The position numbers and the translations under genes were made by a program. Source: Methanoregulaceae archaeon (GTDB lineage Archaea; Halobacteriota; Methanomicrobia; Methanomicrobiales; Methanospirillaceae). From it: a DNA stretch of 36,618 nt. The stretch covers positions 1 through 36,618 of the forward strand of contig JAJFVA010000038.1 of assembly GCA_021371995.1 (NCBI GenBank), written 5' to 3'. The notes below the pieces were generated by a model. The model was not told the origin of the DNA. It did not search any database and worked only from the letters and a program-made list of their open reading frames with translations. This document shows, piece after piece, positions 1 to 36,618 of this stretch; within the stretch, counting starts at the first letter, position 1; the number at the start of each line of letters is the position of its first letter.

Positions 1-294
1 GTCAGCGATGCTTCCGGGATCCCATGCCCGTTTCCACAAGGCCTGGCATCTGCCGGAGAGACGGGAATGACAGCCATGAGCGAAACGGTTTACTACCCTG
101 CCCCTGGTGATCCTGACGGAGATGGCTATTATGAGGATCTGAATGGAAACGGACATACCGATTTCGCTGACCTTATCCTCTATTACAATACCATGGACTG
201 GATCAGGGAGAATCAGCCTGTGAATTGTTTTGATTACAATGCAAACGGCACTATCGACTTTGCCGACATGATAATCCTGTTTGGCGAAGTCTGA
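1..294 (+). CDS. C-terminal end of a secreted protein with dockerin-like calcium-binding domain (partial)
   Basis: The reading frame is open from the first base of the window, so only the last 97 residues of a longer protein are visible. Two Asp/Asn-rich calcium-loop repeats can be read: one around DPDGDGYYEDLNGNG followed by DFADLILYYN, and a second around DYNANGTIDFADMIILF. This double loop-plus-helix layout is that of type I dockerin/EF-hand-like modules, which in Methanomicrobiales commonly close large secreted surface proteins. The domain would bind calcium and may mediate attachment to the cell envelope or to other proteins; that role is inferred. The gene ends just before a T-rich run (306-312) that could terminate its transcript or serve as a TATA region for hisD. 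An internal ATG at 67 is not taken as the start because the frame continues upstream without a stop. Confidence 0.75.
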   Translation, partial: VSDASGIPCPFPQGLASAGETGMTAMSETVYYPAPGDPDGDGYYEDLNGNGHTDFADLILYYNTMDWIRENQPVNCFDYNANGTIDFADMIILFGEV

Positions 295-554
295 ACAGGA
301 TATATTTTTTTATTCGAGGTCAGCGGGATTTCAGGGTTTCAATAAAGACTTTGCAGGCAAGGATACCTGGCCTGGGGTGTATTTCACTCGGCCCCTCCTT
401 TCCACCAGCAATCCTGACATGGCACTCATCCTCGAGCAATGATAATCCCTTCACTATGAAGATCTCCATTTCGTTCGAATCTCAGGGCAAAGAAGAACAA
501 TTCGATTCACAGGTCGAAACATTAACATCGTTTCTTACAGAAGTTATTGCCACT

Positions 555-1799
555 ATGTGGAAGGCAGTGGAGGTTGATGCCTGGATCGCGGGCAGGAAAT
601 CAAGCCTCGAAGAAGCCCGGGGCACGGTGACCGGGATTATTGACCGTGTCCGGAACGACGGGGATACTGCGCTCCGGCAGCTCTCCCGGCATGTCGAGCT
701 GAAGGAGATTGCGGTCTCTGATGAGGAGCGGGAAGCAGCGTACGAAGCAGTGGATGAGAAGATTATCACGAGCCTTGCCGATGCAAAAGATCGGATCGGG
801 CATTTCCATGAGCTCCAGCGATCGCGGGATCTCTGGCTGGAAGAGGTTGAACCCGGGATCGTGCTCGGCATCAAGACGACTCCCCTCCACCGGGTCGGGC
901 TCTATATTCCCGGAGGTCGTGCCGCCTATCCCTCTTCCGCCCTCATGTGCGCCATCCCTGCCCGGGTCGCCGGCGTGGCCGAAATCTGTGCCTGCTCTCC
1001 ACCCCCGATCAGCCCGATGACCCTTGTCGCCCTGGACCTTGCCGGGGTAACCGAGATCTACCGGTCCGGTGGTGCCCAGGCCATTGCCGCGATGGCGCTT
1101 GGCACAGAGACCATCCCGCCGGTGCAAAAGATAGTCGGGCCGGGGAACATCTATGTCACCCTGGCAAAGATGATGCTCAGGGAGCATGTCGAGATCGATT
1201 TCCCTGCCGGCCCGAGCGAGATCGGGATCATCGCGGACAAGACTGCCGATCCACGGATTGTTGCCGCTGATATCCTTGCCCAGGCCGAGCACGACCCGAA
1301 TGCTGCCTGCATCCTGATCACTACCGATTCAAATCTCCCGGAGAAGGTCGGGCGCGAGATAAAGGCAATGACTGAAAAAGCACCACGAAAAGAGATTATC
1401 GTGCAGGCACTGGAAAACTCCGGGTATGTCGTGGTCCGTGATCTTGACGAGGCCATCGCTGCATCCGATGCGGTTGCTCCCGAGCATCTCTCCATTCAGG
1501 TTGCCGATCCCCTGCCGGTAGTCATGAGAGTGCAAAACGCCGGAGCGATATTTGTCGGGCGCTATTCAGCGGTTGCCTGCGGGGACTACGCGGTCGGGAC
1601 AAACCACGTGCTCCCGACAGCAGGATATGCAAAGACCTACTCAGGGCTCGATGTCCAGCACTTCTGCAAGACCGCATCCGTTGAGATGATCTCCCGCGAG
1701 GGACTTGAGGTGATCGGTGACACGGTCGAGACCATTGCTGACGCCGAAGGCCTGCATGCCCATGCAGAATCGGTCAGGGTCAGAAGACGGATAAAATAA
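555..1799 (+). CDS. hisD: Histidinol dehydrogenase
   Basis: HisD catalyses the last two oxidations of histidine synthesis (L-histidinol to L-histidine, NAD-dependent, zinc enzyme) in the cytoplasm. Family signatures are plain: VGPGNIYVTLAK, the DFPAGPSEIG loop, the metal/substrate region DILAQAEHDPNA, the catalytic Glu-His pair in PEHLSIQVAD, the conserved GDYAVGTNHVLPT segment, and the C-terminal GLHAHAESVRVRR with the last metal-binding His. The chosen ATG at 555 gives 414 residues, close to the usual 410-435. The frame stays open upstream, with an ATG at 456 that would add 33 residues and a TTG at 351. Family N-termini begin near WKAVEVDAW, so the extension is probably not translated, but no start has a clear Shine-Dalgarno site. 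No other his gene is adjacent, as expected for scattered archaeal his genes. Confidence 0.93.
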   Translation: MWKAVEVDAWIAGRKSSLEEARGTVTGIIDRVRNDGDTALRQLSRHVELKEIAVSDEEREAAYEAVDEKIITSLADAKDRIGHFHELQRSRDLWLEEVEPGIVLGIKTTPLHRVGLYIPGGRAAYPSSALMCAIPARVAGVAEICACSPPPISPMTLVALDLAGVTEIYRSGGAQAIAAMALGTETIPPVQKIVGPGNIYVTLAKMMLREHVEIDFPAGPSEIGIIADKTADPRIVAADILAQAEHDPNAACILITTDSNLPEKVGREIKAMTEKAPRKEIIVQALENSGYVVVRDLDEAIAASDAVAPEHLSIQVADPLPVVMRVQNAGAIFVGRYSAVACGDYAVGTNHVLPTAGYAKTYSGLDVQHFCKTASVEMISREGLEVIGDTVETIADAEGLHAHAESVRVRRRIK

Positions 1800-1982
1800 T
1801 CCATTTTCTTTTGGAATCTGAAGGAATTCAGGTCTTACGTTGTCAGGACCTGGCAGGATCACGTCAGGCTCAAACCCCGGATGTTGCCGGGCTTCTCGCG
1901 GGCTTTTTCCTGGAATGATCCCCAATGGATTGTGGGATAAAATCACTCTCATTTATCATCCCGGCCCCCCGAAATTCTCTCC

Positions 1983-2498
1983 ATGGACGTCATGGGATTT
2001 CTCTGGCCGTTTTTTCTTCCTGTCGTTGCCTTGATCATTGCACTGGTTCACATCCGCTGGAAGCACCTTGCCGGGTGGCAAGCAATAGGCAGCGTGCTGA
2101 TGTGGCAGCTTGCAATCGGTCTTGGGCTTGGCCTTATCTGGGCCGGGCTTGGTCACCTCCTCATGCCGGATATGGTTGCTGAATCGATCGGATGGGCGAC
2201 CGGGAGCCCGTTCCAGCGCGAAGTCGGGATGTGGGATATCGCGCTCGGTATCGTCGGGGTGCTCTGCCTGGTGTTCCGTGATGAAGGGTTCTTTACTGCC
2301 ACCATCATCGGGACAGGGATATTCTACGTGAGTGCAGGACTCGGCCACGTGTACGAGCTCGTGGTCCATGGGGATACGGCGGCATTCAATGCTGGTGCAG
2401 TAATGTATATCGATCTCTTCTACCCCCTCTTTCTAGCCGCACTGCTGATCCTGTACCATAGCAAGAAGAGCGAGGGTGAAAGGAGGCTTGGATCATGA
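1983..2498 (+). CDS. DUF6790-type integral membrane protein
   Basis: A 171-residue membrane protein with about four to five hydrophobic helices (near residues 5-23, 35-63, 85-100, 105-125 and 138-157). The segment GSPFQREVGMWDIALGIVGV is the hallmark of the DUF6790 family, whose function is unknown. A TATA-like ATTTATCA at 1951-1958 lies about 28 bases before the ATG and no Shine-Dalgarno sequence precedes it, which suggests a leaderless transcript. A second ATG at 1992 is a possible alternative start. The 3' end carries an AGGAGG (2481-2486) serving the next gene, and the two reading frames overlap by four bases (ATGA), so the pair is very likely one operon with coupled translation. The link between this membrane protein and the secreted thaumatin-like protein downstream is unexplained. 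Confidence 0.8.
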   Translation: MDVMGFLWPFFLPVVALIIALVHIRWKHLAGWQAIGSVLMWQLAIGLGLGLIWAGLGHLLMPDMVAESIGWATGSPFQREVGMWDIALGIVGVLCLVFRDEGFFTATIIGTGIFYVSAGLGHVYELVVHGDTAAFNAGAVMYIDLFYPLFLAALLILYHSKKSEGERRLGS

Positions 2499-4906
2499 GA
2501 TCTGGAAGCAGGGGGGTAGCTCCGGCGAGGTCATACGTTCTTATCCTGATTGCAGGATTGTTTCTGCTCGGCTGTGCCACCGCGGAAGAGTCTGCTGATT
2601 GCGGGTGTAACTCTACCTGCACAGGCATCCCTTATGCTAGCATGAGTATCGCTTACGAAAACCACACCATTTATTTCCGTAACAACTGTTCCCAGTCAGT
2701 CTGGATCGCTGCGAATATGGGACCCAATGGTCCCCCCTTCGTATTGAACAATGTCACACAGGGGCGGGGATGCACCGGATGCAGTTGTTCGGGGCCATCG
2801 CAAGCCGGCTGGAAGGATAACATGACCTGCTGCCCGTCAATCAACTGTACCCACCAGTCCTGCCCGAACTCGAGCTGCAGCAATGGGGTGGATCTGCCAA
2901 ATGGCGGGGGGTTTGAAGTTTCTCCCGGCCTGCCGGTACATTACACGGTCCAGGCAGATCCTTTGTATGGAGGAAATGCCGCACTGTTCCCGCGGTACGG
3001 GTGCACCCTCTCTCCTGACGGGGTGTACCTGGACTGTGACACCGGTACCTGTTATGTCCAAGGAACCCCCGGAACTCCTCCCGCAGGGATCGTGAAATGC
3101 GGAGGGGTGCCTCCCAACGGACCCCCTGACCAGAGCCCCCAGCTCCCGACTACAAAAATGGAGATCTTTTTTGCCCCCACCAACTGGAGCCAGACCGACA
3201 GTGACTTCTATGATGTCAGCCTGGCTGACGGATACAATGTCCCGGTGCAGATCGAGCCGGTCCCCGGCACCTTCTGGACCGGCGGGACCGCTCATAACTG
3301 GTGCATCCGGGCCGGGGGAACCGTTGACCTGTTTGAGAAGATCCAGCTGGAGGAATACCAGAACCTGAGCGCAAAGATGCTGGTGCTCCGAAACAACCGG
3401 CCGGTTGCCATCTGGAGTTCCTGCAGTTATGAGAGCCAGGTTAACAAGACGGGTCCGGGCCAGCCAAATGCTACGACAGTTTCCGGGCAGGGAGAGAAGA
3501 TCTGGAACCTTTCCTGCTGCAAGGGGAACTGCGGCACCGAGGCCACCTGCCCGATCGGGAATCTCCCTGCGGATCACCAGACCAGTCAGTTCTTCGGAAC
3601 CTTCTATGAGCATACGTATACCTACCAGTATGGTGATGACCAGGCCAATATCCCCTGCAAGGGTGAGAAGGCTACCGGACAGCTCACCAGCTACCTCGTC
3701 ACCTTCTGCGGAGGAAGGGTCCTCGCAACCGCATATACCCACTTCGTGAATGTCACTGCTGGGATTCCAGCAATGGTAAGCGAACCGGCCGATGGAGTCA
3801 ACCTGACCATCAACTCTTCTGCCAACCGGATGAATCAGCGGGTGACCTTCCTGACATTCGATCCCTCTCACCCCCCACAGAACTTCAGCCGGCCAATTTA
3901 CCCGGTCGGAGGTTATTATGAATTCTCTTCGAATATCCCTGATTCGAGTGTCATTCTGATTAACATCACCGCCCGGTACCAGGTCACAGATCCTGCAATA
4001 AACGAGAGCACTCTCCGGTTGTTCACCTATAATGGGACCTGGGTACCACTCACACCGGGTGGTATCGATTCCGTGAACCAGACGGTGTGGGGACATACGG
4101 ATCATTTCGGTGTATTTGCCATTAGCGAGTATGAGCCACCTACTATTGGCAATCTTGATTATACCATTCCGGACCCGGCAGAACCGCTGACCGTGAAGTT
4201 CACGGCCGATGTGGAGGGCAAAACCCCCCTGGTCTTCTCCTGGGACGTCAACAGTGACGGTATCGGGGACTATACCCTGGCTGAACCGGTTCACACCTAT
4301 GATCAACCGGGTGAATACCAGGTCATGCTGACGGTGACCGATGAATCCGGTCTCTCTGCACAGCGATTGGAGACAATGGTGGTCTCCGAATTTGCTATCC
4401 CACTCTCTCCGGGCTGGAACTTCATCTCGGTGCCTAAGAGGCTTGACCCCGCTCATGCAAATGCCTCGATGGTGTTTGCCCCGGTTGAATCAACCATACG
4501 GGTTATCCTTACCTACGATACTTCCTCCGGCCAGTGGGATGTTATGGGTACTGATACACCGGTCATTCCCCTGCAGGGGTTCTGGCTCAATTCGGGTAGT
4601 GCCACCCTTATACCCCTCATGTTCGATGAGAACCCTGCACAGGCACCACCGGTGCTCCACCTCTATCCCGGCTGGAATGCCATCGGCCTTGGCGACACGG
4701 AGCCGCTCTCTGCCAGCCTTGCACTCCAGGCTGTCAGGGAGAACTGGACCGTTCTGATCCCCTTCAATGCCACGGAGCAGCGGTATGAAACCTCCATCAT
4801 CAGGGGGGCGAACGGGACCCATGGTGATGATCGCGAGATGGAGCCGGGACTAGGATACTGGCTGTTCATGGGCAGCGGAGGGGAGCTGCCGGCCACCGGT
4901 GCGTAA
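2495..4906 (+). CDS. Secreted thaumatin-like protein with PKD domain
   Basis: This 803-residue exported protein has an N-terminal signal (about residues 13-30, with LLGC as a possible lipobox). Residues about 57-405 carry thaumatin-family features: the opening IYFRNNCSQSVW, many paired cysteines, DFYDVSLADGYNVPVQI (the strongest family motif), and a closing YTYQYGDDQANIPC...YLVTFCGG that parallels the end of plant thaumatins. An insertion of about 100 residues interrupts the thaumatin core. A beta-rich linker follows (about 410-545), then a PKD domain (about 548-632, with YDQPGEYQVMLTVTD), then a C-terminal module with two LxPGWNxI repeats (residues about 637 and 723). Numerous N-x-S/T sequons suggest glycosylation. 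Start: ATG with AGGAGG eight bases upstream. Thaumatin-like proteins are best known from plants, animals and fungi. The ligand is unknown; beta-glucan or other polysaccharide binding is only a family-based guess. Confidence 0.82.
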   Translation: MRSGSRGVAPARSYVLILIAGLFLLGCATAEESADCGCNSTCTGIPYASMSIAYENHTIYFRNNCSQSVWIAANMGPNGPPFVLNNVTQGRGCTGCSCSGPSQAGWKDNMTCCPSINCTHQSCPNSSCSNGVDLPNGGGFEVSPGLPVHYTVQADPLYGGNAALFPRYGCTLSPDGVYLDCDTGTCYVQGTPGTPPAGIVKCGGVPPNGPPDQSPQLPTTKMEIFFAPTNWSQTDSDFYDVSLADGYNVPVQIEPVPGTFWTGGTAHNWCIRAGGTVDLFEKIQLEEYQNLSAKMLVLRNNRPVAIWSSCSYESQVNKTGPGQPNATTVSGQGEKIWNLSCCKGNCGTEATCPIGNLPADHQTSQFFGTFYEHTYTYQYGDDQANIPCKGEKATGQLTSYLVTFCGGRVLATAYTHFVNVTAGIPAMVSEPADGVNLTINSSANRMNQRVTFLTFDPSHPPQNFSRPIYPVGGYYEFSSNIPDSSVILINITARYQVTDPAINESTLRLFTYNGTWVPLTPGGIDSVNQTVWGHTDHFGVFAISEYEPPTIGNLDYTIPDPAEPLTVKFTADVEGKTPLVFSWDVNSDGIGDYTLAEPVHTYDQPGEYQVMLTVTDESGLSAQRLETMVVSEFAIPLSPGWNFISVPKRLDPAHANASMVFAPVESTIRVILTYDTSSGQWDVMGTDTPVIPLQGFWLNSGSATLIPLMFDENPAQAPPVLHLYPGWNAIGLGDTEPLSASLALQAVRENWTVLIPFNATEQRYETSIIRGANGTHGDDREMEPGLGYWLFMGSGGELPATGA

Positions 4907-4922
4907 TTTTTTTTAAAAAAAA
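4907..4922 (+). terminator. T8A8 tract after the thaumatin-like gene
   Basis: Eight T directly followed by eight A begin immediately after the stop codon. A T-run at a gene end is the usual archaeal termination signal, and the symmetric A-run could pair with it. The 225 bases to the next gene hold no other recognised element. Confidence 0.55.
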
Positions 4923-5131
4923 GCTCCAGGGCCCATTCATGGGGAATGTTTGTCCCGAGTAATCTGCAGCAGAAGAAGACAAGTTCCCTGTGGAGATCTT
5001 TTGGACGGCCTCTGGGCTTCACTGCTCGTCCACATCAGGGGGTTATTGAATACCGGAAAAGACTTAAGGCACTCTTTTCCCAAGCAAACCCTGCCAAACT
5101 TATTTGATACCGCACTGCCACCCTTTCCCTG

Positions 5132-5467
5132 ATGCCCGAAGGTCCCTGCTTCAACCAGGTCTGGTCAGAGATTCTCGAAAAAGACCTGACTCCACGCAAA
5201 GCCGATAACCGGGTCCGGAAGCTGTGCAGGGAGTATTACCTGGTAGAACCCGGCTACGAATTCCGCGGGATCCCAATCATCCTGAGTCGTGCAATGCTCA
5301 TCGGCATTGACGAAGAGGGCTGCAGGATCCTGATGCCCTTCCAAAAACCCTGTTATGGCACCTCGCTCTATGTTATTGATACGGACGGCATGGAGATCGC
5401 ACAAATCCGTGCTGATCTTGGCAGGAGGGAGATGGTTGAACCAGCGGAAAAGACAGGAACCGGTTAA
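5132..5467 (+). CDS. Small conserved-looking hypothetical protein (111 aa)
   Basis: I do not recognise a named family. The protein is soluble with no signal peptide or membrane segment. It has a charged N-terminal helix (EILEKDLTPRKADNRVRKLC) followed by a likely beta-rich half (EFRGIPIILSRAMLIGIDEEGCRILMPF and GTSLYVIDTDGMEIAQI). Codon use matches the neighbouring genes. There is no Shine-Dalgarno site; a TATA-like TTATTTGATA lies about 25-30 bases before the ATG, so a leaderless transcript is likely. It stands alone between convergent-free neighbours on the same strand, and nothing nearby indicates its role. Confidence 0.7.
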   Translation: MPEGPCFNQVWSEILEKDLTPRKADNRVRKLCREYYLVEPGYEFRGIPIILSRAMLIGIDEEGCRILMPFQKPCYGTSLYVIDTDGMEIAQIRADLGRREMVEPAEKTGTG

Positions 5468-5554
5468 AAGAAAACGAGGCGATCGCCAGGATAGTGAAGG
5501 TTAGATTATCCTTTTTGCCATTCGAGCCTCTGTATACATGAGGTACTGCAGTAC

Positions 5555-5788
5555 ATGGTGGATCTTGGAATCCTTGGCGATATTATTGGGAGAGAACTCT
5601 CTTCTTCAAACGGAAGGGAACAGGTCATGAAGTTCCTTACCTCTCCGGAAGGAGTGGCTCTCTTAGAAGAGTTCTTCGAGAGGCCCGAGGCCAGGCCGAT
5701 TGCAGGGAGGCTTCTGATGCCGATACTAGGGAGTCTGGGGGTTCCTGATACCCTGAAACAATCGATACAGCAATATATTCCAAAATAA
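5555..5788 (+). CDS. Small hypothetical protein (77 aa)
   Basis: A short, mostly helical protein without signal peptide or clear membrane helix. The start ATG has GAGGT about 10 bases upstream (5539-5543). Sequence character is amphipathic (DIIGRELSSSNGREQ, LLEEFFERPEARPIAG, GVPDTLKQSIQQYI), suggesting a small helical bundle or peptide-binding protein. No family was recognised. It lies 128 bases upstream of an MFS transporter on the same strand, and a T-rich run right after its stop (5789-5810) suggests it is transcribed separately. Confidence 0.65.
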   Translation: MVDLGILGDIIGRELSSSNGREQVMKFLTSPEGVALLEEFFERPEARPIAGRLLMPILGSLGVPDTLKQSIQQYIPK

Positions 5789-5916
5789 CCTTTTTTTCTC
5801 TTTTCTCTTTCCCACTGTTGATAGAAGTGTGGGAACGTTCCTTCCTGACTGATTCCTGTCGATACTTCTTCCGAAACAAATACATGGAAACCGGCAGACA
5901 ATCCTGTATCATCGAT

Positions 5917-7113
5917 ATGAACCCGGCACCAGCACTGAACCGGTCGATCGCCCTCCGGCTCATCCTCCTTCTTGGCATCGTGAGTCTCTTTGGGGATATC
6001 ATCTACGAAGGAAGCCGGAGCGTTGCCGGGCCTTATCTCCTCCTGCTCGGAGCATCGGCCTTCACGGTTGCATTCATCGCAGGCTTCGGGGAGTTTCTCG
6101 GGTATGCCGCCCGGCTGGTATCCGGGTATTTTTCTGACCGGACCGGGGATTACTGGACGTTCACCATTGCAGGGTATCTTATGATCGGGGCGATCCCGCT
6201 CCTCGTCTTTGCACAGGCTTGGGAAGTGGCAGCGGTCCTGATCCTCATCGAGCGGCTGGGAAAGGGGATCCGGTCCCCGCCAAAGGACACGATCCTCTCC
6301 CATGCTGCACACCAGGTGGGCAGGGGGTGGGGGTTTGGTCTCCATGAAGCGCTCGACCAGGTCGGGGCGATCATCGGCCCGCTGGTGTTCGCGGTCTCTC
6401 TCGCAGTCTATGGAGGATACGGGACGGGGTTTGCCGTCCTCGCGATACCTTTTATCCTCATGGTGGCAGCCCTGGTCTATGCAAAGAGGAGTGCTCCTGA
6501 CCCGGCAGCATTCGAGGAAGAGAGTGCACGGGTATCGGATTTTCCACGGCATTCACGGATCCTGCTCCCTTACGGCACCTTCACGGTCCTGACCATGGCA
6601 GGTTTTGCTGTTTTTCCGCTGATAGCCTACCACTTCAGCGTCGCATCGGTAGTCCCGCCCGCCCAGATTCCGGTATTCTATGCCATCGCCATGGCAGCCG
6701 ATGCCCTGTTTGCTCTCGTGATCGGGAAGTATTACGACCGGGTCGGGATTTCGGTGCTGGTGATAGTGCCGCTTGTAAATCTTCCCATTACCGCCCTGGC
6801 ATTTTCCGGGGGCTATTACGGCGCTCTCGCGGGCAGTGTCCTCTGGGGCATCTCCATGGGAGGGCAGGAGACGGTGCTCCGGGCAGCGCTTGCCGACTTC
6901 ACCTCTATAAAAAAACGGGGGACGGCGTACGGGATCTTCAATACTCTCTACGGGGGTGCCTGGTTTGCAGGGAGCATGGTACTGGGCGTCCTCTACGAGA
7001 TGGACCTTTCAGTGCTCATTGCCTACTCGGTCCTCATGCAGGTTGCAGCACTCGGGGCGTTCTTCTGGCTCCGGAATTCGGCAGGCCGGGGGGCTGCAGG
7101 AGATGGAACGTGA
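5917..7113 (+). CDS. MFS family transporter
   Basis: A 398-residue major facilitator superfamily permease with 11-12 hydrophobic helices from LRLILLLGIVSLFGDIIYEG to the C-terminus. The segments DIIYEGSRSVAGPYLLLLG, SGYFSDRTGDYW (the MFS cytoplasmic loop 2-3 motif) and ERLGKGIRSPPKD are typical of a prokaryotic MFS subgroup often annotated as generic efflux or uptake carriers. The substrate cannot be told from sequence. I chose the ATG at 5917 because the hydrophobic region begins about 13 residues later, as in relatives; ATG 5884 and an earlier TTG/ATT-type extension to 5818 are possible but less likely. The gene is followed by a 208-base convergent gap in which I see only AT-rich sequence. 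Confidence 0.88.
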   Translation: MNPAPALNRSIALRLILLLGIVSLFGDIIYEGSRSVAGPYLLLLGASAFTVAFIAGFGEFLGYAARLVSGYFSDRTGDYWTFTIAGYLMIGAIPLLVFAQAWEVAAVLILIERLGKGIRSPPKDTILSHAAHQVGRGWGFGLHEALDQVGAIIGPLVFAVSLAVYGGYGTGFAVLAIPFILMVAALVYAKRSAPDPAAFEEESARVSDFPRHSRILLPYGTFTVLTMAGFAVFPLIAYHFSVASVVPPAQIPVFYAIAMAADALFALVIGKYYDRVGISVLVIVPLVNLPITALAFSGGYYGALAGSVLWGISMGGQETVLRAALADFTSIKKRGTAYGIFNTLYGGAWFAGSMVLGVLYEMDLSVLIAYSVLMQVAALGAFFWLRNSAGRGAAGDGT

Positions 7114-7321
7114 ACCGATCCGGCCCCCACGAGGTCGGGCGGTAGTGAAGGGGATAGCAGCGAACGTGCGTGGGAGACCTCTATTATTGGTTACAATTAA
7201 CAAATCATCCCGAAATCAGACCGGATTTTTTTCGTTCGAACTGTTACACTAAAAAATTGTTATTTTATACTCTGGATATTTGAAGCGTATTGTCCAGCTT
7301 TTTAAGGCTCTATGGTTCTGT

Positions 7322-8047
7322 TTATGGTGACGAGGATGGGCCTGCTTTAGCATCTGAAATCTCTCGTAAAATTATCTGGACAGCGTTCTTCCCATCCCAA
7401 ATTATTTCACCCAACCAACCCTCTACAGAGACTCTCCTGCCATCAAGCCGGACCAGATTGGTCTGTGGTATCTGCATTTTCGCTCCCAATAACGCCTGAT
7501 CTAATTTCTGGTTAATATTCTTCCTTTCGTCCGGGGAGATCAAATTTATTATATTTTTTCCCAGGAGTTCTTCGTTAGTACTTGCCCAAAACAGGCGCTG
7601 GCCTGCGGGGTTTGTATACACGATTTTTCCCTCCTGTTGAACCATAATGGCATCCGGGGACCAATCTGTCAGGTGACGGTACTTCCTCTCACTTTTATGG
7701 AGATCTTCTATGCTCTGTTTATAACGGGTAATAAGAATTGCCGTTACTATCAGCATCGCGGAAAAGAATAGACGATTGATGAGGGCAAAAATCTCCAATA
7801 TGTCGCGTGGAGAGAGAAAGTAACTGATCGCAAGGAGGATGAGGAAAAAGCCTGCAGCTACGATTGGGGCAAACTTCCACTGCAGATAGAGGGTCAGAAC
7901 CAGAGGGATGAAGTACAGAATCCAGACAGCGAATCCGAGGGGTGTGATGATGTCTGTATAAAAAATCAGGATGGTGGAGATGACGATAACCATTATTATT
8001 TTCAGGAAATTTTCTTCCCTCATCCTGGTAGTTGTAAATGCCGCCAT
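7322..8047 (-). CDS. Membrane-bound PAS-domain protein lacking an output domain
   Basis: The N-terminal half has three to four membrane helices (about residues 12-30, 34-52, 58-76 and 86-104). It is followed by a short helix (KQSIEDLHKSERKYRHL) and one PAS domain with the typical openers SPDAIMVQQEGKIVYTNPAG and GKNIINLISPDE. The protein stops right after ILREISDAKAG, exactly where a histidine kinase or second PAS would normally begin. It is therefore either a truncated sensor kinase or a stand-alone sensor. The ATG at 8047 has GGGGAG eight bases upstream and is preferred over an in-frame GTG at 8056. There is no partner kinase or response regulator in the window. The ligand sensed by the PAS domain is unknown. 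Confidence 0.8.
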   Translation of the reverse strand: MAAFTTTRMREENFLKIIMVIVISTILIFYTDIITPLGFAVWILYFIPLVLTLYLQWKFAPIVAAGFFLILLAISYFLSPRDILEIFALINRLFFSAMLIVTAILITRYKQSIEDLHKSERKYRHLTDWSPDAIMVQQEGKIVYTNPAGQRLFWASTNEELLGKNIINLISPDERKNINQKLDQALLGAKMQIPQTNLVRLDGRRVSVEGWLGEIIWDGKNAVQIILREISDAKAGPSSSP

Positions 8048-8056
8048 ACCTGACAC

Positions 8057-8719
8057 TCCCCCATCTTCTTATCACTCAGGAGTAGTGCAACAGGAGAAAT
8101 AATTTTCCATATAATAGCATTAGAAGCAATCGAATTATTCTATCCATCCGTCATTGAAAAGGGATATATCTTAAACAGTGGCTAAGATAAAATTCAATAG
8201 TTCCACTCTCGTCGACAGGATGGGCTGGTATGTGAGACCGGCCCCATGGAACCGCACCCTGTTTGCGACACTCCGGGTCTCTACGACATTTGCCTCAAAC
8301 AGCAAGGATTCTTTCGTCTAAAATATTCCATTATACGTATATTTTGGCTCGATTCCCGAAACGATGCCCCTTAGCGGCGGGATTCCATGGATGTGACACT
8401 TTTTTCTCACGTGGTTTGGGAAGGTTGTCCAGGGTGAACTCTTCCGGCATGGCAAAAAATATGGTCGAGGTATCCGAAATCACGGGAGCGGTCATCGCGA
8501 TTGTTCGTTTTCCACTATTGTTCCCGGGGATATACCAACAGGAACCGGAATGCCTCGATATCCGTGTACCCGGTTACCCTTGCCACCCGTATTGGGGGGG
8601 CAGGTCCGGATTTATGATTCCCTTCATGCCCGTTTACGATGTAAGGAACTTCTTCAGTCATGAGATTCAGCACCGGATGATAGCCCGGGTGAGGAATGGC
8701 CTGAAAGGCCGGTCATTCT
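8057..8719. other. 663-base stretch without an intact gene; possible decayed coding sequence
   Basis: No convincing intact gene was found. A plus-strand open frame runs 8263-8820 but it overlaps the opposite DUF4349 gene and its composition is poor. Short protein-like pieces appear in different plus frames: MEPHPVCDTPGLYDICLKQQ from 8246; then a GDIPTGTG piece near 8530 in one frame, followed by NASISVYPVTLATRIGGAG near 8550-8600 in another. This pattern fits the remains of a plus-strand secreted-protein gene broken by frameshifts. The evidence is weak. Confidence 0.3.
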
Positions 8720-9640
8720 TCACTGGACCGGGGGATTGCCTTTTTCCTTCTTCTCTTCGGGCACTTTTTGTTTTCCACCCTTTCGCCCTTTCCACCACCG
8801 GTAGATTACATAGGCGATGATACCAAGAATGATAAGGGGGATGATCGAGATGAGGAGGATGATCAGCCCTGCAGTGACGGCCAGGAATCCCGCGATGCTC
8901 TCGTTGATCACGGATACGATTGAGAAGCCTCCCCCGCCTCCCACAGGCTCCGGTTCCTCCAGTGTCACGGTAATCGTGCCATAATCCACCCGGTTGTCCA
9001 GGTATTTCAGGCGGCCGTCAATCCGGTCCAGTTCGACCTGTACCCGCTCGATCTGGACCTGGACTTCAAGGATCTCGGAGACATTCTCCGCCCGTTCCAT
9101 GATCCGGTTGTACTGGCCCAGCTGGCTGGCGAGCGCCGTCCTTCGTGCCTGCAGATCAACATATTCTTCGGTCACGTCATCGGCACTGAGCGATTCCGAT
9201 TTGAGTGTGCCAAGCGTCTTTATCTCGCCAATCGTGGAATCAAACTCGCCGGCAGGGACCCGCATCGTAAGGACTGCATACAGGCGGTTATTGTACTGGG
9301 TGTTTACCGACATGGAGCCGATATAGCCCCCGTGGGCGGTGGCGATGCCCTTTAACGGGTCAAGGGTTGTCGTGACGTTTCCTACCTCGAGATTCACACT
9401 GGCGGTCCGGATGATCTTCTGGTCGATTTCAAGGTCCCCGGTATAGCCTGGGGCATAGGTCGGAACAACCGTTGGTGCAGGGTACCGGGTATTCCCCGAA
9501 AAAATGCCGGAGCCTGCCGATGATGGAGCATATTGTTCATCGAGCGTGGCAGTATCCCCATCCCACGGGGTGGTGAGGCATCCTGCACAGAGCAACACCA
9601 GTACGAGGAGGCTGGTGATGAGGACAATGCGACGGATCAT
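8720..9640 (-). CDS. DUF4349 domain lipoprotein
   Basis: A 306-residue envelope protein with an N-terminal signal ending in the lipobox-like LLCAGC. The core matches DUF4349: DLEIDQKIIRTASVNLEVGN, HGGYIGSMSVNTQ, ADDVTEEYVDLQARRTAL, a coiled-coil region with ERAENVSEILEVQVQIERVQ, and DGRLKYLDNRVDYGTITV. A C-terminal transmembrane helix (about residues 250-285) and a basic tail (KGRKGGKQKVPEEKKEK) would anchor it. DUF4349 proteins are thought to be envelope components; their biochemical role is not established. A TATA-like ATTATTTATC sits about 28 bases before the ATG, suggesting a leaderless transcript. The gene is divergent from the AlkD-like gene on the other side. Confidence 0.9.
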   Translation of the reverse strand: MIRRIVLITSLLVLVLLCAGCLTTPWDGDTATLDEQYAPSSAGSGIFSGNTRYPAPTVVPTYAPGYTGDLEIDQKIIRTASVNLEVGNVTTTLDPLKGIATAHGGYIGSMSVNTQYNNRLYAVLTMRVPAGEFDSTIGEIKTLGTLKSESLSADDVTEEYVDLQARRTALASQLGQYNRIMERAENVSEILEVQVQIERVQVELDRIDGRLKYLDNRVDYGTITVTLEEPEPVGGGGGFSIVSVINESIAGFLAVTAGLIILLISIIPLIILGIIAYVIYRWWKGRKGGKQKVPEEKKEKGNPPVQ

Positions 9641-9797
9641 ACCAGAACATTTTCATAAAAGATGATAAATAATTGCTAAACTGCGATTTTTTTCGTAACT
9701 ATGAAATAATAACCGGTTATGGGGTAAACCGATGTATCCGCCCTGATTGGGATCTCTCTCCGCTGCTCTTATCCCGGTTCCGGGCTCACCTGATTGC

Positions 9798-10508
9798 ATG
9801 GACCCGGTTATCGCTGCCATACGAAACGATCTTTTAAAGAACGCTGACCCTGTTATCCGTGAGACCTCGCAGCGGTTCTTCAGGGAAGAGATTACCTGCT
9901 ACGGCCTGAAGACCGCAACGGTGACGGCGATCGCAAAGAAGTACTGGAAGGAGGTCCGGTCCCGGGACAAGACAGAGATCTTCACGCTCTGCGAAGAACT
10001 TTATCGTTCCGGCTACCTGGAAGAGGCCTTCATCGTTTCCACCTGGGCCCATGCCCTCTCGGACCGGTTCGAGCCCGGAGACCTCGCAGTCTTCGAACGC
10101 TGGATCGACACCTGGATCAACAACTGGGCAGCCTGCGATGGGTTCTGCAATCATGCGGTCGGCGATTTCATGACGAGATACCCGGAACGGGTTGCCGATC
10201 TGAAACGATGGGCGAACTCTCCGAACCGGTGGATGCGCCGGGCAGCATGTGTCTCGCTTATCGTGCCGGCCAAGCATGGGAAGTTTCTCTCCGAAGCGTT
10301 CGGGCTCGCTGACCTGGTGCTGACAGACCCGGATGACATGGTCCAGAAGGGCTACGGGTGGCTCCTGAAGGAGGCGAGCCGGAAGCATCAATCTGAAGTG
10401 TTTACCTATGTCCTGCTGAACAAGGCGGTAATGCCACGGACTGCGTTGCGGTACGCGATCGAGCTTATGCCAAAGGAGATGAAGGCGGAGGCGATGAGAA
10501 AAGGGTGA
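9798..10508 (+). CDS. DNA alkylation repair protein (AlkD-like)
   Basis: A 236-residue all-helical protein of the AlkD family, HEAT-like-repeat DNA glycosylases that remove alkylated purines such as N7-methylguanine. Family residues visible are the Trp/Asp pair region NNWAACDGFCNH (W110, D114 in this numbering, equivalent to the catalytic region of bacterial AlkD) and the Arg region NRWMRRAACVS (R147/R148). The ATG at 9798 is preferred to 9747 because the domain starts at once (PVIAAIRNDLLKNADP). It is divergent from the DUF4349 gene. Just downstream there is a broken partial copy of its own 3' end (see repeat entries). Confidence 0.9.
   Translation: MDPVIAAIRNDLLKNADPVIRETSQRFFREEITCYGLKTATVTAIAKKYWKEVRSRDKTEIFTLCEELYRSGYLEEAFIVSTWAHALSDRFEPGDLAVFERWIDTWINNWAACDGFCNHAVGDFMTRYPERVADLKRWANSPNRWMRRAACVSLIVPAKHGKFLSEAFGLADLVLTDPDDMVQKGYGWLLKEASRKHQSEVFTYVLLNKAVMPRTALRYAIELMPKEMKAEAMRKG
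10376..10399 (+). repeat. Direct repeat, copy 1 (inside alkD-like gene)
   Basis: These 24 bases, inside the AlkD-like gene (encoding SRKHQSEV), recur exactly at 10664-10687. A shorter exact match (10348-10357 versus 10636-10645) keeps the same 288-base offset, so both belong to one duplicated segment whose middle has diverged. Confidence 0.9.
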
Positions 10509-10663
10509 TCAATGTGATCTCCGGAAGGAATACAATGGAAGCAGATCAGACTTTTCCTGGTTATTGCCGTCCTCATCCTTTCGCAGAGGAAAGGACCGGT
10601 ATCATTGTGGTATTGCGGAATGACAAGGTTTTGGGAGGGCTACGGATAACGCCCCAGGGAAGG

Positions 10664-10687
10664 GAGCCGGAAGCATCAATCTGAAGT
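10664..10687 (+). repeat. Direct repeat, copy 2 (downstream of alkD-like gene)
   Basis: Exact 24-base copy of 10376-10399, offset by 288 bases. The matching codon frame here hits a stop (GGCTACGGATAA), so this is a non-coding relic of the 3' part of the AlkD-like gene or of a lost paralog. Nearby 10576-10595 forms a perfect 7-base stem hairpin (TCCTTTC/GAAAGGA). Confidence 0.85.
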
Positions 10688-10740
10688 ATCACAAAGCCTG
10701 GTATAAAAATAAAACTGGATTTTTCAGGTGAATCAGCCAT

Positions 10741-11253
10741 CTAGGCGGTCGTTGTCGCTCCCTGTTGGTTTCCGCCGGACCCGTCCATGAGACGGGACTG
10801 GATCCGGGTCATGGTCTGGAGCTGGTCACAGGTCAGGGTGCACAGCTGCTGCTGGCGCCGGGTCAGGAGCTGGTCCCCTGTACCATTGCCGGTCTGATTC
10901 CGGCTTTGGGACTGAAGCTCGTTCTGGCTCTGGGGCGGGGACTGCAGCTCGTTCTGCTCCATGTTCTGTGTCCGGTTCTGGAGCTGCGTCAGGAGCCGGG
11001 TCCGGAGCTGGTCACAGGTCCGGTTCCTGGTAAGGGTTCCATTCCCCTTGTCAGCACTGATCTCAAATCCGTTCTGGTTGCTGTAGCTGTTCTGTCCGAG
11101 GACCTGGCCGGGGTCGGACTCCTGTCCGGACTGTTGGCCGCCGGCCGACAACGTCCCGCTTCCTGCTCCTCCGGCCTGGTTCCCGGCGGCTAAAACACCG
11201 GCGGGGATGATAACCATGGCGAGGAGAGCGATTGCAATGAGTTTCTTAAGCAT
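10741..11253 (-). CDS. Secreted Gln/Asn-rich low-complexity protein
   Basis: A 170-residue exported protein: signal peptide LKKLIAIALLAMVIIPAGVLAAG, a Gly/Ser/Gln-rich stretch, then a region packed with Gln, Asn, Arg and Leu. The motif CDQLRTRLLTQLQNRTQN recurs in weaker form as CDQLQTMTRIQSRL, and C-x-(3-5)-C pairs (QLCTLTCDQL) may form disulfides. Several N-R-T/N-Q-T sequons suggest glycosylation. I recognise no family. The ATG at 11253 has AGGAG ten bases upstream; the frame stays open further upstream but that part overlaps a strong inverted repeat and a TATA box, so it is leader sequence. It starts a run of exported-protein genes. Confidence 0.75.
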   Translation of the reverse strand: MLKKLIAIALLAMVIIPAGVLAAGNQAGGAGSGTLSAGGQQSGQESDPGQVLGQNSYSNQNGFEISADKGNGTLTRNRTCDQLRTRLLTQLQNRTQNMEQNELQSPPQSQNELQSQSRNQTGNGTGDQLLTRRQQQLCTLTCDQLQTMTRIQSRLMDGSGGNQQGATTTA

Positions 11254-11274
11254 CGTGTATTCACTCCTGTATGG

Positions 11275-11343
11275 CCGGGATGACCAGCAGAAATTCAGAG
11301 TGTCATCCCGGTCCTGCATATGCGGTTCTCATGGGATAATAAA
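11275..11343 (-). promoter_or_regulatory. TATA box and 5'-leader stem-loop of the Gln-rich protein gene
   Basis: On the minus strand a TATA-like TTTATTAT (11336-11343) precedes a perfect 10-base inverted repeat (CCGGGATGAC at 11275-11284, GTCATCCCGG at 11302-11311, 17-base loop). Transcription about 25-28 bases after the TATA box would begin almost exactly at the stem, placing a hairpin at the 5' end of the mRNA and leaving the AGGAG site free. Confidence 0.6.
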
Positions 11344-11528
11344 CGATTTCTGACAGCGGAAGCTACACGAATGGGGCTCTTTTTGCGTTCCGGCCAAACC
11401 CGGACGGATCAGTCCCGCTGCAACGATCCTAAAAACCCGTCCATTCCCATATTGTATTATCGCCGGTGATAGGAGTTCCTTCGGGAGCAGCGTAATTATT
11501 TTTAACTCTTAGTAGTATGCTTTTATGC

Positions 11529-11545
11529 TGCTGATAGTATCAGCA
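11529..11545 (+). promoter_or_regulatory. Palindrome in the 5' leader of secreted paralog 1
   Basis: TGCTGATA-G-TATCAGCA is a perfect inverted repeat. It sits about 25-30 bases after a TATA-like AATTATTTTTAA (about 11493-11504) and 20 bases before the ATG of the next gene. The second paralog has a related stem (TGCTGA...TCAGCA, 22885-22905) at the same relative place. It could be a 5' mRNA hairpin or an operator. Confidence 0.55.
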
Positions 11546-11565
11546 TGCCAGAGAGGAGGGATGTG

Positions 11566-12465
11566 ATGAAAAAACTCGCAATTCTGATTATCGGATTAAC
11601 ACTCCTGGCAGGGGTTGCCATGGCCGACCATGGTATCCCACCTGTACCGGAGACACAGGGTATCGTTACTTCGACGACGATCGATTCAGTCGGGAACTTT
11701 GCCTCGTCATCAGAGATCCAGTGGAGGATTACTGATTCCGAAGGCGGGCTCCCTGGGGTGCCCCCGCTCGCATTCATTGATGAATCAATCTATGAATCGG
11801 TCTACACAGAGGATACGGTATCAAATGGCGTCGGCCTGATCTTCTACGATAAGGAACTCGATATCGAGACCTCCGGCCAGATTTCAGGTGAATGGAACAT
11901 CGATGCGTTAAAAGAACTCGCTTTTGTTGGAATTGACGGAGCCCGGGTCACGTCGTCAGACACCATTTTCATCGATGGAGCCTCGATCCAGTACGTCACC
12001 GAAGAAGTAATGATCTGTCCGTTTGCAAGCGCTGCAACATCCGGCTTCCCGTCATACTGCAACCGGGCGGAAGCGGGGAGTACCATCGATATGACTGTCG
12101 CAAACGTCAGGACGACCTCGACCGACCGCTTCGTGATGCCATCTGGTGACCACCCGGTGGAACTGAACCACGATATCCTTGTCACTGAACTCATTGACGA
12201 TCTCCCGTCCCAGGGAATGGCGTCTGCCTCCATGGAAGTCCTGATACAGGAGGGCAGGGGTAACATCGTGGTTATCGAAGGCGAAGTTAATCCACAACAA
12301 AACGGGATACTAATAATAGTCATCGGGCCCGACCCGCTTATGGAGCGGATCGAGTTCTCGGAGGAGACGACCGTCTCCGGTGATATAACAACCTTCGAGA
12401 AACTCATGCACTATGAGTCCATGCTGACTGGCGGAAGCGACCCTGCACCGCTTCCAATAAAATAA
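11566..12465 (+). CDS. Exported protein of unknown function, paralog 1
   Basis: A 299-residue exported protein with signal peptide KKLAILIIGLTLLAGVAMA, cleaved before DHGIP. The mature part is beta-rich with no recognised domain; conserved stretches shared with the second copy at 22928 include PETQGIVTSTTID, VGLI-YDKELD-ETS, ELAFVGIDGARVTSSD, EAGSTIDMTVANVRTTSTD, and ITTFEKLMHYES. Two conserved cysteines (ICPF and YCNRAEAG) may pair. Compared with paralog 2 it has an extra hydrophobic loop (GNIVVIEGEVNPQQNGILII, about residues 238-257) and a short Pro-rich tail. ATG 11566 is chosen because GGAGG lies about six bases upstream, not the earlier ATGs at 11545 and 11561. The products look like abundant secreted or surface proteins; the function is unknown. 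Confidence 0.82.
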   Translation: MKKLAILIIGLTLLAGVAMADHGIPPVPETQGIVTSTTIDSVGNFASSSEIQWRITDSEGGLPGVPPLAFIDESIYESVYTEDTVSNGVGLIFYDKELDIETSGQISGEWNIDALKELAFVGIDGARVTSSDTIFIDGASIQYVTEEVMICPFASAATSGFPSYCNRAEAGSTIDMTVANVRTTSTDRFVMPSGDHPVELNHDILVTELIDDLPSQGMASASMEVLIQEGRGNIVVIEGEVNPQQNGILIIVIGPDPLMERIEFSEETTVSGDITTFEKLMHYESMLTGGSDPAPLPIK

Positions 12466-12474
12466 AAAATATAC

Positions 12475-12504
12475 ACCAGGACTTGCTCCTGGTTCTTTTT
12501 TATT
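12475..12504 (+). terminator. Hairpin plus T-run after paralog 1
   Basis: ACCAGGA-cttgc-TCCTGGT (12475-12493) is followed by TCTTTTTTATTT. Paralog 2 ends with the same stem sequence and tail (23754-23786), so the terminator was duplicated with the gene. Confidence 0.8.
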
Positions 12505-12654
12505 TCGTGGCAAACGTTGGCCGGGTACGCCGGTATGACCGATGCAGGGCAGTGAATCATGCTCACCTTGTTTTTTAATGGGTTGAACGATTGAACTGCA
12601 GGGATCAAAATATTATTATTATGTGCAGTCTATTCAGGAAGCGAGGCGATAATC

Positions 12655-14067
12655 GTGAGATATGGATTTGTGTCGCTGATCCTGGTCTGTTTTTGCATCG
12701 TATCGGTTCTGCCGGTGACTGCTGCAACAACCCCGGGTATCGGTGGAAATGTCTTTTCGGGTGACTTCACTGAAGAATATTGGCCGTCTTTCAACTGGAG
12801 CTCGTTTCCGACCGGAATCACGACACTGTCAGGTACCGGGGGAAATGTATTCTCACAGGACTTTACACTGGGGGAAGATACAACCATAGACGGGAACACC
12901 CTTCTGCCTCGCACTCAGCTGGCCGCTACCGGCACCACTCCGTATATCAGCGACCTTGATGTTCTCGCTGAATATGTGAAAATCACGAACCCTGGCCGGG
13001 ATTCGGTCCTGATGACAGGGTGGAGGATATCGAATAACGATGGCAGTCATACGATACGGTTTATTGAATGGACGAATCCGGATGGGTCAAAATTCAATTA
13101 CGAGTTAAGAGGGTATTCAACGGTAACCGTCTACTCAGGCAGGGAGGGGAGCCCGACACAGACCAGTCTCTATTGGCCAAACATGATGTGGAATGACCAG
13201 GGTGATACAGCATACCTGTACGACAGTACCGGAACCCTGGTGAGCACCTATAGCAGCACCGGGACCGGAACTCTCTCGGTGACTTCTACCCCTTCGGGGG
13301 CTGCGGTATACCTTGACGGGATGTTGAAGGGAACTACCCCGATCTCCATCACCGGGGTCTCAAGCGGGGTGCACCAGCTTAAGGTGACCCGGCAGGGATA
13401 CGAGGATTACTCGACCGGGGTCACGATCCCGACCGGTCAGACCGCAACCGTGCCCGTAACCCTGAAGGTCCAGTCCAGCACGACCACGGTTCCGACCACG
13501 GTTCCCACCCTTATTCCCACCACCGTTCCGACACAGGTGCCTTCGGGAACCGGGACCGGAACTCTCTCGGTGACCTCTACCCCATCAGGGGCCATGGTCT
13601 ACCTTGACGGGGTGTTCAAAGGAATTACCCCTATCTCCATCACCGGGGTCTCAAGCGGGGCACACCAGCTTAAGGTGACCCGCCCTGGATACGAGGATTA
13701 CTCGACCGGGGTAACGATCCCGACCGGTCAGACCGCAACCGTGCCTGTATCCCTGAAGGTCAGGTCCGGTTCGACCACGGTTCCCACCCTTATTCCCACC
13801 ACCGTTCCGACACAGGTGCCATCCGGGACCGGAACTCTCTCGGTAAGCTCTTCCCCATCGGGGGCAAAAGTCTACCTTGATTCGCAGTTTATAGGGGTTA
13901 CTCCGATCACTGTATCCGACGTCACTGCCGGATCACACCATATCAGGATGAGAAAATCATCGTATCGCAGTAATTCGACAACGGTAATGGTGAACTCCGG
14001 CACAACCACTTCCGTTTCCCTGACACTTTCTCCCATTGCCATCTGGGAGGGTATCAATCCCTTCTAG
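12655..14067 (+). CDS. Secreted lamin-tail and triple-PEGA domain protein
   Basis: A 470-residue exported protein with signal peptide (about residues 1-24, ending VTAATT). Residues about 95-200 look like a lamin-tail (LTD) domain (DVLAEYVKITNPGRDSVLMT, WRISNNDGSHTIRF, NDQGDTAYLYDSTGTLVSTY). Three PEGA domains follow (about 205-276, 300-372 and 392-460), each beginning GTLSV-S-PSGA-VYLD and with TPI-I-GV-SG-H-L. Thr/Pro-rich linkers (PTTVPTLIPTTVPTQVP) separate them. PEGA domains are small surface-exposed beta modules common in methanogen envelope proteins, and LTD often accompanies nucleases or envelope proteins; no catalytic site is visible. The GTG start at 12655 has a GAGG element nine bases upstream. 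The first two PEGA units are nearly identical in DNA, indicating recent tandem duplication. Confidence 0.85.
   Translation: MRYGFVSLILVCFCIVSVLPVTAATTPGIGGNVFSGDFTEEYWPSFNWSSFPTGITTLSGTGGNVFSQDFTLGEDTTIDGNTLLPRTQLAATGTTPYISDLDVLAEYVKITNPGRDSVLMTGWRISNNDGSHTIRFIEWTNPDGSKFNYELRGYSTVTVYSGREGSPTQTSLYWPNMMWNDQGDTAYLYDSTGTLVSTYSSTGTGTLSVTSTPSGAAVYLDGMLKGTTPISITGVSSGVHQLKVTRQGYEDYSTGVTIPTGQTATVPVTLKVQSSTTTVPTTVPTLIPTTVPTQVPSGTGTGTLSVTSTPSGAMVYLDGVFKGITPISITGVSSGAHQLKVTRPGYEDYSTGVTIPTGQTATVPVSLKVRSGSTTVPTLIPTTVPTQVPSGTGTLSVSSSPSGAKVYLDSQFIGVTPITVSDVTAGSHHIRMRKSSYRSNSTTVMVNSGTTTSVSLTLSPIAIWEGINPF
13255..13870 (+). repeat. Tandem PEGA/linker coding repeats
   Basis: Units beginning near 13262, 13556 and 13829 with GGGACCGGAACTCTCTCGGT repeat almost exactly. 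Units one and two (about 290 bases each, including the Thr/Pro linker) are near-identical; unit three diverges after about 50 bases. Such arrays can expand or contract by recombination. Confidence 0.8.
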
Positions 14068-14536
14068 AAGTATTTCGGGAGGGTGGGTCTGACCGGCTGC
14101 CCTGCTGACGACCGCAACAGCCGCGGTATCAGGCCTTTCTTTTTTCATTGTCAGGGAATGAGAAGTGTGATCCGGTCCAGCTATGGTGAAAATTTATGAG
14201 ACCGGAGGTATGAAAAGCGACTCAATGAAGAAGCGTCGTGATGGCGTTCCTCTCAGCTGAGTACCCATCAGCCCAATTTTGTTCCAACACGCCCCGGGGC
14301 ATCCCGGCATGATGCACATCGCTTTTTCCATCACACTGAAACAGCAGGTAACCTTGAACCAGAATGCATGAAATCCGGGGCTTTTATGAGTGTTCGTATG
14401 CCGGGTATTTTCAGGGCATGGAGAAAACACCGTCTACAGAACGCGAAGCTGTGCTTTTCACTCCATTTTTTTGGTAATAATAACCTTTATAATCAAAACA
14501 TTTTTTATACCATAAAGTTTACATCCAGCGATAATC
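14068..14536. other. 469-base gap without a supported gene
   Basis: No convincing coding sequence was found. A minus-strand frame at 14194-14430 is Cys-rich but has no domain, start signal or codon support. A 25-codon plus-strand frame at 14183-14260 is too short to judge. The right end holds the promoter of the next gene (TTTTTTATAC, 14501-14510). Confidence 0.5.
14501..14510 (+). promoter_or_regulatory. TATA box of the cadherin-like secreted protein gene
   Basis: TTTTTTATAC lies 27-36 bases before the ATG at 14537 within an AT-rich block (14463-14520). No Shine-Dalgarno sequence is seen, so the mRNA is probably leaderless. Confidence 0.6.
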
Positions 14537-15754
14537 ATGACGGAGCATGTGAAACTGATAATGATTGCCCAGGTAGCAGTAGCAGTACTGATTCTTCCGT
14601 CATCAGCATCAGCAGGGTTCAATTGTTCGGGTGAAGATCCTGACTGGGATAATTTTTCATCACTCAGCGAAGCCCGGGCATGGTATGAGTATTGCAAATC
14701 TCCCGTCGCATATGACAGCAATGTAACGATAAACGAGAATACCCTGGTGGAAATTACCCTCCATGCAATAGATCCTGACGGCGATGCGATGACCTACCGT
14801 ATCGATTCAGGCCCTTTTTCCGGGACTCTGGTAATAATCACCGGGAATAAGGTTGTGTATGCTCCCTGCGAAAACTACACCGGTGTTGATTCGTTCAGCT
14901 TCAGGGCGAATGATGGAAACCGGGATTCCAACCCCGCGACCGTCACGATCACTGTCGAGCCAGGCTGTTCCTCCCCGCTTTCGCACGTCTTTTACGGGAA
15001 TGTGATTATCGAGGGTGAACCTGTTCCGGAATACACAGTGATTACTGCGGTTGGGCCGGGTGTCCGCTCAGACATTGCAGGAAATCCTGTGGCTACGCAG
15101 ACGGATGGTAGTTATGGTGCTGCTGATCCAGCCGCTCAAAAACTGGTAGTGCAGGGTTGCATTGAGGATGGCACTCCGATTACGTTCTACGCTGACGGGA
15201 TACAGGCTGAAGTCTACGATGTCAATACCAGCGGCCCGTGGCAGTCTGCCTATCCGTTCAGGGCGGGTGAAGTGACCAACCTCACTCTCCGGGTTCCCGG
15301 AAAAATTCCTCTGCCCGATGAAGTATATATCAATGCCCTCAGTATGACCATAACAAATTCCACGTATGGGTCCATGACCGTAAAACTGGAAAAAGATCCA
15401 TGGATGGAGGCAAGGGTATCCAGGGGTATGTTTACCATCCAGATTTCTGCAACCGGCGTTCATCGGTTCAGTGTTCTGCCGGAGATGCGCCGGGATGCCA
15501 CTCTTGGTATTTATGAAAACGGCATAACGGTCTCTTCAGAAGAAAATGTCTGGTTTGGATCGAAGGTGGTGAATTATGCCTACGTTGCGACTGATACGAG
15601 GACGTTTGATATTCTTATCTACGTGAATGAAAACCCCGAAATTTATGATGTGAAGCATATCACCATTTATACCGTCTCTGATATGGAAATAAGGGATATT
15701 ACCGCTACTGCGGGCCCTGGTAACAGCAGCTCGCCAGTGGACACGTTGAGTTGA
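14537..15754 (+). CDS. Secreted protein with cadherin-like (Big_9) domain
   Basis: A 405-residue exported protein with signal peptide VKLIMIAQVAVAVLILPSSASA. Residues about 56-142 form one cadherin-like/Ig module of the type found in tandem in large adhesins: NVTINENTLVEITLHA, DPDGDAMTYRID, GNKVVYAPCENYTGVDSFSF, RANDGNRDSNPATVTITV. The rest is beta-rich with no recognised domain; it includes a cystine-like CSSPLSHVFYGNVIIEGEPV segment that resembles a carboxypeptidase-regulatory-like fold, followed by NPVATQTDGSYGA. Near the C-terminus is ITIYTVSDMEIRDITATAGP, with no membrane anchor visible. The probable role is surface adhesion or structure (inferred). Confidence 0.8.
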   Translation: MTEHVKLIMIAQVAVAVLILPSSASAGFNCSGEDPDWDNFSSLSEARAWYEYCKSPVAYDSNVTINENTLVEITLHAIDPDGDAMTYRIDSGPFSGTLVIITGNKVVYAPCENYTGVDSFSFRANDGNRDSNPATVTITVEPGCSSPLSHVFYGNVIIEGEPVPEYTVITAVGPGVRSDIAGNPVATQTDGSYGAADPAAQKLVVQGCIEDGTPITFYADGIQAEVYDVNTSGPWQSAYPFRAGEVTNLTLRVPGKIPLPDEVYINALSMTITNSTYGSMTVKLEKDPWMEARVSRGMFTIQISATGVHRFSVLPEMRRDATLGIYENGITVSSEENVWFGSKVVNYAYVATDTRTFDILIYVNENPEIYDVKHITIYTVSDMEIRDITATAGPGNSSSPVDTLS

Positions 15755-15818
15755 CGGGAAGTGTGGCGATTAAAGAGTTGAGATCACGCTCTCTTGCAGA
15801 GAACAGACGCTGATTTGC

Positions 15819-15834
15819 CAGAGGTTGCCCTCTG
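15819..15834. terminator. Hairpin between two convergent genes
   Basis: CAGAGG-ttgc-CCTCTG followed by an A-run (15843-15851; a T-run on the minus strand precedes it, just after the PNPOx gene). The 100-base convergent gap also holds a shorter stem TCTC-ttgca-GAGA at about 15790-15802. Likely shared termination region. Confidence 0.4.
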
Positions 15835-15855
15835 CCGCGATCAAAAAAAAAGGGA

Positions 15856-16275
15856 TTACACCGACTTCTCCCATCCCTGGCCCATATCGATGAGCGGGCG
15901 GATCTCGGTGATCGCAAAACTTACCGTGGCATAGATCATCTTTGCGGCCTCTTCCCCGGCAACCTTTGCCATATTGGCTTTGAAGGTGTCGAGCACCGGC
16001 CCGGATGTCGCAATGTTCTGGGCTTTCAGGTAGACCCGGATCCCCTTCCAGTCCATGACGGTTGCTCCCGGCTCCATGATAAGGTACACGGCGTGCGGGT
16101 TCTGCCTGAGATTGGCCAGTGTGCGGTTCTTCCCAAGGCCCATAAGCACGGTCTTCTCATCGGTCATGTGAGGCGAGCCAAAGACACCTGAATCGACGTT
16201 TCCGGATTTGTCAGCGGTGCTGAGCGTTCCGATCCTTGGTGATTTGTTGAAATACTCTATGAGTTTTGATGGCAT
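15856..16275 (-). CDS. Pyridoxamine 5'-phosphate oxidase-like flavin protein
   Basis: A 139-residue single-domain protein of the split-barrel FMN-binding (PNPOx-like) superfamily. Typical pieces are the N-terminal strand IGTLSTADKSGNVDSGVFGSP, TVLMGLGKNRTLANLRQNPH (the Arg/Asn/Leu FMN-phosphate region), AVYLIMEPG and KGIRVYLKA. Members of this group use FMN, F420 or heme; which one applies here cannot be told. In methanogens F420 is an obvious possibility. The start at 16275 has AAAGGAGG eight bases upstream, a strong ribosome site. It is monocistronic and convergent with the cadherin-like gene. Confidence 0.85.
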   Translation of the reverse strand: MPSKLIEYFNKSPRIGTLSTADKSGNVDSGVFGSPHMTDEKTVLMGLGKNRTLANLRQNPHAVYLIMEPGATVMDWKGIRVYLKAQNIATSGPVLDTFKANMAKVAGEEAAKMIYATVSFAITEIRPLIDMGQGWEKSV

Positions 16276-16439
16276 GTGCGAGTCCTCCTTTGGGTTGTTG
16301 CTCGGTGGCAGGGGAGTTAAAGGTTGTGGGTGAGGAGCGTTAGGGGAAGATACTTTTTTTTATGAGTTGGGAATTGGGAATATTGCCTTTGAAAAAAATG
16401 AACATGGCCACAATTTCCTTAAAAAAGGGTGACTCCATT

Positions 16440-16895
16440 TTACTCTTCCCCAATATCTTCGTTCCACAATTCCGGATTACTGGTAATGAACTCGCTCATC
16501 ATCCTGATGCATTCCTCGTGGTTGAGAATGACCAGTTCCACGCCACGCGAGCGGAGGTACTCCTCTGGTCCCTGGAAGGTTTCGTGTTCACCAATCACGA
16601 CTCTGGGGATTTTGTAAAGCAGGATTGCTCCACTACACATGTCGCATGGAGAGAGTGTTGAAAAGAGCACCCCCCTCCGATAATCTTTGGTACTGAGCCG
16701 GCCCGCATGTTCCAGGCAGTCCATCTCAGCGTGGAGAATAGCGCTTCCCTTCTGCATCCTGCGATTGTGTCCCCGCCCGACGATTTTGCCATCAATCACC
16801 AGGACCGAACCGATAGGGATTCCCCCCTCGGTAAGTCCCTTTCTGGCTTCTTTTATGGCAGCCTGCATGAATTCTTCCATTGAGGTAGCATTCAT
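16440..16895 (-). CDS. Cytosine deaminase, yeast FCY1-like
   Basis: A 151-residue zinc-dependent deaminase. Sequence layout follows the fungal cytosine deaminase (FCY1) type closely: EGGIPIGSVLVIDGKIVGRG, HNRRMQKGSAILHAEMDCLE (His55 zinc ligand, Glu57 proton shuttle), STLSPCDMCSGAILLYKIPR (Cys84 and Cys87 zinc ligands), GEHETFQGPEEYLRSRGVE, and the C-terminal WNEDIGEE that caps the active site in the yeast enzyme. It would convert cytosine to uracil for pyrimidine salvage; related nucleoside or guanine deamination is possible. The ATG at 16895 is preferred to the upstream frame extension, which lies in the gap before the acetolactate decarboxylase gene. It lies 104 bases downstream of that gene on the same strand. 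Confidence 0.85.
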   Translation of the reverse strand: MNATSMEEFMQAAIKEARKGLTEGGIPIGSVLVIDGKIVGRGHNRRMQKGSAILHAEMDCLEHAGRLSTKDYRRGVLFSTLSPCDMCSGAILLYKIPRVVIGEHETFQGPEEYLRSRGVELVILNHEECIRMMSEFITSNPELWNEDIGEE

Positions 16896-16998
16896 GGGGA
16901 AAGATTGACTGCACCCCCTTTGAATATTCGCGTTTTTCGGTCTGGAACCATGGAGTGCCATGAACGACATGGCTGCCTGGGGGGAGAGAGAGGGGGAT

Positions 16999-17811
16999 TT
17001 AGTTCTCAATCCCGGCCAGCTCTTCGCTCATGTCCTGCGAAAGATCCACCCTGGTGAAATCCCCGCTTGTGGGCAGTATCATGGTAAAATCCGGGGTTAT
17101 GTCATACTCTACGGAGGTGTCTTCCGGCACGATGAAATCGAGGATATGGCCACCGGTCTGCCGGTCATCACTGATGAAGTGGAGGTGGTATCCTACCACA
17201 TTGAGTCCTTCGAAAAACACCGGTATGTAACACCCGGCTACCCAGCCGGTGGTGTTGGTATAGACAAACACCGACTGGTTCGCTGCCGCTTCGGATAGCG
17301 TCGGGTAAGGTTTCTGCTGTGCCGGGATCGCCCTGACCGTCATGGAGGGAAACGTCCCGTGCATCCGTACCGCATAGACCATGTTTTGTGTTGGCAGGCG
17401 ACCGGCCATCACGGTCGAGAAGGTCGAAAAGTTCATCGATTCATTGGTGACAATCGTAAAATCATTCTCAAAATACGTCACCGTGGCAAAGGGGGTGGTG
17501 AGGTTGTCCGGAACACGATAGATGTGGCCATCTGCCTTTGCCTGGTAGACTATCCCCCCAAGTACTATCATCTCGCCGTCCAGGGCATCGAAGGTGCCGA
17601 TCCCAAAATCACCGTGTTGTTTCAGTTCTCCGACCGGCTGGACCCCGTCAAAGACACCCTGCTGAAGGGCATCGATGGTCGAGACCTGGTAGAGTGTCTC
17701 CCGGTTCGTTGAGAGGGGTATAGTACCCGCCAACTGGGGGGATACCAAAACAGCGATGAGAATAAGGATGAATGCAAGCCCAATGAACAGGAATAATTTT
17801 GGACGATCCAT
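16999..17811 (-). CDS. budA: Membrane-anchored acetolactate decarboxylase
   Basis: Acetolactate decarboxylase converts 2-acetolactate to acetoin. The 270-residue protein has the family core: QHGDFGIGTFDALDGEMIVL near the N-terminus, RVPDNLTTPFATVTYF, a long middle with MHGTFPSMTVRAIPAQQKPY, and the zinc site YHLHFISDDRQTGGH (His209, His211, His222). Residues 6-27 (LFLFIGLAFILILIAVLV) are a strong signal-anchor helix, so the catalytic domain probably lies outside the membrane. This differs from the cytoplasmic role in fermenters, though exported forms are known in Bacillus. In this organism acetolactate comes from branched-chain amino acid synthesis, so an outside location is odd. ATG 17811 is used; an ATG at 17826 is also possible. 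Symbol given by family. Confidence 0.9.
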   Translation of the reverse strand: MDRPKLFLFIGLAFILILIAVLVSPQLAGTIPLSTNRETLYQVSTIDALQQGVFDGVQPVGELKQHGDFGIGTFDALDGEMIVLGGIVYQAKADGHIYRVPDNLTTPFATVTYFENDFTIVTNESMNFSTFSTVMAGRLPTQNMVYAVRMHGTFPSMTVRAIPAQQKPYPTLSEAAANQSVFVYTNTTGWVAGCYIPVFFEGLNVVGYHLHFISDDRQTGGHILDFIVPEDTSVEYDITPDFTMILPTSGDFTRVDLSQDMSEELAGIEN

Positions 17812-17925
17812 GGTAGAGCACATCAACTCATGGTAACAAAAAGGTGGTGAACCGGGAGGAATGGGACTTTTTTATGATACATTGCAGGGGCCGGTTCGCC
17901 TTTCTGGCGAGTTAACGCAAAAAAA

Positions 17926-18035
17926 CTACTCTTCTGCCATTGTCACGAGAGCAGCAGCGTTAAGACTTCGGAAACGCGTTGTGCTTCATCCTTTTGTGCA
18001 ATTCTTACAACTGCAGCAGCAGGTACATCTGCCAC
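17926..18035 (-). pseudogene. Remnant of an archaeal histone gene
   Basis: Read on the minus strand from a GTG at 18035 (GAGGT seven bases upstream), the frame gives VADVPAAAVVRIAQKDEAQR, closely resembling the start of archaeal histones (typically ..DLPIAAVVRIAKKNGAERV..). It then reaches a stop at 17943-17945. Shifting frame at about 17960-17970 recovers LNAAALVTMAEE, which matches the next histone segment (..ALV.KAEEY..), ending in TAG at 17926-17928. The remaining histone half (..KLAAHAGRKT..) is absent. The start signal is intact, so a 30-residue product could still be made. Interpretation as a decayed histone is inference from memory of the family. Confidence 0.6.
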
Positions 18036-18112
18036 CTTCATTACCTCACGAATAGCAGTGTGATTCATATCATCGAAGCAACTTTGAAACCCTCCGTGCA
18101 GGTGTTAGAGTT

Positions 18113-19012
18113 ATGAAACAGGACATGGGAACGGTCCTGGAGCTTGTCCAGGAGGCCGGGATCGGTGAGCTGCTCAAAGGCGCTGGCGATAAGCGCTACG
18201 AAGCAAGTGGCGTCCACCTGAAGGATGGCTATCTCCACATTATCTTCGATGATAATTCACGCCTTTTACGCCTCATGCCGGATTGGCACCACGCGGGGGA
18301 GGAGCCTCGCTTTCTGGATTTGAAGGGCACAGGCGCTGGTTATGAGGATATCACGTACCAGTCTTCGACCCACCGGTGGTATTGCCTGATCGAGGCCGCC
18401 GAAACAAAATCGGGCGTCTTAATGCCACGCGTCGATGCATTTGACGAGTCGTTCGCCTTTATCAGTACGTACTGGTTGAACTTCCCGCTCAAAAAAGGGA
18501 ACAAGGGATTCGAAGGCTTGTCGACTCTGCGCTATGCCGGGAATGAGTACCTGCTGGGTCTATGCGAGGGAAATGACTGCAAAAGCGGCAGTGCCGGAGT
18601 TCAACCGGGGAAGGGACGTATCCAGGTCTTTTGGTGGGCGGCGGAATCCTGGGGGCATGCCGGGACCATCAGGCTGCCAGAAACGGTGTGTTTCAAGGAC
18701 TACGCCAGCCTTGATATCCGCAACGGCTGTCTGACGGTCATCTCGCAGTCTTCGTCTGCCATGTGGATAGGACACCTTCGTGCGCAGCCGGCCGGTCTGG
18801 ACGATCTTTTCGAAGACGATGGCCTGTTGTTTCTGTTCCCACGCGATGAGGAAGGCCGGATCATGTACTGTAATCCTGAAGGGGTGACCTGGCTTGGAGG
18901 CGACCGGCTGGTAGTGGTATCAGATAAAGGGAAGTCCGATCAGCCCGGACGCTGTGCCCGTAAAGCCCAATCGATCCACATCTTCAGACTGCCGGGGTGG
19001 GCCCTCAGATAA
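18113..19012 (+). CDS. Predicted beta-propeller protein, possibly acquired from bacteria
   Basis: A 299-residue soluble protein with no signal peptide. Repeating beta-strand units (GVHLKDGYLHIIFDDNSRLL, EDITYQSSTHRWYCLIEAAE, NKGFEGLSTLRYAGNEYLLG, ASLDIRNGCLTVISQSSSAM, EGVTWLGGDRLVVVSDKGKS) suggest a beta-propeller like the SdiA-regulated / esterase-like phytase groups. The phrase KGFEGLS is typical of the latter. No catalytic site can be assigned. Arg codons are often CGC and Gly codons GGC, while neighbouring genes favour CGG and GGG, which fits horizontal transfer. The ATG at 18113 has AGGTG about nine bases upstream. The 3' end overlaps the opposite mini-gene by eight bases. Confidence 0.7.
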   Translation: MKQDMGTVLELVQEAGIGELLKGAGDKRYEASGVHLKDGYLHIIFDDNSRLLRLMPDWHHAGEEPRFLDLKGTGAGYEDITYQSSTHRWYCLIEAAETKSGVLMPRVDAFDESFAFISTYWLNFPLKKGNKGFEGLSTLRYAGNEYLLGLCEGNDCKSGSAGVQPGKGRIQVFWWAAESWGHAGTIRLPETVCFKDYASLDIRNGCLTVISQSSSAMWIGHLRAQPAGLDDLFEDDGLLFLFPRDEEGRIMYCNPEGVTWLGGDRLVVVSDKGKSDQPGRCARKAQSIHIFRLPGWALR

Positions 19013-19136
19013 TATCAATGGCAATCAGTTCTTCGATCTCTTCCTCTTCGTCATCATCTCTCCCGGGCTGTTTCTTTTCTGGTGCAGGATGCTTGTATGA
19101 AGCGAAGATTCTTCTCACCCAGTCGATACCTCCCAT
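19005..19136 (-). CDS. Very small acidic protein (43 aa), second gene of a mini-operon
   Basis: Direct translation gives MGGIDWVRRIFASYKHPAPE, then an acidic tail with DDDEEEEIEELIAIDII. The start lies two bases after the stop of the upstream zinc-ribbon gene, with GAGAGGGGG eight bases upstream. The tight spacing, a good ribosome site and clear charge pattern (basic head, acidic tail) support a real gene. It ends eight bases inside the convergent beta-propeller gene. Function unknown; a partner of the zinc-ribbon protein is a plausible inference. Confidence 0.55.
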   Translation of the reverse strand: MGGIDWVRRIFASYKHPAPEKKQPGRDDDEEEEIEELIAIDII

Positions 19137-19138
19137 GT

Positions 19139-19309
19139 TCACCCCCTCTCATGAATCGGCTTTTTCCTATCTATCCTGATATATGCTGAACAGTGTAAAC
19201 ATTTAATCCGGACGGGTCTTTTTGATGTTTCGATGAGGGCAAGTTTTGATCCCATATACGTTCTTTCATGGCCACAACGATGACAAAGTACCCGGATGCT
19301 TGTCAGCAT
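19139..19309 (-). CDS. Small zinc-ribbon protein (56 aa)
   Basis: A 56-residue protein with two CxxC pairs (CHRCGHERT at residues 9-12 and CLHCSAYI near residue 38) spaced about 28 residues apart, the layout of a small zinc ribbon. It also has a basic C-terminus (RIDRKKPIHERG). The ATG at 19309 has GGAGGGA eight bases upstream. Nucleic-acid or protein binding is the usual role of such proteins but nothing specific can be assigned. It is directly followed by the acidic mini-protein gene. Confidence 0.65.
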   Translation of the reverse strand: MLTSIRVLCHRCGHERTYMGSKLALIETSKRPVRIKCLHCSAYIRIDRKKPIHERG

Positions 19310-19514
19310 GCCAACATCCCTCCATTGCATAAGGAATAGTCACCCGCTGTTTGTGCGGAGCGGGGACGGGATGAACTCTGTCGTGAGCTGATATGAGCTC
19401 AGGGAGCGTGCAGGGTGAAAGTGGTTCCCGGATATCATGGATCCCGATCGCGCTGGTCGTGAGGTATCGTATCAACAGGCATCCGCATCCAGTGCCTCTT
19501 TTTTAAGGGCAGAC

Positions 19515-19892
19515 CTATTTCTTCTTTGTCCCGCCTTCCAGGTTTTCCTTCACTCTGAATTGAACAATCCTTCTCACCAGATCAAAGGGAATTGGTTCAT
19601 TTATCGGAAACTGGACAGAGCCTTTTGCATGGCGATACAAAGACAACTCTTTTTTGAACGCAACGATTGCTGATGGCGTTGGATAAAATCCAATATGATC
19701 CTCAAAGGCTGCGAAATGCACCAGGTTGCCATTGAGCGTGAAGGTTGGTATCCCGTACCTGATTGTCTCTTCTGCTTGCGGTACAATCTCGTGGATGGTT
19801 TTCCTCAGCTGTCCGAGTATGTTCTGAACATCGGGAGGAAAGGTATCGATATACTCATCGATGGTTTTACATCGTTTTCCTGGTGTCGTCAT
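19515..19892 (-). CDS. DUF1801 family protein
   Basis: A 125-residue soluble protein of the DUF1801 (YdhG-like) family: KTIDEYIDTFPPDVQNILGQ, LRKTIHEIVPQAEETIRYGI, PTFTLNGNLVHFAAFEDHIG, FYPTPSAIVAFKKEL and KGSVQFPINEPIPFDLV are the standard blocks in order. The fold is alpha/beta and the function unknown (an iron chaperone/frataxin-like fold has been suggested for relatives). ATG 19892 is preferred to 19916 because family members start just before the DEYI motif. It appears monocistronic. The preceding 200-base gap contains only a short inverted repeat (TGAGCT...AGCTCA, 19384-19401). Confidence 0.85.
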   Translation of the reverse strand: MTTPGKRCKTIDEYIDTFPPDVQNILGQLRKTIHEIVPQAEETIRYGIPTFTLNGNLVHFAAFEDHIGFYPTPSAIVAFKKELSLYRHAKGSVQFPINEPIPFDLVRRIVQFRVKENLEGGTKKK

Positions 19893-20523
19893 ACTCTGTA
19901 TCCCCGCCCAACCCACAGGCAGGTATTAAGAAAAGGAATATTTATGATTTCCCTGACAACTCTTTCTGGCAATCCGGGCGTATATAGTGATAAGCTGGTC
20001 GATTGTACCGGCCTGATCTGATCTTCCGGCTCTCATGGACTGGATTATCTCCGGTAATTGATCGTATGATTTCATGGCTGTTCATCCCCCCTATCCATCA
20101 TGTTCTCCTGTAATGAACCGGTCCCCCTTTTCAAGGGACCAAACAGATCAAACATCATCGGCATGTATAGTTATTTGCCGTGCACATACCATTCCAGAAC
20201 AGGAATGGGTTCTTTATCTTAATTAAGACGTTTTAATCGATTTGCCATGCATTTAGTATTCCAGAACAGAAAAGGTACCGGGAATCTCAAACGGGAACAA
20301 TGTGTTTCTATCGGGTGGTTTGCCGTGCAGATAGGGGAATCATTCTGATCATAGCTCTTTCTTCGGTCCCTGGTCGTAATAAGCTCCATGAACCCAATAA
20401 TCCGGCATGGTAAAGGCACCGGTGTCCACGAACCTGTTTGCAAAATCCTGGTTTGAACCCCAATAAGGCCCTTAAAAGGCTTATTTTCCGTTTATGGCCC
20501 GGTTGCACCGTTCAGACAATACT
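19893..20523. other. About 630-base non-coding stretch with hairpins and short direct repeats
   Basis: No credible gene on either strand. Structures seen: GGTCCC-(9)-GGGACC at 20120-20140; a perfect CCATTCC-agaaca-GGAATGG hairpin at 20189-20208; and an imperfect direct repeat of TTTGCC(G/A)TGCA, followed by ATTCCAGAACAG in the first two copies, at about 20174, 20241 and 20319. There is an AT-rich patch (20211-20240). This may be a regulatory or small-RNA region, or decayed mobile DNA. Confidence 0.45.
20189..20208. repeat. Perfect 7-base stem hairpin within the repeat region
   Basis: CCATTCC-agaaca-GGAATGG, with a TTCTTTATCTTAATT tail downstream that could make it a terminator-like structure on the plus strand. 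The loop sequence AGAACA recurs in the second copy of the local direct repeat (20261 region), where the right stem arm is not preserved. Confidence 0.5.
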
Positions 20524-20531
20524 ATTTTATA
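20524..20531 (+). promoter_or_regulatory. TATA box of the hemerythrin gene
   Basis: ATTTTATA centred about 27 bases before the ATG at 20555. Transcription would begin at or near the start codon, giving a leaderless mRNA. Confidence 0.55.
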
Positions 20532-20554
20532 GCCGCCATGCTGGATGAGTTCTC

Positions 20555-21190
20555 ATGGCAGAACCTGTTGACATCATACGGGCGTTTCACAACGCTTTCA
20601 GGAAAGATATTTGGAGTATCGATACTGCCGCGTTCGACGCAGCAAAGGGAAAGGAAGGACTTGCTGCATCAATCGAGCGGTTCAGGTTCTTCAATGAAAT
20701 GCTGGTCTGGCATGCCATGGGAGAAGAGATGGCAGTCTTTCCCGCAATCGATACTGTCGCCCCCCTGGTTGCTGAAGCCTATGAGAAAGATCACCGGGGT
20801 TTGGACTCGGCTTTTGATGAACTGAGTAATTCATATTCTGCACGCGATCCGTTAAAAACGGCCCGGGCTACCGCTGTGTTCCGTTTTCATCTCGATATCC
20901 ACCTGGCCAAGGAAGATACCCATCTCTACCGGATTTTCAAAGAACGGATCACCTTAGCCGAACAATGGAAAGCGTTGGGTATCATGGCCAGCCAGGTACC
21001 CCAGGAACGATTCCCGGAAATGGTGGCGTGGTTGTTCCCCCTCATCGGGGACAACGATCGTGAGAACATGATCCGTACCTGGCAGACGGTAATGCCTGCC
21101 CCGGTCTTTACCGGTACAAAGGATCTCATCAAAAAAGCTATAGGCACCACCGACTGGGCTGAGCTCAAACGTCGTATTCCAACGCTGTAA
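20555..21190 (+). CDS. Hemerythrin HHE-domain protein
   Basis: A 211-residue helical protein with the hemerythrin HHE cation-binding pattern: His12 (FHNAF), H53-x3-E57 (VWHAMGEEMAVFP), His80 (KDHRGLD), and His112/His116 with Glu120 (FHLDIHLAKEDTHLY). These would hold a di-iron centre that binds oxygen or reacts with oxygen or nitric oxide species. The C-terminal third (about residues 130-211, LFPLIGDNDRENMIRTWQTV..) is a second helical region, as in longer HHE proteins. In an anaerobic methanogen an oxygen- or NO-sensing or detoxifying role is likely (inference). It stands alone, transcribed from its own TATA box. Confidence 0.88.
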   Translation: MAEPVDIIRAFHNAFRKDIWSIDTAAFDAAKGKEGLAASIERFRFFNEMLVWHAMGEEMAVFPAIDTVAPLVAEAYEKDHRGLDSAFDELSNSYSARDPLKTARATAVFRFHLDIHLAKEDTHLYRIFKERITLAEQWKALGIMASQVPQERFPEMVAWLFPLIGDNDRENMIRTWQTVMPAPVFTGTKDLIKKAIGTTDWAELKRRIPTL

Positions 21191-21501
21191 GGTCCCGTTA
21201 CTATACCTTCATCATACAGGATAGAATAAACAAGGAGCCTGATTTTGATCTCCGCTCTCAACCTTCAATGCACCACATCAACCGGAAGAGACGTGCTGTG
21301 CTGCCGGATTCCTGATTTTATCCGGCATAATACCAGGCATCGGTATCCCCCCTTTCCGGTGAATTTCAGGGGAATTTCTTAACAATAACTCTTTTTCCTC
21401 CGGGTACCAATCGCTACTGGAATGGCAGCCCTCAATAGTCTCTCTCGTGGAGGTGGCTTCATACGGGTAACCCGGCTGGAGAAGTAACGGTACCGTTCGG
21501 G
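21191..21501. other. 311-base gap between hemerythrin and MFS genes
   Basis: No gene seen on either strand. A loose CCCC-(16)-GGGG inverted repeat lies near 21348-21375. No clear TATA box or Shine-Dalgarno site precedes the following MFS gene. Confidence 0.4.
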
Positions 21502-22728
21502 ATGGCACCTGAGAAGGGGAGGTGGGTGCTCGTCGCATCAGGTCTCGTGATCAACCTCTGCCTCGGGACGCTCTACTCGTGGAGTGTATTTGTCGACCCT
21601 CTTTTTGAGTATTTTACCACCAGTCTCGGCCAGGAGGTCACCGCGAATGATGTGCTGCTGCCGTTCTCGGTATTCATCGCGATCTTTGCGATCACGATGC
21701 TTCTGACCGGGAAATACGTGGAGACGCTTCAGCCACGGGGTGTCACGATCATTGGAGGGGTACTCACGGGCCTTGGCTGGCTGTCCGCGTCAATGGCAAC
21801 CTCCATTTCCATGCTTACCATTGTATTCGGAGTGATTGGAGGGATTGGTGTCGGGATTGCCTATGGAGCAACGATTGCCGTTGCAGCCCGGTGGTTTCCT
21901 GACCGGAGAGGGCTTGCGGTCGGGATGACCGTGCTCGGGGTTGGCTTCTCGGCACTTCTCACCGCAAACCTTGCCGGGTACTTCATTGCCGTGTATGGCG
22001 TCATGACCACGTTCCGGATCTTCGGTATAGGGATCCTGATCATCACGGTCCCGATGGCACTTCCGCTCACCTTCCCGCCGGCCGGGTGGAGACCTGCCGG
22101 CTGGAACCCCCCTGGTCCGGAAGAGGGACCCCATGTGACCTGCGAGTGCAACCGTTCGGAGATGGTAACGACCCCGGCATTCTATGGTCTCTGGCTGTGT
22201 TATTTCATCGGGAGTATTGCAGGCCTGATGGCGGTCTCGATCGCAAAACCTGTCGGAACCGATCTGGTGCATATCGAGGCAGGTCTTGCAACCGCCCTCG
22301 TAGGATTCTTTGCCATCTTCAACGGGGGAGGAAGGCCGGTGTTCGGGGTCCTTACCGACCGGATCACCCCGGGCAACACGGCCATGCTGTCATTTGTCCT
22401 CATTGCCCTGGCCGGGCTCCTGATGTGGCTGATGCCGACAGCCCCGGCATATATCATTGCTTTTGCACTGCTCTGGGGGTGCCTCGGGGGGTGGCTTGCC
22501 ATCGCCCCTACTGCCACCGCGAGTTATTTCGGGACGTGTGATTATCCCAGGTGTTATGGCGTGGTCTTCCTCGCTTACGGGGCGGGAGCGATCGCCGGCC
22601 CGCAGCTTGCCGGGTTTGTCAGGACCACAACCGGGAACTATCTTGGGGTGTTTCCTGCCGTGTTCCTTCTCGCAATCGTCGGTTTTCTCATCGCATTCAT
22701 CCTGATGAAGCCCCCGGTAAAACCATGA
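21502..22728 (+). CDS. MFS transporter, oxalate/formate antiporter (OFA) family
   Basis: A 408-residue permease with 12 membrane helices in two halves. The N-terminal RWVLVASGLVINLCLGTLYS followed by WSVFVDPL is the OFA subfamily signature. AARWFPDRRGLAVGMTVLG (loop 4-5 region) and GVLTDRITPGNTAM are further family blocks. Between helices 6 and 7 is a cytoplasmic loop rich in Pro/Gly (PAGWRPAGWNPPGPEEGPHV) with Cys-x-Cys (CECNRSE), seen in many archaeal members. OFA carriers exchange small carboxylates; the substrate here is unproven. A formate or similar role would suit a methanogen. It is monocistronic and followed by about 200 bases before the next promoter. Confidence 0.9.
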   Translation: MAPEKGRWVLVASGLVINLCLGTLYSWSVFVDPLFEYFTTSLGQEVTANDVLLPFSVFIAIFAITMLLTGKYVETLQPRGVTIIGGVLTGLGWLSASMATSISMLTIVFGVIGGIGVGIAYGATIAVAARWFPDRRGLAVGMTVLGVGFSALLTANLAGYFIAVYGVMTTFRIFGIGILIITVPMALPLTFPPAGWRPAGWNPPGPEEGPHVTCECNRSEMVTTPAFYGLWLCYFIGSIAGLMAVSIAKPVGTDLVHIEAGLATALVGFFAIFNGGGRPVFGVLTDRITPGNTAMLSFVLIALAGLLMWLMPTAPAYIIAFALLWGCLGGWLAIAPTATASYFGTCDYPRCYGVVFLAYGAGAIAGPQLAGFVRTTTGNYLGVFPAVFLLAIVGFLIAFILMKPPVKP

Positions 22729-22851
22729 ATGATGGGCATTTGTTATCTTAATCGGAGAGAGGAAGGATCCCTGGTTTCTCCTGTCAGGAACGAATAAAGG
22801 CCCTCAATCTGTCAACCTTTTGTACTGAGCACGTCCTACATCAGGACCAAT

Positions 22852-22905
22852 AACTATATATCCACTAATTTTCGATTTTTATGATGCTGAGAGTATCAGT
22901 CAGCA
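22852..22905 (+). promoter_or_regulatory. TATA box and leader stem-loop of secreted paralog 2
   Basis: ACTATATATCC (about 22852-22862) is a strong TATA box. About 25 bases on, TGCTGA-(9)-TCAGCA (22885-22905) can form a stem at the predicted 5' end of the mRNA. The core GCTGA-AGTATCAG is shared with the palindrome before paralog 1 (11529-11545). Confidence 0.6.
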
Positions 22906-22927
22906 CAAAAAATGAAGGAGGAATGTA

Positions 22928-23743
22928 ATGAAAAAACTCGCAATCATGGTTATTGCACTAGTACTTCTTACTGGTTATGCCATGGCTGACCGTGGCATCC
23001 CCCAGGTCCCTGAGACCCAGGGCATTGTCACTTCCACTACCATTGATGCGGTAGGCAATTTTGCCTCTGCATCCGAGATCCAGTGGAGAATCACGACTGA
23101 TCCTGCCGGGCTTCCGACTATCCCCCCATTGGCAGAGGATTTTGCAATTTACGAATCGACATATCAGGAAGACACTGCAAGCAATGGGGTAGGCCTGATC
23201 CTCTACGACAAGGAACTTGACGTTGAGACCAGCAACCAGATCACCGGCCAGTGGAACATAGAGGCAACCAAGGAGCTTGCGTTCGTGGGTATTGACGGTG
23301 CACGGGTTACTTCGTCCGATGTCATCTTTGTCGACGGAGCAGCTGAAGACTACTGGACCGAAGATTTCGTGATCTGTCCATTCGCAACCGACGTTTCTGA
23401 GATCTTCCCGACATTCTGCAACAGGGCAGAAGCCGGCAGTACAATCGACATGACCGTTGCCAATGTCAGGACCACCTCGACAGACAGGTTCGTTATGTCA
23501 TCTGCCGACCACACGGTCGAGCTCAACCACGACATCCTTGTCACTGAGCTCATCGAGGACCTCCCGTCCATGGGGACCGCTTCCGCATACATGGAAGTCC
23601 TGATACAGGAAGCCGGAGCCGCTGAAGATGGAACGGAAGACTCACTTAAGGAGCGCATCGAGTTCTCTGAAGAGACCACCATCACCGGTGACATCACCAC
23701 CTTCGAGAAACTCATGCACTACGAATCCGGCATGGTAAGGTAA
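22928..23743 (+). CDS. Exported protein of unknown function, paralog 2
   Basis: A 271-residue exported protein, clearly the sister of the product at 11566: same signal peptide style (KKLAIMVIALVLLTGYAMA), same start of mature protein (DRGIPQVPETQGIVTSTTID) and near-identical blocks throughout. It lacks the hydrophobic loop of paralog 1, having instead an acidic AGAAEDGTEDS segment, and ends soon after LMHYESG. The start has GGAGGAA six to seven bases upstream. Strong promoter, good ribosome site and a private terminator suggest high expression. Function unknown; surface or secreted role inferred from the signal peptide. Confidence 0.85.
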   Translation: MKKLAIMVIALVLLTGYAMADRGIPQVPETQGIVTSTTIDAVGNFASASEIQWRITTDPAGLPTIPPLAEDFAIYESTYQEDTASNGVGLILYDKELDVETSNQITGQWNIEATKELAFVGIDGARVTSSDVIFVDGAAEDYWTEDFVICPFATDVSEIFPTFCNRAEAGSTIDMTVANVRTTSTDRFVMSSADHTVELNHDILVTELIEDLPSMGTASAYMEVLIQEAGAAEDGTEDSLKERIEFSEETTITGDITTFEKLMHYESGMVR

Positions 23744-23753
23744 GCAGGAACAC

Positions 23754-23786
23754 ACCAGGACTGATCTCCTGGTTCTTTTTTATTTT
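23754..23786 (+). terminator. Hairpin plus T-run after paralog 2
   Basis: ACCAGGA-ctgatc-TCCTGGT (23754-23773) then TCTTTTTTATTTTT. The stem and tail match the terminator at 12475-12504. Confidence 0.8.
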
Positions 23787-24236
23787 TGGGGTTTTCCGGT
23801 TCTGTTGAAACCACCGGACTGCCCTCAGGGTCACGAAAAAAAACCATTGCCGGTAGAGCAGCCGGCGTTCTGCCTGGCATCCCTTTGCCTGGAATCGAAT
23901 CGTGAGCAGACAAACTGTTACAGGGCAGGTTGTTCTCATACACGGATATCAAGCGTCACCGCCAGGGCCAGACTACCTCCGGATACCGGTCATGTGGCCG
24001 AAGCGGGAAGTGAGCAATAACCAGCGGGACCGGGTTCATGCAAGTCCGGTACTGGCCATACCAGGGGGCATCACCTTCGAACCAGACACCCCCGGCGGAG
24101 CAAGGCACGATGGGTGCTCCAGTACTCATGAGCATCCTGTCCAGGGTTGGAGTAATATTGATGCACCAGTACAACGAGAACACATGCATCCAGCCGTTTT
24201 GCCCCCTTTGAAGCAGTGCTGGATGGAGGATCACGT
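23787..24236. other. 450-base gap without a supported gene
   Basis: Open frames on both strands here (for example 23902-24381 plus and 23956-24234 minus) have no start signal, domain or codon bias that fits the neighbours. The right end carries the GGAGG of the next gene (24224-24229). Nothing else recognised. Confidence 0.45.
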
Positions 24237-24497
24237 ATGGGAGATTTCGACCCGAAAAAACACACTGCCGAGGAGAGAGGATACGATGCCAGGGACAATT
24301 ATGTCCGTGGACTCAAGATGCCTCCAACAAGGTTCGAAAACATGGTACATGGCCACTCACCCGATGAACAGAAGAGCATGAGACAGCAGGTGGACGAGGC
24401 CGAAGCAAAGGGCCTTCGTACTTACCAGGTCAGGCACGCCAAGGGATACTATACCATTGAGAACGGGATCGTAATCGGAAGCGCGAAGGGGAAATAA
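24237..24497 (+). CDS. Small hypothetical protein (86 aa)
   Basis: A soluble, charged protein starting MGDFDPKKHTAEERGYDARD and continuing through PTRFENMVHGHSPDEQKSMR to TYQVRHAKGYYTIENGIVIG. The ATG at 24237 has a strong GGAGG seven to eight bases upstream, which decides the start against an in-frame codon at 24216. No domain was recognised. The first half is likely disordered or helical, the last 35 residues look like three short beta strands. No operon partner is evident. Confidence 0.7.
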   Translation: MGDFDPKKHTAEERGYDARDNYVRGLKMPPTRFENMVHGHSPDEQKSMRQQVDEAEAKGLRTYQVRHAKGYYTIENGIVIGSAKGK

Positions 24498-24668
24498 CCT
24501 CCCGCTTTCCTTCCCGGGTTATGACTGAACAGAATCCTTCTTTTCTTTCAAAAGTGAGACGGGCCACTACAACACGGATATGTGACCCATTATCGGCCTT
24601 CACTGACACCAGTATTCCTGGTTCTCCAATTCAGATGAATGGACCCGCCGGGACCGCCTGGTACTCCC

Positions 24669-24767
24669 TTAAAAGACCCCCGTCCAGAATTCCCACCGCA
24701 GAATTGCACCCCCGACAATTACCAGTATAAGGAGCGCGATTAATACTAACCACCATTTCATTTCCAC
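24669..24767 (-). CDS. 32-aa single-helix membrane mini-protein
   Basis: Translation gives a single hydrophobic helix (MKWWLVLIALLILVIVGGAI) followed by a short polar/aromatic tail LRWEFWTGVF. The GTG at 24767 has AGGAGG seven bases upstream; an ATG two codons later is the alternative. The start lies two bases after the stop of the preceding mini-gene (24770-24772), so translation is probably coupled. Such single-helix proteins often act as small subunits or regulators of membrane complexes; no target is known here. Confidence 0.6.
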   Translation of the reverse strand: MEMKWWLVLIALLILVIVGGAILRWEFWTGVF

Positions 24768-24769
24768 GT

Positions 24770-24955
24770 TTATTCCTCCTCCGGAACATGTGGCAATTGG
24801 ATCGGTTCAAATATAATCCTATTCCTGGTCGGCAGGCCGGATGGGCCCGGCTCTTTCCTTTCATTGATTAGCCGGCGTTCATCCCTGGTTGTCACCCTGT
24901 TCGTCTGTGCGTTGCCGATCCAGATCGAATATGAGATTTTCCCCGATATATTCAA
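24770..24955 (-). CDS. 61-aa basic hypothetical protein
   Basis: Starts at TTG 24955 with GGTGAAGG about seven bases upstream. The sequence (NISGKISYSIWIGNAQTNRV, TTRDERRLINERKEPGPSGL, PTRNRIIFEPIQLPHVPEEE) is Arg-rich and ends in an acidic tail. No domain recognised. It lies between a zinc-ribbon gene and a single-helix membrane gene with 20-base and 2-base gaps, forming an apparent three-gene unit. Its reality rests mainly on this spacing and its start signal. Confidence 0.5.
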   Translation of the reverse strand: MNISGKISYSIWIGNAQTNRVTTRDERRLINERKEPGPSGLPTRNRIIFEPIQLPHVPEEE

Positions 24956-24975
24956 TGATCCTTCACCGATGTGAT

Positions 24976-25155
24976 TTATCGAATTTCATCCAAAAAGAGA
25001 TGACAATTCGGACACCACCATCCGACAGGAACAGAGCGTTGTTTATGATTCTCATCAAATATGTTGATGTAGGTCCGGTACATACGCTGCCGTCTCTTTT
25101 GTGTGCCGGATAATGAGGTTTGACATCGATTCGGGCATTGTGGGCTGGTACACAC
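24976..25155 (-). CDS. Small zinc-ribbon protein (59 aa), first gene of a mini-gene operon
   Basis: The protein has N-terminal cysteines (CTSPQCPNRC) and a C-terminal WWCPNCHLFLDEIR, together a likely zinc ribbon; the centre (RTYINIFDENHKQRSVPVG) is beta-like. The GTG at 25155 is chosen because a TATA-like GATTTATTG (about 25181-25189, minus strand) would start transcription right there; a TTG at 25170 gives five more residues. A multi-part palindrome lies just upstream (25195-25227). Two further mini-genes follow on the same strand. A DNA-binding or regulatory role is possible but unproven. Confidence 0.6.
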   Translation of the reverse strand: MCTSPQCPNRCQTSLSGTQKRRQRMYRTYINIFDENHKQRSVPVGWWCPNCHLFLDEIR

Positions 25156-25194
25156 AGTATTCCAACTCAATTATCCAGGCAATAAATCTTGGTA

Positions 25195-25227
25195 CAGGGT
25201 AAAATTTTACCCTGCAGGCAGGTAAAA
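25195..25227. promoter_or_regulatory. Stacked palindromic operator candidate
   Basis: CAGGGTAAAATTTTACCCTG (25195-25214) is a perfect 20-base palindrome. Its right arm also pairs with a third arm: TTTTACC (25205-25211) and GGTAAAA (25221-25227). Three TTTTACC half-sites thus alternate in orientation immediately upstream of the TATA box of the zinc-ribbon mini-gene. This geometry is typical of cooperative binding by a dimeric regulator; a hairpin is the alternative. Confidence 0.6.
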
Positions 25228-25409
25228 CAGGAGATTTTGATTCCTAGAACGGTATTGGGATATCTGCGTAAAAGGATTTCAGAGAATATTCTTCCGCTCC
25301 AATGCGAACAGGAAAAGGTTCAGGAGCACTCCTTTCACGGTGGTGATGACAACAGGAAAACAGGTACGCTTTTACCCACCTTATAACGAGGGTGAATAAA
25401 AAAATAGGT

Positions 25410-25802
25410 TCATTCAGGGATGCCAAACACGTTCTTTGTACCGGGGAGAAGGCAGTAGATAAGAATCAACGCACTCACGATAATTCCCGCGATGAGTGCC
25501 TCCCAGGAGGTCCCTCCGATGATTGCGATAAGGTCGAATAAGAGCGTCAAACCCGAGAAGATGATCGCAAACATCCATCCCTGTGGCTGCATTTCCCAGA
25601 GCATCCGGAAGAGCCAGAGGAAGAAGAAGGTGATCAGTACCCAGAAGAAAGCCCCGATCAGACTGAACGTGTAAAATGCCACCTGTCCGACATACACCGG
25701 AAGGATATGCAGATACTGGAGCGTGACTATGAAAGCATTCACTGCACCGAGGATCGCAAGGAATGCGATGAACGTTACGCCGAGAGGTCGGTTTGTTGTC
25801 AT
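25410..25802 (-). CDS. Small integral membrane protein (130 aa)
   Basis: Four hydrophobic helices: about residues 7-27 (GVTFIAFLAILGAVNAFIVT), 38-64 (VAFYTFSLIGAFFWVLITFF), 76-92 and 100-118. The N-terminus TTNRPLGVTFIAFLAILGA resembles a group of archaeal four-helix proteins of unknown function related to DUF2127-like families. The start ATG has AAGGAC about eight bases upstream and a TATA-like ATTTATAA just before that. No catalytic residues are evident. It is monocistronic and divergent from the following small gene. Confidence 0.75.
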   Translation of the reverse strand: MTTNRPLGVTFIAFLAILGAVNAFIVTLQYLHILPVYVGQVAFYTFSLIGAFFWVLITFFFLWLFRMLWEMQPQGWMFAIIFSGLTLLFDLIAIIGGTSWEALIAGIIVSALILIYCLLPGTKNVFGIPE

Positions 25803-25911
25803 AATTTTGTCCTTTATAAATGATGCGTGTTCCTGATATTAAGCCAGCCTCATTTCACTTTCACCCTGCCTGCGGGATCCCCAGATATCGTTTTGATCGT
25901 CATCGTAGTGC

Positions 25912-26124
25912 ATGGTAACCGCTGCCGACATCAGAGTAATTGCTGAACGGTGGAAGAGAGCGACACGGCCGTTAAAGATCCATGAACAGAACTACGGATA
26001 TCGCCTTGTAACGATGCTCGAACAATACAACGGGGAGGAGATCAGGAGGTTTGACGACCCGCTGGAAGCAGCGGCGTTTATCGTGTCGATCGGGATGCTG
26101 AAAGAACTGGAGAGGCAGGAATGA
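25912..26124 (+). CDS. Small hypothetical protein (70 aa)
   Basis: A compact helical soluble protein (TAADIRVIAERWKRATRPLK, YGYRLVTMLEQYNGEEIRRF, DDPLEAAAFIVSIGMLKELE) with codon use like its neighbours. There is no Shine-Dalgarno site. No family recognised. A possible Cys-rich gene starts four bases after its stop, so the two may form a short operon. Confidence 0.6.
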   Translation: MVTAADIRVIAERWKRATRPLKIHEQNYGYRLVTMLEQYNGEEIRRFDDPLEAAAFIVSIGMLKELERQE

Positions 26125-26127
26125 CCT

Positions 26128-26331
26128 GTGGTATGCAGGTGGTACTCTGGCAGACCCTGCCCTGCATCCTGTGACTGCGTCAGTGATGAGACCTGCGGGA
26201 GCTGTTTGTACAAAACATTCCGGGATACCATTGCTACAGGGTCTTTGCATGGTGCAATGCCCCGAACGGGTACACGATGTGATCACTGTGTATTTCGTTT
26301 CGCTTATAACGTTCAGGAAAAAGCCGATTAG
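26128..26331 (+). CDS. Possible Cys-rich zinc-ribbon protein (67 aa)
   Basis: A GTG at 26128, with AGGCAGGA about seven bases upstream, opens a frame holding eight Cys, including CGSC (residues 23-26) and CDHC (51-54), a spacing compatible with a zinc ribbon. The tail is FRFAYNVQEKAD. It follows the 70-aa gene with a gap of three bases. Composition is less convincing than for other genes here and the frame may be chance. Confidence 0.35.
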   Translation: MVCRWYSGRPCPASCDCVSDETCGSCLYKTFRDTIATGSLHGAMPRTGTRCDHCVFRFAYNVQEKAD

Positions 26332-26424
26332 GGCATTTTTGATCGAGACCCGGAAACTGATCGGGCAGATACGAGAGAAGGGTTCAGGTCCGGGGTTTTA
26401 TATCCGGAGATTGTCATCCCTGCA

Positions 26425-27609
26425 TCATAACGGCAGGTGAAGGGCAACTGCAACGAACATGTAGCTGCACCAGGAGACCGCAAATGCAAGGGGGATGGTG
26501 ATCACCCATGCCTCCATCATCCGGCGGGGGACCTCCCACCTGACCGCTTTCACCCCCCGGGTTGCCCCTACGCCGACAATTGAGCCACTCATGACCTGGG
26601 TTGACGAGACCGGGATTCCATACGTGGTGACCATGGCAAGGATCATGCTCCCGGAGGTTGCCGCACAAAAACCCTGGTAGGGCCGGATTTTCGTTATCTC
26701 TTTTGCAAGCTTGTTAATTACCTTCCATCCTCCGAAACTTGTACCAAGGGCGATTGCAGCCGCTGAGGTGAGGACCACCCATGGGGGAACAATGAACGAT
26801 GAGATCACACCCCCGGCGAGGAGCAATGCAGTAATGACTCCCACGGCGTGTTGCCCGTCGTTGGCGCCATGTCCTGCAGCCTGGAAGAGGCTTGCTGCGA
26901 CCTGGAGTGGCTGGAATATGCGTTTCATGCGGTTCTGGCGTGAATAACGAAACAGGTGCGATACTAATAGATCGAAGAGAAACGCGGTGAAAAAACCAAT
27001 AATCGGCGAGATGAAGATGAACACCACAATTGCGAGGATCCCGGTAAGAACGAACACCCCTGTCACCATCAGGATCGGGATCGTTACGGCGATGCCAAAA
27101 ATTACTCCAGGCACTACGGCAGGTTTTACCGGTTCTTTCAGACCGAGTGCCAGAATCGCAAGAGAGCAGGCCCCGATGATTCCTCCGATGAGGGAAGAGA
27201 ACGCCAGCTGCTCAACCATTGCCGCTGGTGGCAGGATCATGGCATCCAGGCCGAATGCTGCCACGCCGCTACCCAGTATCCCTCCGATGAGGACATGACT
27301 GCTTGAGACGGGCAGCCCGATATGGGTGGCGATTACGACGAGCAGGATGGAGGTGAGCATCGCTATGATGAGGGAAACCGGAGTCAGGGCATCCTGCACC
27401 ACGAGTGCCGTGCCGATGGTGGCAGCAACTGCCGTGGTGAATAGAAATGGACCGATAAAATTGGCGAGCGCTGAGGAGAGGCTTGCCTTCCACGGAGAGA
27501 GTGCCCGTGTTGCGACTACCGTTGCAATGGAATGGGAGGCATCATTCACCCCATTGACAAAATTGAGCAGGAGGGCAAGAGCGATACCGAATACGATCAG
27601 GAGATCCAT
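26425..27609 (-). CDS. pit: Inorganic phosphate transporter, PiT family
   Basis: A 394-residue cation-coupled phosphate permease with about 10-11 membrane helices. Both PiT signatures are present: N-terminal FVNGVNDASHSIATVVATRA (around residues 18-37) and the C-terminal-half copy GHGANDGQHAVGVITALLLA (around residue 243). The inverted repeat halves also show SSSHVLIGG and SSTQVMSGS. It is cotranscribed with the DUF47 gene upstream (five-base gap), the classic archaeal/bacterial pair in which the DUF47 (PhoU-like) protein modulates the transporter. The gene ends convergently with the small genes on the plus strand. Confidence 0.95.
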   Translation of the reverse strand: MDLLIVFGIALALLLNFVNGVNDASHSIATVVATRALSPWKASLSSALANFIGPFLFTTAVAATIGTALVVQDALTPVSLIIAMLTSILLVVIATHIGLPVSSSHVLIGGILGSGVAAFGLDAMILPPAAMVEQLAFSSLIGGIIGACSLAILALGLKEPVKPAVVPGVIFGIAVTIPILMVTGVFVLTGILAIVVFIFISPIIGFFTAFLFDLLVSHLFRYSRQNRMKRIFQPLQVAASLFQAAGHGANDGQHAVGVITALLLAGGVISSFIVPPWVVLTSAAAIALGTSFGGWKVINKLAKEITKIRPYQGFCAATSGSMILAMVTTYGIPVSSTQVMSGSIVGVGATRGVKAVRWEVPRRMMEAWVITIPLAFAVSWCSYMFVAVALHLPL

Positions 27610-27614
27610 GGCAA

Positions 27615-28244
27615 TCAGGCATGGTTGCGGGAGATGTCAGTGAGGGCATGCCCGACATCGTTATATTTTTCCATGACCTTTGCCATCCCTTCGTAAATAT
27701 CCTTGAGTTTGATGATCAGGAGGGTGTCTTTAGACTGGAACAGCTCAAGCACCGCCCTTGAGAGGAGGTCGGTGGAGATATTGTAGAGCCGGTTCAGCTC
27801 TCTTGCGTGTTGTTCGATCTCCCCTGCTTTTTTCATTGTCGACAGGTCATCAATCCCGTGAGAGATCTCCGTGCCTGATAATACAATCAGGTAGGAAAAT
27901 TCCTTGAGGAGATCTGTCGACTGGGGTATTCCGTAATTGCACAGCTGGTGAGTCACCCAGTCAATACGGTCAAGGACATCGTCAAGGGCAGGAGCCAGGC
28001 GGGCGATCTCCTCTGGTTCTAGGGGGGTGATCAGGGAATCATTCAGTCGCTCGAAGGTCTGCCGGGTGATCTCATCAGCCAGGTGCTCGAGCTGCCTGAC
28101 CTTCTGTCCTTTCTCGGTTCCGTTCGGCAGCTCGTGGGTAATTTCATTCAGCACCCCGGAAGCTTCGCTTATTTTCCCGGCCATTTCCTTAAACAGGGTA
28201 AAAAAGACCGTATCTTCGGGAAGGATCAGGTCGCGGACACGCAT
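27615..28244 (-). CDS. DUF47 (PhoU-like) phosphate-transport accessory protein
   Basis: A 209-residue all-helical protein of the DUF47 family, related to PhoU. Recognisable blocks: PEDTVFFTLFKEMAGKISEA, RQLEHLADEITRQTFERLND, ITPLEPEEIARLAPALDDVL, DRIDWVTHQLCNYG, and the C-terminal ELFQSKDTLLIIKLKDIYEG. The conserved E-x2-AD-x4-T pattern (EHLADEITRQT) is the metal-binding motif of PhoU-like proteins. It is the promoter-proximal gene of the pair with pit and probably regulates phosphate uptake. The ATG at 28244 follows an AT-rich tract (28272-28282). Confidence 0.93.
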   Translation of the reverse strand: MRVRDLILPEDTVFFTLFKEMAGKISEASGVLNEITHELPNGTEKGQKVRQLEHLADEITRQTFERLNDSLITPLEPEEIARLAPALDDVLDRIDWVTHQLCNYGIPQSTDLLKEFSYLIVLSGTEISHGIDDLSTMKKAGEIEQHARELNRLYNISTDLLSRAVLELFQSKDTLLIIKLKDIYEGMAKVMEKYNDVGHALTDISRNHA

Positions 28245-28404
28245 ACTTAGTCTATCCTACGACACCTGAACATAAAAAAACGTGGTGCCTGATAAAATAA
28301 CGTGGGAGCTGTTCATGATTTTGAGAGAGACATGACGTATGAATTGTTTGTGCTACCGGGATGATGCGGGCTGGAGGTCCAAAAAAAGGGTCAGAAACCG
28401 GGCG

Positions 28405-28482
28405 ATGAAAAAGGGAAAGTATTGCCAGGACCATGAAGTTTCCCTTGATTGTGTGGAGAGTACCGGCAGGAACGAAGCATGA
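28405..28482 (+). CDS. Possible 25-aa micro-protein
   Basis: MKKGKYCQDHEVSLDCVEST followed by GRNEA. No good ribosome site. It overlaps the next micro-frame by ATGA. Reported only because of that coupling; chance is quite possible. Confidence 0.2.
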   Translation: MKKGKYCQDHEVSLDCVESTGRNEA

Positions 28483-28565
28483 GAAAAGGATTGACGATTG
28501 CATTGATGGTGGCAGCGGGCAAATCGACAATTGCGTCATTTGTTAAAAACCAGGGGAATTTATAA
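28479..28565 (+). CDS. Possible 28-aa micro-protein
   Basis: MRKGLTIALMVAAGKSTIAS followed by FVKNQGNL. An AGGA lies seven bases before the ATG. The frame overlaps the preceding micro-frame by four bases and ends inside the TATA box of the next gene. Very short, no homolog recalled. Confidence 0.25.
   Translation: MRKGLTIALMVAAGKSTIASFVKNQGNL
28558..28565 (+). promoter_or_regulatory. TATA box of the 52-aa gene
   Basis: ATTTATAA centred about 31 bases before the ATG at 28593; no Shine-Dalgarno site follows, so the transcript is probably leaderless. Confidence 0.6.
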
Positions 28566-28592
28566 GTAGTAATAAAAACGGTAACCCTGACT

Positions 28593-28751
28593 ATGGGCGC
28601 CTATCAGATCACCTTACACTCTGGAGAAGAAACAATTACGTTTGATCTCACTTCTGAAGAGATCAAAATACTGAAAGATTTTTTTACAAAATATCAGGCA
28701 CGACCAACCCAGAGAAAATCCAAATTAAAGAATTTACCAGGTTATATTTAG
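28593..28751 (+). CDS. Small hypothetical protein (52 aa)
   Basis: Direct translation gives MGAYQITLHSGEETITFDLT followed by SEEIKILKDFFTKYQARPTQ and a basic tail RKSKLKNLPGYI. The beta-hairpin then helix then basic tail order, good composition and the TATA box at the proper distance support a real gene. It is soluble. No domain is recognised; a small nucleic-acid-binding or regulatory protein is conceivable. Confidence 0.65.
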   Translation: MGAYQITLHSGEETITFDLTSEEIKILKDFFTKYQARPTQRKSKLKNLPGYI

Positions 28752-28860
28752 AGGTAATCGGGTCCTCTGACGGAGGGGAATTTCTCTTCCCTTCTCTGAT
28801 GCAGCGACAGGAATCCTCTTATCATTCCCAGCCGTAACCTTCAATGAGACTGGTGATGAA

Positions 28861-29466
28861 ATGATGGTTGGAAGAAGGTGATCAGCCACGAACGATAGAA
28901 GCGGGAACGCGATACAGATCGCCGCAGAAGCAGCAACCGAAGCACACCGTGGACAGACGAGGAACGATAAGAAAACCCCCTTCATTGTCCATCCCGGAAG
29001 GGTTGCAGCATGTGTTGCGAAGTCCGGGGGGGATCATATCGGGGTTATTGCTGCCTGGCTTCATGACGTGATGGAAGATTGTAAAGGTGGCGAGGTGATC
29101 GTTTCCGAGGCCCTCCGGAATACCGGTCTTCCCGGGGAGGAACGTGATGAAATATTCAGAATTGTCTCTGCCCTGACCAAGGATGATACGATACCTGATA
29201 AAAGAGAGAGGCTTGAGGATACATTGAGAAGGATTCACCATGCTCCCTGCCAGGCAATTCTGATCAAACTCTGCGACCGGATGGATAACCTGATCGACTC
29301 CCGGGATCAGGATCAGGAGTTCTTATCGGAATACCTGGTCATGACGGATCTATTGATTGCCGGATTATCAAAGGGAGCAACACTTCACGGGTATACCGAT
29401 GCCCTGGAGCAACTGGAAATGGTTCGTGCTGATGTCGGGTTTTATTATGAGGCGAAGTTCTGCTGA
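28861..29466 (+). pseudogene. HD-domain hydrolase (RelA/SpoT-like) with in-frame UGA near the start
   Basis: The frame carries the HD-type metal-dependent phosphohydrolase pattern of (p)ppGpp hydrolases: EAHRGQTRNDKKTPFIVHPG, then the HD pair in AAWLHDVMEDC, then KLCDRMDNL with the last ligand Asp. A start ATG at 28861 with GGTGA upstream leads, after six codons, to a UGA (28879-28881); from there to the end the frame is open. No ATG, GTG or TTG lies between that stop and the GTG at 29068, which would cut off the first His and the HD pair. Alternatives: a single-base frameshift near 28900 joining a TTG-started frame at 28868, a sequence error, or read-through. If intact, it would hydrolyse a nucleotide alarmone or similar phosphoester. 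Convergent with a cupin gene. Confidence 0.7.
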
Positions 29467-29504
29467 AAAATCTGAGGGATGACCCGGTTCTCACCATTAT
29501 CAGG

Positions 29505-29909
29505 TCAGTCCGCAGGAACCGGGACCACGAGGAATGAGGCGTATCCGTCACCAATGTTCCGGGTCAGGTGCCCTCTGCCCGAGGTGTCCTGCAGCAGCAC
29601 GAGGTCGCCTGGCAAAAACTTTTTTACCGTCCCATCGGTCGTCTCCATCTCCACCGCACCTGTCATGAGGGCCAGGAACTGCCGTGCAGGGGCGGGGTGC
29701 CAGTCACCGAACCAGCCGGGCTCAAACGTATAGAAGCGGTAGTTCAACGCGGGTCCATCCTTTGAGAGGTAGAACGGGGCGGCGGGGGGAGCTCCCTGTG
29801 CGAGAGTCTGTTGTACCGTCACGGTATCAAAGCGGGAGCCTCCGTTCGCATCCGCGGATATCCTGTGGTATGTCACAAGGGTGAGTGTTGACGGGGATGT
29901 TTGTGTCAT
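29505..29909 (-). CDS. Cupin-domain protein
   Basis: A 134-residue single beta-barrel cupin. Motif 1 is degenerate (GDWHPAPARQFLALMTGAVE) and motif 2 is FLPGDLVLLQDTSGRGHLTR, with His residues that could bind a metal. The N-terminal part LVTYHRISADANGGSRFDTV is typical of a cupin subgroup of unknown function. The ATG at 29909 has CAGGA about nine bases upstream. Ligand or reaction unknown; sugars, small acids or thiols are common for the fold. Confidence 0.82.
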   Translation of the reverse strand: MTQTSPSTLTLVTYHRISADANGGSRFDTVTVQQTLAQGAPPAAPFYLSKDGPALNYRFYTFEPGWFGDWHPAPARQFLALMTGAVEMETTDGTVKKFLPGDLVLLQDTSGRGHLTRNIGDGYASFLVVPVPAD

Positions 29910-30049
29910 GGCTGGTTTCCTGCCGGGAGCTATCTCCCGATGAGAGTACCAAAAGAACGATGACGGATAAATGTTACGGCATAGATAACAGGAATCTGAG
30001 ATTTGAAGGGAACTGGCGAATCACGGAGCCTTCCCTTCCGGAGTATCTC

Positions 30050-30217
30050 TCAATCCATATCGTAATTATCTGGAGAGCAGAAATAATCCCCGCCGATTCG
30101 GAAGAGTTCCCCCTTACATTCCGGGCAGAACTGAGGTCCTGGGGCCGGGGCACAACAACTGCAGCTATTCTTCAGAAAAAACTCCTGGTTGCATTTCGAA
30201 CAACGGTAATGGTCCAT
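30050..30217 (-). CDS. Small zinc-ribbon protein (55 aa)
   Basis: Sequence MDHYRCSKCNQEFFLKNSCS, then CCAPAPGPQFCPECKGELFR, then IGGDYFCSPDNYDMD. CSKC and CPEC pairs make a rubredoxin-like zinc ribbon; the extra CSCC suggests a second metal site. The ATG at 30217 is preceded by AAGAGG and, further up, by a strong GGAGG; an in-frame ATG at 30292 would give 80 residues and cannot be excluded. No operon partner. Role unknown. Confidence 0.7.
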   Translation of the reverse strand: MDHYRCSKCNQEFFLKNSCSCCAPAPGPQFCPECKGELFRIGGDYFCSPDNYDMD

Positions 30218-30453
30218 CCTCTTAGTATCATCCTCCTTTGCATTAAACCTGTTATACACAGCACTTCTCACGAACGTCCTATCCTCCGGCATTCCCAGGA
30301 ACTATCTTCGCATGGTCACTATCATCCGGAAATGCTGATTTCACTCTGATGCCCGGGCAATTCAGACGGATTGGTTCGTAAGGAGGGTGTGTCCGCAGGA
30401 ACGGATCCCAAAGCATTACCCTTTTTTTTGGAAGATACCCAACAGAACCTCTT

Positions 30454-31239
30454 ATGAAGACGATCCTGTACTACTTCTCGGGCACGGGAAATTCGCTTGC
30501 CGTCGCGGAAGGACTGTGCCGCCACCTGGGGGACTGTGAACTCGTGCCGGTTGCCCTGGCTACGAGGACACCGGGGCCGGTTGTTCCTGAAGCGGACCGC
30601 ATCGGCATCATCGGCCCGGTGTATTTCTCCGGGCTCCCGTCACTTGTCGCGGACTTCTCCCGCCGTCTTGACCTCTCGAAGGTCCCCTACACCTTTGCGG
30701 TGATGACTCTTGGCAGCTCCGGGGGACCTGCAGCGCTGCACCAGCTCGACCGGATCCTTGCTGACGGGCCTGGCAGGAGGGGGCTTGATGCCGGGTTCAC
30801 GGTAAAGATGCCCGGGAATTACATCCTGTTGTACGGGCCCCGGAACAAGGCGATGATCGAGAGAACCCTCGCCGATGCCGGCCTGTGGGTTGAGATGATC
30901 GCGTCCCTGGTGAAAGAGAAGTTTAAGCGGAAAACTTCAGCCCCGCTGTTCGGCTCTCTCGTCCATCGCCTGATCTATCCCCGGTTCATTGCCGGGGTCC
31001 ATGATGCCGACCGGAAGTTCACGGTCGACGACCGGTGCACGTCCTGCGGGAGGTGTGCCGAGGTCTGCCCGGTGGAGAATATCCGGCTGGAAGCAGGCCG
31101 GCCGGTCTGGCTCCACCACTGCGAGCAGTGCATGGCCTGTATCCAGCTCTGCCCGGCCGAATCAATCCAGGCAGGGAAGAAGACGGAGAAGCGGGAACGG
31201 TACCACCATCCCGGGGTCACGATCAAGGGTCTCAAATGA
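30454..31239 (+). CDS. EFR1 family flavodoxin-ferredoxin protein
   Basis: A 261-residue redox protein. The N-terminal flavodoxin domain (about residues 1-160) opens with LYYFSGTGNSLAVAEGLCRH, the FMN-phosphate loop being SGTGNS. It continues with GIIGPVYFSGLPSLVADF and VMTLGSSGGPAALHQ. The C-terminal part has two 4Fe-4S motifs, CTSCGRCAEVCPVENI (residues about 194-209) and CEQCMACIQLCPAESI (about 223-238). EFR1 proteins transfer electrons between FMN and iron-sulphur clusters; methanogens often have several. The partner is unknown. It is monocistronic and ends in a hairpin terminator. Confidence 0.9.
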   Translation: MKTILYYFSGTGNSLAVAEGLCRHLGDCELVPVALATRTPGPVVPEADRIGIIGPVYFSGLPSLVADFSRRLDLSKVPYTFAVMTLGSSGGPAALHQLDRILADGPGRRGLDAGFTVKMPGNYILLYGPRNKAMIERTLADAGLWVEMIASLVKEKFKRKTSAPLFGSLVHRLIYPRFIAGVHDADRKFTVDDRCTSCGRCAEVCPVENIRLEAGRPVWLHHCEQCMACIQLCPAESIQAGKKTEKRERYHHPGVTIKGLK

Positions 31240-31267
31240 TACCATTCCCGGGGTATCCTGTTTTTTC
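31238..31267 (+). terminator. Hairpin plus T-run after the EFR1 gene
   Basis: GATACC-(8)-GGTATC (31238-31257) overlaps the stop codon and is followed by CTGTTTTTTC. Confidence 0.6.
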
Positions 31268-31350
31268 AGACTGCTTTAAGAGGGAAGAGAAATCATGGGG
31301 TATGAGCGGAATTCCCGATCGTCCGGTCCGCTTTCTCAAAAAAATATATG

Positions 31351-31596
31351 TCAGCTGGCTGTTGTGAAAACGACATCAGCCAGTTCCTTTAATTTTGCTA
31401 TAAACTGCTCGGTGGCAAATCCTGCTAAAAATGCCAGGCCGCAATAAAACAGGATGGTGCTATTGATGGTATCTTTGGTTGCCGGCTCTCCTCCTGCTAA
31501 CACCAGTACCCCGCCGGCCACCAGTACATACGAAAATATTCCAAAGAAAATCGAATCCGTAATTCATTTCCGGGATGCCATGGTAGCTTTCGCCAC
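31351..31596 (-). pseudogene. Small membrane protein gene with in-frame UGA at codon 11
   Basis: A GTG at 31596 with GGAGG five bases upstream starts AKATMASRK, then a UGA (31564-31566), then ITDSIFFGIFSYVLVAGGVL, VLAGGEPATKDTINSTILFY, CGLAFLAGFATEQFIAKLKE and LADVVFTTAS. Two membrane helices and excellent composition show that the frame beyond the UGA is coding. A CGA to TGA change would restore Arg, giving the natural RKRITD. No start codon before the first helix exists after the stop. Either a recently inactivated gene, a sequence error or a read-through case. The family is not recognised. It is divergent from the M24 peptidase gene. Confidence 0.65.
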
Positions 31597-31655
31597 TCCT
31601 TCCTCCCTGTTGCACCTGCGGGGTATCCAAATAAAATAATCCTGCGATCAACACT

Positions 31656-32855
31656 ATGGATATGATCGCAAAGGTCCCCCTGTCTGAACTGTCCGGCCGC
31701 ATGGAACGGTTCAGGACCCGGATGGATACGGTGCACCCCGACTGGGAACTCTGCGTCATCTTCAGCCGGATCAACCAGTATTATTTCACCGGCACGATGC
31801 AGGACGGCATGCTGTTTATCCCCCGGGGCGGAGAGCCGGAACTCTTCGTGCGCCGGAGCCATGAACGGGCACTCGATGAATCCCTGTTTCCTGCGATCCG
31901 GCCGATGGGCAGTTTCCGCGATGCCGCGGCGGTCAGGTCAGCAGTCCCTGAAACCGTGTATCTTGAAACGGAGGTCGTCCCTCTCGCGCTTCTCCAGCGG
32001 TTCCGGAAACATTTTCCGGTAAAGAACGTCCTCTCTGCTGATACGGAGATCGCAAAGACGAGATCCGTGAAGAGTGCGTACGAGATCCAGCGGATGGAGC
32101 GGGCCGGCGCCATCCACCGCTTTATACTGGAAGAGGGCATCCCAACGATGCTCTGGGAGGGGATGACCGAGGCGGAGTTCGGGGCCGGGGTCTATGCGAT
32201 GATGGTCCGGGAGGGGCATCAGGGGATTGTCCGGTTCGGGATGTTCCAGACCGAGATCGAGGTGGGGCAGCTCGGGTTTGGCGACAGTTCGATCTACCCG
32301 GCGGCGTTCGATGGCCCGGGTGGCTGCCGGGGCATCGGGCCGGCAGCGCCAATACTCGGGAGCCAGAGCCGCACGCTCAGGAAGGGAGACCTCGTCTTTA
32401 TCGATAATGCCTGCGGGTTTGAGGGGTACCAGACCGACAAGACGATGACCTACATGTTCAAACAATCCCTGCCGGATGAGGCGGTGGTTGCCCACGAGCA
32501 GTGTGTCGATATACAAAACCGGATGGCCGCGATGCTGAAACCGGGGATTGCCCCCTCGCAGGTTTATTCCGCGATCTATGAGAGTCTCCCGCCGGGATTC
32601 CTGGAAAATTTCATGGGGTTTGGCAGCCGGCGGGCACACTTCCTCGGCCACGGGACCGGTCTTTTGGTCGACGAGCTTCCGGTGATCGCAGAAGGGTCCT
32701 CTGAACCTCTTCTGGAGGGAATGGTCATTGCCCTTGAACCCAAGAAAGGGATCAGGGATGTCGGGATGGTGGGAATCGAGAATACGTTCGTGGTTACTCC
32801 CGGGGGAGGCAGGTCCATCACCGGCAACCACCCGGGGCTCATGCTTGTTTTGTAA
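31656..32855 (+). CDS. M24 family metallopeptidase (Xaa-Pro aminopeptidase-like)
   Basis: A 399-residue cytoplasmic pita-bread metalloenzyme. The N-terminal creatinase-like domain (about residues 10-130) precedes the catalytic domain. All five metal ligands are visible: Asp250 ([12 protein letters not shown]), Asp261 (QTDKTMTY), His332 (HFLGHGTGL), Glu361 (VIALEPKKG) and Glu375 (VGIENTFVV). It would remove an N-terminal residue before proline or cleave a related bond; members also act as creatinases or dipeptidases. The start ATG at 31656 has an AT-rich AATAAAATAA (31629-31640) just upstream and no Shine-Dalgarno site. It is monocistronic and convergent with the nudC pair. Confidence 0.9.
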
Positions 32856-32902
32856 GGGCGGATGACTATCTGACCGAGGCATTTCCACCCGGATCTCATC
32901 CT

Positions 32903-33478
32903 TCAGGCAAGCCGGGAGATTATCTCATCAGATACTATTTCATCAAAAAGGAGGTGGATCTCTGCATGGGCTGCCTCAAACCAGGAGAGTGCCCGTTCTG
33001 CAGGGATATCGGAGACCCGGTAGAGATTAAACTCAAGATGAACGAGACGGTTCTCACAACGAAGCGTGATCTCATTCATGGTCTCTTTTACCGATGACAG
33101 GCCTGTATACACGAGGGGTGTTGCACCCAGGGGAGTCTTTGCAAGGCCAGGGAAAAAGCGGGAGAGCGAGAAGAGGGAGGTGATATCATCGGGAGGGGAG
33201 AGGAGAAACCGGTCGGCAAATACCAGCCTGCACCGGGAGATACAACCCCCGGCTTCAGGGAGTGTCTCTGCAAGCCTGCGGGAGATCACCGTCCATCCCG
33301 GGTAGGGAGCATCAACGATCAATGATATCCTTCCTGATTCGTCCCTCGTAACGGTGCCACACGATCCCTCTTCCGGAAAATTATCGGGCGATACCGGTGT
33401 ATACCATGAGCAGGTGACCCTGGCCACCGGTGACCGGGAAAATCCATGGGAAGGGGGTACTGTCATCTTCGTTCTCAT
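32903..33478 (-). CDS. Hypothetical protein (191 aa) coupled to nudC
   Basis: Starts at 33478 and overlaps the stop of nudC by ATGA, a coupled pair. Soluble alpha/beta character: RISLIVDAPYPGWTVISRRL, CRLVFADRFLLSPPDDITSL and, near the end, ERALSWFEAAHAEIHLLFDE. I recognise no family. There are several conserved-looking Cys (CSW, GSCGT, GGCISRCR) that could bind a metal. Cotranscription with NudC hints at nucleotide or NAD metabolism, but that is an inference only. Confidence 0.65.
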   Translation of the reverse strand: MRTKMTVPPSHGFSRSPVARVTCSWYTPVSPDNFPEEGSCGTVTRDESGRISLIVDAPYPGWTVISRRLAETLPEAGGCISRCRLVFADRFLLSPPDDITSLFSLSRFFPGLAKTPLGATPLVYTGLSSVKETMNEITLRCENRLVHLEFNLYRVSDIPAERALSWFEAAHAEIHLLFDEIVSDEIISRLA

Positions 33479-34335
33479 TGTCGGGATTTCGTATCCCGGG
33501 TTATTTCCTGAACCACCTGGTCGATGAGGATCCGGGAGATGCTCCCGGCAGCCGGAAGGGCGGGGAGGGAATCAATCGAATACCAGCCGGCTTCCTCAAT
33601 CTCGGTCGGATCGATCTGAATGGTCCCCCCGGCATAGGAAGCGGTAAAGCCGACCATCAGGGAATGGGGAAACGGCCAGGGCTGACTGCACCGGTACCTG
33701 ATGGTATCGATCGCAACTCCTGTCTCTTCGGCGACCTCCCGGGCTACCGCATGTTCAAGGGTCTCACCGGCTTCCACAAACCCGGCGATGATACTATAGA
33801 TTACCGGGCGAAAGTGAGGGGAACGTGCCAGCAGGATCTCATCATCCCGGCGTATGCAGACAATTACCGCCGGGTTGATGACCGGGTAGAATACCTGGCC
33901 GCAGGACGGGCAGGCGGTTGCGTTCTCGTCCTCTTTCCTGTTCGTTTCCGCCCCGCAGACCCCGCAGAACCGGTGAGTACGGTAGAATGCAGCGAGGGCA
34001 ACGGCACGTGACGCAATCCCGAGCAGGTCGTCAGGAATAATCCCGTGCATGGTACGAAGGTGCGTCCGTGCATACTGGTCGGGAAGCAGCACCGAACCAC
34101 CGATCGGTACCGCATACCATGCTCCCCGGCGGTCGGATCCAAGCATGAACCGATCGGGATCGCCGGCAAGAACAATCCTGCAGGTATCCGGATCAGAGAG
34201 CAGAGTCCCGTCACTGCCGGTGACGACAGCCGGGCCGTCAACGAGGATCCACTGCTCCTTTGCGGCGGGAGCAGTGTTCTGATGATAGGCAAGGCCGTTG
34301 GTTGCAAAGGGAACGGTATGTTCTTCCGGGATCAT
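33475..34335 (-). CDS. nudC: NAD-capped RNA / NADH pyrophosphatase
   Basis: A 286-residue Nudix hydrolase of the NudC type, which splits NAD(H) into NMN(H) and AMP and removes NAD caps from RNA. In order: a variable N-terminal domain; a zinc ribbon with Cys124, Cys127, Cys142 and Cys145 (CGVCG, CPSCGQ); PVINPAVIVCIRRDDEILLA; the Nudix box GFVEAGETLEHAVAREVAEE (residues about 185-204, followed by TGV); and the NudC-specific SQPWPFPHS motif (217-225). The ATG at 34335 has AGGAG seven bases upstream, with an A/T-rich tract (34360-34367) beyond it. First gene of a two-gene unit with the 191-aa protein. Confidence 0.93.
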   Translation of the reverse strand: MIPEEHTVPFATNGLAYHQNTAPAAKEQWILVDGPAVVTGSDGTLLSDPDTCRIVLAGDPDRFMLGSDRRGAWYAVPIGGSVLLPDQYARTHLRTMHGIIPDDLLGIASRAVALAAFYRTHRFCGVCGAETNRKEDENATACPSCGQVFYPVINPAVIVCIRRDDEILLARSPHFRPVIYSIIAGFVEAGETLEHAVAREVAEETGVAIDTIRYRCSQPWPFPHSLMVGFTASYAGGTIQIDPTEIEEAGWYSIDSLPALPAAGSISRILIDQVVQEITRDTKSRQ

Positions 34336-34635
34336 GGATTCTCTCCTGTGAGGGGGTTTATTTTTTCACTTGTTCTGAACCTGGCTCTCCCTCAAAAAAG
34401 GGAGTGATCTCTCTCCCGGACACTGCTCCGTTCATCGCGAATATGCGTATCAATAGTGTCTCTCATGAGGTATTCAAGGATCGGTCAGGCCGGACCGGGA
34501 GAGTGGTGGGCATCGATGTCCACTACCCAAAACAAAGGAGGGCGGGCTCCCGGCAGAGGCGTTTTAACATTCCTGAGAAAATAATTGGATGGTTCATTCC
34601 CGGGAAATACAATGTAATGCCATTTCGGGGATTTT
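34336..34635. other. 300-base gap between nudC and the BASS transporter gene
   Basis: No gene. Contains a hairpin CTCCCT-(6)-AGGGAG (34387-34404) and an almost perfect 18-base palindrome GTGGGCATCGATGTCCAC (34506-34523, one mismatched pair). Promoter of nudC is at the left end. Confidence 0.45.
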
Positions 34636-35526
34636 TTACGTTATTTCTTCTGTCTTTGCGCTTTTCCCCGTTCCTGGTGCACTGTGCCTGCCAAGTTCTC
34701 CCGCAATGAGCATGAGGACAATAAATCCTATCACTGCCACATCCATAACCTCGATCAGGACTTCGGGATTGGCAGCAAAACTACTCGAGGCGATTGCAAA
34801 CGCAGCGGCTAAATTTCGCTGGCCTGTTCCGAGCGCAAGCACCTTTTTATTATCCTTGTCTGTCCCCCCGAGCAGATAACCGATGATAAATGCGCCAACC
34901 ACGAGAAGGATGGACACGAGAATTCCACCGGTTCCAAGAACTCCATAGGTCACATCGGAATACCCCACAAAATATCCGATAAACATTGCCACCAGGGACA
35001 GATTGGCAGCCATATTCATCGTATGGATGAGGCCTTTTGCCACTTCTTCATACCTGGCCCGGATGAAAAGGGCAAGAGCGAGCGGTATGAGCATCAACAC
35101 GATAAGGCTTTTAGAGATCTCCCAGGGACTCACCTGCACTCCGGTCAGTACAAATGGCAGGACAATAGGCAGGTAGGCAATGGTGATCACCATCAGGAGG
35201 ACCATCAGCCCTGCGGTAAACGCCATATTGCCTTTGGCCAGCTGCACGAGCTTCGGCAGGAACGGCGCTCCTGCAGCAAAACCCACCAGGATCAGGCCGA
35301 TCTGCAGTCCCTCGGACAGCGGGATAATCCTGATGATCACCAATGCCAGGATGGGCACGAGAACGAAGTTGGCCAAAAGCGACATGATGACCAGCCGTCT
35401 GTTTTTGAGCGGGGTTATGATCTGAGAAATGGTGAGGCCAAACCCCATGCCAAGCATGCTGGTGATGATAAATATCAGCACGCCCAGAGAGCCTATGGCA
35501 AGAAAGAACGGATCGAACTGGGTCAT
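34636..35526 (-). CDS. Bile acid:sodium symporter (BASS) family transporter
   Basis: A 296-residue permease with about nine to ten membrane helices. The central GTGQRNLAAAFAIAS is the characteristic BASS crossing motif, and the N-terminal half (LGMGFGLTISQII and VGFAAGAPFLPKL) shows the corresponding family pattern. BASS carriers import organic anions (bile acids, pantoate, pyruvate) with sodium; the substrate here is unknown. The start overlaps the stop of the upstream PEGA gene (ATGA), so the two are translationally coupled. A hydrophilic tail (GELGRHSAPGTGKSAKTEEI) closes the protein. Confidence 0.88.
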   Translation of the reverse strand: MTQFDPFFLAIGSLGVLIFIITSMLGMGFGLTISQIITPLKNRRLVIMSLLANFVLVPILALVIIRIIPLSEGLQIGLILVGFAAGAPFLPKLVQLAKGNMAFTAGLMVLLMVITIAYLPIVLPFVLTGVQVSPWEISKSLIVLMLIPLALALFIRARYEEVAKGLIHTMNMAANLSLVAMFIGYFVGYSDVTYGVLGTGGILVSILLVVGAFIIGYLLGGTDKDNKKVLALGTGQRNLAAAFAIASSSFAANPEVLIEVMDVAVIGFIVLMLIAGELGRHSAPGTGKSAKTEEIT

Positions 35527-36618
35527 ACCATTTCAGCTCCGTGGTCATCGGAGGCAGGGATGGTAACTGCCAATACCGGTGATGTGACCTCTGGTCCCGA
35601 CTGAGTTCCTTTGGTGAGGGTGACGGGGGTGAGGACCTTTGAGCCTCCGGACGGGATAGTCACCATGGTGGTGTAGGGCTGGTAGCCTGCTTTTGTGAGC
35701 GTCAGGTTCTGATTTCCGGCAGGTATCCCGGTCACAAATTTGTCGGTAGTGCCAAAGTCGGTGCCGTTGATGAGGATGGTCGCGCCTGAGGGACGGGAGG
35801 AAACGTACAGGGTGCCGGTGCCTTCCGGTGGTACTTCTCCGTCTCCGCTTTTCGTGAGGGTGACTGGTCCCAGGATTTTCTGCCCGTCTTGCGGGATCGT
35901 GACCATGAGGGTCTCTGGCCGGTATCCCTCCTTGACGAGAGTCAGATTCTGGATCCCGGTCGGCACGCTCGATACAAATCCGTTGGTCGTGCCAAAGTCG
36001 GTGCCGTTCATGAGGATGGTGGCACCTGAAGGGACAGAGGCCACGTACAGGGTGCCGGTGCCTTCCTGAGGCACTTCTCCGCTTTTCGTGAGGGTGACTG
36101 AGGCCAGCATCTTTACCCCGTTTGCCGGGACCGTGACTACCGTCGAGTAGGGCTGGTAGCCTGCTTTTATGAGCGTCAGGTTCTGGCTCCCTGCAGGCAC
36201 ATTGGCCACGAGTTTGTTGGTCACCCCATAGTCAGTGCCATTGATGAGGATGGTGGCACCTGAAGGGACAGAGGCCACGTACAGGCTGCCAGATCCCGGG
36301 GATTCCCGCACCCTGAACCAGATCGCCCGGTCATGAATGATGTCATCGTAATCGGCACCAGAGGCCGTGGCCGGATTGAGGTAGGCCCGGTAGCCGATGA
36401 TGATCGGGTCGTCAAGCCCGAGACAATAGCCGGGGCTCTCGCACGGATGTTCCGGGGTAGCGGTCGGCACGACGACAAAGTATTTGTCGAGTTTGTCTTG
36501 CGGCGGCTGGCGCAGCACTTTCACTGCGTACAGGTAAGGCGCCATCGGGTCCCCGGGAATGTATTCCTCTGCGCTCCCGGTAAAAACGTGGCTGGTCATG
36601 CTCACCACGCCGTTCCAG
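35523..36618 (-). CDS. PEGA-domain protein, C-terminal portion (runs off the right edge)
   Basis: The frame is open to the end of the window (visible C-terminal part begins WNGVVSM..), so the true start lies outside. The visible N-terminal part (about 115 residues, TSHVFTGSAEEYIPGDPMAP, YFVVVPTATPEHPCESPGYC) is of unknown fold, possibly Cys-bridged. Three PEGA domains follow, each starting GSLYV/GTLYVASVPSGATI, with NGTD-G-TN/D and a QNLTL-K-GY core. They are nearly identical in DNA, indicating recent duplication. The tail is polar, with no anchor. Exported surface protein by analogy with other PEGA proteins. Coupled by ATGA overlap to the BASS transporter gene downstream. Confidence 0.82.
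   Translation of the reverse strand, partial: WNGVVSMTSHVFTGSAEEYIPGDPMAPYLYAVKVLRQPPQDKLDKYFVVVPTATPEHPCESPGYCLGLDDPIIIGYRAYLNPATASGADYDDIIHDRAIWFRVRESPGSGSLYVASVPSGATILINGTDYGVTNKLVANVPAGSQNLTLIKAGYQPYSTVVTVPANGVKMLASVTLTKSGEVPQEGTGTLYVASVPSGATILMNGTDFGTTNGFVSSVPTGIQNLTLVKEGYRPETLMVTIPQDGQKILGPVTLTKSGDGEVPPEGTGTLYVSSRPSGATILINGTDFGTTDKFVTGIPAGNQNLTLTKAGYQPYTTMVTIPSGGSKVLTPVTLTKGTQSGPEVTSPVLAVTIPASDDHGAEMV
35612..36295 (-). repeat. Triple PEGA coding repeat
   Basis: Three units, with start motifs near 36280, 36040 and 35800 (spacing about 240 bases), share long near-identical stretches such as ACCTGTACGTGGCCTCTGT-like starts and TCCTCATCAACGGCAC-like centres. They encode the PEGA domains of the partial protein. 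Confidence 0.8.

Follow-up and report, generated by a model that had tools for sequence, protein, structure and literature searches.

Three open frames lie close together on the minus strand of the contig analysed here, a stretch of 36,618 nucleotides from a Methanoregulaceae archaeon that we refer to as the window. They occupy positions 24976-25170 (64 aa from TTG), 24770-24955 (61 aa from TTG) and 24669-24767 (32 aa from GTG), and the gaps between successive frames are 20 and 2 bases. A preliminary description of this DNA gave these frames and gaps as they stand, and placed a perfect 20-base palindrome plus a third half-site within 25195-25227. The palindrome is indeed exact, at 25195-25214, and the half-site lies at 25219-25227. 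The features of the locus as we now read them are the following.

24669..24767, minus strand: coding for a single-helix membrane peptide of 32 aa from GTG 24767; its family has eight copies
24775..24782, minus strand: predicted Shine-Dalgarno sequence GGAGGAGG of the membrane-peptide gene, with G/A-rich counterparts in homologues
24770..24955, minus strand: 61-aa open frame, probably no gene; without homologue, and holding the promoter of the next gene
24808..24819, minus strand: GGATTATATTTG, the TATA-like element belonging to the membrane peptide, with counterparts in G010:C65, G011 and G082
24976..25155, minus strand: zinc-finger gene, 59 aa (VCTSPQCPNRC...WWCPNCHLFLDEIR), start GTG 25155, identified by homology and codon-position differences
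25180..25188, minus strand: GATTTATTG, a TATA-like element that precedes the start codon of the zinc-finger gene by ~32 nt; homologues have the same element
25195..25214, no strand assigned: CAGGGTAAAATTTTACCCTG, a perfect palindrome of 20 bases whose ends lie at -40 and -59 relative to GTG 25155
25219..25227, plus strand: third half-site CAGGTAAAA, in which one G of CAGGGTAAAA is missing

Comparison with homologues places the start of the zinc-finger gene at GTG 25155 and not at TTG 25170, because DNA similarity to the nearest relative begins exactly at 25155 and M/V-C is the conserved start of the family. Relatives were found in 22 of 101 related genomes by sequence search and in 46 of the 232 genomes of the order by profile search, the weaker of the profile matches spanning the C-terminal half only. 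A pattern scan of genome contigs gave named records among Methanoregula, Methanolinea and Methanoculleus MAGs, and a pattern scan of IMG/VR returned no viral relative. Between the window copy and that of G010 the differences by codon position are 8/12/33, and in comparisons with unsaturated dS most dN/dS values fall at 0.07-0.4; the frame is a real gene under purifying selection. Its third-position G+C is 0.43, compared with 0.62-0.75 in ordinary genes of the window, its codon usage is atypical for the window, and its distribution within the genus is patchy. Given this atypical base use and patchy distribution, the gene may be of foreign origin. The archaeal zinc-finger gene and its promoter block also occur on a Deltaproteobacteria-binned contig from Lac Pavin (L059, JAPLJQ010000514.1). 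The same lake is a source of Methanoregula MAGs, and L059 is possibly a misbinned archaeal contig.

In nearly all zinc-finger homologues a TATA-like element lies ~31-36 nt before the start codon. When one Methanoregula copy and its flanks are compared with copies of other genera, similarity begins near -45 and does not extend past the stop codon. Because of this conserved block and the conserved spacing from TATA element to start, we believe that the gene is probably a self-contained monocistronic unit that is leaderless or nearly so. In studied methanogens most transcripts have a leader, and 11-16% lack one (PMC4983044). A scan for sigma-70-type promoters and hairpin terminators, which is unsuited to archaea, gave results at chance level, and there was no Rfam match to a structured RNA at the locus.

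The cysteine pattern of the encoded protein (C2, C7-P-x-x-C11, W-W-C48-P-x-C51) is nearly invariant in the family, with C11 replaced by Ser in the G011 copy. The window protein has no match to a Pfam, NCBIfam or solved-structure family above cut-off. Its AlphaFold model (mean pLDDT 84.7, pTM 0.59) is all-beta, with one long hairpin formed by residues 26-33 and 39-47, and a fold search with this model found no significant match among solved structures. Under a published rule, CPxCG-related proteins have <100 residues, no additional domain and two Cys/His pairs separated by 7-40 residues, of which one or both are CPxCG-like; each pair encloses 2-3 residues, and CPxCG-like means CPxCG, CPxCx or CxxCG (PMC2253796). 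The window protein has 59 residues and no extra domain above the Pfam cut-off, its pairs C7-PNR-C11 and C48-PN-C51 have 36 residues between them, and its CPNCH motif is of the CPxCx form. Judged by these sequence motifs, it qualifies under the rule as a CPxCG-related small zinc-finger protein. Like archaeal proteins of that class, such as Brz of Halobacterium salinarum, it is shorter than 100 residues, has no other domain and carries two Cys pairs. It departs from them in that its first pair is CPxxC, G ends neither pair, and an additional Cys is conserved at position 2; it has no detectable homology to a named CPxCG-related family.

Among the very small proteins of archaea ~8% carry such a zinc-finger motif; Brz affects transcription (PMC2253796), and members of the class influence stress, biofilm and swarming phenotypes (PMC6562870). 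In the window protein, the Cys pairs would bind one zinc ion and keep the long beta-hairpin in place, with the basic central segment contacting nucleic acid or a partner protein. The analogy with the class, together with the basic middle region, leads us to regard the protein as most likely an accessory nucleic-acid- or protein-binding regulator, comparable to Brz and to the Haloferax zinc-finger mini-proteins. Most archaeal zinc-finger mini-proteins are unstudied, and here one forms a clear Methanomicrobiales family with a recognisable leaderless-type promoter.

The middle frame has a different standing. Within the 101 genomes it has no homologue, the best non-self match having E 0.025 and containing stop codons, and both the TATA-like element and the Shine-Dalgarno sequence of the membrane-peptide gene fall inside it. 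Its codon score lies below those of ten ordinary window genes; at this locus the score fails to tell real frames from spurious ones, since that of the zinc finger is low as well. We conclude that the 61-aa frame is probably not a gene.

The membrane peptide belongs to a family of eight copies in six genomes at E <= 4e-14, two of which are in the source genome. The copies follow the pattern KWW - hydrophobic stretch - I[VI]GGA[YI]xR[WY]xF, and second codon positions are conserved most. The sequences AGGATTATATT / AGGATTAATA stand at the place matching the TATA-like element in G010:C65, G011 and G082. On this comparative evidence the 32-aa frame encodes a genuine member of a separate small family and has a TATA-like element and a ribosome site of its own. 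G010 and G011 carry the zinc finger too, and the peptide genes there are on different contigs. The peptide would insert in the membrane, probably modulating a larger membrane protein, and most likely sits there beside that protein. MtrI of Methanosarcina mazei illustrates such a role for a mini-protein: it stands alone, lacks an annotation and modulates a membrane complex (PMC12774963). MtrI has 68 residues and is cited as an analogy only, with no sequence relation claimed.

Two small unnamed protein families, the zinc finger and the membrane peptide, are therefore real and have separate promoters. Of the three small genes proposed in the preliminary description, the zinc-ribbon-type and single-helix membrane mini-proteins survive, and the 61-aa frame, lacking a homologue, does not. 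The proposal that each frame has its own start signal holds for the membrane peptide, which has a Shine-Dalgarno sequence, and has to be revised for the zinc finger, which has a leaderless-type promoter and begins at GTG 25155. Both genes are of a kind readily missed by gene callers.

On one side the pair is flanked by a plus-strand gene for an 88-aa protein of unassigned function (24231-24497) and on the other by a minus-strand gene for a 130-aa membrane protein (25410-25802), neither of which belongs to a Pfam or NCBIfam family. In relatives that have the flanking genes, similarity ends at 24497 and at 25400. Because it stops at these points, and because the zinc-finger and membrane-peptide families are unlinked elsewhere, their adjoining in the window is most simply read as a lineage-specific coincidence. 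Only ~200 nt separate the two genes, and there may be read-through transcription in the source species.

Palindromes were counted genome-wide by pattern search and simulation. In a window of this composition, 0.1 perfect palindromes of at least 20 bases are expected, and a 9-mer like CAGGTAAAA is expected once in ~17% of shuffled windows. The palindrome is mildly unusual in the window, and more so beside a promoter; chance predicts a few per genome. It starts at the margin of the conserved promoter block and extends past it, and some 20 other promoters of the zinc-finger family lack it. Searching the genome with its 18-base core at up to 3 mismatches revealed no second site. As a candidate regulon site it was rejected on the same count, since it is itself the sole match.

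We lean towards the palindrome being a chance sequence without function: a few such sequences are expected in the genome, and this one is unique, unconserved in relatives and peripheral to the promoter block. Its place immediately upstream of the promoter, with an extra half-site beside it, nevertheless resembles a regulator site. It is conceivable, if on balance doubtful, that it is a genuine lineage-specific operator through which another DNA-binding regulator controls the zinc-finger gene. The twofold symmetry, the place directly upstream of the TATA element and the extra half-site speak for an operator, and the single occurrence in the genome and lack of conservation speak against it. If functional, the palindrome would be a site for some regulator of the zinc-finger gene alone, and in these comparisons nothing points to the zinc finger itself as its binder.

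The preliminary description had gone further, proposing that the zinc-ribbon protein autoregulates a three-gene operon by acting on the palindrome and third half-site. We regard this as very improbable. The frames are indeed closely spaced on one strand, a perfect palindrome that chance seldom places in a window lies beside the promoter, and archaeal small zinc-finger proteins can, as Brz illustrates (PMC2253796), affect transcription. Against this, each small gene belongs to its own family with its own promoter, which leaves the three-gene operon unsupported: the homologue-less middle frame, the promoter internal to it and the lack of linkage between the families all speak against the operon, and the three-gene order was not found elsewhere. 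Autoregulation has no comparative support either, the palindrome being single-copy in the genome and missing from all other family promoters examined. An operon would have been the more striking result, and that claim fails. We think it probable that the locus instead consists of two independent monocistronic small-protein genes that adjoin in a variable intergenic stretch, with a 61-aa frame that is no gene and a palindrome that is lineage-specific.

The zinc-finger family recurs as repeated copies in toxin-antitoxin islands. Such arrays were seen on short contigs of three Methanoregula-type genomes (locus L023 is G040:C27:1-9780, L055 and L021 are on G057:C57, and L024 is on G052:C92). G040:C27 has three copies, G057:C57 has four, one of them with an altered C-terminus, and G052:C92 has one intact and one broken copy. 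The copies are interspersed with MNT/HepT, PIN and Fic genes and AAA_14-DUF4143 ATPases. A piece of the 3' end of a HIT-domain gene comes before many of the array copies and recurs in places where there is no zinc finger. In two of the arrays an RNase III-like gene (Pfam Ribonucleas_3_3; L023:175-729 and L055:341-841) directly adjoins the first zinc-finger copy. The arrays give the impression that insertion or duplication took place repeatedly at a single site.

Could the zinc finger then be part of toxin-antitoxin systems, as an antitoxin or regulator? Its repeated copies among the MNT/HepT, PIN and Fic genes of G040:C27 (three) and G057:C57 (four) would suit such a role, as would the weak similarity of a distant Methanolinea relative to the MqsA/YgiT zinc finger (E 0.04 and 0.095). 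We nevertheless consider it unlikely. That relative reaches 13 bits, far under the curated cut-offs of TIGR03830 and TIGR03831 (61.8 and 20.2), and the window protein matches neither model; its likeness to MqsA/YgiT lies in a small zinc-finger region, and unlike them it has no helix-turn-helix part and no MqsR toxin alongside. Neither the window nor most genomes with one copy of the gene have a toxin next to it, and the modules near the array copies differ in type and carry their own partners. Slightly less likely still is a bolder version, in which the zinc finger is a mobile leaderless mini-gene that helps to run or stabilise Methanoregulaceae toxin-antitoxin arrays, the window holding a detached single copy.

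Some further observations concern the surrounding genes. The 88-aa protein has 75-85% identity to its counterparts in several relatives, and shorter, weak C-terminal matches to it are repeated in other genomes, with six in G024. Of 41 relatives, just 4 have the 130-aa membrane protein at E <= 1e-8. Elsewhere in the window, the plus-strand genes at 11545-12465 and 22928-23743, 11 kb apart, encode paralogous secreted-type proteins, both of which start MKKLAI and have stretches such as AEAGSTIDMTVANVRTTSTDRFVM in common.
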